Assembly: GCF_001318295.1 (NCBI RefSeq)
Contig: NZ_CP012665.1
Location: 558,001 to 622,000 of the forward strand
From: Candidatus Xiphinematobacter sp. Idaho Grape
Lineage (GTDB): Bacteria > Verrucomicrobiota > Verrucomicrobiia > Chthoniobacterales > Xiphinematobacteraceae
Reading direction: 5' to 3'
DNA: 64,000 bases
How positions within the stretch are numbered: the stretch's first letter is position 1; each line of letters begins with the position of its first letter. The position numbers and the translations under genes are program-made. The notes below the pieces were generated by a model. It searched no databases. It worked only from the letters and a program-made list of their open reading frames with translations, and had not been told where the DNA came from. Shown here piece after piece: positions 1-64,000 of this stretch.

Positions 1-70
1 GCGATTGTTTTCCTCTTTCCAAAAGGGAGTCTTTATCTTTAGCATACACCCAGTTCGCTGTATGGGTTTC

Positions 71-92
71 TCCCTCTAAACTCTTAGAGGGA
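71..92 (+). promoter_or_regulatory. Perfect 9-bp hairpin upstream of the DJ-1/PfpI gene
   Basis: Positions 71-79 and 84-92 are perfect reverse complements around a 4-base loop. The hairpin ends 14 bases before the ATG at 107. No T-run follows on either strand, so it is not a standard intrinsic terminator. It could be a leader hairpin or the end of a transcript from outside the window. The rest of 1-106 shows no gene. Confidence 0.3.
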
Positions 93-106
93 CTCCTCTG
101 ACGATC

Positions 107-682
107 ATGAAGGTACCATCCGTTTGTTGCTTACTCGCTAGTGGTTTTGAAGAGATAGAAGCCCTGGTACCAGTGGATGTGCTGAGGCGTGCAGGCGGTA
201 CAGTAGTGCTTGCTACGGTGGAGAAGAAACTAGAGATAAGAGGATGCAATGGAATTTTGGTAACGGTAGATACTCTGCTTTCAGAAACTGCTGCCCCAGC
301 CCTCTCCAGGGGGGGGAAGCCCCAGTTCGATGTTCTGATGATACCAGGTGGCCGGGAGGGCGTTTCTAGATTACGGGAAGATGGCCGTGCGCAGCAGCTG
401 GCAGCTGCCTATGAGAAAGACGGGGCCTGGGTTGCAGCTATTTGTGCTGGACCAATAGTTCTCTCCGATGCTGGGCTGCTGGAATACCGCCGCTTCACGG
501 CGCATTCTTCCCTTTCCAGAGAGCTACCTTATGCCTTTGTTACTACAGAGCGCGTAGTGGTGGATAGGCGCATCGTGACGTCCCGTGGTGCCGGAACCGC
601 ACTCGATTTTGGCCTGACCTTGGTAGGCCTCCTCATGGGCACCCAAAAGATGGAAGAGATCTCTCACTCCATCATGGCTTGA
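107..682 (+). CDS. DJ-1/PfpI (YajL-like) family protein
   Basis: This 191-residue protein matches the short DJ-1/YajL/ThiJ branch of the class I glutamine amidotransferase-like superfamily. Visible hallmarks are the FEEIEA segment with acidic residues at 15-16, the nucleophile-elbow cysteine Cys113 in AAICAGP, and the late TSRGAGTALDFGL segment around 158-170. Family members act in oxidative-stress protection or as protein/nucleotide deglycases; the exact substrate cannot be read from sequence. Residues 61-73 form a small insertion before the IPGG strand, coded partly by a run of eight G at 309-316. The gene converges on ftsH with a 66-bp gap. The family is clear and the function is loose. 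Confidence 0.88.
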   Translation: MKVPSVCCLLASGFEEIEALVPVDVLRRAGGTVVLATVEKKLEIRGCNGILVTVDTLLSETAAPALSRGGKPQFDVLMIPGGREGVSRLREDGRAQQLAAAYEKDGAWVAAICAGPIVLSDAGLLEYRRFTAHSSLSRELPYAFVTTERVVVDRRIVTSRGAGTALDFGLTLVGLLMGTQKMEEISHSIMA

Positions 683-748
683 TGGCCTCGAAAAATGGAG
701 CAGTTTGCCAAAGAAGTGCACCATATTCCCTTGGGGGGGTTTGTGTTT

Positions 749-2812
749 TTACGCGGGTGCTGGGGCAGGAAGGCCCCCTGGGGGGATACGTTGCTCCTTA
801 TCACTTGGTATGGACGGGGTGGTAGGAGAAGTTGGAGGAGAGGGAGGTAATGGGGGTGGTTTAGGTACCATAACAGGGGGGTTGCGTAATTCGCCAAATT
901 CGATGATTTCCTTGACGTGAATAGCGCTCAAAGTTTCGTACTCAAGAAGAGCACTAGCAATAAGTTTGATTTTCCTCCTATTCTTTCTCAGGATTGTGGT
1001 GGCACGTGCATAGGCATCGTTAATGATGCGTTTAACCTCAGAATCGATTTGCCTTGCGGTATCCTCACTGTATTCACGGCCGCGCATCATTTCCCGTGCA
1101 AAAAAGACGTAGTCACTATTCTCACTGTAACGGACCATTCCTAGGTCACTCATACCCCATTCGCATACCATCTTTCGAGTTAATTGGGTTGCCTGTTTGA
1201 TGTCTCCAGCAGCACCGTTAGAGATATCATTTGTAAACATTTCTTCGGCAATGCGACCACCCATCATGACGACGAGAGAATCAGCCGCCTCTTTCTGCTG
1301 GGTGGAATATTTATCTCCTTCCGGAAGGTGCATGGTAGCACCCAAATACGGGCCACGGGGGATGATGGTAACCTTGTGTAGTGGACTGGTATGTTCCAGG
1401 AGAACATTCAGTAGAGCATGTCCTGACTCGTGCCACGCGGTAGAGATTTTTTCCCGCTCACTCATGGCTAAGCTGCGACGTTCCTTTCCCCATCGTACCT
1501 TGTCACGAGATTCTTCAAGCTCCTGCATAGTAACTGCTGGAAGTCCCTTCCTGGCAGCCATAAGAGCCGCTTCATTGATGACGTTGGCAAGCTCTGCACC
1601 AGAGTAACCTGGCGTGCCACGGGCCAAAGTAGTAAGGTCTGCGTTCCCGTCAAGTTTGATTCTCTTTGCATGCACCTTAAGAATCTCCTCCCTTCCCTTG
1701 ACGTCGGGGAGGCTAACAACGACCTGTCGGTCGAAACGCCCGGGTCGCAGCAGCGCAGGATCTAGCACGTCGGGGCGATTAGTGGCAGCTATGATGATAA
1801 CTCCATCTTGGGTATCGAATCCATCCATCTCTACAAGAAGCTGATTGAGGGTTTGCTCCCGTTCATCGTGCCCACCCCCTAAGCCATGTCCACGGTGACG
1901 CCCGACAGCGTCGATTTCATCGATGAACATTAGGCAAGGAGCACTTTTCTTTCCCTGCTCAAACATATCCCGTACTCGGGAAGCCCCTACCCCCACAAAC
2001 ATCTCGACAAAGTCTGAACCACTAATACTAAAAAAGGGAACCTCCGCTTCTCCAGCAATAGCACGTGCCAGGAGGGTTTTTCCTGTACCAGGTGGTCCTA
2101 CCATCAGTACACCTTTTGGGATGCGGCCGCCGAGCTTCTGAAACTTCTTTGGATCCTTTAGAAAATCTACCAACTCAGAGACATCCTCCTTCGCCTCTTC
2201 AATACCTGCAACATCTTTAAAAGTAGCACGGTTTTTATCACGGGCCATCATACGGGCCTTGCTCTTGCCGAAGCTAAGGGCTCCCTTTCCAGCTATCTTG
2301 ATTTGGGAGCGGAAGAAAAAATAGATGGCAATAAAAAGCAGGAGGATAGGTACTGTATTGATCAGTGTGCTAGCCAAAGCGTTAGACTGAGACCGGATAT
2401 TTGGCTTAATCCCGGCCTCCTGGAGAGCTTGCTTTAGCTGATCACCGTCATAGGCAATAAATGCTGTGGTTTGGAAAGCCTGCAGCCCGTGATCTGAACC
2501 AGCAGCTGCCCCCCCCTTTCGGTAAAATCCAACAATAGTTTCTGTCTTGCGTCCCTCTTCTACATTGATAGAAAGCTGGCGGCCAGGGGTGGAAACGACT
2601 CTTGACTCCTTGAGGAGCTGGTAAAAGCGAGAATTGGAAATATCCTCCGATTGGGAAAAAGCTCCCCCACGCACCAGTAAAGCTCCTCCCAGCAAAGCAA
2701 TAGCTACCACTACCAGAAGCAAGCCACGCCAATTAACCTGGGGCTCTTTGTCATTATTGTTGCTGAGTCGTCTGCGACTTTCCTTGCTTTGGTTATGTTT
2801 GTTTTCGGCCAT
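749..2812 (-). CDS. ftsH: ATP-dependent zinc metalloprotease FtsH
   Basis: Membrane-bound AAA+ protease that extracts and degrades membrane and short-lived cytosolic proteins as a hexamer. I start at the ATG ending at 2812 (687 residues) because the upstream 50 codons look non-coding and the family normally begins just before the first membrane segment. Order: short charged N-terminus, TM1 about 30-48, periplasmic domain, TM2 about 150-167, Walker A GPPGTGKT at 239-246, Walker B ending in DEID near 298-301, second region of homology with the arginine fingers at about 344-362, and the zinc motif HESGH at 461-465 (the common form is HEAGH), with a further acidic zinc ligand expected at Asp537. 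The tail from about 644 is very proline-rich and variable. It is divergent from the autotransporter gene. Confidence 0.97.
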
Positions 2813-3143
2813 GATTTTGGTCTCTGTCTGCAGCAAAAACGGCACCCAGGCTAAAGTGTAACCCCGAGTGCAACACCCCTTCAAGGGAAATAGTTTTAGA
2901 CAATGTGGATACTGGCTATCCGCGCCTTTGAAAGAGCTTGCTTTCCATTCCTTCCACTGCACTCCTTCGGCGCTTGTACAGGGGAAATGGGTGGGTAGTC
3001 AAATTTCTGCAAAGAGCGAAGCAATCAACTTTTCACCAACCTCTTCGATGAAGTTTGCATGCCTTTTCAAGAAACTATGCTTGACTTCCTACACCACACT
3101 AGCCTACACACGCACCCTTCCCCTTCCCACATCAACATTAGAT

Positions 3144-6100
3144 ATGAAATTACTCCCCCAAAGGCTAGAGAGGGGCCGTGTTGGAAAACATGTGCTGTTC
3201 CCTCCTGCTTCACGGAATACCATGCTTCTCCTTGTTATCACTGTTGTCGCCGCGGTATTTGGTTTATGGCATCCTGCTGCTGCGGCAGATGATTGCCATT
3301 GGGACGTACGTGCTGCGGATTGGGAATCCCCAGATAGCTGGATAGGGCGAGCTGTTCCAACAGCTGGGAGTACGACATACATTGGCAATTATGGGACTGC
3401 GCGTATTCGAGGTATGGCCGAAGCTGATAGGCTGTATGTCGGAAGTAGAAAAAATGGGACGGTGGAAGTAGGTCCAGGTGGCAGTCTGACGATAGCAAGG
3501 GATTTGGAGATTGGCCTAAACACCACAACAGGTCATCTCGATGTTAATGGAGGAAAGGTGAGTGTGGGCTCTTCCTTATCTCTCGGCTCCAAAGACTCGA
3601 TAGGCACTCTAAGGGTGTTCAGTGGAGGAGAGGTAGAAGTAAATGGAGACTTGTCTATCAGCCAGGAAAGGGGAATAGGAGAACTATCGGTTAACGGTGG
3701 GAGGGTAAAAGCAGATAGAATTACCTTTGGTAGAAGGATTGCCGATTTTGCTGATACACCAAGAGGCGTCCTAAACATCACAGATGGCTTGGTAGATGTA
3801 AACTCTATCCAGCTTGGGTTCCTACAGCCAATGGGAAATGCGGCTTTATTTTTAGATGGAGGGGTACTTGCCATAGGATACACGGATGGTTTCCATGGGG
3901 AGCAGATACTAAGGATGAACGGTGGAACCATACAAGCGAAGGGGAATTCCAACGATTTCCTTGCAGGATTCAGAAGTAAAACTTTGCTTCTTAGCGTAAG
4001 AGGTGGAACGATCGATACTAATGGGTTTCACGTAAGACTTACTAGCGGATTTCAAGGTCAGGGTGGACTAAATATAATGAGTTCCCGGGGAACAGGTGTG
4101 CTCAATCTCCAATGCCCGCAGCAATACACAGGATTTACTTACATCGGAGAAAATGCTTTGCTGCGGCAGGAGATGAATCTACCCATCGATCCACAGTCTA
4201 ATGTTGGACTCGACTCAGGAGGTGCTTTCGATCTAGCTGGTTATGATAGCACTATCAACGGGCTTTTCGGGGAGGAGGGAAGCGCGGTGACTAATAGTTC
4301 GTCCAAGGCAGTAGAGCTAACGGTAGGAAGCGCCAGTGGGAGCGGGTTGTTCGCTGGGGATATCATAGAAAGGAAGGGGAAGGTTAGTCTCACCAAAGCA
4401 GGTAAAGGTGAGCAATTCCTTGCAGGAAACAATGCCTACAGTGGAGGTACCAAAATCCTAGACGGTGTGTTGTCCGGCACTACTGATTCCCTGCGTGGAA
4501 ACATCGACAATAGCGGGAAGCTGGTTTTTTCCCAAGCACGCGATGGCACCTTTAAAGGGAAAATTACCGGATTTGGCAAGGTGGAGATCAATGGAAGGGG
4601 GGGGGCACTATGCATTGACGACTTGCAGAAGTATAGGGGTGGTACCGTTGTCAAAATGGGAACGCTGTCATTGCGGGTAGGGCTGCCGCAATCCAGTATT
4701 CATATCCATCCAAATGGAGTTGTAAATGGAGGAGGAAAGGTGGAGCAAACTGTCTTTAACAATGGGACGCTACATACACATTTTGCAGGTACCCCCACCA
4801 GTTTTCTTGCTGGGACTTACAGACAGGGCCCAAATGGTGTTCTGGTCATACCAATTATGGGTGACGACTCCTACGGTGAACTATGGGTTTTAAGCGACGC
4901 TCAACTAGACAAGGGTGCTGTGGTTATACCTCAATTCAGGCCAGGATACTTTCCATCTAGCAACGTAGAATATGACATTGTACATGTTGGGGGGCATCTT
5001 TCAGGTCGTTTCAGAGACATTAAACTCCCGGGGGTCCTGCAAGTGCAGCTGCAGCACAATGATAAGTGCGTCACGATGCAGATAACGCAAGAGCAATTTT
5101 CAGGGAAGACTCCCGCTCAAAAGTCCGTTGCCAAGATTTTCAATGAAATAGTCCGCAACAGGGGTCTAGCAACCGAGCACAATAGCGATTTAGAGAGGCT
5201 TGTCTGGGATCTAGAATTTGTTCCAAAAAAGGAGTTGGGCTATTATCTGGACGTGGTAGCTCCCCAACAAGTGGCTGGCATTAAGGATATTATCTTCAGC
5301 GCTGCTAACATGCACTACATGCAGATAAACGATCGCCTTGCTAGGATACGGGCGGGAGTGCACGGTACTTCCCTTAACGGGATTAGACCTAGCGCTTTAC
5401 AGCAGCACGCGCTCAACTGTAGGAAGGATTACGGGGAAAACCAAGAGACAAACCAGACTCCCTCCTATGCAAGCTCTCCCCAATGGAATACGTTTGCCAC
5501 AGCTTCCGGCATGTTCTCCAGCATTTCCGGTATTAATGGCTTTCCAAGGCAGCGTGCAGCTACTGGTCACTTCTCCGCTGGTGGAGACTGCTACCTCAAT
5601 GAAAGGATGAGTATAGGTATCTTTGCTGGCTATCAAGGAGTAAGGTCCAGGCAAAATGGTCATACTTATAACCACAGCTCTCACGATAGCAATGGGATTA
5701 AATATGGGATATACGGTACCAGTTCTTGGAATGGATTCTATGTTAATGCTATCATAGGAGGAGGGCATAATGATCATACCCTACGTCGCGCTTTTGGAAC
5801 GGCTAACAACCAGTGGGCCATGCGAAGCTTCCCGTGGAGTGGAGAGCTAGCCTCCCAGCTGGGAGTAGGATATGAGTTCAAGTTAGGCAGGTGGATGCTG
5901 GGAACAAACAGCTCAATGCAATACACTTATCTCCTAGTCTCGAGCGTAGAGGAAACAGGGGGGACAAATCTAAATGTCCGTTCAGAAAGACAAAATGTAG
6001 GTTCGCTCGTCGGAACTCTTGGGACAACTGTTGCGTATTTATGGGATGTAGCAACCGGATACCAGATTGCACCGAGATTGGGACTGGCCTGGCAGCACGA

Positions 6101-6338
6101 GTTTGCAAACTATGGAGAAATGATAGCGGCAGCATTTAATAATGGTAACGCTATCAATGGAAAGGCCTACCGCTTTGGCTATCAAGGCGTTAAGGGGAAC
6201 AGGAACACAGCCTTCGCCACAGCTGGGGTGAGTGCTAGCTTGGGAAAGAGTGTTTGGTGTTATGCTTACTATATGCCACAGTTGGGAACTAGGATCACTT
6301 CTCACAGTGTCATGCTAGGGGTTAGCTACACCTTTTAA
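3144..6338 (+). CDS. Autotransporter with autotransporter-associated strand repeats
   Basis: Predicted surface-displayed type Va secreted protein, 1064 residues from the ATG at 3144. A basic n-region and a strongly hydrophobic stretch ending in AAAA form a long signal peptide. The frame is open upstream to 2868, and ATGs at 3048 and 3222 are alternatives. The passenger is rich in Gly, Asn and Ser, with many short beta-strand units of the VNGG.V.VGSSL kind, and one clear autotransporter-associated strand repeat near the segment coded at 4380-4475 (TKAGKGEQFLAGNNAYSGGT). The last roughly 280 residues look like an autotransporter beta-barrel and end in the typical aromatic Y-T-F. A run of nine G lies in the passenger at 4597-4605. 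The ligand or host role is unknown. Confidence 0.85.
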   Translation: MKLLPQRLERGRVGKHVLFPPASRNTMLLLVITVVAAVFGLWHPAAAADDCHWDVRAADWESPDSWIGRAVPTAGSTTYIGNYGTARIRGMAEADRLYVGSRKNGTVEVGPGGSLTIARDLEIGLNTTTGHLDVNGGKVSVGSSLSLGSKDSIGTLRVFSGGEVEVNGDLSISQERGIGELSVNGGRVKADRITFGRRIADFADTPRGVLNITDGLVDVNSIQLGFLQPMGNAALFLDGGVLAIGYTDGFHGEQILRMNGGTIQAKGNSNDFLAGFRSKTLLLSVRGGTIDTNGFHVRLTSGFQGQGGLNIMSSRGTGVLNLQCPQQYTGFTYIGENALLRQEMNLPIDPQSNVGLDSGGAFDLAGYDSTINGLFGEEGSAVTNSSSKAVELTVGSASGSGLFAGDIIERKGKVSLTKAGKGEQFLAGNNAYSGGTKILDGVLSGTTDSLRGNIDNSGKLVFSQARDGTFKGKITGFGKVEINGRGGALCIDDLQKYRGGTVVKMGTLSLRVGLPQSSIHIHPNGVVNGGGKVEQTVFNNGTLHTHFAGTPTSFLAGTYRQGPNGVLVIPIMGDDSYGELWVLSDAQLDKGAVVIPQFRPGYFPSSNVEYDIVHVGGHLSGRFRDIKLPGVLQVQLQHNDKCVTMQITQEQFSGKTPAQKSVAKIFNEIVRNRGLATEHNSDLERLVWDLEFVPKKELGYYLDVVAPQQVAGIKDIIFSAANMHYMQINDRLARIRAGVHGTSLNGIRPSALQQHALNCRKDYGENQETNQTPSYASSPQWNTFATASGMFSSISGINGFPRQRAATGHFSAGGDCYLNERMSIGIFAGYQGVRSRQNGHTYNHSSHDSNGIKYGIYGTSSWNGFYVNAIIGGGHNDHTLRRAFGTANNQWAMRSFPWSGELASQLGVGYEFKLGRWMLGTNSSMQYTYLLVSSVEETGGTNLNVRSERQNVGSLVGTLGTTVAYLWDVATGYQIAPRLGLAWQHEFANYGEMIAAAFNNGNAINGKAYRFGYQGVKGNRNTAFATAGVSASLGKSVWCYAYYMPQLGTRITSHSVMLGVSYTF

Positions 6339-6578
6339 GGCTCTTACTACAGGATTTGAGAATAGGGTTTTCTCCTTCTCTCCTCTCTAGATGGCTCTGG
6401 AGATGGTACTTCGGCACACGGAGAAGGGGATATCGGGGGCATACTGCACATGTAGGGAGCCCTGGGAACTCTAAAGCCAAAAAGGCATCTAAACCAAAGG
6501 GGCGGTAGTTTCCAAACAACTGGGTTGTGGCCAATGTGCTCTTATTGAGCATGTAAGTCTCGCTGGTCTGCGCCAGGC

Positions 6579-7688
6579 ATGAAAATCATTGAGCGTTATA
6601 TTGGGAAGTCCATTTTAGTATCCACTGTTTTCGCGGTGGGGATACTCAGTCTTGTTTTAATACTAGGCAATATTTTCAAAGAATTGCTTGATCTACTTAT
6701 TAATCGGGATGTGCCAGTTCAAACGGTACTAGCCTTTATACTGTTTGTTTTTCCATTTTCCCTCACCTTTACTATCCCTTGGGGACTCTTGACCGGCCTC
6801 CTTCTGGTTTTCGGACGAATTTCTGCTGATAACGAACTAATCGCCTTACGGGCAAGCGGAGTAAGTATTTCTCTGATTACCATTCCAGTATTCTGCTTCG
6901 CACTCGTCCTAACTGCCATTTGCTGTTGGATTAATGTTGACATTGCCCCAAGCGCAGAGAAGAAAATGCTAAACAGCATCTTTAGAATTGCTACTCATAA
7001 CCCAAGCTCCCTTTTTAGTGCAAACGATGTCATGGATCAATTTCCCGGCCATCGTATCTATGTAGGAGAGCGTCAGCAGAATCAGCTGACTAACATCATT
7101 TTATTCGAAATCAACGGCGATCACTGCACCACTAGGATGGTGCATGCCAGGAGTGGCGTATTGCGGCCTGATCCAGTTAACAACTGTTTACTGCTAAAAC
7201 TTCGCGGGGCTCAATTTGAAGAGCACGATATTACGGACCCCTTGAACATCCAAAAAATTTGCCAAGGGATCAGTCTGGTTGAGGGTACCTTCCTAATTCC
7301 ACTTCAGAAGCTTTATAAGAAACATGATAACACAGGACGACTTAGTTCTTCTACTATGCATGAACTTAAGCAGGCTTTAAGTGTAGCTTCTGACCCTAAG
7401 AGGGCGCTTAGAATCAAAGTAGAAATCAACCGAAGATTTTCTACTTCTCTTGCCTGTGTTGCTTTTACCTTGGTAGCTATTCCGTTTGGCATTACCACGC
7501 ACCGTCGAGAAACCCCCATAGGTTTTGTGTTTAGCATGGCCATCGCATTTTTCTATTTCCTTTTTATCCTTGCTGCTCGTTCTTTGCAGGAGAACATATA
7601 TGCACACCCTGACTTGTTGATATGGTTGCCCAACGTCTTGTTTATTGGCCTGGGAGGCTATCTTTTCTTTAGAATTTCCACCAAATAG
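6579..7688 (+). CDS. LptF/LptG-family (YjgP/YjgQ) permease
   Basis: 369-residue inner-membrane protein of the LptF/LptG family, the permease half of the LptB2FG ABC transporter that extracts lipopolysaccharide from the inner membrane. It has the family layout: a start resembling MKIIERYIGKS, three N-terminal membrane segments (about 10-30, 48-75, 98-118), a large periplasmic beta-jellyroll-type middle (about 125-275), and three C-terminal membrane segments after the conserved R-F-S-T-S-L-A stretch. Only one such gene is present in this window, so the partner permease and LptB must lie elsewhere. The 240 bp between it and the autotransporter contain nothing I recognise. I cannot decide between LptF and LptG. 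Confidence 0.88.
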   Translation: MKIIERYIGKSILVSTVFAVGILSLVLILGNIFKELLDLLINRDVPVQTVLAFILFVFPFSLTFTIPWGLLTGLLLVFGRISADNELIALRASGVSISLITIPVFCFALVLTAICCWINVDIAPSAEKKMLNSIFRIATHNPSSLFSANDVMDQFPGHRIYVGERQQNQLTNIILFEINGDHCTTRMVHARSGVLRPDPVNNCLLLKLRGAQFEEHDITDPLNIQKICQGISLVEGTFLIPLQKLYKKHDNTGRLSSSTMHELKQALSVASDPKRALRIKVEINRRFSTSLACVAFTLVAIPFGITTHRRETPIGFVFSMAIAFFYFLFILAARSLQENIYAHPDLLIWLPNVLFIGLGGYLFFRISTK

Positions 7689-8025
7689 CAATAGCATGTG
7701 TAGAGCTCTACAGCTACAGAGCCCTTGTTACGTGAACACACCACTAGCACTAGCATTACTCAAATTTGTATTCTAAATGCGAAACGCGAACGGTCTCCGC
7801 ATCCCCACGCGCCCATGGTCATACCGAGAGCATGGTACTTAGCATGCAACTTAAGGTAAATTTATCTAAAAAAGCTGGAAGACAACCTGAAGGTGCTTTA
7901 TTTGTGTCCCTAATACAACGCCTAGCACTGGGCACACCCAACAGTGTCAACCATGCTACAAGCTCCTGACCAAATTTATTGTCAGCTACCAGCAAAGAAA
8001 TTGTTCTCAGCTCGGTTTTTTTGTT
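7689..8025. other. Intergenic spacer between lptF-like gene and citramalate synthase
   Basis: A 337-bp gap with no recognisable gene. It holds a 14-bp perfect palindrome at 7699-7712 just after the permease stop. A short open stretch of about 42 codons begins at the ATG at 7844 and ends at 7969, but it resembles no family I know. No confident promoter boxes or RNA fold were found. Confidence 0.5.
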
Positions 8026-9618
8026 ATGCGCAGAAAGAAAGTTACCCTCTACGATACGACTCTTCGGGATGGGGTGCAAGGGCAGGGAATTTCATTTAGT
8101 CTTCTGGATAAATTACGGATCACAGAGAGATTGGCCAGGTTCGGGATAGATATTATCGAAGGTGGATGGCCAGGTTCCAACGTAAAAGATATGGGTTTTT
8201 TTCAGGAGGCTCAGGGTCGTTCCTGGTGGGGAGCAAAGATTGCAGCTTTTGGAAGCACTCGCCGTGCCAACACAGCTGTTTCTCGAGATCTGCAAATACA
8301 AACCTTGCGCGATGCAAATACACCTGTAGTCACTTTCTTTGGAAAGAGTTGGAAACTTCACGTTACTGAAGTGCTGGGAACTACTCCTTTAGAGAACCGT
8401 TCCATGATTTCGGATACCGTAGCTTATTTTAAGCACCTTCATCGTGAGGTAGTCTACGACGCAGAGCATTTTTTTGACGGCTATAAGGACGACCCAGAGC
8501 ACGCATTGGGAACTTTGGAAGCTGCTCGTGAGGCCGATACGCTGGTCCTTTGCGACACAAATGGAGGAACTCTGCCGCATGAAATTGAAGGAGTGGTTCG
8601 TGCTGTGAATAGGCTCTTCCCTGGACGTATAGGCATCCACACCCATAATGACTGCGAATTGGCTGTAGCGAACTCTATTGCTGCTGTACGTGCCGGCGCT
8701 GTACACGTGCAGGGGACTATAAACGGCTATGGAGAGCGGACCGGGAACTGTAATCTGACGAGTCTCATTGCTAATTTGCAGCTGAAATTAAAACTACCTA
8801 TGGTGGACAACCTCTCTGAGTTACGGGATATTTCACTTTTTGTAGATGAACTTGCAAACTGTCCTACAAACATCCGCGCGCCATTCATTGGTGCTACTGC
8901 CTTTGCCCACAAGGGAGGCATGCACGTCAACGCTGTCCAAAAGCTAGCGCGCTCTTATGAGCACATAAAGCCCTCTTCGGTAGGTAATGAGCAAAATGTC
9001 CTAGTTTCTGAGCTTTCTGGGAGAAGTAATGTTTTGCTTAAGGCAAAGAGGATTGGGCTCACTCTACATATGGAATCCCAGACGATCAAAGAAGTCCTCC
9101 TCCGCATTAAAAGTGCGGAGGCAGACGGCTATGAGTTCGAGGCCGCTGATGCTTCTTTCGAACTTTTGGTACGTGATGTCCTAGGTCAGCGCTATCCTCT
9201 CTTTGAACTAAAGGAATATCTTTGCTCCTTCCACTGTGCTCAAACCCAACTACGTCTAGCTTGCAGAGCGACAATAAAACTCTCTGTGGGGAATAGTGCT
9301 ACCCTTGAACACACCATAGGCGAGGGAGTGGGACCTGTAGAAGTGTTGGACAAGGCTCTTCGAAAGGCCCTGCGACCATTTTACGGATGGGTTGATCGGA
9401 TACAACTTACCGACTACAAAGTACGCATCTTGGATAGCTCGCGTGGATCAGCCGCCAGAACCAGGGTATTAATTGTTTCTACAGACGGGCATCATTCCTG
9501 GGGTACTGTTGGGGTCTCTGACAACATTATCGAAGCCAGCTGGCTAGCGTTAGTGGACAGCTTGGAGTTTTATAGCCTTAAACTGTCGAACGGTTGGCCA
9601 GAAATAACTCCCGGGTAA
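8026..9618 (+). CDS. cimA: (R)-citramalate synthase
   Basis: Condenses pyruvate and acetyl-CoA to (R)-citramalate, the first step of the threonine-independent route to isoleucine. At 530 residues the length matches the citramalate synthase branch rather than isopropylmalate synthase. Visible features are the DRE-TIM motif LYDTTLRDG at 8-16, metal ligands His205 and His207 in GIHTHNDCE, the GYGERTGNCNL segment near 235-245, and a C-terminal regulatory domain resembling LeuA allosteric domains (roughly 390-520), where isoleucine feedback would act. It stands alone here; leuCDB would be needed to complete the pathway. 2-isopropylmalate synthase or homocitrate synthase are less likely alternatives. 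Confidence 0.88.
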   Translation: MRRKKVTLYDTTLRDGVQGQGISFSLLDKLRITERLARFGIDIIEGGWPGSNVKDMGFFQEAQGRSWWGAKIAAFGSTRRANTAVSRDLQIQTLRDANTPVVTFFGKSWKLHVTEVLGTTPLENRSMISDTVAYFKHLHREVVYDAEHFFDGYKDDPEHALGTLEAAREADTLVLCDTNGGTLPHEIEGVVRAVNRLFPGRIGIHTHNDCELAVANSIAAVRAGAVHVQGTINGYGERTGNCNLTSLIANLQLKLKLPMVDNLSELRDISLFVDELANCPTNIRAPFIGATAFAHKGGMHVNAVQKLARSYEHIKPSSVGNEQNVLVSELSGRSNVLLKAKRIGLTLHMESQTIKEVLLRIKSAEADGYEFEAADASFELLVRDVLGQRYPLFELKEYLCSFHCAQTQLRLACRATIKLSVGNSATLEHTIGEGVGPVEVLDKALRKALRPFYGWVDRIQLTDYKVRILDSSRGSAARTRVLIVSTDGHHSWGTVGVSDNIIEASWLALVDSLEFYSLKLSNGWPEITPG

Positions 9619-9642
9619 GCCCTCCGCGAGGCCACCACTTCT

Positions 9643-10323
9643 CTAGAAGGTTTTGGACTCGTCAATGGGGAGTGACGGCGCATTCTGAAATGTAAAACGC
9701 CTCATTAACATTTTAACGTATCGTCCGTGTCTTTTAAGTTTGCGATGTTCCTCAATAAAGGTCGTCGGAATATGGTAGTTATCGAGAGTCCTTGCATATC
9801 TGGGCCGACAAGTTCCAATTAATAAGTTTTTGCGGATTTCGAAGTGAAGGTGCGGACTGTACATACCTCGATTGGTTCCAACCTCTCCTACTTTCTCTCC
9901 TCTAGCAACAAGTTGCCTCTCCCGCACTAGAACCCGATGAAGATGGGCATAAAAAGAGTCAATCAAGTAGAGCTTGCCATTCTCACGATATGCATGCCGG
10001 ATGATAACAACGTTTCCCCACCCCCCAGAAGCATTTCTTGCGAACACTACCCTACCAGTTCCTATTGCGTAAACTGGAGCACCCAACAATGCACCCGAAC
10101 CTTTTAATCCAACCCAGTCCTCCCCCGGATGCCGCTTGGACCACCCCTGCGACCTGCAGTACCCTATAGCGTTTGGACTGGCTACAGGATAATCAAATCC
10201 ATCGACCGTTGGGACCTTAACCCTGAGGAGTAATTCCTTTGATTGGATAGGTAAAGAGGAAAAGATAAGGGTAGTCAGAAGAAGGACCAAGTGCATGTAA
10301 GAAATGAAGCGGATGATGTGCAT
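9643..10323 (-). CDS. Secreted M23-family peptidase (LytM-like)
   Basis: Predicted exported zinc metallopeptidase of the M23 (lysostaphin/LytM) family acting on peptidoglycan cross-links or as a LytM-type activator. I chose the ATG ending at 10323 (226 residues); the frame is open 13 codons further upstream, and an ATG nine codons downstream is also possible. Residues about 9-28 form a signal peptide. The zinc site appears complete: His65 and Asp69 (HPGED), His127 in YAHLH, and the HLH pair His158/His160 in SPHLHFEIR. The conserved G..V...G..GNVV.I.H core precedes them. The C-terminal 60 residues are basic and not recognised. No divisome gene is adjacent. Confidence 0.85.
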   Translation of the reverse strand: MHIIRFISYMHLVLLLTTLIFSSLPIQSKELLLRVKVPTVDGFDYPVASPNAIGYCRSQGWSKRHPGEDWVGLKGSGALLGAPVYAIGTGRVVFARNASGGWGNVVIIRHAYRENGKLYLIDSFYAHLHRVLVRERQLVARGEKVGEVGTNRGMYSPHLHFEIRKNLLIGTCRPRYARTLDNYHIPTTFIEEHRKLKRHGRYVKMLMRRFTFQNAPSLPIDESKTF

Positions 10324-10565
10324 GTGCGATTGGGGAAGCTGCGTAAAGTAAACACAGCTCAAGTCTAAAGAGATGTGTAGGATGCCTGATCATTATAAGG
10401 AAACCTAGCAGAAAAAAAGCAGACCAAGCACCTCCTGTAATTCTTTTCTGACTATATCTATATAGCTCTATACAGCTCTATCCCTCTCCGTGTGAGCTGG
10501 TTCTATCGGGGCCCCCCTATTTCCCCGCATATCTGCCGTCTAGATAAGAGCATAGGAGCATGTTA

Positions 10566-11261
10566 TCATCCTGCGCTCTTTCGTGCCACGTAAAGACTCA
10601 CAATGCCAAGGCATAACGACTGAGTCCGTATTTCTCGGAAGCCATTTTTCTTTAGAACGTACAGCAGAGACTGATCCATGGGAAACTGTTCAATAGACAC
10701 TCCTAGATACTTATAGGCCTGCTTATTACCGGTGATCCATGCAGCAAGTATAGGGAGAAGATGATGCAGATAAATCCGATAGAGAGCCCGCACCCATGCT
10801 ACCTTTGGCATGGAGAAGTCGAGAATGAAAAGTCTTCCTCCACAGGATAGGACCCGTGCCATTTCTTGAATAGCTTTTAAGTAGTTCCCCATGTTACGCA
10901 GTCCAAAAGCTACAGTGATCACGTCAAAAGCTTCAGAGCAGAACGGCATATCTGTAGCATCTCCACACACCAGCGTGTATATCCCTTTTCTCTTAGCTTG
11001 CAACAACATGGAATGACAGAAATCCATTCCAACTATTTTGGAGCTTGGGCAAGTCTCTTGCAGTACCCTCGCGAGGGCACCGCTGCCCGTCGCCAGATCT
11101 AGAATGCATTTTGCATTCCACCGCCTGACCATTTTGGCCACGTACTTTCGCCAAACACAGTCCAGCCCACAGCACAAGAGATGGTTAGCAAGGTCGTAGC
11201 GACCCGCTATAGAGGAAAACATCTCACGAATAAGATAGGAAGACTTAGCCTGCTTTACCAC
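10566..11261 (-). CDS. ubiE: UbiE/MenG-type C-methyltransferase
   Basis: SAM-dependent methyltransferase, 231 residues, of the UbiE/MenG family that methylates demethylmenaquinone and/or the ubiquinone precursor. Visible features are the N-terminal F..IA.RYDL.NH stretch (about 15-27) typical of the family, SAM motif I DLATGSG at 55-61, a GDA.DMPF segment binding the adenine, and the FGLRNM motif near 119-124 that is highly diagnostic of this family. In organisms without ubiquinone the proper name would be menG. The window does not show which quinone is made. It is flanked downstream by the M23 gene and upstream by tRNA-Asn. Confidence 0.92.
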   Translation of the reverse strand: MVKQAKSSYLIREMFSSIAGRYDLANHLLCCGLDCVWRKYVAKMVRRWNAKCILDLATGSGALARVLQETCPSSKIVGMDFCHSMLLQAKRKGIYTLVCGDATDMPFCSEAFDVITVAFGLRNMGNYLKAIQEMARVLSCGGRLFILDFSMPKVAWVRALYRIYLHHLLPILAAWITGNKQAYKYLGVSIEQFPMDQSLLYVLKKNGFREIRTQSLCLGIVSLYVARKSAG

Positions 11262-11386
11262 ACCCCAAAAGAAACCAAACCACTGGCTTTCTGAAAGCTA
11301 GAACCTCCCATTGAAAGGTGCAACACAACCTGCACTAACAGCCCTGCCTCACATCGCTCCCCACATACAGGAACGCCTACCTTTTT

Positions 11387-11461
11387 TGGCTCCAGTGGTA
11401 GGACTCGAACCTACGGCCAACCGGTTAACAGCCGGTCGCTCTACCGCTGAGCTACACTGGA
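11387..11461 (-). tRNA. tRNA-Asn (GUU)
   Basis: Read on the minus strand, a complete cloverleaf runs from 11461 to the discriminator G at 11390, with CCA encoded at 11389-11387. The 7-bp acceptor stem TCCAGTG/CACTGGA pairs perfectly. The anticodon loop CTGTTAA gives anticodon GTT (Asn), and the T arm contains GGTTCGAGTCC. It lies downstream of fabD on the same strand. Of the four tRNA genes here it is the only one with an encoded CCA end. Confidence 0.96.
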
Positions 11462-11749
11462 ACAGAAGACCTAGAACGAGCACTAACCTGAAGGGATCTT
11501 CTGAGCAAGAATTTTTTCTAGAATACCTGCATAACAGGACGGTCTTGGATGAATGAATTAGTGTGTGGCTGGTTCCAAGTAGAGAAAACCTTCTAGAATA
11601 GAGAAGAAGGACAGGCGTGCACTGGGATACCGTTACTTCCTGTGTACCACCGGGTGCTGGGACCTTTTTACTGGCTTCGAATTTGGTAGCGTGGGGCGTA
11701 CCTTCTCCCTGAGAAGGTTTATCGCAACCGACCCGTCTCACGGTTGTCC

Positions 11750-12688
11750 TCAACGAGGAGAGCGGTCTAGGACCTCTAATGCTTTCTGTAGGGTCGGTCT
11801 ATCATAAATGCTCAACGTAGATACCCCCTTTCGGATACGTCTTGCAAGGCCAGCCAACACATCACTGGGACCTAGTTCCAGTAAAAGACTGCACTGCAGA
11901 TGATCTAATAGACATTCTACTGATTGAGTCCAGCGCACACTTGCTACCATCTGTTTGGCGAGCGCAGAACGAATAGCTTTGGGGTCAAGAATAGGACTGG
12001 CATCCATATTAGAAACTATTGGAATGGAAGGGGAGGCTATAGGAATGCGTTTTAGTTCCTCTTGAAGATCTTGGTAAGCAGGCTCCATCAAACGAGAATG
12101 AAAGGCTCCATCTACACGGAGCGCTACCACTTTACGAGCGCCGTACTTTCTAGCCAAGGAAGTTGCAAGAGCTATTCTTGGCTCTGCACCGGAGATGATA
12201 ATCTGACCAGGACAGTTAAAGTTAGCTATGTCCACATTTGCAATGGCAGCTAAGTCTCGAACGGCCTTCTCTTCGGCTCCAATTATTGCTGCCATTCCCC
12301 CCTTTATCTGTTCACAGGCTTCTTGCATGAAGCAAGCTCGCTGCAGGACTAACCTCAATCCCGTTTCAAAATCGAACGTTCCTGCAGCTGTATGAGCAGT
12401 AAATTCACCGAGTGACAGACCTGCCACAGCAGCAAATTGGAAATGAGGAATAGCGCTTTGTACTGCCGCTAAGATAGCTAACCCATGAACGTAGAGAGCA
12501 GGCTGACAAACGGTAGTTCGCATTAATTCTTCAGCTGGACCTTTAAAGGTAATCCTTGAGAGAGGGTATTCCAAGAGATGATCAGCCCTTTGGAATAACG
12601 TTGAGGCGCTGGGATATGCCTGACAAATGTCCTTTCCCATACCAACAGTTTGGGCGCCTTGTCCGGAAAACATTAGTCCGACTTTCAT
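11750..12688 (-). CDS. fabD: Malonyl-CoA:ACP transacylase
   Basis: Transfers malonyl from CoA to acyl carrier protein for fatty-acid elongation; cytoplasmic. The 312-residue length is normal. Motifs are the N-terminal GQGAQ at 9-13, the nucleophile Ser92 in GLSLGEF, Arg117 that binds the malonyl carboxylate, and the partner His197 in GAFHSRLM. The usual partners fabH, fabG and acpP are not adjacent. The gene is followed by tRNA-Asn after about 290 bp in which I see no gene, only a possible stem CAACCG/CGGTTG near the stop codon. Confidence 0.95.
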   Translation of the reverse strand: MKVGLMFSGQGAQTVGMGKDICQAYPSASTLFQRADHLLEYPLSRITFKGPAEELMRTTVCQPALYVHGLAILAAVQSAIPHFQFAAVAGLSLGEFTAHTAAGTFDFETGLRLVLQRACFMQEACEQIKGGMAAIIGAEEKAVRDLAAIANVDIANFNCPGQIIISGAEPRIALATSLARKYGARKVVALRVDGAFHSRLMEPAYQDLQEELKRIPIASPSIPIVSNMDASPILDPKAIRSALAKQMVASVRWTQSVECLLDHLQCSLLLELGPSDVLAGLARRIRKGVSTLSIYDRPTLQKALEVLDRSPR

Positions 12689-12831
12689 GAATGGGCTGGT
12701 GAGTTTCTATGGCTTACGGATGGCTCTATTGTCCTGAAAGGCTTCTGAGCTGTCAAAGTTCTTCGCTGAGTTCTTCCTAGGAGAAAAAGTTGTGCAGAGT
12801 GCCGTTCCTGCAGATACAATTGCAAGCAGGA

Positions 12832-12918
12832 GGAGGGATGGCAGAGTGGTTGAATGCACCGGCCTTGAAAGCCGGAGGGGTGAGAAAACCCTCGTGGGTT
12901 CGAATCCCACTCCCTCCG
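12832..12918 (+). tRNA. tRNA-Ser (UGA)
   Basis: A class II tRNA of 87 nt. The acceptor GGAGGGA pairs with TCCCTCC, the anticodon loop CTTGAAA gives TGA (Ser), the long variable arm lies after the anticodon stem, and the T arm is GTGGGTTCGAATCCCAC. The discriminator is G at 12918. CCA is not encoded directly after it. Confidence 0.96.
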
Positions 12919-13009
12919 TACCATTTCTGGGATCCGCATGAGTGGGCATTTCAATATGGCTTGCAAGGAAGAGAGCAGGAAAAAAAGACGTTACGTGAGG
13001 GAATAAAGC

Positions 13010-13095
13010 TGCCGGTGGCGGGACTCGAACCCGCACACTCCTTTATAGAATAAGGGATTTTAAGTCCCTTGCGTCTGCCATTCCGCCACACCGGC
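13010..13095 (-). tRNA. tRNA-Leu (UAA)
   Basis: A class II tRNA on the minus strand, 13095 to 13010. The acceptor GCCGGTG pairs with CACCGGC, the anticodon loop CTTAAAA gives TAA (Leu), there is a long variable arm, and the T arm is GCGGGTTCGAGTCCCGC. The discriminator is A and CCA is not encoded. It faces tRNA-Ser across a 91-bp gap. Confidence 0.96.
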
Positions 13096-13636
13096 GCAAT
13101 TAGGTGGTTTTCAGTGTGCCTTTTGTTGTGGTCGCTACTGCTTCCGTATCTGTCTTATCTAACTAAGTAGAAATTAGAAAGTCTCGGATGTTTCTGCCTG
13201 GATGAGCGAGCCCGTCCTCCCGTCAGGCCGAGCTAACTTCTTATCATTTTTATTCTCAGATGGAAGTGTAGAGGCGATTCTCTTAGCCACTGGCCGTAAA
13301 ATAAAGCATCGCGCGATGCTCTTTCTCCCTTAGGAAGATCCACTCTTGTCCCGCACGAATTAGTCCCACACGTCGCAGCAGATTTTTTTGATAAAGACCC
13401 AAGGCTAAAGAGCTGCTAATCCGTTTCGATTCTCGATCTAGGAGATTGGAATAAAAGCAGAACTATCTTGCAAAGTGATCGTTTGCCTACATACAGCACA
13501 GTCGGGAAATTTCCCATTTGTTAGGGAACTTTAAGGATTGAGTTCGAGACAGATTCCTGATTAGTAGTCGTGGGTAAGATCTAGGGAGTAGGCCGACCTA
13601 TCGATTGTGAGTTTCATTCATTAATGCCCATTTTTA
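13096..13636. other. Gene-poor spacer upstream of trpE with a possible gene remnant
   Basis: A 541-bp gap, the longest in the window. I looked for a trp leader peptide or T-box and saw neither a run of Trp codons nor the T-box core. On the minus strand 13462-13283 is a 59-codon stretch without stops, with protein-like content and no ATG near its 5' end, just after an in-frame TAG. A 16-bp perfect palindrome lies at 13305-13320. On the plus strand a 43-codon frame starts at the ATG at 13200. None of these matches a family I recognise. Confidence 0.5.
13283..13462 (-). pseudogene. Possible decayed C-terminal gene fragment, unidentified
   Basis: Minus-strand codons from 13462 to the TAA at 13285-13283 read 59 sense codons with a protein-like mix, including the segment LLRRVGLIRAGQEWIF. 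There is no ATG start, and an in-frame TAG lies just upstream. This would fit the surviving 3' part of a lost gene. I do not recognise the family, and an open stretch of this length can occur by chance. Confidence 0.25.
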
Positions 13637-15139
13637 ATGCTGCAGCTATTTCCTGGTAAGGAAGAGTTCTTGGCCTCTGCTTCCGGCGGGGACCTCCCCC
13701 CTGTTGTCCCGATCTGGACAGAACTAACAGCAGACCATGAAACGCCGATTTCCGCGTACCGCAAGCTCTTTGGTGAGGAAGTTCTTTTTTTGTTGGAGTT
13801 TGCAGAAGGACATAATCTAGCAGGACGCTATTCGATTATTGCCTTAGGCGCACACGCCACGTTCTCCGCAGAGGGGAACAGAGTTCAAGTGACGCAGGGC
13901 GGAAGCTGTACAACGCTCTTAGATGTACGAGATCCACTGAGTGAAGTGGAGAAATTTATGATCCAACATCGCTCTCCTGCTCAGGAAGATCTTTCCCCAT
14001 TCTGGGGAGGAGCCATTGGCTATCTTGCTTACGACACCGTCCGTTGGTTTGAACCCACCATCCCTCTTCCATCTAACGACGAATTGGGATTGCCTGATAT
14101 GTTTTTTCTTGTTCCGAAGACAGTTCTTATCTTTGACCATCACCTTCATCGTCTTAAGGTGGTCGTCAGCGCCTTAACAGGGAAATCCCCAGCTGGCCAA
14201 GTATTTGATGTGGCAGTAAAAAGAATTCGTTCCGTTGTAGGGCAGCTCTCCCAACCTGTACAGTTTATACCCCTATCTCCAGCCAACGTATCCTCTTCCA
14301 CGCTCCCACGGTCCAATACCAGCCGTGAACGCTACCATAGCATGGTAGAGCGTGCAAAAGCATGGATTCACTCTGGAGATGTATTTCAAGTAGTACTTTC
14401 TCAACGGTTCGAGTGTTCCTACAGCGGAGATCCTCTAGAGGTATACCGCGCTCTGCGGTTTATTAACCCGTCGCCCTATCTGTTCTGTCTACGATTTCCC
14501 GGGGGTTTTTCACTCGTAGGCAGCTCTCCAGAAGTACACGTACGGGTAAGAAAGGGGAAGGTTGAGATCCGTCCAATTGCTGGAACACGCCGAAGCGGTC
14601 AAAGTAGAGAGGAAGCAGCAGTGCTGGAGAAAGACTTGCTTTCAGATGCTAAGGAGTGTGCAGAACACCTCATGCTAGTGGATCTGGCACGCAGTGATAT
14701 GGGGCGTATTGCGGTATTTGGCTCAATACAAGTTACTGATTTCATGACGACAGAGCACTATAGCCATGTTATGCATATTGTTTCTCATGTTGAAGGAAGG
14801 TTAATAGGAGGTAGTTCCGCCTTTGACGTCGTCCGAGCTACGTTTCCTGCTGGTACAGTCTCCGGCTCCCCAAAAGTGCGGGCTATGCAGATTATTAATG
14901 AGTTGGAGATAAGTAAACGTTGTACATATGCTGGGATTGTGGGACGCTTTGGCTACGATGGGAGTCTGAATTCCTGCATTACCCTGCGGACCACTCTCCT
15001 GAAGGGTGGAAAGGCGTATGTACAGGCAGGGGGGGGGATAGTAGCTGACTCCACCTCAGAAGGTGAGTACCAGGAAACTGTGAATAAGGCCATGGCTTCC
15101 TTTCGGGCACTAGAGATTGCCAAGGCCGTCCCCACATGA
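13637..15139 (+). CDS. trpE: Anthranilate synthase component I
   Basis: Makes anthranilate from chorismate, using ammonia supplied by TrpG; first step of tryptophan synthesis. 500 residues is a normal length. The N-terminal half carries the tryptophan-binding region (SRYSIIA-like segment at about 73-79, here GRYSIIA). The C-terminal chorismate-binding domain shows IAGTRRSG near 315-322, the DLARSDMGR segment near 350-358, the TEHYSHVMH stretch, and [11 protein letters not shown]. The G-rich [10 protein letters not shown] near 465 is coded by a run of nine G at 15029-15037; family members often have QAGAGIVADS. It overlaps trpG by 4 bp (ATGA), suggesting translational coupling. PabB is the alternative; length and residues favour TrpE. 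Confidence 0.93.
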
Positions 15140-15699
15140 TTCTTGTCATCGACAATTACGACTCCTTTACCTACAACCTTGTACAATACTTCGGTGAGTT
15201 GGGGGCTCGCGTAGTTGTGCGGCGAAACGACAAAGTAGACCTCTCTGAGGTAGAAATCCTCCGCCCGGATCGCATCTGTATTTCACCTGGTCCGTGTACA
15301 CCCCGAGAGGCAGGCGTCAGTGGGGAGATAATTCGCCATTTTGGGAACCACCTCCCTATCTTGGGGGTCTGCCTGGGACATCAGTGCATAGGCGCAGTTT
15401 TTGGAGCTGAGATTGTTCGTGCCAAGCACCTCATGCACGGTAAGACCTCCTCAATTTACCACAAGGGTAGAGGCATTTTTATAGGTCTTTCTAATCCTTT
15501 TCAGGCCACCCGATATCACTCTCTCTTGCTTCGACGAGAATCTCTCCCTGATTGTTTGGGAGTCACAGCAGAAACTGCAGAGAAGGAAATTATGGGAATC
15601 CAACATGTAGAACTTCCTCTCTATGGGGTACAATTTCATCCAGAATCCATTCTAACAGAAAACGGAAAAGCCCTTTTGCGAAACTTCCTACGGCTGTAA
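15136..15699 (+). CDS. trpG: Anthranilate synthase glutamine amidotransferase component
   Basis: Class I glutamine amidotransferase that releases ammonia for TrpE; in many bacteria the same subunit also serves PabB. 187 residues. It starts with [14 protein letters not shown], typical of TrpG/PabA. The catalytic triad is Cys79 in GVCLGHQ, and His168 and Glu170 in FHPES. PGPCTP near 51-56 is also diagnostic. The 4-bp overlap with trpE supports an operon. No other trp gene follows; the next gene begins a transport operon. Confidence 0.94.
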
Positions 15700-15812
15700 T
15701 CCCAGAATGACAAGAGGGAGGGAGGATTTTATAGGTGTGGTCCGCTGACCTTCCGTGGCAATATTCGCCTAAAGCCCCCTTAGTATTTTTATGTACCTCT
15801 CTCTCCTTTCAC

Positions 15813-17057
15813 ATGCCAGACTCACCTGAGAAGGAAAGTCTTAATAGGGATTCGGCTGAAGATGCACTTCTAGGGAAAAGAGCTCCTTCATTTTCTGTTT
15901 TTAGTAGGCTCTTCTGGGAAAAAAGAAAGGCGCTTTTTTTACTACTGTTCCTGTTAGGAACCATAGCCATATGGAAAATGGTGGCTTATCGTCACCAGAC
16001 TTTCCCTCCTCTTATCAAAGAGGAAGTTATCCCAGTCATGGTGGTAACTGCTGAGATGGAGAATTTTCCGATTTACCTTGATGGACTGGGAACCGTTCAA
16101 GCCTATCGCTCAGTACAGGTTAAGGCACGTGTTTCTGGACAGATCCGAGAGATCTGCTTTCAAGAAGGGCAAGCGGTCAAGGAGGGCGATGTAGTGGCCA
16201 TCATTAACCCACATCTTTATCAAACCAGATATAACCAGGCTCTTGCTAAGAAGCTCCAAACCCAAGCTCAACTGGAAAGTGCACGTATTACTCTTATACG
16301 CCAACAACAACTTTTGGAAAAAGCAGTTCTCGATCAGCACTCCTATGATATGCAAAAACTCCTAGTAGCGCAGTTGGAAGCAGCAGTACAAGCGGACGAG
16401 GCTCATCTGGAAAATCAAAAGATCCAGCTTGAGTGGACCAAAGTCATCGCTCCTATTGCCGGGCAAGCTGGCATCCGTAAGGTAGACGCCGGAAACCTTG
16501 TTACAGACGGCAGCACTATTGTAATCATCAATCAAATTTCGCCGATTTATGTCTCCTTTGCACTTCCACAACGCCACCTGGGACAAGTCCTCCAACCACT
16601 CATGCAGGGAAAGAAGTTACAGGTTTTTGTACTGGATCAAAATAACCAAACCGTCTTGAACAAAGGTGTACTGGAAGTTCTTGACAATCAAATTAATCCA
16701 GCTACCGCCACTTTTCAGTTGAGGGCAACTTGTAAAAATACAAACTCCCCACTCTGGCCTGGCCAGTTCGTAAATGTTCGTTTCTTACTAAGAACACTCC
16801 CAAACTCGATAGTCATCCCAACGGAGGCCATACAGCTAGGTCCCAACGGCAGCTCGCATGTATACGTGGTAGGACAGGAAAAAAGAGCAGTGATGCGTTC
16901 AGTAGTTACTGGACCTGCAGAGTCTGGGTATACATTAGTTCAGTCGGGCCTCAGTGCGGGGGAAAATGTGGTTGTAGAAGGGCAGTACCGCCTTCGACAT
17001 AATTCTCCAGTTGCAACTACCATTCTTCAGAGGAGAGGGTTCTGTAACCCTCCCTAA
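15813..17057 (+). CDS. RND efflux periplasmic adaptor (MdtA/AcrA-like)
   Basis: Membrane fusion protein linking an inner-membrane RND pump to an outer-membrane channel. From the ATG at 15813 it has 414 residues: cytoplasmic N-terminus, one membrane anchor at about 40-56, then a barrel-sandwich hybrid half ending near 133 (SGQIREICFQEG), a coiled-coil hairpin rich in Gln/Leu (about 135-200), the second lipoyl half (IAPIAGQAGIRKVDAGNLV), and beta-barrel domains. A GTG at 15735 in the same frame has a good GGAGG nine bases upstream and is a real alternative start, adding 26 residues. It begins a three-gene run with the two RND pumps. No TolC-like gene is adjacent. Confidence 0.9.
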   Translation: MPDSPEKESLNRDSAEDALLGKRAPSFSVFSRLFWEKRKALFLLLFLLGTIAIWKMVAYRHQTFPPLIKEEVIPVMVVTAEMENFPIYLDGLGTVQAYRSVQVKARVSGQIREICFQEGQAVKEGDVVAIINPHLYQTRYNQALAKKLQTQAQLESARITLIRQQQLLEKAVLDQHSYDMQKLLVAQLEAAVQADEAHLENQKIQLEWTKVIAPIAGQAGIRKVDAGNLVTDGSTIVIINQISPIYVSFALPQRHLGQVLQPLMQGKKLQVFVLDQNNQTVLNKGVLEVLDNQINPATATFQLRATCKNTNSPLWPGQFVNVRFLLRTLPNSIVIPTEAIQLGPNGSSHVYVVGQEKRAVMRSVVTGPAESGYTLVQSGLSAGENVVVEGQYRLRHNSPVATTILQRRGFCNPP

Positions 17058-17113
17058 ACGGTTTTAAGGGAAGGAATTGGGAAGATATGCCGTTGTAGGT
17101 GCTTTTGAACTTT

Positions 17114-20100
17114 ATGAAAAATATTTCAGAGCCGTTTATTAAACGCCCTATCGCTACTTCCTTGCTCATGATGGCTATTTCCCTCGCAGGCTTGATCAGT
17201 TATCGGTTGCTTCCGGTCTCTGCATTGCCATCGGTAGATTTCCCGACAATTCAGGTGACATCCAGATATCCTGGAGCAGATGCCCAAGCAATGGCATCAT
17301 TGGTAACGGCTCCCTTAGAAAAGAGGTTAGGGCAGATTAGTGGAGTGGCCTCCATGGGATCTACTAGCTCCATGGGCACTTCAGTAATTACACTGCAGTT
17401 TGTCTTAGGAAAGAATATGGACCAGTCTGCTCAAGATGTGCAGACAGCTATTAGTGCAGCTGGTGGCGTCCTACCCAAGGATATGCCGAGTCCCCCCATC
17501 TATAATAAAGTAAACCCAGCAGACATGCCCATTCTGACTCTCGCCATTACCTCAGATAATTTGCCATTGGCGAAAGTTAATGACTATGCAGATTCTATTC
17601 TGGCACAAAGACTCAGCGAAATCTCTGGAGTCGGATTAATAACTATTCAAGGCAACCAGAAACCGGCTGTACGAGTCCAATTGAACCCGTCCGCTCTTGC
17701 TGCAAGGGGAATCAGTCTAGAGGATGTACGCAAGATAATTACACGTGCCAACACTAACTCCCCCAAGGGAAGCCTTGAAGGAGCCCGGCAGTCATTGACT
17801 ATAGGGGCTAATGACCAAATTCGAAACGCTAGTGAGCTTGCCCCTTTGCTTCTATCCCATCAGGGTGGAGCGTCCGTATGTTTACAGGATGTGGCAGCGA
17901 TAGAAGATGGGGTCGAAAATTCATTGACGCAGGCCTGGATTGCTAACTCCCAGCGGCCATACCAACGGGCTGTCCTCCTAGACATCCAAAGGCAGCCGGG
18001 CGCCAATATTATCCGCACAGCCGACCGGGTCAAATCTATTCTTCCACAGATTACTCGTTCTTTGCCGCCGGGAGTACATCTTTCTGTTTTTTCAGACCGT
18101 ACTGAAACAATTCGAGCATCTATGCAGGACGTACAATTTACCCTCTTGCTGACAGTATCTTTGGTTATACTGGTGTTGTCACTCTTTCTAAGAAAAGTGG
18201 GTCTTACGCTCATTCCGACCGTAACTCTGCCAATTTCTATGTTAGGTACCCTCGTCTTTCTCTATTTTGCTGGGTTCAGTTTGGACAACCTTTCTCTGAT
18301 GGCACTGACCATCTCTGCCGGATTTGTAGTAGACGATGCTATTGTGGTGATTGAGAATATTGTCCGCTACATAGAACAGGGGGAGCCGCCGATAACGGCC
18401 ACTTTAAAAGGGACTCGACAAATTGGCTTTACCGTTATTTCGCTTAGCATCTCACTCATAGCAGTGTTTATTCCCTTATTGCTCATGCCTGGAATAGTTG
18501 GGCGCCTCTTCAGGGAATTCGCCATTACGCTGAGTTGTGCCATTGCAATTTCTGCTCTGATATCTCTGACTCTGACCCCTACAATGTGTTCCAGGATGCT
18601 GGGTGCACCAGATGTGTACTCGAAGAAAGGAGTATCCAGGGCCCAGCATTGCTTCGACTTTTTTTTCAGCAGGCTTCTCCAGTTCTATCGTCATTCCCTA
18701 AACTGGATATTAGAACGCCAACGAATAACCCTTCTGGTTACAGCGGTCACCACCTTCGCTACAGTAATCTTGTTCTCGTTAATTCCAAAGGGATTTTTAC
18801 CACTTCAGGATACTGGGTTATTGATTGGTGTAACAGATGCCTCTCAGGACGTTTCCTTCAGCAGGATGGTGAGGTTACAGAGGCAAATCTCACAACACCT
18901 CTCCCAGGATCCGGACGTGTTGAGGGTAGCGGCTTTTGTCGGCACTAGTACAGTTAATCCCACCCAAAATATGGGGAGATTTTATATCGTACTGAAACCT
19001 CGTAAAGATCGTGCAAGCGCGCAGGAAATCATACTTCGCCTCTCAAAGACTGCCCAACGAGTGCCAAGCATCCGCCTACACCTACAGGCGGTGCAGGATT
19101 TACAGATAGATACGCATATCAGCCGTACGCAGTTTCAATACACACTGGAAGATGTACACTCTACCACCCTTCAAGAATGGGTGCCAAAACTGCTCGATAA
19201 GTTAAAAGCCGAACCTAGCCTTACCGATGTAGCTACCGATCAACAACATCACGGACTCCAGCTCCGTATTGCGATCGACCGCACAACTGCCTCTCGGCTC
19301 AATATCCCTATCCAGACTATTGGCGATACGCTTTATGACGCGTTTGGACAACGCCAGATATCAGTAATCTATACCGACCTTAACCAGTACCGCATCGTCA
19401 TGGAAAATGAGAAAGGTTTTAGAAACTCACCGCGTTCCTTAGAGAAACTCTACGTAAACCCTACCATGGGTGGTAGCCTAGTTCCCATAGGATCTCTAGC
19501 GCGAGCAAACGTTCAGCCGGCTCCGCTGATAATTTCTCATTATGGGCAATTTCCGTCAGCGACAATTTCCTTCAATCTACATCCCAGATTTTCTCTTGGC
19601 GAGGCCATACATTCTGTTGAGCGCGTGGGAGTATCTATCGGCATGCCAAAAAGCATTCAAACTCATTTTGTAGGCAGTGTCGCAGAATTCCACTTCGCCC
19701 TCAAAAAGGAATTCTTCCTTATTCTCTCGGCCCTCGTGACAGTTTATATCGTTCTGGGAATACTCTATGAGAGCTACTTCCACCCCATTACCATTTTATC
19801 CACTCTGCCCAGCGCCGGAATAGGAGCTATACTCGCTCTTCTGCTCTGTAGACTGGAACTTTCTCTAGTTGCCCTTGTCGGTGTTTTTCTCCTAATCGGT
19901 ATTGTGAAAAAGAATGCAATTATGATGGTTGATTTTGCTCTGGATGCAAGGCGCGAGGAACACCTTTCGGCAAGAGATGCAATTTATCAGGCATCCCTCT
20001 TACGATTCCGGCCCATTATGATGACGACAGCTACCGCGTTGTTAGGAGCCGTTCCAATGGCTTTAGGGTCTGGGCTAGGATCTGAGTTGCGCAGGCCGCT

Positions 20101-20251
20101 AGGGGTAGCAGTTATTGGCGGATTGTTACTTTCTCAGCTTATTACTCTCTACACTACACCGGTGGTGTATCTCTACCTTGATAGGTTAGAGCAATGTATA
20201 AAGCGGTGGAGAAAGAGAGTAACTGCTAGTAGTGCCCCTGCGGCAATATGA
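17114..20251 (+). CDS. RND multidrug efflux pump subunit, MdtB-like
   Basis: Inner-membrane proton-driven RND transporter of about 1045 residues, as expected for the HAE1 family. I prefer the ATG at 17114 because the family begins ISE.FI.RP; the frame also offers a GTG five codons upstream. There is TM1 near 12-30, two large periplasmic porter loops, and twelve membrane helices. The proton-relay aspartates of TM4 are Asp407 and Asp408 (VVDDAIVVIENI), the same numbering as AcrB. The RFRPI.MTT signature is near the C-terminus. A tandem second RND gene suggests a heteromeric MdtBC-type pump. Substrate cannot be inferred. Confidence 0.92.
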   Translation: MKNISEPFIKRPIATSLLMMAISLAGLISYRLLPVSALPSVDFPTIQVTSRYPGADAQAMASLVTAPLEKRLGQISGVASMGSTSSMGTSVITLQFVLGKNMDQSAQDVQTAISAAGGVLPKDMPSPPIYNKVNPADMPILTLAITSDNLPLAKVNDYADSILAQRLSEISGVGLITIQGNQKPAVRVQLNPSALAARGISLEDVRKIITRANTNSPKGSLEGARQSLTIGANDQIRNASELAPLLLSHQGGASVCLQDVAAIEDGVENSLTQAWIANSQRPYQRAVLLDIQRQPGANIIRTADRVKSILPQITRSLPPGVHLSVFSDRTETIRASMQDVQFTLLLTVSLVILVLSLFLRKVGLTLIPTVTLPISMLGTLVFLYFAGFSLDNLSLMALTISAGFVVDDAIVVIENIVRYIEQGEPPITATLKGTRQIGFTVISLSISLIAVFIPLLLMPGIVGRLFREFAITLSCAIAISALISLTLTPTMCSRMLGAPDVYSKKGVSRAQHCFDFFFSRLLQFYRHSLNWILERQRITLLVTAVTTFATVILFSLIPKGFLPLQDTGLLIGVTDASQDVSFSRMVRLQRQISQHLSQDPDVLRVAAFVGTSTVNPTQNMGRFYIVLKPRKDRASAQEIILRLSKTAQRVPSIRLHLQAVQDLQIDTHISRTQFQYTLEDVHSTTLQEWVPKLLDKLKAEPSLTDVATDQQHHGLQLRIAIDRTTASRLNIPIQTIGDTLYDAFGQRQISVIYTDLNQYRIVMENEKGFRNSPRSLEKLYVNPTMGGSLVPIGSLARANVQPAPLIISHYGQFPSATISFNLHPRFSLGEAIHSVERVGVSIGMPKSIQTHFVGSVAEFHFALKKEFFLILSALVTVYIVLGILYESYFHPITILSTLPSAGIGAILALLLCRLELSLVALVGVFLLIGIVKKNAIMMVDFALDARREEHLSARDAIYQASLLRFRPIMMTTATALLGAVPMALGSGLGSELRRPLGVAVIGGLLLSQLITLYTTPVVYLYLDRLEQCIKRWRKRVTASSAPAAI

Positions 20252-23200
20252 GTATCGCGAAGTTCTTTATTGAACATCCCAGAGGCGTCTCCCTACTAGT
20301 AGCAGGAATGCTTCTCTGGGGTATGTCAGCGTACCTTTTTTTACCAATTTCCCCATTACCCAATGTAGATCTCCCAACTATTAGCATCTCTACTTCCCTG
20401 CCGGGGGCTAGCCCTGAAACGGTTGCTTTGTCCCTAGCAGCTCCTCTAGAAAAACGCCTAGGACAGATTACAGGGCTGCAGAGAATGACTTCTTCTAACA
20501 CTTTGGGTAGTTCTTTTATTACCCTCCAGTTCGACTTGAATAGGAGCATCGATGGTGCTGCAAAGGATGTTCAGGCAGCCATTCAGGCAGCAAAAAGTGA
20601 CTTGCCTATCGGCACAACACCACCCACGTATCACAAAATAAACCTTGCAGGTACCCCTATAGGAGTACTTGCTATGACCTCCGATGCGTTGCCGATTGCT
20701 CAGGTATATGAACTAGCAGAAGACATCGTAGCGCGACGCTTAAGTCAGATTATTGGGATTGGTCGGGTTCCGGTTTACGGAGGAGCACGAACTGCCATCC
20801 GCGTACAAGCGCATCCAGCTCTGCTTGCCAATATGGGTATGGGTCTAAATGAGCTACAGGACTTTCTTTCTCATACTAACTCTTTCACCCCGCAAGGGTT
20901 TCTAGCAACCGGTGGCCAATTCTATGGACTCCGCACTAATGATCAACTGCCTAATGCATTGGAATACCGATCACTAGTGATCGACCAAAGAAACGAGATT
21001 CCAGTCATGCTTTCCTCAGTAGCTCGCATCATTGATGCAGAGGAAAATAAACAACATGGAGGATGGCTTAATGGCAAACGTGCCGTGATCCTCCCCATAT
21101 TTAAGGATCCGAATGCAAATGCCATTTGCATAATTAAGGAACTTCACAGGATGCTACCTTCTCTCCGTTCCTGGCTACCCTCTGGGGTACATCTGGATGT
21201 GGTTATAGATCGCACGCAGACCATTCATGAGTCTCTTCACAATCTTCAATGGACACTAGCTCTAACCGTTGCTCTCGTTCTTGTCGTGATATTTCTGTTT
21301 CTCCAGCGATGGATGCCCACTCTCATAGCGGGGGTTGCAATATGCCTTTCTCTCGCAGTTACTTTCGGAATTATGGCACTCTATGGCTTTAGCCTTAATA
21401 GTATTTCCTTAATGGCGTTAACTATTTCAGTGGGATTTCTAATAGATGATGCCATAATTCTCACAGAGAACATTGTACACCACATAGAAGAGGGACACGC
21501 TCCTATGGAGGCTGCCTTGCGTAGCACAAGGCAGATAGGATTTACGGTGATATCGATGGCCCTTTCAACAGTATCCGCATTGATACCAATTCTATTCATG
21601 GGAGGGATAGCAGGACGGATTTTCCAAGAGTTTTCTATTAGCTTGAGTATGATAATTCTTATCTCAAGCATTGTTTCTTTAATTCTCATACCTACTTTCT
21701 GTGCCCAATGCTTATATGAGAAAACTCTCCGCCTACACAACACTTTCACCGTGTGGATGGAATCCTCATTTTCAAAAACAGTGGCTTGCTATCAAGCAGG
21801 ATTAATATTGGCTCTACAGCATAAGAAATTCATCCATGTGGTTCTCTTGATCACCCTAGTAGGTAGCCTAATCCTCTATAAAATACTTCCTAAGGGCTTT
21901 TTTCCACAACAAGATATAGGCTTAATGTTTGGTGTAACAGCAAGTTCCAAGAACTTGTCCTATCTAGCTCTCCAATCTAAACAGCAGCGGCTAGCAGAAA
22001 TTATTTTGGCTGATCCAGCAATAGAAAGCGTACTATCCATCATACATAGGGGAGATGGTTCTCCAGGCAGTAGTTATCTCTACGTTTCTCTTAAGCCTCT
22101 TTCAGAACGCAAGGTGAATGTGGAAAAGGTCATCCGTCGCCTCCGACCAAAGCTGGTTGCACTCCCGGGAATGGCACTCCATCTTTTTCCAGCACAGGAG
22201 CTTCGCACGGGCGGCCGCATCGGCATGGCCCAGCACCAGTATGCCTTGCGTTCGGATAACTTTTCAACCTTATTGGAGTGGGCACCCCGTTTGCTCAAAA
22301 AATTACGCGAGCATCCAAAACTGGTTGATGTAGAAAGTAACCAAGAGCTCGACGGTATGCAAATGCGGGTTCGCATAGATCATAGTCTTGCTGGGCAATT
22401 GGGCATTCAGTCTGAGCAGATCAGTGCTGCACTACGCTGTGCATTCGGTCAACAGCAAGTGTCCACTGTATATTCCAGCATTAATCAGTCCAACGTGATT
22501 TTAGAGGCTGGTCCAGAATTTTCTAGCAACCCGAATTCTCTTAATAAAATTCACATCAAATCTTCCTCTGGAAACTTAGTGCCCTTGGGCACAATAGCCT
22601 CCTTTGAAAAGGAAAAGTCCCTGCTTTCGGTCAATCATGAAGATCAGTCTGCAGCAGTGATACTTTCCTTTAACCTGAAGGAAGGAGTTGCACTAGGTAA
22701 AGCCATAGCAATAGTAGAGAAGGCATGTAGTGAGCTCCATATCCCTGCCTCCATCAGAGGAGAATTTGTAGGAAACGCGAAACTCCTCAAAAAGACTTCC
22801 TTGTCCCAACCTCTACTCGTTTTGGCTGCCATTGCGGCAGTTTACATCGTCCTGGGAGTACTATATGAAAGTTTACTCCATCCTTTAACCATTCTTTCTA
22901 CGCTGCCCATAGCCAGCATTGGGGCCCTCCTTGCCCTGCTCCTAACAGGGATAGAGCTTAGCATCATGGCAATGATTGGCATAATCTTACTAGTTGGGAT
23001 TATGAAAAGGAATGCCATTATCATGGTTGATTTTGCTATTGAATCCCAGAGAAGACGAGGCCTTAGTGCACATGACGCGATTTATCAGGCTGCTATCGTA
23101 CGATTTCGCCCCATTCTCATGACAAATATAACGGCATTGCTTGGAGCTTTACCACTTGCAATAGGAAGAGGAAACGGAGCTGAATTACGTCAGCCGCTCG

Positions 23201-23400
23201 GGGTCACCATCATAGGAGGAGTGTTAGCATCGCAAGTGCTAACACTTTTTACAACGCCCGTGATTTATCTGACCCTTGAACATCTAAAGGGAACAGTTAC
23301 TAGAGCTCAGTGTTCTTTTCTTCAATGGCAACGGGGGCCTTTATCCACTAAAATTGCCCATCTGGCAGGTTTCCCAAAAGGCCGAGAAAAGCAGCTTTAG
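20248..23400 (+). CDS. RND multidrug efflux pump subunit, MdtC-like
   Basis: Second RND pump of 1050 residues, starting inside the stop of the first (ATGA overlap), so the two are probably co-translated. The fold and motifs match HAE1: an N-terminal FFIEHPRGVSLL start, the porter repeat, TM4 aspartates Asp400 and Asp401 (LIDDAIILTENI), and RFRPILMTN near the C-terminus. It is clearly a diverged paralogue of the upstream gene rather than a recent copy. Its 3' end overlaps the 3' end of lipB on the other strand by 53 bp. Confidence 0.92.
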   Translation: MSIAKFFIEHPRGVSLLVAGMLLWGMSAYLFLPISPLPNVDLPTISISTSLPGASPETVALSLAAPLEKRLGQITGLQRMTSSNTLGSSFITLQFDLNRSIDGAAKDVQAAIQAAKSDLPIGTTPPTYHKINLAGTPIGVLAMTSDALPIAQVYELAEDIVARRLSQIIGIGRVPVYGGARTAIRVQAHPALLANMGMGLNELQDFLSHTNSFTPQGFLATGGQFYGLRTNDQLPNALEYRSLVIDQRNEIPVMLSSVARIIDAEENKQHGGWLNGKRAVILPIFKDPNANAICIIKELHRMLPSLRSWLPSGVHLDVVIDRTQTIHESLHNLQWTLALTVALVLVVIFLFLQRWMPTLIAGVAICLSLAVTFGIMALYGFSLNSISLMALTISVGFLIDDAIILTENIVHHIEEGHAPMEAALRSTRQIGFTVISMALSTVSALIPILFMGGIAGRIFQEFSISLSMIILISSIVSLILIPTFCAQCLYEKTLRLHNTFTVWMESSFSKTVACYQAGLILALQHKKFIHVVLLITLVGSLILYKILPKGFFPQQDIGLMFGVTASSKNLSYLALQSKQQRLAEIILADPAIESVLSIIHRGDGSPGSSYLYVSLKPLSERKVNVEKVIRRLRPKLVALPGMALHLFPAQELRTGGRIGMAQHQYALRSDNFSTLLEWAPRLLKKLREHPKLVDVESNQELDGMQMRVRIDHSLAGQLGIQSEQISAALRCAFGQQQVSTVYSSINQSNVILEAGPEFSSNPNSLNKIHIKSSSGNLVPLGTIASFEKEKSLLSVNHEDQSAAVILSFNLKEGVALGKAIAIVEKACSELHIPASIRGEFVGNAKLLKKTSLSQPLLVLAAIAAVYIVLGVLYESLLHPLTILSTLPIASIGALLALLLTGIELSIMAMIGIILLVGIMKRNAIIMVDFAIESQRRRGLSAHDAIYQAAIVRFRPILMTNITALLGALPLAIGRGNGAELRQPLGVTIIGGVLASQVLTLFTTPVIYLTLEHLKGTVTRAQCSFLQWQRGPLSTKIAHLAGFPKGREKQL

Positions 23401-23986
23401 CGACTTCTACAACCTCATATATATCTATTTCTAGTCCAGTTTCTTGAGAGAGAGAGGTCATAACGACTCCAGAAATTCCACAGGGGACAATAGATGAAAA
23501 TCCAGTTAGTCCTTTGGTCACATTGAGTGCGAACCCATGCATGGAAATCCATTGTCGCACTCCAATACCGATGGAAGCAATCTTCCGGTTTTCTATCCAG
23601 ACACCAGTGAAACCTTTCTTACGCTCGCCGCTCAATCCGTATTCTCTTAGGAGCTCAATTAGTACTCCTTCTAGGAAATGGAGGTATCTGTGGAGATCAC
23701 GCCCCCTAGAAGCTAGGTTGAGGATAGGATAGCAAACAAGTTGACCAGGACCATGATAGGTGGCCTGTCCACCTCGATTGATATAGTGGAGAGGGAATGG
23801 GAGATGGTCTGGGTCTAAAAGACTTGATTTGTCCCGTGTTTTTCCGATAGTGAAGACCGGTTCGTGCTCGAGAAATAGCAGCCTTTCCTCTCCACAGGAA
23901 CAGGCCTTTTCGACCCAATATTTCTGGAAGAACAAGCTTTCCCTGTAGGGGACTCTGCCGAGCCATTCTGCGGTTGGTGTGTCCAC
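23348..23986 (-). CDS. lipB: Octanoyl-[ACP]:protein N-octanoyltransferase
   Basis: Moves octanoyl from acyl carrier protein to lipoyl domains, the first step of endogenous lipoate synthesis; LipA would complete it. 212 residues. Family motifs are RGGQATYHGPGQ at 71-82, Lys135 in NRKIASIG, His150 in MHGFALN, and the catalytic Cys169 in VPCGI. The C-terminal end overlaps the RND gene tail-to-tail. It lies 7 bp downstream of ruvC on the same strand. Confidence 0.95.
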   Translation of the reverse strand: MDTPTAEWLGRVPYRESLFFQKYWVEKACSCGEERLLFLEHEPVFTIGKTRDKSSLLDPDHLPFPLHYINRGGQATYHGPGQLVCYPILNLASRGRDLHRYLHFLEGVLIELLREYGLSGERKKGFTGVWIENRKIASIGIGVRQWISMHGFALNVTKGLTGFSSIVPCGISGVVMTSLSQETGLEIDIYEVVEVAKAAFLGLLGNLPDGQF

Positions 23987-23993
23987 CCCTTAC

Positions 23994-24497
23994 TCAGACA
24001 AGGGGACTGGGCTGTCCAATGAAAAGAGCCGCGGAGTTGGCTTGAAAATGGCAGAGGCCAACAGCCATAGCGTCAGCAACGTCTTTGGGGGGAGTCTCCG
24101 CAAGCCCCAGTATAGATCTTACCATAAAGGCTACTTGATATTTTTCTGCAGTTCCGTATCCAACAACTGCCTGTTTTACTTTCCTAGGTGCATACTCATG
24201 GACGGGAAGCCCTTGTTCTGCAGCGGAAAGGAGTACGGCTCCATGAACACCACCCATGTTGATAGCAGTACGGTGATTTTGCACAAAAATAATTGCTTCT
24301 ACAGCAAGGGAGACAGGAGAATATTCCATAATGAGCTGCGCGATGTTTTGGTGAATAGAAAGGAGACATCTAGAAAGACAAAGCGCTGCAGTGCTGCGAA
24401 TAGTTCCAAACCGCAGGCAACGGACTTTTGTATCTCTACATAAGATTGCATAACCTGTACTCCGCAAAGAGGGATCTACAGCCAAAATTGTCTCCAT
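23994..24497 (-). CDS. ruvC: Holliday junction endonuclease RuvC
   Basis: Resolves Holliday junctions together with RuvAB. 167 residues, normal length. The four metal-binding acids of the family are present: Asp8 (LAVDPS), Glu67 (AVEA), Asp139 and Asp142 (KDVADAMAVG). The conserved stretch near 100-110 (HEYAPRKVKQAV) and G.G.A.K near 113-119 are also typical. It is followed by lipB and preceded by the glycosyltransferase with 2 bp between, so it is likely in one transcript. ruvA and ruvB are not here. Confidence 0.95.
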   Translation of the reverse strand: METILAVDPSLRSTGYAILCRDTKVRCLRFGTIRSTAALCLSRCLLSIHQNIAQLIMEYSPVSLAVEAIIFVQNHRTAINMGGVHGAVLLSAAEQGLPVHEYAPRKVKQAVVGYGTAEKYQVAFMVRSILGLAETPPKDVADAMAVGLCHFQANSAALFIGQPSPLV

Positions 24498-24499
24498 GC

Positions 24500-25438
24500 T
24501 TATTCTATTCGATGTATGAGAGACTGGAAGGCATGTTGCACTACCTCAAAGTGGAGATCCGCCATAGAAGGAGTGGTACAGGATACAACTGATACAAGAA
24601 CATTTGCGGGTGCCCACACGCGTGGGTTCGTAGGACCGTAGAGAAGAATACAGTGAATACCGGTTGCGGCGGCTATGTGGGAGACCCCACTGTCCTGCCC
24701 GACGAAGACGCGAGCCTGGGAAAGCAGTCCAGCAAGGATAGGAAGAGGGAGGCTATCGAAAAAGCGAAGACGCGGAGAGCAAATTTGACGAGAGAAATAC
24801 TTAAGTGCCAACTCATCAGCTTCTCCGCCGACACATACCAAGTTATAATCGGGAAATTTTTGAAGAACCCACAAAAAAAGTTTTTTCCAGCGGACGAGTG
24901 GCCAATTCTTATGTATTCCACCACTACCTGGGTGCATCGCAAAAAAAGGTGCTTTACATCCTGCATTCTTGAGTGCATGCAGAGCATTTTGTTGGTCCTG
25001 ATCAGATAAAAAAATCTGAGCGGCTGGGTCCTCTAGGAAGAGAGACAGCTTTTTAAACGGCCGTGCTAGCTGATAGGCAGCATGTGTTTCATCGTTGATT
25101 TTTGAAGATCCCTGGATGAGGCACTGCACTCCGATACGAAGAAGATTTCTGGAAAACCAAGGACCGTGAATGTAGTTAATAACTCTCTGAAATCCAGAAA
25201 AATATCCGTAGAGTTCCTTATTTAGCTGTGCTTGTGGAGTGAAAAGGCTCGCCCACAAAGCGCTGTTTAAGTTGCGCGTTGCCCGCGCGTAATATCGCCT
25301 CTCAGCGAGCTGGACGGCAGGATAACAACCTAGAATATCCACTGCTGCTTCTGGAAACGCTACTCGAAGCAGCCGGATCGCTGGTAATGTAAGAACAAAG
25401 TCTCCAATTGCACCCCCACGAATCACCAAAGTGCTCAT
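24500..25438 (-). CDS. Glycosyltransferase family 9 (heptosyltransferase-like)
   Basis: 312 residues from the ATG ending at 25438; the frame is open 38 codons upstream, but the family starts at the ...LVIRGGAIGDFVLTLPA motif seen at residues 2-20, so the shorter start is preferred. GT9 enzymes transfer heptose to lipopolysaccharide core from ADP-heptose. The C-terminal nucleotide-sugar domain shows AMHPGSGG..KNWP near 165-178, CVGG.AD, and VGQDSGVSHIAAATG (about 250-265) with YGPT following. It is inferred to act in envelope glycan or LPS core synthesis at the inner membrane. The acceptor and the exact sugar are unknown. Confidence 0.85.
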   Translation of the reverse strand: MSTLVIRGGAIGDFVLTLPAIRLLRVAFPEAAVDILGCYPAVQLAERRYYARATRNLNSALWASLFTPQAQLNKELYGYFSGFQRVINYIHGPWFSRNLLRIGVQCLIQGSSKINDETHAAYQLARPFKKLSLFLEDPAAQIFLSDQDQQNALHALKNAGCKAPFFAMHPGSGGIHKNWPLVRWKKLFLWVLQKFPDYNLVCVGGEADELALKYFSRQICSPRLRFFDSLPLPILAGLLSQARVFVGQDSGVSHIAAATGIHCILLYGPTNPRVWAPANVLVSVVSCTTPSMADLHFEVVQHAFQSLIHRIE

Positions 25439-25494
25439 GCTAAGAAGGATGTTTGCAGTAATTCGATTTATGGACGGCTCCCATTTACTTCGCT

Positions 25495-25695
25495 TCACCC
25501 TGGATGTTCTAGAGGCATACTGACCTCCTCCCAATCTGCGGGGCGGTTCCAAGGAATCAGACTCTCCTCTTTTAAGCTCCTAGCAGGGAGAGAATGATGA
25601 GTAGTAGCACACCCAGAAAAGAGAGACACTGCTGCAATAGTTATAAGGGGGAAGATGTATTTTACTGCCAAGGTAGAGTTTAGCGAATACTGCAT
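25495..25695 (-). CDS. Small predicted lipoprotein
   Basis: 66 residues from the ATG ending at 25695. A hydrophobic signal peptide of about 25 residues ends in a lipobox FSGC, so the mature protein is predicted to be a short membrane-anchored lipoprotein of about 38 residues. The tail carries a Trp/Pro-rich stretch IPWNRPADWE near 48-57. I have the impression of similar short lipoproteins in Verrucomicrobiota but cannot confirm it. The frame is open upstream to 25758 through a 15-bp tandem duplication, which I treat as outside the gene. It precedes the glycosyltransferase by 56 bp on the same strand. Confidence 0.6.
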   Translation of the reverse strand: MQYSLNSTLAVKYIFPLITIAAVSLFSGCATTHHSLPARSLKEESLIPWNRPADWEEVSMPLEHPG

Positions 25696-25715
25696 CACTC
25701 GCAAATAGATGCTAC

Positions 25716-25745
25716 TTTTACAGGTACTATTTTTACAGGTACTAT
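25716..25745. repeat. Two tandem copies of a 15-bp unit
   Basis: Positions 25716-25730 and 25731-25745 are identical (TTTTACAGGTACTAT), directly upstream of the small lipoprotein start on its coding strand. This is a replication-slippage type duplication in the probable promoter or leader region. Confidence 0.9.
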
Positions 25746-25876
25746 CTCTGTCTGGCATTTATAACTCCACCGGAACTCTAGTGGCAGGGTAGTGGGAAAT
25801 CAACCTGGCATAAAGAATAAAGGTATTTTTGAAATTTTCCCTCTATATTTCCCTCTGTAGTTTTATCCATAGGGTA

Positions 25877-25909
25877 CCCCTGCTAGGTTGTCAGGGGCGT
25901 GGTTTTTTT
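25877..25909 (+). terminator. Terminator-like hairpin in the fur upstream region
   Basis: CCCCTG at 25877-25882 pairs with CAGGGG at 25892-25897 around a 9-base loop. Seven T follow at 25903-25909 after a 5-base gap. The shape suggests a weak intrinsic terminator or attenuator on the plus strand about 80 bp before fur. There is no plus-strand gene just upstream, so its role is unclear. Confidence 0.3.
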
Positions 25910-25987
25910 CGTCACAGTTCAGGAGGGAGGGGTCCCTTAGACATTTTGCCTTCTTGACTCTTAGCAATTCAATCTTAGGGTCTTCTC

Positions 25988-26461
25988 ATGAATTTTGAGA
26001 ACCGCAAGCAGGTTTGTGCTGCAGCGCGCAAGTTTTTAGAGAACAAAGGGTTGCGACAAACGCCGCAGCGCAACGCTATCATTCTGGCGGCATTTTCCAC
26101 TTCTGACCACTTCAGTGCGGAAGGCCTATTGCGCATGGCCAGGGAAATTGATTTTTCTGTTTCCAGAGCCACAGTGTACCGCACTCTGCCACTTTTGATG
26201 GAAAGTGGACTCCTAAGAGGGCTAGATTTAGGGAATGGAGTCCAGTACTATGACCCAAACTTCATAGAGCATCCCACCCATAACCATCTGATTTGCGTGG
26301 ATTGTGACAAAATCATTGAGTTTGAAGACATAAATATGGAACTGTTGAAGAACTGTATCTCCCGTAGGCTAGGATTTTTTCCGGAAAGTAAGGTGTTGCG
26401 AATTGAGGGGCATTGTGAGGAATTGCAACTGCATGGGAGTTGTCCGAAGCGCCGTGGATAG
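25988..26461 (+). CDS. Fur-family metal-responsive transcription regulator
   Basis: 157-residue member of the Fur/Zur/PerR family, which represses metal uptake or peroxide-defence genes when metal-loaded. The winged-helix domain fills about 10-90, with the recognition helix near SRATVYRTLPLL (59-70). The dimerisation domain carries HPTHNHLICVDC, with regulatory-site histidines and Cys103/Cys106. At the C-terminus the usual second Cys pair of the structural zinc site is CPKR: Cys152 is present but the position expected for the last Cys is Arg155. Whether it senses Fe, Zn or peroxide is not decided. Its 3' end overlaps argH. Confidence 0.85.
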   Translation: MNFENRKQVCAAARKFLENKGLRQTPQRNAIILAAFSTSDHFSAEGLLRMAREIDFSVSRATVYRTLPLLMESGLLRGLDLGNGVQYYDPNFIEHPTHNHLICVDCDKIIEFEDINMELLKNCISRRLGFFPESKVLRIEGHCEELQLHGSCPKRRG

Positions 26462-27842
26462 AAGTGTCATACGGAGGGGAAGGTTTGCGGAGGAGACGTC
26501 TGCGCTTCTTAGGGTTTATACGGAATCCATTTCCTATGACTGGCGTCTGTATCGACATGATATCCAAGGGAGCTTGGCTCACGCCAAGGCCCTAGTTGCG
26601 GCAGGTATTTTGACGGAAGAAGAACGCCTCTTGATTGAAAAAGGGCTGCTTGAAATCCAAGCAGAAATAGATCGGAAGGAATTCACATTCGATGCTTCCT
26701 TGGAGGATATCCACATGAATATCGAGGTTGCATTGATTCGCCGGATCGGATCTGTTGGGGCCAAGTTGCATACGGCACGTAGCCGCAATGACCAGGTGGC
26801 CCTGGATCTTCGTCTATACTTACGCGAGGCCATCACTAGACTACGCAAACAGTGCGCCAATCTGCAATGCAGCCTTGTAGGCTTTGCCTGCCGCCATTCC
26901 AGCGTATGTATCCCAGGCTACACTCATCTCCAGCGAGCACAACCAGTTTTATTAGCTCACCATTTACTCGCCTATACGGAGATGCTAGCCCGTGATAGGA
27001 GTCGTTTGAACGATTGTATGGAGAGAATGGACGAATTGCCTCTTGGTTCCGGTGCTATATCTGGATCGACCATTGTGCTGGATCGTAAACTGCTCGCCAG
27101 AGAATTAGGTTTTTCCCGCATTACCCAGAACAGTATGGACGCCGTTAGTGACAGAGATTTTGCCTGTGAATTTCTTTCTGCGCTGGCTATTTTGGGCATG
27201 CATCTCTCGCGACTTAGTGAAGATATAGTCCTGTGGGTTTCAGAGGAGTTTGGATTCCTTGAGTTAAGTGATCGACACACTACAGGCTCTAGTCTAATGC
27301 CTCAAAAGAAGAATCCTGACGTTGCGGAGCTCACCCGCGGAAAAACGGGCCGCCTTTACGGTAACCTTTTCTCATTACTTACTACCCTTAAAGGGTTACC
27401 TATGACTTATAACCGTGACATTCAAGAAGATAAAGAGGCCGTGTTTGATTCTCTGGATACTGCTAGCATGGCTCTTCCTATCTTTGAAGAGATGCTGGAT
27501 GCAGCCCGTGTGAGAGAAGATCGGGCTGCTGCTGCCGCTGGTGATCCTATACTGCTTGCAACGGATTTAGCTGACTACCTAGTATTAAAGGGTCTACCTT
27601 TCCGTCAAGCCCACGAAGTGGTTGGGCGTATCGTCACAATGGCTTTCCAATTGAGCGTGCCTCTTAGTCAGATCCCACTACAGCAGCTGCGTGTTGTTTC
27701 TCCACTGTTTGGAGCTGACGTAGAGGCTGTTTTCAATCTTCAGCAGGCAGTTGCACGCCGACTAGCTATTGGGGCCCCTGCTCCTGCAAATGTTGAGGAA
27801 CGACTCACCTATTGGAAGAATGCCTTGAGAGAAAGCCCATAG
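26433..27842 (+). CDS. argH: Argininosuccinate lyase
   Basis: Last step of arginine synthesis: cleaves argininosuccinate to arginine and fumarate. I use the ATG at 26433 (469 residues), which overlaps the end of fur by 29 bp; the frame also has a TTG ten codons earlier. Motifs are GRFAEETS near 17-24, TARSRNDQVALD (about 110-121), and the fumarase/aspartase superfamily signature GSSLMPQKKNPD around 288-299 with its catalytic serine. The length is normal for ArgH. The other arg genes are absent here apart from carB at 48 kb, which supplies carbamoyl phosphate. Confidence 0.95.
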   Translation: MGVVRSAVDRSVIRRGRFAEETSALLRVYTESISYDWRLYRHDIQGSLAHAKALVAAGILTEEERLLIEKGLLEIQAEIDRKEFTFDASLEDIHMNIEVALIRRIGSVGAKLHTARSRNDQVALDLRLYLREAITRLRKQCANLQCSLVGFACRHSSVCIPGYTHLQRAQPVLLAHHLLAYTEMLARDRSRLNDCMERMDELPLGSGAISGSTIVLDRKLLARELGFSRITQNSMDAVSDRDFACEFLSALAILGMHLSRLSEDIVLWVSEEFGFLELSDRHTTGSSLMPQKKNPDVAELTRGKTGRLYGNLFSLLTTLKGLPMTYNRDIQEDKEAVFDSLDTASMALPIFEEMLDAARVREDRAAAAAGDPILLATDLADYLVLKGLPFRQAHEVVGRIVTMAFQLSVPLSQIPLQQLRVVSPLFGADVEAVFNLQQAVARRLAIGAPAPANVEERLTYWKNALRESP

Positions 27843-27987
27843 TCTTCATATGATGTGCGGTCTTTCCCTTCAAAGTAGAAGGGCAATGCGCTGTGCTGCA
27901 CAGACTTGCAGCTTGCCGCCGTTACCAGAATGCCGTCTCTGAAGATTACAGATGTGCATGTTTCCTCGGCCTGCTGTCCTGAGAAAG

Positions 27988-28773
27988 ATGAGCTTTTGGC
28001 ACAAGTTTTTGGGATGCACACAAAGTCAAGATAAGCCTAAACCATTTCTTGATCATGTAGAAGACCTACGTCGCATGCTAATTAAAATGGCAGTAACATT
28101 AATCACCATGACCTTGACTTGTTTTGCCTTTCGTACGGATCTAGCGAGGCTGTTACAGCTTCCCCTCGCAGTAGCAGATCCTTACCAAGCAGCTCATCTA
28201 CAGTCCCTTGGAGTAGCAGACTCGATGGTGATCTCTTGCCAAATATCCTTCTATACGGGCTTAACGCTTTCCCTTCCTTTCCTGATTTTCTTCTTGGGAG
28301 AATTTATCCTTCCAGCCCTTACCCAACGTGAAAAGCAACTTTTGCTTCCCACTGGTGTGTTTTGTACACTCCTTTTTCTAGCAGGAACCACCTTTGCGTA
28401 TTTTGTACTGCTTCCTGTAGCGCTAGCATTTTTCTCTCTGGATGCCCGTTCCATGCAGTGGCGCCCTACCTGGACGGTCCGCGAATACTACACGTTCGCG
28501 ACGCAATTTATTATCGCTTTCGGACTAGCTTTTGAGTTACCCCTCGGTACGTTTCTTGCCGTCAGACTAGGACTGTTAGACGTCGATTTTCTGAAGAAAA
28601 AGCGGGCATTTGCTTTTGTTATCATTCTTGTCTTAGCTGCCGCTATTACTCCGACGTCTGATTTATTTACTCTCTTTCTCATGGCAATACCAATGTATGG
28701 ACTCTACGAGATGTGTATCTGGCTAGCGCCTCTTGTGAAGAGGGGGGGAACTCAAGAGACTAACTCAATCTAA
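27988..28773 (+). CDS. tatC: Sec-independent translocase subunit TatC
   Basis: Polytopic receptor of the twin-arginine export system that recognises signal peptides of folded proteins. From the ATG at 27988 (preceded by GAGAAAG) it has 261 residues; ATGs at 27952 and 27958 are alternatives. The diagnostic F.DHVEDLRRML stretch is near 20-30, followed by six membrane helices. A conserved glutamate-containing loop (FELPLG near 191-196) and the AAAITPTSD segment (about 224-232) lie before the last helix. tatA and tatB are not adjacent. Downstream is the convergent agmatine deiminase. Confidence 0.93.
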   Translation: MSFWHKFLGCTQSQDKPKPFLDHVEDLRRMLIKMAVTLITMTLTCFAFRTDLARLLQLPLAVADPYQAAHLQSLGVADSMVISCQISFYTGLTLSLPFLIFFLGEFILPALTQREKQLLLPTGVFCTLLFLAGTTFAYFVLLPVALAFFSLDARSMQWRPTWTVREYYTFATQFIIAFGLAFELPLGTFLAVRLGLLDVDFLKKKRAFAFVIILVLAAAITPTSDLFTLFLMAIPMYGLYEMCIWLAPLVKRGGTQETNSI

Positions 28774-28812
28774 AGGAAGGGGGATGACAGGATAACTACA
28801 CCGTAAAAGGGA

Positions 28813-29934
28813 TTATGGACTTCTACGGCCCATCAATCTACGCTCATCCGGGAGCTTTTCGGAAGTTGGTTGTTGCTGAGTTAGGCAGTGAAGGGCGCCA
28901 AGACCCCAGATAAGCTTACAGCAATTAATAGGTACCACTTTACGAGAAGGAAACATCTCCTGAAGAACAAAGAGCGCCTGGCTATCGTGAATGTCTGCAA
29001 AGGTAGGAAGGAGAATGATCTCGTTCCCAATGAAGAAGTTAGCGTAACTAACGGGCAATCGTTCTCCCATTGCCAAGAATGGCCCTGGCATAGGTAGTGT
29101 GATAACGTTGAGGCAGCGGTCATTACTTAATTTTGTTTCTTGGATCCTTCGTAGATTCTCTTGGAGAGGTTTAAAATTTGGATCCTTTTCATTCCTTTCG
29201 ATGACGGTAAGAACAGTGTCCTCTGCAACAAAGCGTGCTATGTTGTCTACGTGTCCGTCCGTATCATCACCTGCAATTCCTTCACCTAGCCAGAGAACTT
29301 TGCTAACGCTTAGAGAACTCCGCAGGGCTTCTTCGATCTTAGATCGGGTCCAGCCGGGATTTCGGTGAGAGTCAAGGAGGCAACTTTCAGTAGTGAGTAA
29401 TGCACCCGCGCCGTTGGTATCTATTGAGCCTCCCTCCAGTATCAAATCCGGACGGCCAAATATTGGAAGGTTAAGCTCCTCGCTCACACGGACTGGAACG
29501 GAATTGTCTGCATCGTAGGGTGGATATTTCCCTCCCCAGGCGTTATAGCCGAAGTTTACCACAGCAAGCTGTGGAGACCTGTTTCTTCGGACGAAGATAG
29601 GTCCATAGTCACGGCACCAGGGTTCATTAGTAGGGATATGAAAAAATTCTACCCGTTCTGGAGGCACAGTGCTGTTGAGTAAAGAACGGATCTGCTTCTC
29701 CTGTTCCAATTCTGAGACGTTAATTCGGACAACCTCCGAAGTCGAAAGAACCTCCACCATCTGCACAAAGGTAGGGAGTATCTCCCTGTAACAGGTAGCA
29801 AAGCTAGAGCCCTTTGGGTGTGGCCAAGAGACCCATGTTGCTTCATGGAGTTCCCATTCCGCCGGCATACGGTATCCAAGCCTAGCTGGAGTCTCCGTGC
29901 TAATTTCAGCCGTATTGTTCCTTGGCAAACGCAT
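28813..29934 (-). CDS. aguA: Agmatine deiminase
   Basis: Hydrolyses agmatine to N-carbamoylputrescine in putrescine synthesis; peptidyl-arginine-deiminase-like fold. 373 residues. Features are RMPAEWELHEATWVSWPH at about 22-39, the PWCRDYGP segment near 105-112, LEGGSIDTNG near 165-174, the catalytic His in DDTDGHVDN (about 222-230), and the nucleophile Cys350 in GALHCLTQQQP. The usual partner N-carbamoylputrescine amidase is not adjacent. The gene is divergent from miaB with about 110 bp between. Family confidence is high; the physiological role is inferred. Confidence 0.93.
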   Translation of the reverse strand: MRLPRNNTAEISTETPARLGYRMPAEWELHEATWVSWPHPKGSSFATCYREILPTFVQMVEVLSTSEVVRINVSELEQEKQIRSLLNSTVPPERVEFFHIPTNEPWCRDYGPIFVRRNRSPQLAVVNFGYNAWGGKYPPYDADNSVPVRVSEELNLPIFGRPDLILEGGSIDTNGAGALLTTESCLLDSHRNPGWTRSKIEEALRSSLSVSKVLWLGEGIAGDDTDGHVDNIARFVAEDTVLTVIERNEKDPNFKPLQENLRRIQETKLSNDRCLNVITLPMPGPFLAMGERLPVSYANFFIGNEIILLPTFADIHDSQALFVLQEMFPSRKVVPINCCKLIWGLGALHCLTQQQPTSEKLPDERRLMGRRSP

Positions 29935-30043
29935 TTTGCGAGGTCTGTTCTTTCTCCTAGGTCTGTTCTTCTCCTATCAGGAATATAGAAGGATAAGTAG
30001 CTAGAGTTTTTTGTACAATCTACATATATTGTGGTCTCTTTCT

Positions 30044-31411
30044 ATGCCGAACTTTTACATAAAGACATATGGCTGCCAAATGAATGAACAGGACTCTAGA
30101 CAGGTCTCCAAAATGCTTGTAGACCGTGGTTACTGTTTGGTGGAGAATGAAGAAGAGGCGGACGTTATTTTACTTAATACATGTAGCGTGCGAGAGATGG
30201 CTGAGCAAAAAGCCATTGGAAAAATGGGAATGTTGCGCAAACTTCGCTACGATCGCCCGCGTTTGATACTTGGCTACTTAGGGTGTATGGCTCAAATCCG
30301 TGGCGACGGGTTGCTAAATATCTCTCCCCACGTAGATCTTGTGGTAGGTACGCGGAAAATTCATCGGGTAGCTGAATATGTAGACGCAATCTTCCGCCGT
30401 TCTCAGCAGGCACGGATGGATGACGAACGTTTGCCTATTGTAGAAGTGGGTGAGGAACAGGATGCTTCCACAAACTCCTTGAATCGTGCTCACACTTCCA
30501 AGGAGAGTCGAGCAACGGCTTTTGTGTCCATTATGCAAGGGTGTAACATGCACTGCGCATTTTGTATTGTGCCACAGACTCGTGGTTCCGAGAGGTCGCG
30601 CTCCATGGAAGAGATCGTGGAGGAGGTGCAAATGCTAGTAGATGAAGGAGTATTAGAGGTCATTCTACTTGGTCAGATTGTCAATTTTTATGGGCGTCAC
30701 TCTTTTAAAAAGGTGGACAACAAAAGCCCTTTCGTACAGTTGATTGAACGAATTCACCGAATAAAGGGGCTGGAGAGAATTCGGTTTATCTCTCCCCATC
30801 CCATAGGATTTCAGCAGGATTTGATTGACTGCTTTGCGAGGCTGCCAAAACTTATGGAACACGTCCACCTACCACTTCAATCGGGATCAGACCGTATCCT
30901 TAGATCAATGCGCCGAGGTTATACTGTATCCACCTATCTTAGACTTGTGGAGAAATTGCGAGCCGCTAGGCCTGATCTTGCTATCAGCACCGATATTATC
31001 GTAGGCTTCCCGGGAGAAACGGAAGAAGACCACCTGGCTACAAAGGAAGTCTACCGAACTGCCGGTTTTGACCATGCGTTTATCTTTCGTTATTCCCCTC
31101 GGCGAGCAACTCGGGCCTCTGCTATGGAACAGCAGGTTACCGAGGAAGCCAAGGAGGCTCGTAATCAAGATTTACTCCATCTTCTCCGTGTCACCAGCGC
31201 AAGGAAGCTTTCAGCCTGTGTTGGGACTCGTATGGAAATTCTTTGCGAAGGTCCTAGCAAGACCAACCCAAGCCGGTTTAGTGGTCGAACTCGGACTAAT
31301 CAACTAGTCGTCTTTGACGGTTCAAATCGTCATGTAGGTCAAATCTTTGATGTACTCATTACTGGCTCCTCTGCCAGCACGCTCTATGGTGATCCGGCGT
31401 TATCCTTATGA
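30044..31411 (+). CDS. miaB: tRNA-2-methylthio-N6-dimethylallyladenosine synthase
   Basis: Radical-SAM methylthiotransferase that adds the 2-methylthio group to isopentenyladenosine at tRNA position 37. I use the ATG at 30044 (455 residues) because the family begins right before FYIKTYGCQMNE. Auxiliary [4Fe-4S] ligands are Cys11, Cys47 and Cys81. The radical-SAM cluster is Cys167, Cys171 and Cys174 in GCNMHCAFCIVP. The C-terminal portion contains a TRAM domain. MiaA is not adjacent. The frame is also open 11 codons upstream. Confidence 0.94.
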   Translation: MPNFYIKTYGCQMNEQDSRQVSKMLVDRGYCLVENEEEADVILLNTCSVREMAEQKAIGKMGMLRKLRYDRPRLILGYLGCMAQIRGDGLLNISPHVDLVVGTRKIHRVAEYVDAIFRRSQQARMDDERLPIVEVGEEQDASTNSLNRAHTSKESRATAFVSIMQGCNMHCAFCIVPQTRGSERSRSMEEIVEEVQMLVDEGVLEVILLGQIVNFYGRHSFKKVDNKSPFVQLIERIHRIKGLERIRFISPHPIGFQQDLIDCFARLPKLMEHVHLPLQSGSDRILRSMRRGYTVSTYLRLVEKLRAARPDLAISTDIIVGFPGETEEDHLATKEVYRTAGFDHAFIFRYSPRRATRASAMEQQVTEEAKEARNQDLLHLLRVTSARKLSACVGTRMEILCEGPSKTNPSRFSGRTRTNQLVVFDGSNRHVGQIFDVLITGSSASTLYGDPALSL

Positions 31412-31630
31412 CGGTTTCCTAGACGGGGGATGCTTTTTTCCTTCCCCTAGCGAAAATGTAGATAATTACCGTGCAAAAGAGCGTATTTTCCATTTGTTCT
31501 TGGTTCCTATTGGCACAAAAAAACCTAGACAATCTGTCTCAGACAGTCTTGCCGTATCTCCTCAACCCGCTGCTCCTATGTCTTGTTCTTAGGCGCAAAC
31601 TAAAAAAGCGCGAAATAAATCCCTAGTAAA

Positions 31631-32260
31631 GTGCCCTATGTTCGTCCAGCACATGCCGGCATTCTCTTTGTCGTCTCTGCTCCGTCTGGGGCAGGAAAAA
31701 GCACGTTGTGTGCTAATTTACGGCAGGAGGGTGATTTTATCTATGCTGCCTCCTGTACAACTCGGCCGCCACGCCCTGGAGAAATTAGTGGAGAGGATTA
31801 TCATTTCTTAAGTGAAGAGGCGTTCCGATCTCACTTAGTGCAGGGAGAATTCTTAGAACATGCTGAAGTCCACGGGCAAAAATATGGTACCCTGAAGAGC
31901 ACCATAATTGATCATCTTCAAAAGGGAGTGGACGTCCTTATAGACATCGACACCCAAGGAGCAGCTTCCATTCGCTCTTGTAGGGATCTCTTCATCTTGC
32001 AAGCCCTAGCGGATGTATTTATCATGCCACCCAACCTTGAAGAGCTCAGGCGCAGGCTAGTGCGTCGTGGAACGGAGACTGAAGAACAAATTAGAAAGCG
32101 GCTTGCCACCGCCAAACGGGAAATGTGCAGATGGAAGGAGTACAAGTATACAATTGTTAGTAGTTCTATGGAGGAAGACATTGCCAAGTTCCGCGCCGTT
32201 ATCCGAGCTGAGCAATATTTGAGCCGAAGACTCCTTTTAGAAATGGAAGCACTGCCATGA
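31631..32260 (+). CDS. gmk: Guanylate kinase
   Basis: Phosphorylates GMP to GDP. 209 residues beginning at a GTG. The P-loop is SAPSGAGKST at 16-25; the GMP-binding segment TTRPPRPGE.SG.DYHF is near 43-59, and the lid and DIDTQGA are at about 97-105. It heads a tight same-strand series: coaC starts inside its stop codon. The 219 bp upstream to miaB contain nothing I recognise; a YicC-type gene, common before gmk elsewhere, is not present. Confidence 0.94.
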   Translation: MPYVRPAHAGILFVVSAPSGAGKSTLCANLRQEGDFIYAASCTTRPPRPGEISGEDYHFLSEEAFRSHLVQGEFLEHAEVHGQKYGTLKSTIIDHLQKGVDVLIDIDTQGAASIRSCRDLFILQALADVFIMPPNLEELRRRLVRRGTETEEQIRKRLATAKREMCRWKEYKYTIVSSSMEEDIAKFRAVIRAEQYLSRRLLLEMEALP

Positions 32261-32865
32261 AGACAATTATTCTCGGTGTCTGTGGTTCAATTGCGGCCTA
32301 TAGGTCAGCAGACCTTGCTGGCTCTCTAGTGAAGCTTAGATACGCAGTGCGTGTCGTTTTAACACAGTCAGCTGCTAGATTCGTTACGCCGCTTACCCTG
32401 CATACTCTCTCTAGAAACCCAGTCTTAACAGATATGTTTGAAGAAGAGAGCAGTTGGCATCCAAGACATATTGCCCTTGCAGACTCTGCAAGCCTTCTGC
32501 TCGTGGCACCAGCTACTGCTAATATCATTGCAAAATTGGCCATAGGCCTTGCTGATGATGCACTCTCCTCGTTAGCTCTGGTATGCCGTGCTCCTATGCT
32601 ACTCGCTCCGGCGATGAATGGAAAAATGTGGAAGCATCCTGCAACTATGGCCAATGTCGCACTTCTTGCCAAACGAGGAATAGAATTTGTTGGGCCCAGG
32701 AGCGGCATGCTCGCTTGTGGGTACGAAGGGATTGGGAAACTTTGGCCGGTAGAAGAAATTACTGCACGTGTCCACCAGATTCTTTCCTCAGCTGGAGAGG
32801 GAAACCTAGACCGAGAGCGTAGGGGATTTGCCTCACAAATGCATCCTTCCGCGGAAGAATTTTGA
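32257..32865 (+). CDS. coaC: Phosphopantothenoylcysteine decarboxylase (flavoprotein, CoaC part only)
   Basis: FMN-dependent decarboxylation of phosphopantothenoylcysteine in coenzyme A synthesis. 202 residues, corresponding only to the N-terminal flavoprotein half of the bifunctional CoaBC. It has the flavin-binding GVCGSIAAYRSADL start (8-21), the active-site region WHPRHIALADS, VAPATAN, the PAMNGKMW motif, and the LACGYEGIGKL substrate-recognition clamp. The CoaB ligase half is absent in this gene and must be encoded separately. It overlaps gmk by 4 bp. Confidence 0.9.
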   Translation: MKTIILGVCGSIAAYRSADLAGSLVKLRYAVRVVLTQSAARFVTPLTLHTLSRNPVLTDMFEEESSWHPRHIALADSASLLLVAPATANIIAKLAIGLADDALSSLALVCRAPMLLAPAMNGKMWKHPATMANVALLAKRGIEFVGPRSGMLACGYEGIGKLWPVEEITARVHQILSSAGEGNLDRERRGFASQMHPSAEEF

Positions 32866-32974
32866 GGATTCTGGCGATCTTCTTCTACTATTTCACCAGT
32901 CTTTGCTTACAGGGACTGGTGTTTCTAGTGCAAAAGGCTTTCCTACACGCGTTTACACACATTACCTAGACTGC

Positions 32975-33718
32975 ATGCAAACCTTTCTTCAAAGTGCCTG
33001 TGAAGCGGTGCTGAAAACCGGCGGTTTTCTGCGCTCTCATTTTGGAAAAGAATTACACGTGGATACCCGAGAGGCACATGATATCAAATTGGAGCTTGAT
33101 AGACGTTCGCAAAAACTCATAGAAGAAATCCTCCTGGGATATCATCCCGACCACACTATCTATGGGGAGGAGGGGATAGTAGAGGGTAGTTCTGCTTATC
33201 AGTGGATCGTGGATCCTATTGATGGGACTTCAAATTTCTTCTGGGGAATCCCACATTTTTCCATTTCTATTGCCCTACGCTACAGGGGACAAGTCCTGGT
33301 CGGTGTCATTTATGATCCCATACGGAATGAACTTTGGGCAGTGGAGCAAGGAGCTACTCCTACTCTTAACGGAGTACAGATTTTCGTAAGTAGACGTAAA
33401 ACGCTAGCTGATGCGGTAATCTCTGTAGGAATCTCCAAGTCTCTTGAATCCATTCAGTCCGGTCTCACTTTGTTTCAGAGAATGGTTCGTGTAGTAAACA
33501 AATGCCGAATTATGGGAAGTGCTGCCTTGGATATGGCCTACGTAGCCTGTGGTCGCCTAGATGTCTATATTGAAAGCCAGATCAATCTATGGGATATAGC
33601 GGCTGGTATGGCTCTTGTTGAGGAAGCAGGGGGCAAAGTAGAGCTTAGTCCTCATCCAGTAAAGCTTGGTAAATATTCGATTGTTGCCACCAACGGGAAT
33701 ATTCGTCTTAGCCTATGA
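32975..33718 (+). CDS. Inositol monophosphatase family protein
   Basis: Mg-dependent, Li-sensitive phosphatase fold; members include inositol-1-phosphatase SuhB, CysQ and histidinol-phosphatases. I start at the ATG at 32975 (247 residues), which places the family's N-terminal helix correctly; the frame is open 49 codons upstream into the coaC end. Metal ligands are Glu65/Glu66 in YGEEG, Asp80 and Asp83 in WIVDPIDGTSNF, and a distal Asp in the WDIAAG motif near 206. Downstream, ispF begins inside its stop. Substrate is not determined. Confidence 0.88.
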   Translation: MQTFLQSACEAVLKTGGFLRSHFGKELHVDTREAHDIKLELDRRSQKLIEEILLGYHPDHTIYGEEGIVEGSSAYQWIVDPIDGTSNFFWGIPHFSISIALRYRGQVLVGVIYDPIRNELWAVEQGATPTLNGVQIFVSRRKTLADAVISVGISKSLESIQSGLTLFQRMVRVVNKCRIMGSAALDMAYVACGRLDVYIESQINLWDIAAGMALVEEAGGKVELSPHPVKLGKYSIVATNGNIRLSL

Positions 33719-34260
33719 GGAACACTTTGGTGGGCATAGGATATGACGTTCATCCCTTTAAGAAAGGGTGCCCTCTGATTCTGGGAGGCATCTGTATAGA
33801 GTCTCAGCTGGGTGGGCTAGAGGGTCATTCCGATGCGGATGTATTGGCGCATGCACTTGCGGACGCCCTGTTGGGTGCGGCTGGAAAACCGGACATTGGT
33901 TGCCTTTTCCCAAATACGGACGAATCCGTCCGCGGAATAAGTGGTTTGGCGATTTTGCATAGGGTCAGCATGCTCTTACACGCAGCAGGGTTAAGCATAT
34001 GCAATATAGATTGCACTGTAATTGCTGAGGCGCCTAAAGTTTTACCTCACTCATATGCAATGAAGGAAAAACTTGCTGGAGCTCTTGATATAAAGCCTCT
34101 CCGCGTCGGGATTAAGGCTACTACCAATGAGGGAATGGGGTTTCTCGGGAGAAAAGAGGGTATAGCTGTGCTTGCCATTGCAAACTTGGTTTCAGCAGTT
34201 CATGAAGAACTGCTACGTCCACCTCCTGAAATGTCAGAGTATGAGGAGGATAAATGTTAA
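33715..34260 (+). CDS. ispF: 2-C-methyl-D-erythritol 2,4-cyclodiphosphate synthase
   Basis: Forms the cyclic diphosphate in the MEP isoprenoid pathway. 181 residues; the typical length is about 158, and the surplus is a hydrophilic C-terminal tail from about 162. Visible features are the GIGYDVHPF start with zinc ligands Asp11 and His13, GHSDADVLAHALADALLGA near 38-56, PDIG.LFP..D, and the NIDCTVIAEAPK segment. It overlaps the upstream IMPase by 4 bp and cysS by 7 bp, so it is probably part of the gmk-coaC-IMPase-ispF-cysS transcript. Confidence 0.94.
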   Translation: MRNTLVGIGYDVHPFKKGCPLILGGICIESQLGGLEGHSDADVLAHALADALLGAAGKPDIGCLFPNTDESVRGISGLAILHRVSMLLHAAGLSICNIDCTVIAEAPKVLPHSYAMKEKLAGALDIKPLRVGIKATTNEGMGFLGRKEGIAVLAIANLVSAVHEELLRPPPEMSEYEEDKC

Positions 34261-35669
34261 GCTTTTTCAACACCCTCACCCGCAGGGTGGAAGAGTTCTC
34301 CCCCTTAGACCCTGAGGGGCAAACCGTTCTGCTCTATACCTGCGGTCCAACAGTATATAGCCTGGCTCATATTGGAAATTTTCGCGCCTATATTTTTGAG
34401 GACCTTCTACAGCGCCATCTAGAATTTCGCGGGTTTAACGTGCGGCGCGTGATGAACTTAACGGATGTAGAGGACAAAACTATTCGTGGCTGTTGCGAGG
34501 CAGGCATCCCTCTTGCAGATTTTACTCGTCCTTTTAAGGAGGCATTTTTCCAGGATTTAAGTACGCTCCGTATAAAGAAGGCTGAATCCTATCCAGAAGC
34601 GAGTGCACCTGTTCATATCGGACGTATGATTGAAATGATCGCCACTCTCATTAGTAAAGGCCATGCGTATCAAGCTAGGGACAGTTCCGTATATTTCCGT
34701 TTATCGACATTTCCTGCCTATGGGCAGCTTGCTCATTTTCATCTCAATGAGCTGCGGCCTTCCGGGCGCATAAAGAGCGATGAATATGGGAAAGAAAGTG
34801 TAGGAGATTTCGCTCTTTGGAAGGCATGGGATGAGAAGGATAAAGCCGTTGGTTGGGAAAGTCCATGGGGGAAGGGGCGACCCGGATGGCACATTGAATG
34901 TAGTGCTATGGCTACAGGTACTCTTGGACCAAGCATCGACATCCATTGTGGTGGAGAAGATAACATTTTTCCCCATCACGAGGCAGAAATTGCTCAGTCA
35001 GAGTGTGCGACTGGAAGACCCTTTGTTAGACTATGGATGCATTGCCGACACCTCCTAGTCAACGGACAAAAAATGTCTAAATCTAAGGGTAATTTCCTAA
35101 CCCTTCGCGATCTTCTCCATCAAGGATGGACAGGAAGAGAAGTTCGGTATGTACTTGCCAGTACTCGCTATAGAGAGCCTCTGAATTTTACCTTTGAGAG
35201 CCTATTAGGGGCTAGAAGCGCTCTGCAGCGTTTGGATGAATGGACCAAGCGCTTGCACAGCAGAACCAGTAGAGTTTCATTGCAGCCTATAGCACCTCCA
35301 CAACTGGATACTGCGGCATTTGGAAGAGCATTGGACAACGATCTTAACACTTCGGCCGCACTGGGTAACGTCTTTGAGATTGTACGAGATTCCAACCGCC
35401 TCTTAGACCAAGAGAAACTCTCACCGTCCAATATTACTTTTTTAAATAGCTGGATTAGGCAAGTGCATTCCGTGTTCCATCTAGAGCTAAATTACCGGCG
35501 GCCAGACCTGCCTAGAAAGGTAAGTTCTCTTCTTTTCCAAAGAGAACAGGCGCGAGCTAAGAAACAGTGGGGCACCAGCGATAGTTTACGTGAGGAAATT
35601 CTCGCTTTGGGATGGAAGATAAAAGACACTAGGGGAGGCCAGGAGGTAAGTGGTAATTCGTTGAATTAG
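34254..35669 (+). CDS. cysS: Cysteinyl-tRNA synthetase
   Basis: Class I aminoacyl-tRNA synthetase, 471 residues. The first zinc ligand is Cys30 in YTCGPTVY; the HIGH-like motif is AHIGN at 38-42. GWHIECSAM and FPHHEAEIAQSE supply the other zinc ligands, and KMSKSKGNF lies near 272. The DALR-type helical domain follows. The start codon is inside ispF. The neighbour order ispF-cysS is common in bacteria. Confidence 0.96.
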   Translation: MLSFFNTLTRRVEEFSPLDPEGQTVLLYTCGPTVYSLAHIGNFRAYIFEDLLQRHLEFRGFNVRRVMNLTDVEDKTIRGCCEAGIPLADFTRPFKEAFFQDLSTLRIKKAESYPEASAPVHIGRMIEMIATLISKGHAYQARDSSVYFRLSTFPAYGQLAHFHLNELRPSGRIKSDEYGKESVGDFALWKAWDEKDKAVGWESPWGKGRPGWHIECSAMATGTLGPSIDIHCGGEDNIFPHHEAEIAQSECATGRPFVRLWMHCRHLLVNGQKMSKSKGNFLTLRDLLHQGWTGREVRYVLASTRYREPLNFTFESLLGARSALQRLDEWTKRLHSRTSRVSLQPIAPPQLDTAAFGRALDNDLNTSAALGNVFEIVRDSNRLLDQEKLSPSNITFLNSWIRQVHSVFHLELNYRRPDLPRKVSSLLFQREQARAKKQWGTSDSLREEILALGWKIKDTRGGQEVSGNSLN

Positions 35670-35707
35670 GTTGCGAAAAAGCTTTTCGGCTGGCTTTTAC
35701 ATTTTCC

Positions 35708-36397
35708 ATGTTTCGTCCAGAAGACTACTTCGACCTGGTGCATACTGAGCACGCAACTCTTTTTGAAAAAGTCGAGAACGTCTGGGAGGTGCTATCTGGA
35801 ATTGGAACTTATCTCCAACTTAACCTCCGGTCTAGTATCGAAGGAAAGCTAATGGGGGAGCCACTTATTGGGAAAAGGGCTCGTATAGGGAGGGGAACAC
35901 TTGTCGAAGACGGGGTAATGATCAAGGGCCCAGCATGGATTGGAGAGCACTGCCAGATTCGCCACGGATGCTATATCCGGGAAAATGTAATCGTTGGCAA
36001 TGGGGTAGTCCTAGGCAATTCCTGCGAATTGAAGAACTGCCTAATTTTTGATGGCGTGCGGTTACCGCATTTCAATTATGTGGGAGATTCTATTCTGGGA
36101 TACAAGGCTCACTTGGGTGCAGGAGCCATCCTTTCCAACGTCAAATTAAGCCCGGGTGAAATTTGGGTTGTGGGCCCACATGGGAAAGTCGCAACGGGAT
36201 TAAGAAAGTTTGGTGCTATACTGGGTGACTATGTCAAGGTGGGCTGTAATTCCATCTTAAATCCAGGGTCTCTTGTTGGTCGGTATGCTGTGCTCTACCC
36301 GGGCTGTCAATGGCGTGGAGTCTTACCCGCTCACTCCATCGTTAAATTACGGCAGTTACCACTGGAAATCCTTTCTAGAAAGACTACTAGCCCCTAA
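35708..36397 (+). CDS. Left-handed beta-helix (hexapeptide) acyl/nucleotidyl-transferase-like protein
   Basis: 229 residues built from hexapeptide turns ([IV]G..[AV].[IV]) from about residue 50 to 215, as in GlmU C-terminal or UDP-sugar acyltransferase domains. A short N-terminal helical part (EDYFDLVHTEHATLF) precedes it. There is no nucleotidyltransferase N-terminal domain, so it is not full GlmU. It resembles stand-alone GlmU-C-like proteins that acetylate or bind amino sugars, but the reaction cannot be stated. It is 38 bp after cysS on the same strand. Confidence 0.7.
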   Translation: MFRPEDYFDLVHTEHATLFEKVENVWEVLSGIGTYLQLNLRSSIEGKLMGEPLIGKRARIGRGTLVEDGVMIKGPAWIGEHCQIRHGCYIRENVIVGNGVVLGNSCELKNCLIFDGVRLPHFNYVGDSILGYKAHLGAGAILSNVKLSPGEIWVVGPHGKVATGLRKFGAILGDYVKVGCNSILNPGSLVGRYAVLYPGCQWRGVLPAHSIVKLRQLPLEILSRKTTSP

Positions 36398-36818
36398 CAA
36401 ACAGAATAGCCCTCCCAATTCCTCTCTCTGTCTGCGTCGTGGACTTCTCAATCCTAATGGGGAGCGAGCGCAAAAAGCAGATATGGGCTTTTGGCAGATC
36501 ACTCGATGCAGAAGCGCTCGCTTAAAAGAGGTTTCTCCTATACCTTGGCGGGAAAGAGCATGGGGCCTCTATCCGGCTAGCCCCATGTGCGTGACACCGA
36601 AGATAAGATCCCCGATATTATCGGTAAACGCGTTTACGAGAAAAAGGATACCACAAAAATATAAGCTCCAGCCGGGTCAAGCTTATATAGGGTCTACATT
36701 ACAACGAGGCACTTCCCTACAAAAGAAGCGAGGGGCGTTCATAGACCTCGTATCAAAAAGAGGTCTGTCCTCCAGAGTATTCACCGTAACCGAAAAAGCT
36801 ACAGACCAGGAGACAATG
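36398..36818. other. Spacer between hexapeptide gene and sufD
   Basis: A 421-bp gap between two convergent genes. On the plus strand one frame stays open from inside the hexapeptide gene (ATG at 36273) to 36875, about 159 codons past that gene's end and 57 bp into sufD. Its composition is rich in Arg, Lys, Ser and Pro, and I recognise no family. I do not call it a gene, but it is longer than expected by chance. No terminator or RNA fold stood out. Confidence 0.4.
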
Positions 36819-38114
36819 TTATTCCTTGCCATGCAAACGGTTCATAAAGAACGCGCGAAGCGTTTTATCTTCTAAACGTTCTAACACAGAAGAGAGAAAA
36901 CCATTAGCAATGAGCTGGCGACCCAATCTTGCAGGAATGCCTCGTGTTTTCATGTAAAAGAGTTCCTCCTCATTGATTTGTCCAGAAGTCGCTCCGTGAG
37001 TACAGCGAACATCATCTGCTAAAATTTCCAGGCCAGGCATGGAGTTGGCCTCAGCGGCATCACTGAGAAGGAGGTTACGCACTTTTTGATAGGCGTCTGT
37101 CCTTTGAGCATGCGGTTCCACTCGAATAAGACCAGAAAAGATAGTACGTGCTGAGTCGTCAAGTGTATTATGGTAGAGTAGGTCGCTGGATGTGTTTGGG
37201 GCAATATGGTCTTGGAGAGTGCGTTGATCAACCTCTTGGGTATCCGAGGCTGACGTTAATGAGAGCATGAGACTACTAGCCTTGCATCCAGTTAATCGGC
37301 TAAGGCTCTCAGAGCGGAGAAATCCTGCTCCAAAGTTTGCCTGAAAAACAGTCGCTCTGGCATTTTGAGATACCAGTGTAGAATTGAGGTGCCAGGCACG
37401 CGTAAGGGCGCTCCACTCCTGCATGGCAGCGTATGTGACGCGGGCTCCTGCCGCAAGATGAATATCACTGACGCCGCAGACAAACCCTCCGTCCTGTTGG
37501 GAAACTGAGCGAAAATGCTCCAGCACAGTGATACAGCTATTTTCTCCGCAAACAATCAGAGTATGCGGAGATAAAGCAACCCCCCTCCCATCTAACCAAG
37601 AAAAAATCTCCACGGGGACCTCAACAGCGGTGTCTGGAGGGACATAAATAAACACCCCGTTGCGCAAACGAGCCTTATGCCACATTGCATACTTGTGGGA
37701 CCCTAATTCCGCTGGTTGCTTCATGAAGTATCTTCGAATCAAACTGCCATGAGTATGAATAGCAGATTGCAAAGGCGACATTACTAGCCCAAGGGGGAGA
37801 AGGCTCTGCGTTTTCTGTATAACTGGCGTATGATTAGCAAAGATGAGACGAGGCGTTTCAGGAGCCAGCCCAATGCTGCGTTCTAGGAGAGAAGGAAAGA
37901 TTTCCTTCCTGGGATTGACATCTACTCCGCAGTGAAGTTCTGGGAGCTCTAAGGTCTGTACACTGGAAAACCTCCATGCTTCCTGCTGAAAAGCGGAAGG
38001 GGGGGGCGTAGAGAGAAACTCTTCCCATGCTTGGCGTTGCACCGAGCGAAACCACATTGGCCAGGAAATCCCTTCTTGCAGTCCCAAGATAGAAGAAGGC
38101 TGCTTGGGTAACAT
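36819..38114 (-). CDS. sufD: Fe-S assembly scaffold protein SufD
   Basis: Partner of SufB and SufC in the SufBC2D scaffold that builds and transfers Fe-S clusters. 431 residues. The C-terminal beta-helix core shows the family signature C.HGATSG.I..EE.FYMK.RGI near 384-407 (here CTHGATSGQINEEELFYMKTRGI-like), preceded by PGLEI.ADDV. The N-terminal part is more variable, as usual. Third gene of the sufC-sufB-sufD order on the minus strand. No sufS or sufE/U follows; the neighbouring region is empty. Confidence 0.92.
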   Translation of the reverse strand: MLPKQPSSILGLQEGISWPMWFRSVQRQAWEEFLSTPPPSAFQQEAWRFSSVQTLELPELHCGVDVNPRKEIFPSLLERSIGLAPETPRLIFANHTPVIQKTQSLLPLGLVMSPLQSAIHTHGSLIRRYFMKQPAELGSHKYAMWHKARLRNGVFIYVPPDTAVEVPVEIFSWLDGRGVALSPHTLIVCGENSCITVLEHFRSVSQQDGGFVCGVSDIHLAAGARVTYAAMQEWSALTRAWHLNSTLVSQNARATVFQANFGAGFLRSESLSRLTGCKASSLMLSLTSASDTQEVDQRTLQDHIAPNTSSDLLYHNTLDDSARTIFSGLIRVEPHAQRTDAYQKVRNLLLSDAAEANSMPGLEILADDVRCTHGATSGQINEEELFYMKTRGIPARLGRQLIANGFLSSVLERLEDKTLRAFFMNRLHGKE

Positions 38115-38156
38115 AGGTTGGTAGCGCTATGGAGTTTGAGGAAATGCTCCCTATTT

Positions 38157-39569
38157 TTATCCTACGGAGCCCTCCATCTCGAGCTCAATAAGCCGCTTTA
38201 ACTCAACAGAATATTCTATGGGAAACTGACGAACTAAATCATTGACAAAACCATTAACGGCAAGGCTCATTGCCTCACCTTCGCTTAATCCACGCTGCTG
38301 CATGTAAAAGATTTGCTCAGCGCTAACTTGGCTAACACTAGCCTCATGCTGACAGGCGTTTCCCTGCCCACGAACAGTAATAGCTGGATAAGTATCCGTA
38401 CGGCTCTGCGCATTAACCAGGAGAGCATCACACTCTGTGTTGTTTTTGCAACCCCTCAGCCCCTTAGGTATGTGAACGAGACCACGGTAAGTAGCACGGC
38501 CATTCCCGAGGCTAATGGATTTAGATACAATGTTACTAGTAGTTTCGTTTGCAGCATGGATCATCTTGGCACCGGTATCTTGGTGTTGGCCATCTCCAGC
38601 AAGGGCAATACTGATGACTTCGCCACGAGCTTTCTGGCCTTTCATAACAACGCCTGGATATTTCATCGTAAGGCGTGAACCAATATTGCAGTCAATCCAT
38701 TTAATTTCCGCCTCTTTGTGTGCCAAGCCACGCTTAGTAACAAGATTAAAAACATTAGAGCTCCAGTTTTGGACGGTAACATACTGGATTTTAGCACTTG
38801 GCATAGCTACTAACTCCACAACAGCACTATGGAGAGTAGTGGTCTCAAACTGAGGTGCTGTACAACCCTCCATGTACATGACCTCGCTTCCTTCATCTGC
38901 AATGATAAGCGTCCGCTCAAACTGGCCAAAACTCTCCGCGTTAATCCGAAAATAGGCTTGGAGAGGATGTTTTACCTTCACCCCGGGAGGCACATAAATA
39001 AAACTCCCCCCACTGAAAACAGCACTGTTAAGCGCACTGAACTTATTATCTCCTGCTGGAATTACTTTCCCAAACCACCTCCGGAAGATTTGCGGATATT
39101 GCTTGAGGCCTTCTGTACTACCCAAAAAAATCACTCCCTGAGCGCTTACAGCCTGCTTAATGTTAGAATAAGCGGCTTCGCTATCAAACTGGGCCTCCAC
39201 TCCGGCTAAAAATCGGCGTTCTTGCTCCAAAATTCCCAACCGCTCAAAGGTACGCTTTAACTTCTCTGGCACTTCATCCCATGAGCGCTTTGGCTGTTGT
39301 CCCTGAGCGAGATAATACCGAATTTGATTAAAAGCAATGCTTTCTAAATCCCTGCTTGCCCAACGAGTGGGGAGCAGTTTTTCTAGGAACTTCTTGTAGG
39401 CCCGCTTCCGAAATTGACGAACCCAGTCAGGATCCCCTTTAGCATCAGAAATATAGTCGATGGTCTTTTCGCTCAGACCGACGCCTGCATCATAGGCATA
39501 GTCGACGGCATAGCTAAAGTTTCCAATGGAGCGGTCGATGTCAATTTGTGGTTTCGTCTCGATGCTCAT
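38157..39569 (-). CDS. sufB: Fe-S assembly scaffold protein SufB
   Basis: Central scaffold subunit of the SUF system. I use the ATG ending at 39569 (470 residues), because the family starts near the [14 protein letters not shown] segment, and the 19 upstream codons read back into sufC. Typical stretches are [20 protein letters not shown] near 185-204, [22 protein letters not shown], and the C-terminal ARSE-equivalent region with [18 protein letters not shown]. It lies between sufC (13 bp upstream) and sufD. Confidence 0.95.
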
Positions 39570-39582
39570 TTCTAGTACAGGT

Positions 39583-40380
39583 TTAAGTGGATTTAAGCAA
39601 GTCATCAGATGAACCTGGAGCCCCATTAGACCGTGGTTGGCTGGGAGTAAGCCAATCGTAGCCCTCAGCCTCCAGTTGTAGGGCTAGCTCCCTTCCTCCG
39701 CTACGGGCAACCCTACCGTCCATCATAACATGGACACGATCCGGCACAATGTAATTCAAAAGGCGTTGGTAGTGAGTAATAATTAGTATCCCGACATGGG
39801 GACCTCGCAGGGTATTCACTCCTTCAGAAACAACCCTTAAGGCATCAATATCTAATCCACTGTCCGTTTCATCCAATATAGCATAGGTAGGTTGTAACAT
39901 AGCCATCTGGAGAATTTCGCAGCGCTTTTTCTCCCCTCCAGAAAATCCCTCGTTTACAGAACGAGAGGTAAATGCTCTAGGAATTTGTAGGGAGTCCATC
40001 TGCTGGTAAAGGGCAGAGTAGTATTCAGTCGCCTCCAATTCCTTACCCTTAGGCAGCCTGGCCTGGATGGCGGCACGAATAAAATTTGCAACTGTGACGC
40101 CTGGAATTTCTACTGGATACTGAAAAGCTAGAAAAACGCCCAAACAGGCACGCTCGTTAGGTTCCATCGCCAGGAGGTTCTCACCATCAAGCACAATGCT
40201 ACCAGCGGTAGCAGTATAACTGGGATGTCCTGCAACGACCTTGGCAAGGGTACTTTTTCCAGAGCCGTTTTTGCCCATAACAGCATGCACCTCCCCCTTC
40301 GGAATCTTTAAGCTCACCCCTTTAAGAATTTCCTGGTCATCAACATTAGCGTAAAGGTCCTGAATGGTCAGTGTACTCAT
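39583..40380 (-). CDS. sufC: Fe-S assembly ATPase SufC
   Basis: ABC-type ATPase powering the SufBCD complex; cytoplasmic. From the ATG ending at 40380 it has 265 residues. Walker A is [10 protein letters not shown] at about 35-44; the ABC signature is the SufC-specific FSGGEKKR near 153-160, followed by Walker B ending in [14 protein letters not shown], which is diagnostic for SufC. The C-terminal 20 residues are a Ser/Pro-rich extension. First gene of the suf operon; the promoter should lie in the 421-bp spacer upstream. Confidence 0.95.
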
Positions 40381-40801
40381 AATCAGTAGACAGGAAGAGA
40401 CAGACGCAGCCTGCGCCAGCAGCACCCACCACTAATCCAGTTGAAAACTAAAAGCAAGGAGAAGAACAACTAAGTAGATTCCTTTCATGTTCAGCCATCA
40501 AAATTACAGCAGATATCAAACACCTCGTACGCAGAAGGCTCTGGGTCATGCGACATTGTTGGTCCTTATTTATACCTTATAAACAGGAGCCTCCCTAAGC
40601 TTAGGGACATATAAACCCTTACCCCGGGCTGCTATTAAGGATCCTCCTATGGAATTAACTCTTTTCCCCAACACTAAAGGGTTATAAACTCATCCATATC
40701 CTCTCTTCTAATGCGTTGGGGAGGTTATCCTTGGAACAGGAGAAGGAGGACTTTTTCTTTTGACTCCTGTGCACGTCTTTCAGTGTGAATATTTAGCACT
40801 T
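40381..40801. promoter_or_regulatory. Upstream region of the suf operon
   Basis: A 421-bp gene-free region between rpe and sufC, both on the minus strand, so it should hold the suf promoter. It contains a 16-bp perfect palindrome TCCCTAAGCTTAGGGA at 40592-40607, about 210 bp before the sufC ATG, and an imperfect inverted pair ATAAACCCTT (40611-40620) / AAGGGTTATAAA (about 40677-40688). I see no classical Fur box or IscR site. Assignment as an operator is a guess. Confidence 0.35.
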
Positions 40802-41500
40802 TTATAGGTTAGTTACCGAACTTCGGATGCTTTGAACGGCGGAAAAAAGGTCCGGTTTCCCAAAAATAGCTGTTCCAGCAACGAATACATTAGCGCCGGC
40901 AAGACGACATTTAGCGGCAGTTTCTGCACAAATCCCTCCATCTACCGCTATATGAAAGCCCAATCTTTTCTGAGAGCGGACCTCAGCGGCAGCTCTTATC
41001 TTTTTCAATATCCCTGGGAGAAAATCCTGGCCTCCAGACCCGGGGTATACGGTCATGATAAGAAGAAAATCCAGGTTCGCAAGGAAAGGGTACGCTTCAA
41101 AAAGCGGTGTTTCAGGATTAATGGCTATTCCAGCCAAGCACCGCTGGTCACGGATAGAGTGAAGTGTTTCAGATACACACTGTGATGCCTCAATATGAAA
41201 AATGATGGAGTGAAAAAAAGAAGAGATAGAGTGAGGAATTAAGCCAAGAAGGTGATGTTGAGGACAATCAACCATTAGATGGATGTCAAGGGGAAGCTTT
41301 GTGGAGCGTGCAACAGCCTGAATGATAACAGACCCAAAGGAGATATTTTTTACAAAATGACCGTCCATAACATCACAATGGATCCGATCAGCCCCTGCCG
41401 AGATAACTCGGCCGACTTCTATGCCGAGTTGCGAGAAGTCGCAGGCAAGAATAGATGGAGCAATAAGTGACTTATTATAATGGTCTAAATGTAGTCCCAT
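40802..41500 (-). CDS. rpe: Ribulose-phosphate 3-epimerase
   Basis: Interconverts ribulose-5-phosphate and xylulose-5-phosphate in the pentose phosphate pathway. From the ATG ending at 41500 it has 232 residues; nine further codons are open upstream. TIM-barrel motifs are APSILACDF near 14-22, HCDVMDGHFVKN (metal and catalytic Asp), LDIHLMV, INPETP, MTVYPGSGGQ.F (the catalytic-loop region), and VDGGI near 183-187. The start codon sits in a CCATGG that also contains a plus-strand ATG of the tadA frame. Confidence 0.94.
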   Translation of the reverse strand: MGLHLDHYNKSLIAPSILACDFSQLGIEVGRVISAGADRIHCDVMDGHFVKNISFGSVIIQAVARSTKLPLDIHLMVDCPQHHLLGLIPHSISSFFHSIIFHIEASQCVSETLHSIRDQRCLAGIAINPETPLFEAYPFLANLDFLLIMTVYPGSGGQDFLPGILKKIRAAAEVRSQKRLGFHIAVDGGICAETAAKCRLAGANVFVAGTAIFGKPDLFSAVQSIRSSVTNL

Positions 41501-41603
41501 GGGGCAAAGTATAAGTATGGCCAACAAAGTTGTACATGGTAGAAATATTCCCGTGGAGGGGACGGGTGTTCGTTCTTCGCCCTATCTAAGTATGGTTGGT
41601 CAA

Positions 41604-42062
41604 ATGTTGGATCGATATTTTATGGGGGAAGCATTGCGTCAAGCAAGGAAGGCATTGGACCTGGAGGAGGTACCTGTGGGTGTCGCAATCGTTCGCCGGG
41701 AGGTAGTTATCGCACGCGCGCACAATCAGGTAGAAGTCCTAGGAGATGCCACGGCTCACGCGGAAATATTGGCAATTAGGCAGGCAGAGTACATGATAGG
41801 GGACTGGCGTCTAACGGATTGTGTTCTGTATGTCACGAAGGAGCCGTGTCCTATGTGTGCAGGAGCAATGGTACAGGCACGTTTAAGTCAGGTCGTATTT
41901 GGGTGTCCCGATCCCAGCAGTGGTGGTGCAGGGGGACGGGTTAATCTTCTACAAATGCCCGGACGGAACCATCACTGCAAGATAGTGGCAGGAGTGCGTA
42001 ATGCTGAGTGCAGAAGGCTTCTAAAAAAGTTTTTTTCCAACCGTAGAAGACCTTCTGTGTAA
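41604..42062 (+). CDS. tadA: tRNA-specific adenosine deaminase
   Basis: Converts adenosine-34 to inosine in tRNA-Arg(ACG). I choose the ATG at 41604 (152 residues), since the family begins ..YFM.EAL.QA.KA and the 35 upstream codons from 41499 look non-homologous. Zinc and catalytic residues are His52 and Glu54 in HAEI, and Cys82 and Cys85 in PCPMCAGA. DP..GG.GG...L lies near 106-120. It diverges from rpe. A guanine deaminase is a less likely alternative. Confidence 0.9.
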   Translation: MLDRYFMGEALRQARKALDLEEVPVGVAIVRREVVIARAHNQVEVLGDATAHAEILAIRQAEYMIGDWRLTDCVLYVTKEPCPMCAGAMVQARLSQVVFGCPDPSSGGAGGRVNLLQMPGRNHHCKIVAGVRNAECRRLLKKFFSNRRRPSV

Positions 42063-42220
42063 CTCCTGCTAAAGCTAAGAGATGTTTCCCTTGCCAAGTG
42101 GCAAGCTCGGTCTCAGCAAGTTTCTTCGCTGAGAAGTTCAAAGTTGTAATAGTTGTAATGTGCAATGAACTCTTTTTTCGTTAGCTCCACCAGGAGACTG
42201 TTTAGAATGAGGTAAACAAG

Positions 42221-42985
42221 ATGTCCTGGCTGACGCTCACAGCAATTGTGGTGGTAGCTACCACCAGTTTAGTGGCGTGTATCTACTTGGGAAAAACGGC
42301 CCTAACTTTAACTAGATTTCAAGAGGTAACACGGCTTTATCAGAAACTCGATGCAGTGGTATGCCTGGTCCTTGGAGCCTACTTCCTAGTTTTGAGCGCA
42401 ACCCCTAAAAATGCGTATTCTCTCTTGAAGATGAGTGACATTCAATGGGGAGGGCTTTTCTACCTCGTGCTAGACACAACCATTCTAAGTTTTTTGATTA
42501 TTCGCCACATCTCACCCAATCAAGCTTTTGGGGTTTGGAAGTTACAGACCCCACAACTTATCAGGCTATCAGTATCGTGGTTGGCTGCATTCTATCCACT
42601 AATTTTTTTGGTACAGACATTCTTAGAAAACCTACAGGGGATTCACCATCGGCAGCCATTGGTGCAATTCTTGATGGAAAACACAAACTTTTCTGACTAC
42701 ATCACCGTAACTTTCATAGTTGTGGTGATCGCTCCTCTCAGTGAAGAACTTATTTTCCGCGGATATTTGCATGGCGTCCTCCGCCAGCATATAGGCTCAC
42801 TGGGAGCCATGTTCATTACCTCAACCCTCTTTGCCGGCATACATCAGCATCTTTCCATCTTTCCAGGACTATTTCTCTTAGCAGTTGGGCTATCCTTGGC
42901 CTACGAAGCTACTGGCTGTCTTCTAGTTCCAGTTCTGATGCATTCGCTGTTTAATTTCATAGGAATTTTGGCTGCAATCTTTTGA
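42221..42985 (+). CDS. CPBP-family intramembrane metalloprotease
   Basis: 254-residue polytopic membrane protein of the CPBP (CAAX protease and bacteriocin-processing; formerly Abi) family. Seven or eight hydrophobic segments are visible. The catalytic motifs are complete: Glu175-Glu176 with Arg180 (SEELIFRG), His208 in FAGIHQH, and the H.LFN-type motif with His241 in MHSLFN. Such enzymes process prenylated or signal-like peptides, or act in immunity to bacteriocins; the target is unknown. It sits 33 bp before thiL on the same strand, which gives no functional clue. Confidence 0.85.
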   Translation: MSWLTLTAIVVVATTSLVACIYLGKTALTLTRFQEVTRLYQKLDAVVCLVLGAYFLVLSATPKNAYSLLKMSDIQWGGLFYLVLDTTILSFLIIRHISPNQAFGVWKLQTPQLIRLSVSWLAAFYPLIFLVQTFLENLQGIHHRQPLVQFLMENTNFSDYITVTFIVVVIAPLSEELIFRGYLHGVLRQHIGSLGAMFITSTLFAGIHQHLSIFPGLFLLAVGLSLAYEATGCLLVPVLMHSLFNFIGILAAIF

Positions 42986-43018
42986 TTCTCCAAAGATACT
43001 TTTCTTTCCAGTCATCTT

Positions 43019-43909
43019 GTGGAAGATAGCCTGATTCGTAAACTCGTCCAATCTTTCCCCCAGGGAAGAGATGTCCTTGTAGGCGTTGGAGACGACTGTG
43101 CGGTAGTCAGGTATCCTCACGCAGAAAAACTGCTCCTTCTGAAGACCGACTGTGTGATAGAAGGAATCCACTTTAAGAAAGATACCCCTGCCATTTGGGT
43201 AGGATGGAAGGCACTTTGCCGGGCAATCAGCGACGTAGCCGCTTGCGGCGGAGTTCCAGCACATGCATTAGTTACTTTTGCCACGCCTGATCGACTCTCC
43301 ATACGTTGGTTACAGTCTATTTATCGCGGAATTGGACGCGCTGCTAGGCGATTTGGGGTTAGTGTCATTGGTGGTGAATCCTCGCGTTCTTTGGATACTC
43401 TTTTTCTTTCTATCACGCTTACTGGCTACGTCTCGGTTCAACGGCTTACTCTGCGTAGTGGGGCCCAACCTGGCGACTCTCTTTTTGTAACGGGGCAGCT
43501 AGGAGGATCGCTGCAGCGAGGTCATCATCTCAAATTTATTCCTCGCCTAGCAGAAGCACGTTGGCTTACTACACACTTCTCCATCCATGCTATGACAGAC
43601 TTAAGTGATGGAATTGGTAGTGATCTACCCCGCATGGCTGCTGCTAGTCAGACAGGTTTTGAAATCAATCTCCAACTACTACCAAGAAATCCTGGATGTT
43701 CCATTCGACAGGCCCTCTCGGAAGGTGAGGATTACGAACTGCTTTTTGCTATTCCCCCTGGGGAAGAGAAACGTCTTTTGAGGCAGTGGGATCCTATTTT
43801 TCCTAGCACAAGGCTTACTAGAATAGGGCATATGAAAACCTGCTCCGAAAGTGAAAAAAGCACCCCCTTGCCTACGGGATATGACCACTTCTTGAAACAG
43901 CATATCTAA
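43019..43909 (+). CDS. thiL: Thiamine-monophosphate kinase
   Basis: Phosphorylates thiamine monophosphate to the diphosphate cofactor. 296 residues from a GTG. ThiL/PurM-superfamily motifs are GVGDDCAVV near 22-30, KTDCVIEGIHF near 42-52, AISDVAACGGVPAHALV near 68-84, GGESSRS, the second metal site MTDLSDGIGSDL near 196-207, and EGEDYELLFAI near 235-245. Other thi genes are not nearby, so it may serve salvage or a dispersed pathway. Confidence 0.93.
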   Translation: MEDSLIRKLVQSFPQGRDVLVGVGDDCAVVRYPHAEKLLLLKTDCVIEGIHFKKDTPAIWVGWKALCRAISDVAACGGVPAHALVTFATPDRLSIRWLQSIYRGIGRAARRFGVSVIGGESSRSLDTLFLSITLTGYVSVQRLTLRSGAQPGDSLFVTGQLGGSLQRGHHLKFIPRLAEARWLTTHFSIHAMTDLSDGIGSDLPRMAAASQTGFEINLQLLPRNPGCSIRQALSEGEDYELLFAIPPGEEKRLLRQWDPIFPSTRLTRIGHMKTCSESEKSTPLPTGYDHFLKQHI

Positions 43910-44131
43910 GCAAAGGTTTTCATCTTGCCAAGGTGGGAAACTCTCCAATCCATCCCTCTGCACAGGGACAAAATCTAACTGCGAGACATACAGATGCTAC
44001 GGAGTAAGTCGTCCAAGCCAAAAAGCACAAAGCTGAGCGAGCAGTTTCTTTCTACTGGAAGTGTTCCGCAGTCTAATCCAGTCGAGCTGTTGCTGCCCAC
44101 CCGACCTTAGTCTCCGCTAAAATTTCTAAAA

Positions 44132-44587
44132 ATGAAAATTTCCATTGGATCAGATCATGCAGGCTTTCAATACAAAGAACGTATCACAACCTACTTAAGG
44201 GAGCTAAAGCACGACGTGGTGGACTTTGGAACCTATAACAACGATCCGAGTGATGATTATCCACATTATATCCTTCCTGCAGCAGAATCCGTCGTGAAAA
44301 GGGAGGCAGAACGTGTCATTGTCATCGGTGGCTCTGGGAACGGGGAGGCAATTGCAGCCAACAAGGTGCTGGGTATACGCTGCGCACTTTGTTGGAACGA
44401 TAAAAGCGCAAAATACGCACGTCTTCACAACAACGCAAATGCTCTTTCCCTGGGACAACGCATGGTTTCCATTGAAATGGCTCTTAACATCGTCCAAATT
44501 TGGCTAGAGACTCCTTTTGAAGGTGGGAGGCATCAACGGCGAATTGAGGCGATCTATCGATATGAATCGTCACTCAAGCGAGTATAG
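44132..44587 (+). CDS. rpiB: Ribose-5-phosphate isomerase B
   Basis: Interconverts ribose-5-phosphate and ribulose-5-phosphate. 151 residues. It has GSDHAGF at 6-12, DFGTY near 31-35, and RLHNNANALSLG.R near 97-110. The active-site loop reads GGSGNGEAIAANK, with Glu72 where the E. coli-type enzymes carry a catalytic Cys (GTG.G.S..ANK). As I recall, mycobacterial RpiB uses a Glu in this position, so this belongs to that variant. Together with rpe it supplies pentose phosphate isomerisation. Confidence 0.93.
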   Translation: MKISIGSDHAGFQYKERITTYLRELKHDVVDFGTYNNDPSDDYPHYILPAAESVVKREAERVIVIGGSGNGEAIAANKVLGIRCALCWNDKSAKYARLHNNANALSLGQRMVSIEMALNIVQIWLETPFEGGRHQRRIEAIYRYESSLKRV

Positions 44588-44671
44588 TTAACAATACGGT
44601 TTTTAATATAGCTTTTATTTAGTTAGTAATGTTGCCCGGTTTCCGCCAAGGAGCTTAGAAAAAATTTTGAC

Positions 44672-45640
44672 ATGCGTATACTCTCTGGTATTCAACCTTC
44701 CGGTACTCCTCATTTAGGAAATTACTTTGGGATGATGCGCCCTGCCATTCAAATGCAGGAGCAGAATGGGATGGAGATGCTCTATTTCATTGCGGACTAC
44801 CATGCCCTTACTTCTGTAAGGGATCCCGTCATCCTGCGAGGGAATGTAAGGAAAATGGCGTTGGACTTTCTTGCCTGCGGTCTTAATCCAGAAAAAACGT
44901 GCTTTTTCTTGCAGTCTGCTATCCCAGCTGTCACTGAACTAACCTGGATTTTGGGCACTCTTACTCCAGTAGGATTGCTAGAGCGCTGTCATTCTTACAA
45001 AGAAAAAAAAGCCCGTAAACTTCCATCCTCCCACGGACTGCTTTCGTACCCAGTCCTAATGGCTGCAGACATCTTGCTGTACGACAGCGATTTGGTGCTA
45101 GCAGGTAAAGATCAGAAGCAGCACCTCGAGGTAGCACGTGATATTGCTGTCAAATTCAATGAAGCGTATGGCTCAGTTCTTAGACTGCCAGCGCCTCACA
45201 TTCAGGAAGGAATGGCAATGATTCCTGGGCAAGACGGGGCAAAAATGAGCAAAAGTTACGGAAATACCATAGAAATCTTTTTGGCAGAAGAAATTCTAAG
45301 GAAAAGGATCATGGAGATTCAGACTGATTCCACACCGACAGATCGGCCAAAACCTACGGCAGGGTCTACTATTCTATCACTCTACAGGCTAGTTGCCAGT
45401 CCGTCTGATTATCAACAGATGCTAGACGAGCACATTCATGGAGGAGTTGGATACAGTACTTTCAAAGAGCGTTTGTTCGAGGCAGTGTGGCTATTCTTTA
45501 AACCTTTACGTAAGCGCCGGGAGGAGCTAACTACCTGCCCGGAAGTGGTAGATCAAGTTCTCAAAAAAGGATCCACCCATGCTCACGCAATTGCCAATAG
45601 GGTCATAGAGCGAGTTCGGTCTGCCATTGGGCTACGATAA
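44672..45640 (+). CDS. trpS: Tryptophanyl-tRNA synthetase
   Basis: Class I aminoacyl-tRNA synthetase, 322 residues. The start ILSGIQPSGTPHLGNYFG carries the HIGH-like HLGN. ADYHAL is near 42-47, YPVLMAADILLYD near 125-137 forms part of the tryptophan pocket, and GAKMSKSYGN near 190-199 is the KMSKS loop. The length is normal. The spacer before it contains no T-box that I can see. Confidence 0.96.
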   Translation: MRILSGIQPSGTPHLGNYFGMMRPAIQMQEQNGMEMLYFIADYHALTSVRDPVILRGNVRKMALDFLACGLNPEKTCFFLQSAIPAVTELTWILGTLTPVGLLERCHSYKEKKARKLPSSHGLLSYPVLMAADILLYDSDLVLAGKDQKQHLEVARDIAVKFNEAYGSVLRLPAPHIQEGMAMIPGQDGAKMSKSYGNTIEIFLAEEILRKRIMEIQTDSTPTDRPKPTAGSTILSLYRLVASPSDYQQMLDEHIHGGVGYSTFKERLFEAVWLFFKPLRKRREELTTCPEVVDQVLKKGSTHAHAIANRVIERVRSAIGLR

Positions 45641-45690
45641 GCAACCGCGTCCTTTCTCCAGAGAGGAAGTATAGAGAACATACATAAATG

Positions 45691-46566
45691 TCATGGAGAG
45701 TCTCGTGTTTGCGTACACTGGGTAGTGTCCTTGTACCAGAAGACACCGTGCTTGCGCATATTCAGAATGAACGCACGAACATTTTCAGCTACTTCCTTGT
45801 TGCTTAGAAACAGCCCCACCGTATTCTGCTCACTCTTCAAAGCTTGTGAAATTTCCCGGGAAATCATTCTAGCAGAGATAAGTGTTTTTTTACCTTCCTT
45901 AAAGGCTACGTCGGCGGAGGCTAGAAGACCTTCCGTCTTCTTGGACAACCGAGCAAAATCACCGCTGACTTCCTTCAGGTTGGCCAATGTTTCAGAGAAG
46001 TTTTTTAGATTTTGTGGCTGGAGAAGGTTGCTGGTGCAAACCTTTCTTGCAACTTGTCCCACATCCTGGACCACTATACCTAAGCAAGCTATTAATTCCG
46101 ATGTCTGTTCGGCTACACTGTTAACAGTGCTCACAAGATCTTCTATCCCTGATGCATATTCTCCATGAACGATAGCGCCTGGCAAAATAGGTTTAGTATC
46201 TGTAGCCCCTTTTCCTACAAGAATATCTATAAATCGGTCACCCAGGAGCCCTGAACTGCTAATCGTAAATCTGGACCCCCTAGGGATGGTCACTCTCTGG
46301 TCAATAAGCAGTTGGATGGAGACTCCCTTCATGTCTGGCAGGATAGATGGCGAAGTGGCTACGCGTCCAACGCGAGCCCCACTGAGGAGAACATCAGCAC
46401 CTTTTTTAATGCCGCTGGCATTTGGAAAGTGGGCATCCAGGCGGTAGTGATAGCGCATGCTTTCACCAACCCTTCCGAGATACACGGTCATAATCCCGAT
46501 GGTGGTGAGCCCAACAAGCACAAAAACGCCTACACGCATTTGGATTTTTCTCTCCTCTGAAATCAT
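45691..46566 (-). CDS. mlaD: MCE/MlaD-type lipid-transport protein
   Basis: 291 residues: one N-terminal membrane anchor (about 11-30), an MCE domain (about 38-115, with GIKKGADVLLSGARVG and SSSGLLGDRFIDI), then a long helical region, probably a coiled coil. MlaD hexamers form the periplasmic lipid-binding ring of the MlaFEDB transporter that keeps outer-membrane asymmetry. It is third in the mlaE-mlaF-mlaD operon on the minus strand. The helical tail is longer than in E. coli MlaD, nearer to other MCE-family proteins. MlaB and MlaC are not seen here. Confidence 0.87.
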   Translation of the reverse strand: MISEERKIQMRVGVFVLVGLTTIGIMTVYLGRVGESMRYHYRLDAHFPNASGIKKGADVLLSGARVGRVATSPSILPDMKGVSIQLLIDQRVTIPRGSRFTISSSGLLGDRFIDILVGKGATDTKPILPGAIVHGEYASGIEDLVSTVNSVAEQTSELIACLGIVVQDVGQVARKVCTSNLLQPQNLKNFSETLANLKEVSGDFARLSKKTEGLLASADVAFKEGKKTLISARMISREISQALKSEQNTVGLFLSNKEVAENVRAFILNMRKHGVFWYKDTTQCTQTRDSP

Positions 46567-46575
46567 CTATCTTCC

Positions 46576-47349
46576 TTACTCTGTTTCACTACCTTCCGAC
46601 GATCGCCCTTCTACAAAATTGCGAATGACTGGATCGCCAGAGAAGCGTAATTGCTGTGGAGAGCCACAGAAGTAAATTCTTCCGTGATCGAGAAGAGCAA
46701 TCCGATCGCCCACATGATAAGCGCTCACCATATCATGTGTTACCACGACCGAAGTTACTTGCAACTGCCCTTGTAAGCGCCGAATAAGCCGGTTGATGCT
46801 GCCAGACACAATTGGATCTAATCCAGCTGTGGGTTCATCATATAGAATCACGGAAGGCGGGGAAATAATTGCTCGAGCAAGGGCAACACGTTTACGCATG
46901 CCTCCACTCAAGGCGACGGGCACTTTTCCGTCATGCCCGATCATGTTAACCAGAGCAAGCACCTTATGGACCTTTTCCCGAATTTCTTTTTCGTCTTTCA
47001 TGCAGTGTTCACGGAGTGGAAAGGCGACATTATCAAAAACGCTGAGTGAATCGAAAAGAGCGCCGTCCTGAAAAAGCATTCCGATCTTACAACGAATAGG
47101 CTCTAACTGACGCTCATTGAGCTGGGTAATATCTCTTCCTTCAAAAAGGATCCTTCCGTGAACCGGCTTCATCAAGCCAATCAGGTGTCGCAGAAAGACG
47201 CTTTTCCCTCCACCACTCCTTCCCAGGAGAACAAGGGTTTCTCCGGGATAGATGGAGAGAGTAATTCCACGTAAGATTTCCTGTGTGCCTATTTTTTGGA
47301 AAAGATTCTGCACTTCAATGAGAGGAGCACTATTCGTTATGACACTCAT
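46576..47349 (-). CDS. mlaF: MlaF-type ABC transporter ATPase
   Basis: ATP-binding subunit of the MlaFEDB phospholipid transporter. 257 residues. Walker A is LGRSGGGKSVFLRH near 42-55, with the extra Gly typical of MlaF. A Q-loop glutamine follows near 93, then signature LSGGMRKRVALARA near 147-160, Walker B ILYDEPTAGLDP near 168-179, and the switch His in VVTHDM. The start overlaps the end of mlaE by 4 bp. The ATPase and its neighbours make a consistent Mla set. Confidence 0.93.
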   Translation of the reverse strand: MSVITNSAPLIEVQNLFQKIGTQEILRGITLSIYPGETLVLLGRSGGGKSVFLRHLIGLMKPVHGRILFEGRDITQLNERQLEPIRCKIGMLFQDGALFDSLSVFDNVAFPLREHCMKDEKEIREKVHKVLALVNMIGHDGKVPVALSGGMRKRVALARAIISPPSVILYDEPTAGLDPIVSGSINRLIRRLQGQLQVTSVVVTHDMVSAYHVGDRIALLDHGRIYFCGSPQQLRFSGDPVIRNFVEGRSSEGSETE

Positions 47350-48131
47350 CCTGTTGGAAAAATCACATTTAATCCCATGGTAAGGAAAAAATTCGTAATA
47401 AGGATAGCAAGGGAACTAATAACTACCGACTGAGTGGTGGCACAACCTACCCCAACCGCTCCGCCCTTAGCAGCCAAGCCTCGCTGGCAACTAATAAAGA
47501 CAATGAGAACCCCAAAAACTAAGCCTTTGGTAATCCCCATAAGAATATCCACACCGTCTGTAAATCGACGCATATTCTCTAGATAATAAGTACTGGAGAC
47601 GTTCAAGACTTGGGCTGCTACGACGAAACTAGAAGAAATCCCAAAGAAGATACTCTCTCCAACGAGAAAAGGCATGGAAAAAAGCATGGCGAGTGCTCGC
47701 GGCACAACCAGATAATCAACTGGCTGTACCGCCAACGCCCGCAGGGCGTCGATTTGCTGAGTGACTGCCATGGTGCCTAGCTCAGCACTCATCGCAGCTC
47801 CTACGCGGCCAGCCACCATCAGTCCTGCTAGTACGGGCCCAAGCTCTCTACACATAGCTACAGCAACTACAGGTCCCACAGCCGATTCCATATTCAAGTT
47901 ACTGAATTGAAAAAACGTCTGGGCTGTAAACACAGCTCCAGTGAAGGAGCCTGTTACCACCACTACTACTTGCGAGCGGTAGCCAATCTCGTAGATCTGC
48001 TGGAAAACCAGTTTTCGACGGATTCGGCCTCGGAAAATGGCCAAAACAGCTTCAGATCCTATGAGGACCGTTTCCCCAAAACAGCGAATAAAAGTTAGGA
48101 GTGATTCTTTTAACAACATGGCAGTTAACAT
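47346..48131 (-). CDS. mlaE: MlaE-type ABC transporter permease
   Basis: Membrane permease of the Mla lipid transporter. I choose the ATG ending at 48131 (261 residues), which has AGGGG eight bases upstream; a TTG at 48164 or an ATG at 48119 are alternatives. Family stretches are QIYEIGYRS near 45-53, FTGAVFTAQT, ELGPVLAGLMVAGRVGAAMSAELGTM (the conserved MlaE core, about 99-124), EQIDAL-like QQIDALRAL, and PR..A. Five to six membrane segments are visible. First gene of the mla operon, divergent from carB. Confidence 0.93.
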   Translation of the reverse strand: MLTAMLLKESLLTFIRCFGETVLIGSEAVLAIFRGRIRRKLVFQQIYEIGYRSQVVVVVTGSFTGAVFTAQTFFQFSNLNMESAVGPVVAVAMCRELGPVLAGLMVAGRVGAAMSAELGTMAVTQQIDALRALAVQPVDYLVVPRALAMLFSMPFLVGESIFFGISSSFVVAAQVLNVSSTYYLENMRRFTDGVDILMGITKGLVFGVLIVFISCQRGLAAKGGAVGVGCATTQSVVISSLAILITNFFLTMGLNVIFPTG

Positions 48132-48281
48132 AGTAGGTTCCCCTACAGGTTCTAGCTTCTCCAATGAAGAGAGTAGACAACAGGATATAGGGAGTGCATG
48201 CCTTTCCTCCCGTTCAGTCTATAGGTATTAAGGACTTTTGGAAAAAAAGATGACACTAAAGGGTATTCTCTTGCGTAAAAG

Positions 48282-48297
48282 GATTCGGTTGCGAATC
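48282..48297 (+). promoter_or_regulatory. Small hairpin in the carB leader
   Basis: GATTCG at 48282-48287 pairs with CGAATC at 48292-48297 around a four-base loop, about 48 bp before the carB ATG in the divergent mlaE-carB spacer. No T-run follows. It may be a leader structure; there is no further support. Confidence 0.2.
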
Positions 48298-48345
48298 TTC
48301 CCCCACTCTGATTAGTCTAACTGGTTCGTGGGTAGTATCCTTCCG

Positions 48346-51300
48346 ATGCCTAAAAACACCTCCCTAAAAAAAATCCTCCTTATTGGTTCTGGCCCAATTG
48401 TAATTGGGCAAGGGTGTGAGTTTGACTACTCAGGGGTCCAAGCCTGCAAGGCTCTGGCAGAAGAGGGTTATGCGGTGGTCCTTGTTAATTCTAACCCAGC
48501 CACCATTATGACCGATCCAGAATTTTCGATGCGAACTTACATTGAACCGATCACACCCGAGGTAGTAGCGATGATTATAGAACGGGAAAAAGTGGATGCT
48601 GTTCTCCCCACCGTCGGAGGACAGACAGCGCTTAATGTTGCTATTGCACTAGTACAAAACGGTACGCTGCAGCGTTTTGGAGTAGAGCTGATCGGCGCAA
48701 GTGCCGCTGCGATCCGGAAAGGCGAAGATCGTCAGATCTTCAAGGAGACAATGTTGAGCATTGGATTGGATGTACCGGTCTCTGGCATAGCACACAACGT
48801 AGAAGAGGCACTTGCTATCGCAGGGCGTATCGAAAGATTCCCACTTATTATCCGTCCGGCTTTTACTTTGGGGGGAGGGGGAGGAGGGATTGCCTACAAC
48901 TATCAGCAGTTTAAAGAAATTGTTCAACAAGGGCTCGCCCTTTCTCCCGTTTCAGAGATCCTTGTTGAGGAGTCTCTGCTTGGTTGGAAAGAATTTGAAA
49001 TGGAGGTAATGCGCGACTGTGCTGATAACTGCGTAGTGGTCTGTTCCATTGAGAATATGGATCCCATGGGCGTTCATACCGGCGATTCTATCACAGTAGC
49101 TCCTATTCAAACTCTTACAGATAAGGAATATCAGTCTATGCGGGATGCTTCATTTACAATCATGAGGGCTATTGGCGTGGAAACCGGTGGTGCTAATATC
49201 CAGTTTGGAGTTCATCCACAGACTGGACGTATGGTAACCATCGAGATGAACCCCCGCGTTTCACGTTCCTCAGCACTGGCGTCTAAGGCGACGGGTTTTC
49301 CTATCGCCAAAATCGCTGCTAAACTCGCCATTGGCTACAGTCTGGATGAGCTCAAGAATGATATTACGCAGAAAACATCGGCCTGCTTTGAACCAGTAAT
49401 TGACTATGTGGTTACCAAGATACCTCGGTTCACCTTTGAAAAATTTCCCATGGCAGACTCAACTTTGACTACACAAATGAAGAGCGTAGGAGAAGTGATG
49501 GCCATCGGCCGTACTCTAAAAGAGTCGCTGCAAAAGGCTATCCGGTCCTTAGAGATTGGTAGATTTGGTCTAGGAGGCGATGGTAAGGACAACCTACCAC
49601 TATTGGAGAATGGAAGTCCTGACTTGGATGTTATCAAAAAGCGACTACAGGTCCCTAATGCTGAACGAATTTTCTTTCTGCGAAATGCTCTACATGTCGG
49701 GTTCAGTGAAAAGCACGTATCTGAATTATCTGGCATTGACCCCTGGTTTATTCGGCATATCCGGCAAATTGTGGACGAAGAGCAATCCTATCACCAAAAC
49801 CCTACAAAGATCCCCCTCCGCCGGGCAAAAAAGATGGGTTTTTCCGATCATCAACTCGCCTTCCTTTCCGGCACATCCGAGGTAGAAATCCGCAATCGCC
49901 GCAAAGCTCAAGGTATTGTTCCAACTTACCGACTGGTGGACACCTGTGCAGCGGAGTTCGAAGCCGATACGCCCTACTACTATTCTACTTATGGTGACGA
50001 GGATGAAATTCGCCCAACCTCTCAAAAAAAGGTGATGATTCTTGGAAGTGGACCTAACAGAATTGGACAAGGGATCGAATTCGACTACTGCTGCGTTCAT
50101 GCAGCTTTTGCTCTTAGGGAGGAGGGAATCGAGACCATTATGGTCAATTCTAATCCGGAAACTGTTTCTACTGACTACGACACGAGTGACAAGTTGTATT
50201 TTGAACCATTGACACTGGAAGATGTTCTCAATATTTACGAGAGAGAGAACTGCGATGCTGCAATTGTCCAGCTTGGGGGTCAGACACCGCTCAACCTGGC
50301 TACTTCTCTACAGGCGGCTGGTGTTCCAATCGTTGGGACACAGCCCCATAGCATCGAAGCGGCAGAGAATCGCATGTATTTTGCTGCGATGATTGATCGT
50401 TTAGGGTTACGCAGAACAGTTGGCGGAACAGCAATTCGAGAGCAGGAGGCCTTGGCTGTAGCTGCACGCATCGGGTATCCTGTACTAGTTCGTCCCTCTT
50501 TTGTATTAGGTGGTCGTGCAATGGAGATCGTACACTCCGAGGAAGATCTCCGCTGCTATATTCGCGCTGCCATACCAACTTGTTATGGGGGACCACTCTT
50601 GGTGGATCGCTTCTTGGAGGACGCTACTGAGGTGGACATAGACTGCATTAGCGATGGAGATCTCTGCGTAGTGGGTGGCATTATGGAACATATCGAGCAA
50701 GCTGGGATTCATAGTGGAGATAGTGCCTGCATGCTACCCTCTTGTTCGCTTTCATCAACAGTCTTAGAACATCTTAGCGAGGCTACCAAAGCCATCGCAC
50801 GTGAACTAAATGTTGTTGGCCTTATGAATGTCCAATTTGCTATAAAGGGCGGCGAGGCGTATGTACTGGAGGTAAATCCTCGAGCTTCTCGAACCATTCC
50901 ATTTGTCAGTAAGGCTATTGGAGTACCGCTGGCAAAGCTTGCAGCGAAGGTCATGGTTGGTCGTAAGCTCCATGAGTTAGGCTTTATAAAAGAGGTGATT
51001 CCAGCTCATTTTTCCGTAAAAGAAGCGGTATTCCCCTTTGCGAGGTTCCCGGGAGTAGACATCCTTCTGGGACCAGAGATGCGATCTACCGGAGAGGTAA
51101 TGGGGATCGATCAAGATTTTGGGATGGCATACGCCAAGGCTCAAATCGCAGCTCAGTCAGCCCTTCCCCTGCAGGGAAGTATCTTCGTTAGCGTAAAAGA
51201 CGTGGACAAAGATGCCGTTGCTCTCGTTGCACTGGGATTTTACCGCCTGAATTTCCAAATTTTTTCAACCAGTGGCACAGCAGCATTTCTGGAATCCCAT

Positions 51301-51618
51301 GGAGTCAAAGCTAAGTGTCTCTCAAAGCTGGCTGAGGGTCACCCGAACATATTAGATAGGATCCAGGAATCGAAGGTTCACCTGATCATTAACGCACCAA
51401 GCGGTCAACAGCCCAGGAAGGACGAAATTATCATCCGTAGGGCAGCCCTCGCCGCCCGCATACCAGTCATCACCACCCTGCGTGCTGCACAGGCTAGTTT
51501 AGAAGCCATTCGTGCTATGCTTCGTACCCCTCTCTCAGTGCGGAGCATCCAGGAATATCATGCAGCTTTATCGTCTCTCTTGTCCAGGGAGACGTTCCTT
51601 TTCCAACAGAAGGAATGA
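48346..51618 (+). CDS. carB: Carbamoyl-phosphate synthase large subunit
   Basis: Makes carbamoyl phosphate for arginine and pyrimidines, using ammonia from CarA. I use the ATG at 48346 (1090 residues), since the family begins PK...[19 protein letters not shown]; six codons are open upstream. The internal duplication is obvious: the second half begins [20 protein letters not shown] near 565-584. The ATP-grasp glycine loops, the ENMDP and E.NPR...RSSAL motifs, and a C-terminal allosteric MGS-like domain (about 940-1070) are all present. carA is not in this window. Confidence 0.97.
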
Positions 51619-51833
51619 ACCTTTTCCGTTTTTTCTTCAGCACAGGGATAGTCTTCGCTTGAAAATTCTTGGTCGGTTGCTACTCTCACCCCCCAATCGG
51701 AGGTTAGGTGTGCGTTGTGTGGATGCTACCGCAGTTCCTCTTCTGCTCAACCTAGGTATTGGGGGCTGCACAGTTTAGCGTTTTTTAACACGAGTGGCTT
51801 GTAATTCGGTGTAGGTTCTATCATGTAAACGGG

Positions 51834-52826
51834 ATGCTTTTAGGGTTTATCAAACTTTACTCACGCTCCGCGTTGTTTGTAGCCATTGGTGTTGGTGGAG
51901 TGTTGTCCTACTTCTCTGAACAATTGCTTGATCCTTATCACGTTCAGGTACTTACACTTGCCGCTGTTTATGCCACATTGGCTGTTAGCCTCAATCTAGT
52001 GATGGGGGAAACAGGTCAGTTCTCTCTGTGCCATGCGGCTTTTATGGCAGTCGGTGCCTACACTTCAGCTTACATTACCTCTTATGGTCTCCCGTCCTGG
52101 TTTCCTGGCGTGAAATTCACAGGAACCTCTTTCTGGTCACAAGTGACGTTTTTCCCAGTATTAGTTTCGAGTGGATTAACTGCTGGTCTAGCAGGATGGA
52201 TTGTTGGAGTCCCTTCTCTACGCTTACGTGGAGATTACTTGGCCCTGGTAACACTCGGATTTGGGGAAATCATTCGGGTGGTGCTACAGAATACAGAAGC
52301 AGTTGGGGGGGCGCGTGGAATGGAGGCAGTTGTCCCAGCAACTAATCTCTTCTGGAGTATTGGTACGGCAGCAACCGTCATTTACTTTTCCTTCTCTCTG
52401 GTTCGTTCTACCTATGGGAAAGGTTTCCACGCCGTACGGGATGATGAACTTGCGGCAGAGAGCATGGGTGTGAATACCACAGCCTATAAAGTTACAGCGT
52501 TCGTGTGGGGAGCTTTTTTTGCCGGGATAGCTGGAGCGCTCTACGCACACAGCGTCGAATTTATCAGTCCAGATGGTTTTACGTACCTAAAATCAATCGA
52601 AATTCTGGTCATGGTCGTACTAGGGGGAATGGGTCAGATAGGTGGTGTTACCCTTGCAGCAATCTTTCTTACTTTGCTTAATGAATGGCTACGCCAACTG
52701 GGAAGTTATCGAATGGTAGCCTATTCTCTCATGATTATTCTTCTCATGATTTTGCGTCCCCAGGGTTTGCTGGGAGGAGTAGGAAAATGCTTTGAGCAAT
52801 GGGCCTTTCACAGGAAAAGAATGTGA
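51834..52826 (+). CDS. livM: Branched-chain amino acid ABC transporter permease LivM
   Basis: 330-residue membrane permease of the hydrophobic amino acid uptake family. LivM hallmarks are the NLVMGETGQFSLCHAAFMAVGAY segment near 62-84, the LRLRGDYLALVTLGFGEI core near 130-147, and VLGGMGQIGG near 263-272. About nine or ten membrane helices. The start at 51834 is the first ATG of the frame. livG begins inside its 3' end (28-bp overlap). The upstream 215 bp hold no livH or livK. Substrate may be amino acids or urea, as the families overlap. Confidence 0.9.
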   Translation: MLLGFIKLYSRSALFVAIGVGGVLSYFSEQLLDPYHVQVLTLAAVYATLAVSLNLVMGETGQFSLCHAAFMAVGAYTSAYITSYGLPSWFPGVKFTGTSFWSQVTFFPVLVSSGLTAGLAGWIVGVPSLRLRGDYLALVTLGFGEIIRVVLQNTEAVGGARGMEAVVPATNLFWSIGTAATVIYFSFSLVRSTYGKGFHAVRDDELAAESMGVNTTAYKVTAFVWGAFFAGIAGALYAHSVEFISPDGFTYLKSIEILVMVVLGGMGQIGGVTLAAIFLTLLNEWLRQLGSYRMVAYSLMIILLMILRPQGLLGGVGKCFEQWAFHRKRM

Positions 52827-53599
52827 ATGGGAACCATCTTCTAGAAGTTCGGAACTGTGCACTTCGTTTCGGAGGTTTACATGCCGTGGCGGGTGTGTCT
52901 TTTCAGGTAAAAAAAGGTGAACTCTTAGGATTGATTGGCCCTAACGGCGCAGGGAAAAGCAGCGTATTTAATCTAGTGACTGGTATTTATTCTCCTACTT
53001 CAGGGGAGATTCTTTTTGAGGGGAAGGTATGCTCTGGATTACGCGCTAGTAAAGTAACTGCGATGGGATTGGCGCGCACTTTCCAAAATGTACGTCTATT
53101 CCACTCTCTCTCAGTGCTTGAGAATGTAGTGGTGGCGTTTAACCTGCACTTAAGTCATAGTTGGCTGCACGCAATTACCCGTGGGGCTAAATTCCTGCAG
53201 GAAGAGGCCAATGTGCGACAGCAAGCCCTAGAATTACTGAAAATTTTTGGACTGGACCAAGCGGGTGGACGCCTTGCCACTGCGCTGTCTTATGGGTCAC
53301 AGAGGAGATTAGAAATCGTACGTGCCATGGCTACACAACCAAAGCTCCTTTTATTGGACGAACCTGCTGCTGGGATGAATACGGTTGAAAAGGAAGAGCT
53401 TATGCAGCTTATCCGTTTCGTTCAGGAGCGTTTTGGAATTACCGTTCTTTTGGTTGAACATGACATGCCTCTTGTCATGGGGATTTGCCGGAGAATCGTG
53501 GTAATGGAACAAGGTAAATTACTCGCTGAAGGTACTCCTGAAGAAATTCAATCTAATCCCACAGTAATCGAGGCATATCTCGGGCGCCCCCTCCCCTAG
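52799..53599 (+). CDS. livG: Branched-chain amino acid ABC transporter ATPase LivG
   Basis: 266-residue ATPase. Walker A is GPNGAGKSS near 43-51; a LivG-typical GLARTFQNVRLF segment lies near 97-108. The signature region reads LSYGSQRRLEIVRA, the usual LivG variant of LSGGQ. Walker B is LLLDEPAAGMN, followed by the VEHDM switch. The N-terminal dozen residues overlap livM. With livF and livM it forms a livM-livG-livF operon. Confidence 0.93.
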   Translation: MGLSQEKNVNGNHLLEVRNCALRFGGLHAVAGVSFQVKKGELLGLIGPNGAGKSSVFNLVTGIYSPTSGEILFEGKVCSGLRASKVTAMGLARTFQNVRLFHSLSVLENVVVAFNLHLSHSWLHAITRGAKFLQEEANVRQQALELLKIFGLDQAGGRLATALSYGSQRRLEIVRAMATQPKLLLLDEPAAGMNTVEKEELMQLIRFVQERFGITVLLVEHDMPLVMGICRRIVVMEQGKLLAEGTPEEIQSNPTVIEAYLGRPLP

Positions 53600-53622
53600 C
53601 GAATAGAGAAGAGTGACACTGC

Positions 53623-54330
53623 ATGCTTAAAGTGAAAAGTCTCAACGTGTTTTACGGTTCAGTACAGGCTCTACACGGAGTCTCTTTTGAGGTCCCAGTC
53701 GGAAAAATTGTTACTTTGATTGGCGCAAACGGTGCTGGAAAGTCTACTGTACTGCGTACCGTATCTGGTCTAAACCGCCCGACAGCCGGTAGTGTGCAAT
53801 TTAATGGGGAGGACATTTCTAGCCTACCTCCTTACTTGATAGTAGACAAGGGGCTAGCCCACGTGCCAGAGGGTAGGATGATATTTTCAAATCTCTCTGT
53901 CCGTGAAAATTTAAAAGTGGGATCCTACCGAAGAAAAAATCACCGTGCATTGCCTGCAGATCAAGATTATGTCTTTTCAATCTTCCCCCACATCGCAGAG
54001 CGCCTCAACCAACAGGCGGGAACCCTCTCCGGTGGGGAACAGCAGATGCTGGCCATTGGCAGAGCAATTATGAGTGGAGCAAGAATGTTAATGCTTGACG
54101 AGCCTTCATTAGGAATTGCTCCGATCCTTGTGGAAACCATTTTTCAACGACTAATTGAACTTAATGAACGCCGTGGCATGACAATTCTTCTTGTAGAACA
54201 GAATGCGAACCTTGCACTACAAGTCAGCCATCTTGCTTGCGTACTGGAGTCTGGAAAATTGGCCCTCAGTGGAAGGAGTAGGGAACTGCGCGAGAATGCT
54301 CAGGTCCGAAAAGCCTATCTTGGACATTAA
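53623..54330 (+). CDS. livF: Branched-chain amino acid ABC transporter ATPase LivF
   Basis: 235 residues, the usual LivF length. Walker A is GANGAGKST near 37-45; the LivF hallmark HVPEGRMIFSNLSV (about 84-97) precedes signature LSGGEQQMLAIGRA and Walker B LMLDEPSLGIAP, with a VEQNAN switch region. It follows livG by 23 bp. Its stop overlaps the stop of the convergent NRPS-like gene by 4 bp. Confidence 0.94.
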   Translation: MLKVKSLNVFYGSVQALHGVSFEVPVGKIVTLIGANGAGKSTVLRTVSGLNRPTAGSVQFNGEDISSLPPYLIVDKGLAHVPEGRMIFSNLSVRENLKVGSYRRKNHRALPADQDYVFSIFPHIAERLNQQAGTLSGGEQQMLAIGRAIMSGARMLMLDEPSLGIAPILVETIFQRLIELNERRGMTILLVEQNANLALQVSHLACVLESGKLALSGRSRELRENAQVRKAYLGH

Positions 54331-57300
54331 GGATTAGTTTGAGACGAAGGGAGAACCTCTGTAAGAAGTTTAGCTACCTCAGCTGGCTGATCTAAGGGAG
54401 ATCCTCCTTCCAAATGGAGCTGGTTCCATATTCCCATAGGAGCACGTTGACACCACTTCGGATCAGGTTTTCCACTAACGAAAAAATGGGGTTCTCTCTG
54501 AAGTACTGGGGCTCGATATTCGGCAATTATTTCCACCAGATCCTTAGGATCTGCCTTATCCTCCTTAATGAAGAACGCCCTTCTTAGGACTTGTAACCAC
54601 TTTGCAGGTTTTTGATTGCAAGGTGGGATGTCAAAAAGGACGAGAGACAAGCTTTTTTTGTTCTTCTGATCTAATTGATGAGCTAACTCCCAAGCAAATA
54701 TTGCCCCCACGCCAATACCGATGAGAGCAAATTCACCTGAGAGATATTCCTGAAGAACGAGTGCTAAACTGCAGGTAATTTTTTCTACAGTAGCTGAAGG
54801 AGCTAGTGCCCTCCTAGGAACCACGAGACAATGTACAGCATACTTACTGGATAAAGACTGTGCTATGGGGAAATAATCCTCGGCAAGGCCTCGGCCGGCA
54901 TGAATAAAATAGAGCGCGATGCTACCATCAATCCCTGTTTGCAGCGTCGTTATAACGGGTAGCCGTCGTAAGGGTTCGACGCCAGAGTTTAGGTGGTGGC
55001 AGCTACCTGCCTCCGCCTGGGGAGTGGTAGTTGGCACAAGTATAGGTATAATAGGTTGCGGCTTTGGAGTGGCTAGAGACAGTGGATCTATCTGATCAAA
55101 AGGATCTAAATGAAACCGGGTGACAAGTGCAAAATGTGCGGGTACCAACTGTCTTGGAAGGTGTTCCCTTAAATGCTGATCCAACGTGGTTGGCAATGAC
55201 GCCACGTGGCTGTCGCGTGGCACAATCCATGCACCCAAGCAGGACGATTGCTCCCCAAGCGGAGTAAAGCTACGAACTATGCCGTCAATAATATCTGGAT
55301 GAGAAGCAAGTGCATCTTCTATCCGATGCAGGGTCGTCCAATCCAAACTATCTGGGAGTTGGCCGTAAGGTTGACTAATCAGTACAAGCTGTCCTTTTTG
55401 GTTCCATCGTGCCCATTCATCTGTCACAGAAATTTGCCAGGAACGGCCACCTATAGTGGCAGTTACGGTCTTCTTGTTTTCACACATCCCATTCTGAATG
55501 TTTTCGTGCAAACAATATGCAAGAATTCCAGGAGAGTAAGAGGGGAGTAGTTGGTACCGGCTGTCTACAAGAAACACTGCAACACTGGGCTGTGGACGGC
55601 CACAGACCAGTCCCATCTCACAAAACTCCGGTGCATCATCAAGGCTTTCCGTTACAATGCCACTCCCCAAGAACTCTGAAGGGCTATAAAATACAACGCA
55701 ATCAGCTTTTCCTCTGTTCTGTTCCTTCCACTTGGAAATGATCGAACGCGAGATATGACCCGCCTCAATTACTATCCGATGCAAAGTACGAGGTGTAGGA
55801 TGGTGTAATTCGGCAAGATAGTGTAGCCATTGACTCCAGAAAGCAGCCGTGAGGCGTAGATGTGTGATCTTTGCAGACTCAAGAGTTTCCTGAAAGGCAG
55901 TCCGTGTGCTTTTAATGCTTTTCTCTGGAAAAATCAATGTGGCTCCAGTAAGGAGAGCAACAAAGCACTCTTCTACTGCCGCTGCACTACCCTGGAGGTG
56001 GTGGCAGAGAATCCGGTCATTGGGCTGCGTATTATAGGTACAAATGGCATTTGTTACGACAGTTTGTAGCTCTGCATAAGAGATTACTCTTCGATCTCCG
56101 TTGGACTGCAGGACAGAAACCACAGGGCTAGTAGGAGCGAGAGAAGCAATGGGTAATACCTGCCTTGGAAGAGAGAGGATTCTCTCCCATAGAGGCTCTT
56201 CCAACACAAGTAAAGTGTGTTGGATTTTTCCAGGAATAGCCTCCTCGTTCCTGTCTGTTATCACAGTAGACACCTGATATCTGGAAAGGTACTCCCCGAG
56301 TTCGGCAGGTAATGCTTCTGGATCTAGCGGCAAGCAGGTACAGCCAACTCTTAGTGCTCCAAGTAAGACAACCAACGTCCATGGGGAAAGGGGCATTATC
56401 AGTGCAAGGACTGTTCCAGCACCTATAGAACGGTTTTTTAAAAATGTGGAAAATTGACTGGAATAGGTTTCCATCAGAGAAAAACTTAAAGAATCACTTC
56501 CCTTTTCTACAAATGTGCGGGAGCCATGCAGTTGAACAATCCTTTTTAGAGCTGTGAATGGATCGAGGAAAGTTGGTTGCACTAAAGGGGATACCACCCC
56601 CAAACAGACTGCTTCCTCCTCTTCACTGGGAAGGCCTAACTCGATCGTAGAAACCAGTGTATTTGGCTCTGCAAAGTAGTGTAGCGCCTTAAGAAGACGT
56701 TCAAGTAACTGGCGTACAATCCGCGGAGAAATCCAGCTAGGGTGGTATTCGATAGCGATAGAAAGGCGTTCCCTTCCACAAGCCAGAACCTGCATGGGAA
56801 ACCGAGAGTTCTGGTGTATGTGAGCGTCGAAACGCATCCACTGAGGTAAGCAAGTATGAATGCGGTTATTAAGACTTTCCGGTAAGTAATGCAGGGTGCT
56901 GCTAAGTTGAGGGCAGGGATCAGAATGACCAACGTGGTTCCATACTTCTTGGATATTGGTTATAAGGAAGGGTTCAGTACTAAGTTCTGTCTCCTGCAGA
57001 GAGCGCAACCATGCTTCACAGGTTAAGTCCTCTGGAACCTGAATAGGAAAGGGCAAGCAGCTTTCAAAGAGACCTACTGATTCCTCAGCCTGGGAACCCG
57101 CAAGACGACGGCAGGAGCGATAGATACCAAATATTGCCTCTCCGTCCACGTTAACCCGTCCAAGGACCAAACCCCAGGCTGCCGCAAGAAGAATAGGTAA
57201 GGAGGCGTCTGCTAGACTAGCTGACTGAATAAGCTGCATAGTAGTTTCTTTCTCCAAGAGAAAAGCCTCACATTTTAACGGAGAGTCCTCAGGGGTGCCG

Positions 57301-57950
57301 CTAGATGCTTGAGAATGGGAAGGAGCTACAAATGGTAGAGGATTGATTCGTTGCAAGAGATGTTTCCAGTGCTGGCAGGAGGCTGCAGGGTCTGCACTTT
57401 CGATGGCACCAATAGCGGCTGCATAAGAAGGAGATTCTTGCAAAGAAGGTTGACATCCATAAGAAAGCTCCTCATAGAAAATCAGCCAATCACGCAACAC
57501 CAAAAAGATAGATTCCCTGTCTAATAGGATTGGGTGACAAGTCCAAAGAAAGTGGTGCATTTCTCTAGGCAGTTTGATGATGTGAAAATGGAAGAGGGGC
57601 GGATGAGTTAAATCAATGGATTCTGCTGCATCTTTAGACCGCAGGCGATTCCATTGGACACTTATTTCCTCGCTGGAGAAGTTACACCAATTGAGAGGAT
57701 GCCAGACAGTTTCGCAATCCTTATACTCACGGAAAGAGAGTACATCGCCTGCTTTCTTGCTGAAACCAGAGCGGAGCAAACCATGCCGGCGTATTACCCA
57801 TTGCCAAGACTTTTGGAGCAGTCTGATATCCACGGGTTCTCCAAAATTGAAAGAAATCTGTATATTGTCAGCTATGGTTGTCCCATGGAGGATATCTGTG
57901 GACACAGCATAAATAGCTTCTTGCATGGGAGAGGCTGGGAATTCGCGCAT
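54327..57950 (-). CDS. NRPS-like protein (condensation-adenylation-thioesterase) with degenerate active sites
   Basis: An unbroken 1207-residue protein with the domain order of a nonribosomal peptide synthetase module. The condensation-like domain spans about 1-430, but the HHxxxDG motif reads HPILLDR at 139-145, so the second His is Pro140 and the final Gly is Arg145. The adenylation-like domain spans about 460-960: the A3 loop near 609-622 has lost the SGTTG.PKG pattern, A5 is YSPSE at 755-759, A7 is TDEWARW at 843-849, and the A10 lysine is Gln953. No carrier domain with its GxxS serine fits in the 40 or so residues before the thioesterase-like domain (about 1005-1200), where GxSxG reads GIGVG at 1078-1082. 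It looks like a pseudoenzyme. Motif alignments are by eye. No partner NRPS genes are nearby. Confidence 0.8.
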   Translation of the reverse strand: MREFPASPMQEAIYAVSTDILHGTTIADNIQISFNFGEPVDIRLLQKSWQWVIRRHGLLRSGFSKKAGDVLSFREYKDCETVWHPLNWCNFSSEEISVQWNRLRSKDAAESIDLTHPPLFHFHIIKLPREMHHFLWTCHPILLDRESIFLVLRDWLIFYEELSYGCQPSLQESPSYAAAIGAIESADPAASCQHWKHLLQRINPLPFVAPSHSQASSGTPEDSPLKCEAFLLEKETTMQLIQSASLADASLPILLAAAWGLVLGRVNVDGEAIFGIYRSCRRLAGSQAEESVGLFESCLPFPIQVPEDLTCEAWLRSLQETELSTEPFLITNIQEVWNHVGHSDPCPQLSSTLHYLPESLNNRIHTCLPQWMRFDAHIHQNSRFPMQVLACGRERLSIAIEYHPSWISPRIVRQLLERLLKALHYFAEPNTLVSTIELGLPSEEEEAVCLGVVSPLVQPTFLDPFTALKRIVQLHGSRTFVEKGSDSLSFSLMETYSSQFSTFLKNRSIGAGTVLALIMPLSPWTLVVLLGALRVGCTCLPLDPEALPAELGEYLSRYQVSTVITDRNEEAIPGKIQHTLLVLEEPLWERILSLPRQVLPIASLAPTSPVVSVLQSNGDRRVISYAELQTVVTNAICTYNTQPNDRILCHHLQGSAAAVEECFVALLTGATLIFPEKSIKSTRTAFQETLESAKITHLRLTAAFWSQWLHYLAELHHPTPRTLHRIVIEAGHISRSIISKWKEQNRGKADCVVFYSPSEFLGSGIVTESLDDAPEFCEMGLVCGRPQPSVAVFLVDSRYQLLPSYSPGILAYCLHENIQNGMCENKKTVTATIGGRSWQISVTDEWARWNQKGQLVLISQPYGQLPDSLDWTTLHRIEDALASHPDIIDGIVRSFTPLGEQSSCLGAWIVPRDSHVASLPTTLDQHLREHLPRQLVPAHFALVTRFHLDPFDQIDPLSLATPKPQPIIPILVPTTTPQAEAGSCHHLNSGVEPLRRLPVITTLQTGIDGSIALYFIHAGRGLAEDYFPIAQSLSSKYAVHCLVVPRRALAPSATVEKITCSLALVLQEYLSGEFALIGIGVGAIFAWELAHQLDQKNKKSLSLVLFDIPPCNQKPAKWLQVLRRAFFIKEDKADPKDLVEIIAEYRAPVLQREPHFFVSGKPDPKWCQRAPMGIWNQLHLEGGSPLDQPAEVAKLLTEVLPSSQTNP

Positions 57951-58301
57951 AGAAGAGTGGATAAGATGGAAGAGTGCCCGAACCGGGTTGAGAATGGTGG
58001 AGTGGTGATTGCTATTCTCAGAGACGGAGTTTTCTGTCTTCTAAAGGGGGGGGGGAGAATTTTCTAGTCTTCCATGGAATGGTAATATATCGTCCGTGGT
58101 GTGTTGTCGTCGGTCAGATGAAATGGCACTGCCTTGCTCCGCATGCTTAACGAGCGACCAAAAGCAGTAGAGCCGGAGGTAGTTCTGGCAGCAATGCGCG
58201 TGGCCTCTATGGGGAAATCACTTAAAGTCTTACAGAAACTCTCTTCTGTGCAAAAGGCATGTATAAATCAAGGCACTATTGAAGATTTAGTTCTCTCTAG
58301 C

Positions 58302-58961
58302 ATGAGTGGGATGGGTGTCCGTATTTTCTTGGGTATCCTCGGCATCTTCTTGCTCCTGTCGCTCCTGTTTTCTACAGTAAAGTCGTTTCCACTCACCGGC
58401 AGCGTTTTTTCTTCGGCAATTACGGCCATCGATCAAGATGGGAACCAGATGGCTTTTGCTGAGGTCTACCCAAGAGAACCTACGCTCGTGTACTCCTCTA
58501 CCCAGCAGCAGACACTCCTAGCCGTACAGCACAGGCCTGTTGCCTTAAGGGATGCATTTGAAGCCCTCAAGGCACAGAAACCCCACACCACTGCGGCAAG
58601 CCGAGGCTCCAGGATCGCACAAAAAACATTTCATAGTAAATACAATATTCCCCCTCCATTAATTGCAAACACCAACGGAGCTGTTGCTAGGATATTCGGA
58701 GTGCCGCTTCTAATGGAGATTTATTCTTCCCGGCGGACCCTTTTTACTAACAAGAACGGAGAAGTAGTTTGGAAGTCGGCTCAAGGCTGCGGCACGCAGT
58801 GGTACGATAGAAGTGCAGACAGCGTTGGATTTTTTAGCAAAAAAGGCCTTGACGCGGGGGAAAATTCCAGACCCCCAAAAGATTGGGTTGATAGCTCAAC
58901 GGTAGAGCAGCGCCCTTTTAAGGCGTTGGTTCTGGGTTCGAATCCCAGTCAACCCATGTAA
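58302..58961 (+). pseudogene. Decayed thiol peroxidase (Bcp/AhpC-TSA type) with compensating frameshifts
   Basis: The frame from an ATG at 58302 (open from 58134) codes a membrane-anchor-like stretch followed by a recognisable peroxiredoxin: SAITAIDQDGNQMAFAEVYP, then, after a garbled part, LRDAFEALKAQ, QKTFHSKYNIP and GAVARIFGVPLL. Between about 58489 and 58553 the peroxiredoxin reads in the +2 frame instead: YPAADTP then SRTAQACC. This fits a 2-base insertion (probably GT duplicated near 58487-58491) and a 1-base insertion near 58550 that together restore the frame. The peroxidatic Cys position (DTPGCT) is an Arg codon CGT at 58523-58525. The natural stop is gone and the frame runs through tRNA-Lys to 58961. 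Probably non-functional. Confidence 0.7.
58885..58956 (+). tRNA. tRNA-Lys (UUU)
   Basis: Complete 72-nt cloverleaf: acceptor GGGTTGA pairs with TCAACCC, the D arm is AGCTCAACGGTAGAGC, the anticodon loop CTTTTAA gives TTT (Lys), the T arm is CTGGGTTCGAATCCCAG, and the discriminator is A at 58956. CCA is not encoded. It lies inside the 3' end of the run-on frame of the peroxiredoxin remnant and 44 bp before treZ. Confidence 0.95.
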
Positions 58962-59000
58962 TTTGCCTCCAGGAAGAGGAAGGGGTAAGAGAAAATCGGT

Positions 59001-60905
59001 TTGAACTTTGTAAAAGACACCAGTGCCACACTAGTAGGAGATCCACTACAGCATTTTCCATCCCCTCCAGGAGCAACAGTACTTCCAAACGGACAGGTTA
59101 TTTATTGCGTATGGGCGCCGGATGTACCCTTGGTCCGAGTAAAGGTCCTTAGCTCCCAGAGAGGGAGAAAAATGCATATCCTTTCCCTTCAGCGGGATAG
59201 TAAAGGATTCCACACGGGATTGGACCAAGTAGGGAAAGCAGGAGATGCTTACTTTTATTATCTAGAGGGCAAAGGGAGCTACCCAGATCCGGCCTCTCGT
59301 GCCCAACAGGCAGATGTACATGGCCCTTCCCTGGTTGTAGATCCAACGAAATTTTCGTGGTTGGATAGTAGCTGGCGGCGACCTCCTTTTAGAGATCTCA
59401 TAATTTATGAATTACACGTTGGCACCTTTACTTTAGAGGGGACATTTCGAAGTGCGTGTGAACGTTTTTCCCTGCTGAACGAACTGGGAATTACGGCCAT
59501 AGAGATCATGCCGATTTCTGACTTTCCTGGGAGAAGAAACTGGGGGTACGACGGTGTTCTCCCTTACGCTCCAGCACGATGCTACGGAACACCCGACGAC
59601 TTTCGTGCATTAGTCAACTGCGCACATGCGCACGGCCTTGCTGTGATCCTAGACGTAGTCTATAGCCACCTTGGGCCGTCTGGGAACTATTTTTCTCGCT
59701 TTACTCCACATTACTTCAATCCACGCCACCATACCCCCTGGGGAGATTCCATAAATTTTGACTCAGAAATGTCTGGTCCTGTTCGCGAGTTCTTTTTGCA
59801 GAACCTTCTCTACTGGATGAAAGAATTTCACATTGACGGGTTTCGGTTGGATGCCACGCATGAAATACGGGACGACTCCCAGAATCACATCCTTAGTGAA
59901 ATGTCAAAAGCAGTCCACAGAAATAATGGCTATATAATAGCAGAGGATGAACGCAATCTTGAGTCTTTGCTCTGCAACTGTTGGGAAGGGGGTATGGGAT
60001 TTGACGCAGTATGGGCAGACGACTTTCATCACACGTTACGAAAAACTCAGACAGCTGAAAAATCCTCCTATTTTGCTGATTTTGACGGCTCACTTGCAGA
60101 GGCCCTTTCTGTCTTGGAAAATGGGTGGCTGTATCAGGGACAAATTTCACGGCGTACTGGTTGCTCCCGAGGTACACCATGCCGGCATTTGCCTCCAAGT
60201 CAATTTGTGCACTGTATTTCCAACCATGATCAGGTTGGGAACCGGGTGCTAGGAGAACGCTTATCTCAGCAAATCTCTCCTCCTGCGTATCGCGTTCTTT
60301 CCGCTTTACTTTGCCTCTCCCCCTATACTCCTCTCCTTTTTATGGGACAAGAGTGGGCTGCGTCTACCCCTTTCCTCTATTTTACTGATCATGATATAGA
60401 GGTAGGCAAGAAGGTCACGGAAGGCCGTAGGAGGGAGTTTTTAGAGTTCCAGAAGTTTTCAGGTTTCATTCCCGGAGAAACAACTCCTGATCCCCAGATG
60501 GAGGAATCTTTTCTGAACTCAAAACTTCAATGGTTTGAATCTCAAAAAGATAAACATGCAGAAGTACGTGCTCTCTATACTGAGTGCCTTCGTCTTCGCC
60601 GCTATATCATTCCCATTCCTGCTACGAGAAACAACTGGAGTATCCACCGCCTGCCATGGGGAGCGGGAGCAATCCATTATAGGGGAAGAAAAGCTGACTG
60701 CCTAATAGTCTTTGATCTTATGGGGGGGAATGCGGGAAACTTCGACTTCGGTGAGAGAAGGTGGTCACTCATTTTTTCTACGGAGGAAAAACGTTTTGGT
60801 GGCAAAGGGGATATAGAATGTACCCCTTCTAAAAGAAGGATCGCTTTTTCAGAAAAGGGGTTAGTGGTACTTCTTTCCTATGTGCTTCAGGGATCTTTAC
60901 GATAG
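59001..60905 (+). CDS. treZ: Malto-oligosyltrehalose trehalohydrolase
   Basis: Releases trehalose from the end of maltooligosyltrehalose made by TreY. 634 residues from a TTG at 59001; no ATG lies before residue 58, and the N-terminal carbohydrate-binding-like domain (YCVWAPD...V.V near 35-50) requires the early start. A weak AGGGG lies upstream. The GH13 barrel shows IYELHVGTFT near 135-144, DVVYSHLGPSGNY, GFRLDATHEI (nucleophile Asp), IIAEDERN (acid/base Glu), and SNHDQVGNR. A C-terminal beta-sheet domain follows. It converges with treY (19-bp overlap at the stops). GlgB is the closest alternative but the residues favour TreZ. Confidence 0.92.
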   Translation: MNFVKDTSATLVGDPLQHFPSPPGATVLPNGQVIYCVWAPDVPLVRVKVLSSQRGRKMHILSLQRDSKGFHTGLDQVGKAGDAYFYYLEGKGSYPDPASRAQQADVHGPSLVVDPTKFSWLDSSWRRPPFRDLIIYELHVGTFTLEGTFRSACERFSLLNELGITAIEIMPISDFPGRRNWGYDGVLPYAPARCYGTPDDFRALVNCAHAHGLAVILDVVYSHLGPSGNYFSRFTPHYFNPRHHTPWGDSINFDSEMSGPVREFFLQNLLYWMKEFHIDGFRLDATHEIRDDSQNHILSEMSKAVHRNNGYIIAEDERNLESLLCNCWEGGMGFDAVWADDFHHTLRKTQTAEKSSYFADFDGSLAEALSVLENGWLYQGQISRRTGCSRGTPCRHLPPSQFVHCISNHDQVGNRVLGERLSQQISPPAYRVLSALLCLSPYTPLLFMGQEWAASTPFLYFTDHDIEVGKKVTEGRRREFLEFQKFSGFIPGETTPDPQMEESFLNSKLQWFESQKDKHAEVRALYTECLRLRRYIIPIPATRNNWSIHRLPWGAGAIHYRGRKADCLIVFDLMGGNAGNFDFGERRWSLIFSTEEKRFGGKGDIECTPSKRRIAFSEKGLVVLLSYVLQGSLR

Positions 60906-63900
60906 AGAACTGCAACGGGCAAGCGTGTTAAAATGTCCGAGATTTGTATCTCCTGCTGATCGCAGCGATACGACTCCTCCGTCAAAATATTTCTCCAAGA
61001 GCCGATAAATGATCCTGAGACCACCCTTGTTTCAGACCATGCACAGCCGTCACATGGCATTAGCCATAATTTGGCTGTTAGGCGTGGAACAACAACAAGA
61101 AGAGTCATGCTTTCGTGCCGGCGCAAGAAGGAAATAATATGATCTTTTCGCAATCCCAGTGATAGCAAGGGCTGATAGTCTGCCATGCGAAAGAAACTGG
61201 CATATCTGCGGCGAAATTGTAACAAGCGCTGAATGATAAAGAGTTTGATGCGTCCATTTTTCCATTCAGAAAGTAATTTCTCAGGGGAGGTTGTCGACAG
61301 CGATTCTAGGAGCTGTTGACGTAAAGTGTAATCTATCTGGCGACGGTTATCAGGGTCGACAAGACTGAAATCCCAAATTTCGGTACCTTGATAAAAGTCT
61401 GGAATGCCAGGTACCGTACATTTCAGGACTGTTTCAGTAAGTGAGTTCCAAGCACCAAGGCGAGCAATTTCTTCAGCAAGAGGCATGAATGCCCTTTGGA
61501 AAGCAGATCCTGTCTGAGAATCCAAGATTTTTTTGATAAACTGTGCTACCGCTTGCTCCCACTCTTCGTTGGGTTGGGTCCAGCTGCTATTTACCTTTCC
61601 TTCCTTCAGAGCCTTCACTAGATATTTCTGAATCCTGGCAACAAACTGCTCCCAGTCTTCAGAGAAAGTGTCCAGTGGCCATACTCCTAGCAGGGTTTGA
61701 TAGAGAAAATATTCCTCGTTAGGAGATGGAGCCATTTCATCTCCCACTTGGACCAGGAATTTCTTATTAATCCGCTTCCACCTGCGAACAGCCTCGCGCC
61801 ACTGGCCTGGTACTTCGGAAATTGCAGCGATTCTAGTTCGTGCGTCTTCGCTGCGTTTAGTGTCGTGCGTGGAGGTGGCAAGCAGCGTATGGGGGGTATG
61901 CAAGCAGCGCTCATGGTTGAGCCGGTGGAACTCGGATAGGCTCAAACCCAATGTATCTGGATTTCCTCCTACTTCATTGACTGCAATGAGACGGTTATAA
62001 AGATATAGGGTTGTATCTTCTAGTCCTTTTGCTACTACCGGTCCGGTGCACTGCTGAAACTTCATTATGAAGTGGAAGTGGGCATCGCGCTCTTTAGTGG
62101 AGAGCCCTTCCGGTAAGTGCACGAGGAGAAGCCTGCGAAGAAAATCGAATGCAGTCTTATCAATGGCGGGATTCCTTCTACGTGCCATCTCTATAGCACC
62201 TAGAATAGAGCGTTCTTCACACCCTGACGGAGGATGATGGGTTTCCGTTATGTAGGTACGGTAGACTGGGAAACAGGCAATAACCTCCCGGATAGCATTC
62301 GTCAACAGGTTACGGGTACAATCCCGGTAATCTCTGTAAAGTTCAGAAAGCCTATCAAGAAGTCTTCCTAAAGAGAATATTTCGCTCTGAAAAGAAGTTT
62401 CCATAACCAACCGCTTTTTCTCATAGAGGAGATCAGAGAAGGAATCAGAATTTCCGATAAAGCGCTGATAGGTTTCAGTAAGATGCGCTGCCGCAGTTGT
62501 ATCGGTAAGTAGATGTACCATCTGATTAGCAAAGTCGTAACCTGTGGTTCCAAAAACTGGCCAATCAGAGGGGAGTTGCTCATGGGACATGTTAATTATT
62601 TTCTCCACAACTATGTAGAGTGGAGATGAAGACTGGGGGAGACTGGCGTAGTAGTCTTGAAGGCGGCCTAAGTATCCCTTTGGATCCCATAGGCCATCGA
62701 TATGGTCGATTCGTAATCCAGTCACGTCACCACGAGCAAGAAGTCTGAAAAGAAGCTGGTGTGAAGCTTGAAATACTTGAGGAATTTCTACACGGAGAGC
62801 AGCCAGGCTGTTAACGTCAAAAAAGCGGCGGTAGTTAATTTCTTCGGCTGCCATGCGCCAGTAGCCTAGCCGATAGGCTTGGAGTTCCAAGAGTTGGTGG
62901 AGAGCGTCAAATGTTTCCGGAATGTTGGGATTACCTAAAAATTCAGCCACTGCGAGGTCCACGGCAGACCGTATCCGTGAATCACCCTGAATAAGAGTTT
63001 CTAGCTGCGCTCTGGCTGTAACGCTTGAAGGAGAGGCACTTCTCAATCGATCAATAATCTTGCTGAGCTGAGTAACATTCAGGTCTTGAAGGTAGCAAAG
63101 ACTCCGCTGCAGGATTACAGGATAGGTACTTGGACATACCGGGAGCCTAATGGCGGAATGTCGATACCGAATGAAGAAACTCCCCCCTTCTCGCTCCAAG
63201 GTAAGATCGCCATTTTCTAAGGTTTTTCCATAGCGGTCGTTCAGGATAGGAAGCACAACTTTCTCGGAAAGGACTTCTTTATCTGGGTGCCAGTCAATAT
63301 CAAAGTAGTTTGCGTAGGCTGAGGCAGGACCCTTTTCCAGCACATCCATCCACCACCGATTTAAAGACTCGTTGATACCCATGTGATTAGGTACAAAATC
63401 GAGTAATTGCCCCATTTGATGCCGGTGTAACTCCGAGATAAAATGCTGGTAGTCGGAGGTGCCACCCAGTGCCGGGTTTAAGGCGTTGTAGTCGACAATA
63501 TCATATCCGTGTGTGCTTTCTATCCCAGCCTGAAAATAGGGAGAAGCATAAATGTCTGTAATACCTAGGTTATGGAGATATTCTAGGATCGTGGCGGCAT
63601 CTAAGAAGGTAAACGCACCGTGGAATTGCAGACGGTAAGTTGCTGAAGGGATACGGGAACTTGAAGTTGCTACCAGGGACACATTTTCGTTTCCAGAGGT
63701 GAATTTGCTCTGACCCTTAAAAAACAAGTCATCCGTAGATTCTTTTCTTTTTGGAAGTTGTCGCACAGTCTCTTTTTTCTCTTCCACTTGCAATGCCGCC
63801 GCGGCATGCTGCTTTCCTATCCAACAAACTATTCGGAGACTTCTCCCCATGTGAGACTTATCCCTTCTTGTTGCCTTCATGGAAGAGAAAGCTAAGCATG

Positions 63901-63955
63901 TGGCAATCAAAGCACCGTAGCGTGCGGCCTTTCTTTCCCCCTTTCCTGTCTGCAA
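60887..63955 (-). CDS. treY: Malto-oligosyltrehalose synthase
   Basis: Intramolecular transglycosylase that turns the reducing end of an alpha-1,4-glucan into a trehalose unit. The frame gives 1022 residues; family homology begins only at about residue 103 (IPSATYRLQFHGAFTF), so the true start may be an internal ATG (63880 or 63850) or a GTG near 63685. GH13 features: YASPYFQAG.ESTHGYDIVDYNALNPALGG near 138-166, LLDFVPNHMGI near 184-194, LRIDHIDGLWDPKGYL near 428-443, the VVEKI segment supplying the catalytic Glu, STHDTKRSED, and PGIPDFYQGTE near 864-874. treX is not adjacent. Confidence 0.9.
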   Translation of the reverse strand: MQTGKGERKAARYGALIATCLAFSSMKATRRDKSHMGRSLRIVCWIGKQHAAAALQVEEKKETVRQLPKRKESTDDLFFKGQSKFTSGNENVSLVATSSSRIPSATYRLQFHGAFTFLDAATILEYLHNLGITDIYASPYFQAGIESTHGYDIVDYNALNPALGGTSDYQHFISELHRHQMGQLLDFVPNHMGINESLNRWWMDVLEKGPASAYANYFDIDWHPDKEVLSEKVVLPILNDRYGKTLENGDLTLEREGGSFFIRYRHSAIRLPVCPSTYPVILQRSLCYLQDLNVTQLSKIIDRLRSASPSSVTARAQLETLIQGDSRIRSAVDLAVAEFLGNPNIPETFDALHQLLELQAYRLGYWRMAAEEINYRRFFDVNSLAALRVEIPQVFQASHQLLFRLLARGDVTGLRIDHIDGLWDPKGYLGRLQDYYASLPQSSSPLYIVVEKIINMSHEQLPSDWPVFGTTGYDFANQMVHLLTDTTAAAHLTETYQRFIGNSDSFSDLLYEKKRLVMETSFQSEIFSLGRLLDRLSELYRDYRDCTRNLLTNAIREVIACFPVYRTYITETHHPPSGCEERSILGAIEMARRRNPAIDKTAFDFLRRLLLVHLPEGLSTKERDAHFHFIMKFQQCTGPVVAKGLEDTTLYLYNRLIAVNEVGGNPDTLGLSLSEFHRLNHERCLHTPHTLLATSTHDTKRSEDARTRIAAISEVPGQWREAVRRWKRINKKFLVQVGDEMAPSPNEEYFLYQTLLGVWPLDTFSEDWEQFVARIQKYLVKALKEGKVNSSWTQPNEEWEQAVAQFIKKILDSQTGSAFQRAFMPLAEEIARLGAWNSLTETVLKCTVPGIPDFYQGTEIWDFSLVDPDNRRQIDYTLRQQLLESLSTTSPEKLLSEWKNGRIKLFIIQRLLQFRRRYASFFRMADYQPLLSLGLRKDHIISFLRRHESMTLLVVVPRLTAKLWLMPCDGCAWSETRVVSGSFIGSWRNILTEESYRCDQQEIQISDILTRLPVAVLYRKDP

Positions 63956-64000
63956 AGAGACCCTAGGTGCATTCTATGACTGTTTTGTTGCTTCTGTGAA

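Follow-up and report, generated by a model that had tools for sequence, protein, structure and literature searches.

Why does a bacterium with a tiny genome, living inside plant-parasitic nematodes, keep a long gene for a protein that resembles a nonribosomal peptide synthetase (NRPS) and appears to have every catalytic center replaced? The genome of Candidatus Xiphinematobacter is 915,884 bp. The gene, here called pseudo-NRPS, lies at 54327..57950 on the minus strand of the window, which is the whole stretch of 64,000 nucleotides that was analyzed. The original prediction was that it encodes a pseudoenzyme kept for a non-catalytic role.

The reading frame started with ATG and continued for 1207 codons with no interruption, as had been predicted. 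Searching the 1207-aa protein against Pfam gave matches for all three proposed segments, in the order condensation (C), adenylation (A) and thioesterase (TE). The matches to Condensation (residues 3-444, 2.5e-37), AMP-binding (1.1e-25) and Thioesterase (residues 1013-1111, 6e-8) each passed their own Pfam cut-off, and a match to AMP-binding_C fell below it. No Pfam match was found in the protein for PP-binding, the carrier domain (PCP) with its phosphopantetheine Ser, in agreement with the earlier claim that it has no carrier.

The condensation-like domain (PF00668) extends over 56619..57944, minus strand, and was also recognized by its fold match to the C domain of SrfA-C. The adenylation-like domain (residues 472-963; 55062..56537, minus strand) was defined by Pfam, alignment and fold match. 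The thioesterase-like domain (PF00975, residues 1011-1207; 54330..54920, minus strand) was further matched by profiles of solved NRPS thioesterases. Orthologues (see below) likewise supported the extent of the gene.

An AlphaFold model (pLDDT 80) matched NRPS modules from end to end, the best being SrfA-C (2vsq; E 3e-65). In this predicted fold, the C-like domain gave a TM score, by target, of 0.87 against the SrfA-C C domain, and the A-like domain 0.86 against that of GrsA. The whole NRPS fold was thus kept in the predicted model.

To inspect the active-site columns, the protein and its orthologues were aligned alongside three real NRPSs, in which the motifs were intact. At the position of the condensation motif HHxxxDG, the window protein reads HPILLDR (residues 139-145; 57516..57536, minus strand), replacing the catalytic second His and the Gly. 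The second His was missing in 26 of the 27 aligned members and present in one; G004 retains HHxxxD, and only G014 has Arg at this position (HRNILDR). The Gly of the motif was changed to Glu in 21 of 27.

In the A domain, the A3 phosphate-binding loop was lost (residues 610-621; 56088..56123, minus strand). Ala656 (55983..55985, minus strand) takes the place of the A4 Asp that anchors the substrate, and Gln953 (55092..55094, minus strand) that of the catalytic Lys of A10; neither the Asp nor the Lys was found in any of the 27 members. Motifs A5 and A8 (including its Asp) were also replaced in the window protein, and the PCP Ser was missing. In the TE domain, GIGVG (residues 1078-1082; 54705..54719, minus strand) replaces GxSxG. 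Alignment to solved thioesterases placed Gly1080 at the nucleophile Ser, and this Gly was found in 27/27 members, the Ser in none. These results upheld the original motif readings (HPILLDR, Gln953 for the A10 Lys, GIGVG and no recognizable A3), and confirmed that the open reading frame encodes a C-A-TE NRPS fold that has lost all of the usual catalytic residues.

A hidden carrier domain in the window protein was rejected by Pfam. In the orthologues of family f9, A and TE are separated by an insert of about the size of a PCP, which looked PCP-like by eye and had no Ser at the expected place. This insert had no Pfam match, and comparing its profile with those of real PCPs gave nothing significant (E 0.12, probability 0.5%). 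In the rest of the symbiont genome there was one PP-binding match, presumably the fatty-acid AcpP. No further Condensation domain was found in the genome, nor another NRPS or an active paralogue.

The members share newly conserved residues (S33, G37, W49, W83, W88, P369, W371, D375, W705 and W741) outside the NRPS catalytic positions. The new conserved residues were densest in the N-lobe of C and in TE. The linker preceding the TE domain varied freely.

This clustering, together with the HHxxxD of G004, could be read as the mark of a protein that is still an enzyme, with migrated catalytic residues or a new chemistry, such as turnover of a ligand in the C tunnel or in a converted TE elbow. Against it, the TE elbow has no nucleophile; the A4 Asp, the A10 Lys and the PCP are all missing; and the only carrier protein of the genome is the presumed AcpP encoded elsewhere. 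We consider continued catalysis improbable.

All 17 genomes sampled from four Chthoniobacterales families had orthologues, of 1,100-1,285 aa, which formed a discrete score class. None was found in 40 sampled genomes of other families of the order, or beyond Chthoniobacterales in a sample of 388 genomes of the phylum. A contig scan of genomes with the window protein as query gave no match; a genome search with the f7 alignment as query gave 22 named loci. Strain LR76 is one of the free-living carriers. From these sequence comparisons, the gene belongs to an inherited family rather than being a single odd gene, and the catalytic loss is ancestral and common to the four families.

The original prediction argued that an unselected pseudogene of this length would carry stops or frameshifts. 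After divergence from the sister symbiont, a neutral gene of equal length would be expected to accumulate about 33 stops per branch, and none was observed; none of 300 neutral simulations remained without a stop. The zero count shows that this is not chance decay, as the prediction had reasoned. The sister symbiont and the free-living relatives also have intact frames. The dN/dS was 0.176 between the two reduced symbionts and 0.062-0.134 across eight free-living pairs, far below 1 in both. Pseudo-NRPS is under purifying selection.

The gene upstream of it provided a decay control and a synteny anchor. This divergent neighbor, an AhpC/TSA peroxiredoxin gene (58293..58784, plus strand), is decayed in the same lineages in which pseudo-NRPS stayed intact; in larger relatives it is intact next to the orthologous locus.

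A long, unselected pseudogene in slow decay would account for the free variation of the pre-TE linker and for the symbiont dN/dS, which exceeded that of the neighbor genes (0.057-0.104) about two- to threefold. However, the lack of stops, the low dN/dS in symbionts and free-living pairs alike, the decay of the adjacent peroxiredoxin gene and the conservation of the gene over four families all contradict it. The pseudogene reading was rejected on the dN/dS and the stop-codon simulation; it is already refuted, and we give it very little credence.

What, then, is selected? The claim that the gene sits alone, with no biosynthetic cluster, was correct within the window but not in the relatives, where it is in an ilvD operon. 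In all 26 tested loci outside f1, the group of Xiphinematobacter, ilvD was immediately upstream on the same strand. The gap was -26 to 78 bp in 25 of them (median 14); in the remaining one, hit coordinates put it at about 1.3 kb. The tight arrangement was found in f2, f7 and f9, families across which most other neighbors change, and the gene is probably co-transcribed with ilvD there. In all four f1 genomes ilvD was elsewhere and the gene was retained, indicating that this group does not need the gene to be coupled to ilvD in an operon.

The tight operon in f2, f7 and f9 would also be expected if the gene were a hitchhiker, of which the reading frame or the mRNA, and not the protein, matters for the expression of ilvD. 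This is refuted for f1, which keeps the gene, with its amino acids under purifying selection, away from ilvD; overall it is hardly credible.

Two other candidates for a link with branched-chain amino acids (BCAA) were rejected. Genes like livM, livG and livF of a BCAA ABC transporter (51834..54330, plus strand) are convergent with pseudo-NRPS; this adjacency was confined to the two reduced genomes and was missing in G001 and G002, and livMGF was therefore dropped as the ancestral partner. The usual BCAA sensor is the small subunit of acetolactate synthase. It was present in nearly all carriers of pseudo-NRPS, and in most non-carriers, indicating that pseudo-NRPS does not substitute for it as feedback sensor.

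The conservation of the protein in free-living relatives, right after ilvD, suggested a job that is probably non-enzymatic and undescribed. Every proposed test that was run favored a retained pseudoenzyme, in support of the original prediction. We interpret pseudo-NRPS as an NRPS termination module (C-A-TE) that would have lost its chemistry in a common ancestor of the four families, and that purifying selection would since have preserved for a task other than catalysis. Most likely, by analogy with the X-domain (below), the three folded domains serve as a platform for binding a protein or ligand. The job most likely concerns BCAA synthesis, because the gene is next in the ilvD operon of free-living relatives; the protein may act on IlvD, or on some other step of a pathway that Xiphinematobacter keeps for its host, by binding, protecting or tuning it. 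IlvD carries an Fe-S cluster that is sensitive to oxygen. Retention of valine, leucine and isoleucine synthesis in this symbiont, with raised constraint, has been reported (PMC7857533). A shared operon is no proof of functional partnership. We infer both that the protein binds a partner or ligand and that its target lies in BCAA synthesis, and we put a retained binding platform, probably for BCAA synthesis, at about even chances.

A retained pseudoenzyme might instead have a role unrelated to BCAA, with the ilvD operon as a source of promoter only, and act as a platform for, e.g., envelope or stress functions. The f1 genomes retain the gene unlinked to ilvD, and the other syntenic neighbor, in f1 and several other genomes, is a peroxiredoxin gene. 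On the other hand, the tight place behind ilvD is kept across three families in which most other neighbors change. We regard a non-BCAA role as plausible, short of probable.

Three known systems come closest. The domain order, overall fold and clear Pfam matches are those of an NRPS termination module (C-A-PCP-TE, as in SrfA-C and EntF), whereas here there is no carrier, the catalytic residues of C, A and TE are replaced, there is no biosynthetic cluster, and the gene follows ilvD in relatives. The closest precedent is the X-domain of glycopeptide antibiotic synthetases (teicoplanin, kistamicin), a C-domain fold whose motif HHxxxDG has become HRxxxDE; it is inactive and is kept as a platform that recruits P450s (PMC6565677). 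Most members here also end the motif in DE. Unlike the X-domain, which is one domain within an active NRPS and recruits Oxy P450s, here the dead part is an entire module standing alone, in a genome that has no NRPS left. We propose a likeness in the way of working, short of identity. Another pseudoenzyme, the S-adenosylmethionine decarboxylase prozyme, regulates its partner enzyme (PMC5201418), and likewise lost its catalytic residues and kept its fold and gene. It pairs with its own active paralogue, whereas pseudo-NRPS has none in the genome and its candidate partner, IlvD, is unrelated.

Pseudoenzymes, and single dead NRPS domains such as the X-domain, are already known. The literature searches gave no report of a whole NRPS module that was dead in an ancestor and then conserved across families. 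In full-text searches, no paper dealt with this protein or with NRPS-like genes linked to ilvD in Verrucomicrobia, and the main text of the two Xiphinematobacter genome papers does not mention NRPS.

Automated annotation is likely to label the gene as NRPS, which would mislead estimates of the products of the symbiont. For bacteria of soil and freshwater, the gene would add a testable new component close to BCAA synthesis; it would also be among the genes without an assigned role that a 0.92-Mb nutritional symbiont still keeps. Somewhat below even chances, in our judgment, the module was converted once, in the ancestor of several families, to a dedicated non-catalytic partner of BCAA synthesis that binds IlvD or a pathway ligand, and the symbiont keeps it since feeding its host with essential amino acids depends on it.

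The pseudo-NRPS ORF (54327-57950, minus strand) encoded 1207 aa without a break. Its host is a nematode endosymbiont, the published genome of which (CP012665; PMC4607532) is a single contig of 915,884 bases. When the segments were compared with Pfam profiles, Condensation, AMP-binding and Thioesterase domains were each detected above cut-off, and no carrier domain was found in the protein. The unbroken frame and the missing carrier domain were both as the original prediction had described them. The Condensation domain was the only one in the genome. The single PP-binding match in the genome was located outside pseudo-NRPS and presumably represents the fatty-acid AcpP.

The active sites were examined in an alignment of the window protein, 26 orthologues and three real NRPSs with intact motifs. 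The window protein had HPILLDR in place of the condensation (C) HHxxxDG, lacked the A3 loop, A5 and A8 of the adenylation (A) domain, and carried Ala656 and Gln953 at the positions of the A4 Asp and the A10 Lys, respectively. The thioesterase (TE) GxSxG was replaced by GIGVG (window 54705-54719; residues 1078-1082). The alignment thus upheld the predicted losses at HHxxxDG, A3, A10 and GxSxG.

The loss was ancestral and conserved. The A4 Asp, the A10 Lys and the TE Ser were each present in 0/27 members, and the second His of the C motif remained in only one (G004). The structural Asp of this motif was present in 24/27, and its Gly was changed to Glu in 21/27. All 27 had Gly at the TE Ser position, and this Gly aligned with the catalytic Ser of solved thioesterases. 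Its invariance, while the C and A sites drift, hints that the turn at the TE elbow may still matter. The elbow read GxGxG in 25/27 members, resembling a Rossmann-type nucleotide-binding turn. The family conserves residues other than the NRPS catalytic ones: S33, G37, W49, L59, W83, W88, W100, L127, P128, H133, L135, P369, W371, D375, D566, W705, W741, G762, G784, G853 and G1080 were invariant in all 27 sequences.

An AlphaFold model of the first 1200 residues (pLDDT 80) predicted an intact NRPS fold throughout. Its best PDB match was SrfA-C (E 3e-65). The TM scores were 0.78 (by target) against tyrocidine synthetase, 0.82 against McyB C1A1, 0.87 against the SrfA-C condensation domain alone, and 0.86 against the GrsA adenylation domain.

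An unselected pseudogene of this length had been expected to carry stops; in neutral simulation about 33 accumulated per branch, and zero was never reached. Between the two reduced symbionts (the window genome and its sister), dN/dS (NG86) was 0.176 at a dS of 0.83 (C 0.19, A 0.16, TE 0.15). Seven neighbouring genes gave 0.057-0.104 and ilvD 0.073 for the same pair, and eight free-living pairs gave 0.062-0.134 for pseudo-NRPS. These values indicated purifying selection.

The adjacent AhpC/TSA (BCP-type) peroxiredoxin (58293-58784) was decayed. Its active-site cysteine region was lost or scrambled in the window, and only a residual fragment with a stop remained in the sister symbiont. Decay therefore hit the next-door gene in the same lineages but spared pseudo-NRPS. 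The peroxiredoxin was intact in G001 and G002, larger-genome relatives (about 2.5 and 1.9 Mb) of the same GTDB genus, which serve as pre-reduction relatives; their pseudo-NRPSs were 52% and 48% identical.

Among 57 relatives compared, the orthologue was present in 17/17 genomes of four GTDB families (f1, which includes Xiphinematobacter, f2, f7 and f9) and in 0/40 others. Carriers included Spartobacteria LR76, AMD-G4, Terrimicrobiaceae M30B24 and Lac Pavin MAGs. Across 213 genomes of the order, members scored about 600 bits or more and had frames about 1,100-1,285 aa long; a few were divided between contigs or matches and were scored piecewise. Real NRPSs reached at most 341 bits, mostly in much longer frames. 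By score, the members form a group apart from real NRPSs within the order. A phylum sample of 388 genomes contained no further members.

In the IlvD tree, read without the out-of-frame G047 entry, the four carrier families formed one clade apart from non-carriers (support 0.89). Since the pseudo-NRPS tree also followed the families, a single origin is likely. The placement of f9 nearest to real NRPSs (support 0.77) is not firm. The f9 members L026 (7046-10702), L027, L028 and L033 had an insert of about 80 residues between A and TE that resembled the remnant of a carrier domain lacking its Ser; comparison of profiles gave no significant match.

Pseudo-NRPS lay directly after ilvD on the same strand in 26/26 loci tested in three families (f2, f7 and f9). 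The gap was -26 to 78 bp (median 14) in 25 of them and about 1.3 kb, by hit coordinates, in L064. The shared strand and tight gap suggested that the two genes are co-transcribed. A divergent peroxiredoxin lay beyond ilvD, on its far side, in several of these families' loci, and adjoined pseudo-NRPS directly in f1; ilvD of the window genome is at 879501-881180. On the simplest reading, the f1 locus would be the locus of the other three families from which ilvD was removed. The retention of pseudo-NRPS in f1 without the ilvD link indicates that selection acts on the protein and not on ilvD expression. The livM-, livG- and livF-like genes convergent with pseudo-NRPS in the two reduced genomes were not common to G001 and G002.

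Residue loss across 27 members, purifying selection and the lack of stops bore out the proposal of a retained pseudoenzyme, and we regard a selected pseudoenzyme as very probable. Because the catalytic features that define functional NRPSs were absent, the protein falls outside that family and among pseudoenzymes, themselves already known. Within the open-licence literature, where absence is not proof, no paper was found on this protein, on NRPS-like genes linked to ilvD in Verrucomicrobia, or on an entirely dead NRPS module that several families conserve. By analogy, the nearest precedent for a non-catalytic role is the X-domain, an inactive C domain (HHxxxDG to HRxxxDE) through which P450s are brought to the synthetase (PMC6565677). 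In Xiphinematobacter, the synthesis of valine, leucine and isoleucine is under raised constraint (PMC7857533). This constraint and the position behind ilvD point to branched-chain amino acid metabolism, a link that we hold tentatively, at an even chance at best. Pseudo-NRPS may have a non-catalytic binding role, and its partner or target would lie in branched-chain amino acid metabolism, IlvD itself being the simplest candidate.

Follow-up and report, generated by a model that had tools for sequence, protein, structure and literature searches.

A probable masked pseudogene of a BCP/PrxQ-type peroxiredoxin in Candidatus Xiphinematobacter

The analysed stretch of DNA (the window) comprises 64,000 nt of the forward strand of Candidatus Xiphinematobacter sp. 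Idaho Grape (NZ_CP012665.1, 558,001–622,000), and all coordinates given below are positions in this stretch. The genome (CP012665; PMC4607532) is 915,884 bp in length, and the organism lives as an endosymbiont in the dagger nematode Xiphinema americanum. The genome of the sister symbiont, isolate P23, has a size of 917,278 bp (CP068473; PMC7857533). Two other members of the genus have larger genomes (approximately 1.9 and 2.5 Mb).

An open frame of 219–275 codons is present on the forward strand at positions 58302–58961, or at 58134–58961 if started at an upstream TTG. Within it, positions 58302–58840 constitute a segment orthologous to BCP/PrxQ-type peroxiredoxins. The main-frame translation reached 26.3 bits with the Pfam family AhpC-TSA (E = 7.5e-6), which is barely above the cut-off of 26. 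No NCBIfam model matched the remnant at E-values up to 0.01, and a sequence-only search of the PDB yielded no match. The amino acid identity to the closest intact relatives is 40–45%. In the gap before the remnant, a run of ten G was observed at 58046–58055, which is missing from the sister genome.

Intact orthologs are found in both larger-genome relatives (1.9–2.5 Mb) and feature a signal-like N-terminus and the motif FYPKADTPGCTAEACSLRD. Their PxxxTxxC context and C_P-x4-C_R spacing are as in BCP/PrxQ peroxiredoxins (thioredoxin-dependent thiol peroxidase; PDB 3drn, 5enu), with which the homology is domain-wide. The best NCBIfam match of the intact orthologs is thioredoxin-dependent thiol peroxidase, under the cut-off, and their best match among solved structures is a Bcp homolog (PDB 3drn). 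The encoded BCP/PrxQ-type peroxiredoxin was probably secreted. The gene or its remnant directly precedes tRNA-Lys in all four genomes of the genus Xiphinematobacter. The remnant shows both homology to the AhpC-TSA/PrxQ family and the expected neighbours. A contig scan of the neighbouring treY provided outgroups for treY alone. The remnant differs from BCP/PrxQ peroxiredoxins in the Arg codon at the C_P position, in the frameshifted active-site segment and C-terminus and in the mentioned lack of an NCBIfam match.

A profile was derived from 19 homologs belonging to the same order, and its alignment to the DNA permitted frameshifts at a charge of 8 bits each. The profile score increased from 126.5 bits without frameshifts to 177.4 bits with three of them, a gain of 51 bits. 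The frameshifts were placed before 58496 (+2), 58542 (+1) and 58780 (+1), and the remnant hence has no continuous reading frame over the domain (Table 1). Between the first two shifts, the DNA reads LYPAADTPSRTAQAC versus FYPKADTPGCTAQAC in the profile alignment, and the out-of-frame Cys region between the +2 and the +1 is YPAADTPSRTAQAC. The similarity of the Cys segment was reached by none of 5000 dinucleotide shuffles and, when the main frame was recoded synonymously, in one of 5000 trials; its likeness in the shifted frame is not due to chance. For the C-terminal segment, to which the third shift leads, the same two controls gave one and none out of 5000, respectively. A preliminary description of this DNA had proposed a peroxiredoxin remnant with its active-site segment out of frame with the flanks, which is borne out by the frameshift-aware alignment. 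Its notion of self-compensating indels holds for the first two, which cancel, but not for the whole gene, which is left unbalanced by the uncompensated +1 at about 58779 that had been missed.

Table 1 Features of the peroxiredoxin remnant and the adjacent tRNA gene (positions in the window)
Position	Strand	Feature	Basis
58302–58493	+	N-terminal part of the remnant in the main frame, signal-peptide-like hydrophobic start, ITAIDQDGNQMAFAEVYPREPTLVY	Profile and DNA alignment
58494–58495	+	First frameshift, 2 bases more than in intact relatives; which bases of TCCTC are the added ones is ambiguous	Profile and DNA alignment
58496–58540	+	Active-site segment LYPAADTPSRTAQAC, in the shifted frame only; second Cys (C_R position) kept	Profile alignment, significance controls
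58523–58525	+	CGT (Arg) at the position of the peroxidatic Cys of intact homologs	Profile and DNA alignment
58541	+	Second frameshift, 1 extra base, main frame restored; placement uncertain by one or two bases	Profile and DNA alignment
58542–58778	+	Central and C-terminal part in the main frame (ALRDAFEAL...NGEVVWKS)	Profile alignment
58779	+	Third frameshift, 1 extra base, uncompensated, not in the sister symbiont	Profile and DNA alignment
58780–58838	+	Original C-terminal tail in the shifted frame (LKAAARSGTIEVQTALDFL), original stop lost	Profile alignment, significance controls
58884–58957	+	Intact tRNA-Lys(TTT), traversed by the masking open frame, conserved neighbour in 4/4 genus members	

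The peroxidatic Cys of the PxxxTxxC motif is missing from the remnant. The CGT codon found at its position lies outside the ORF's own frame. A change from TGT to CGT had been described before; the CGT is indeed present, but an ancestral TGT is not established, since the two intact relatives of the same genus use TGC. With the active-site Cys gone in every frame, the gene would not yield a working peroxidase. As predicted from the sequence, the product of the open frame, if any, could not be a working peroxiredoxin. Programmed frameshifting was also considered but rejected, since the sites lack slippery runs and no frame retains the catalytic Cys.

The tRNA-Lys gene is open in one frame (VDSSTVEQRPFKALVLGSNPSQP), and an upstream gene that loses its stop codon in that frame therefore gains a spurious tail. 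Downstream of the third insertion, the reading frame enters the tRNA gene in this open frame and ends at 58961, which makes the open frame look longer than the gene. The original frame segments of the remnant contain no stop codons. The simulated chance of such stop-free segments is 10–37% for 100–40 neutral substitutions. Stops would be somewhat expected in a gene that died long ago, and their absence counts mildly against the interpretation as a pseudogene.

The syntenic copy of the sister symbiont has five internal stops in the match and several frameshifts. To judge by these lesions, the P23 copy is dead and has decayed further than the Idaho Grape copy. This overt pseudogene and the alignment agree with the preliminary description, in which a Bcp-type gene decays through a +2 and a +1 indel and loses its catalytic Cys. 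At the DNA level, the two symbionts are 57% identical in the remnant and 54% in the gap before it, 78–87% in the flanking genes and 99% in tRNA-Lys. Changes were polarised in one alignment of about 290 sites with the larger genomes as outgroups. On the Idaho Grape branch, the rates of change at codon positions 1, 2 and 3 are 0.13, 0.09 and 0.28 (Fisher p = 0.001), compared to 0.19, 0.24 and 0.22 on the sister branch (Fisher p = 1.0). The patterns of the two branches differ with a Fisher p of 0.03. With a third-position bias here and a flat pattern in the sister, the Idaho Grape copy seems to have been selected for much of the branch and to have died later. The bias fits a recent loss, and the comparison of these approximately 290 sites suggests that the loss in the Idaho Grape lineage was later than and independent of that in the sister.

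Disabling lesions relative to the intact orthologs are present, and the locus very probably represents a masked pseudogene; the peroxiredoxin that it once encoded was of the BCP/PrxQ type (atypical 2-Cys) and probably secreted. An assembly or sequencing error, with a gene that is intact in the organism and with artefactual indels and Cys change, would account for a short gene with three indels among neighbours that are open over their full length. A second, low-abundance strain, separated by 5,676 SNPs, is reported from the same sample and made the assembly harder (PMC4607532). Such an artefact is nevertheless highly improbable: the assembly is based on Illumina data with about 1,290x coverage, at which assembly indels are unlikely, and was manually inspected for errors (PMC4607532). 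In addition, the indel sites are not long homopolymers, the indels are accompanied by many missense changes and the sister genome carries a dead copy. We give equally little credence to a functional protein of changed role, in which the frame-restored ORF would still be made and kept as a redox-inactive secreted protein with a binding or structural role and the double frameshift would be a tolerated internal remodelling instead of decay. The frame is open over its entire 219–275 codons and the third-position excess on the Idaho Grape branch indicates that constraint lasted through much of it, but this signal is better explained by selection before inactivation. Moreover, unrelated sequence stands in place of the family's most conserved segment, the C-terminus is destroyed by the third frameshift, the frame crosses a tRNA gene and the sister copy is dead.

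Within the interpretation as a pseudogene, a single inactivation before the two symbionts diverged is a possible but rather doubtful variant, and is less likely than two independent losses. Both copies have additional bases at the first as well as the second indel site, and may have one added base next to the second in common. However, the net shifts differ at both sites (+2 here versus +4 in the sister at the first, +1 versus +3 at the second), the third lesion is confined to the Idaho Grape genome, without a counterpart in the sister, and the codon-position patterns differ between the branches.

The masked pseudogene is a case of ordinary reductive gene decay in a symbiont genome. Selection on the peroxiredoxin would have lapsed when the lineage turned into an obligate intracellular symbiont. 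According to the alignment, the gene is disabled by three small insertions and the change of the peroxidatic Cys codon, and the long open frame persists because two of these insertions fortuitously cancel each other's shift. The sister copy carries other lesions, and the loss here was presumably independent and later. Both symbionts retain another full-length peroxiredoxin of the AhpC-TSA family and one Fe/Mn superoxide dismutase, which may have relaxed the need for the lost enzyme. Catalase is present in both larger-genome members of the genus, and none was found in either reduced symbiont genome. A reduced need inside the host, with other enzymes covering, is the likely cause of the loss.

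Like masked pseudogenes of other reduced endosymbionts, the remnant combines small indels and missense changes with a kept open frame, and intact copies exist in larger-genome relatives. It is distinguishable by the compensation of two of its three indels and by a last frame that crosses a tRNA gene, both of which help to hide the damage. The locus thus illustrates clearly how a pseudogene can escape length-based annotation when indels compensate each other and the frame reads through a tRNA gene. It also suggests that the two sister symbionts lost the same antioxidant gene in parallel. The main text of the two Xiphinematobacter genome papers makes no mention of a peroxiredoxin, and 1–4 pseudogenes per complete genome are reported (PMC4607532, PMC7857533). 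Given that an open frame can mask a pseudogene, these counts may be too low.

Elsewhere in the window, an NRPS-like protein with condensation, AMP-binding and thioesterase domains is encoded on the reverse strand at 54327–57950. Its core motifs look degenerate, and no carrier-protein (PP-binding) domain was found in it at E-values up to 10. The ORF is full-length in both symbionts (74% amino acid identity) and its divergence is third-position-biased, for which reasons the protein seems to be maintained by selection.
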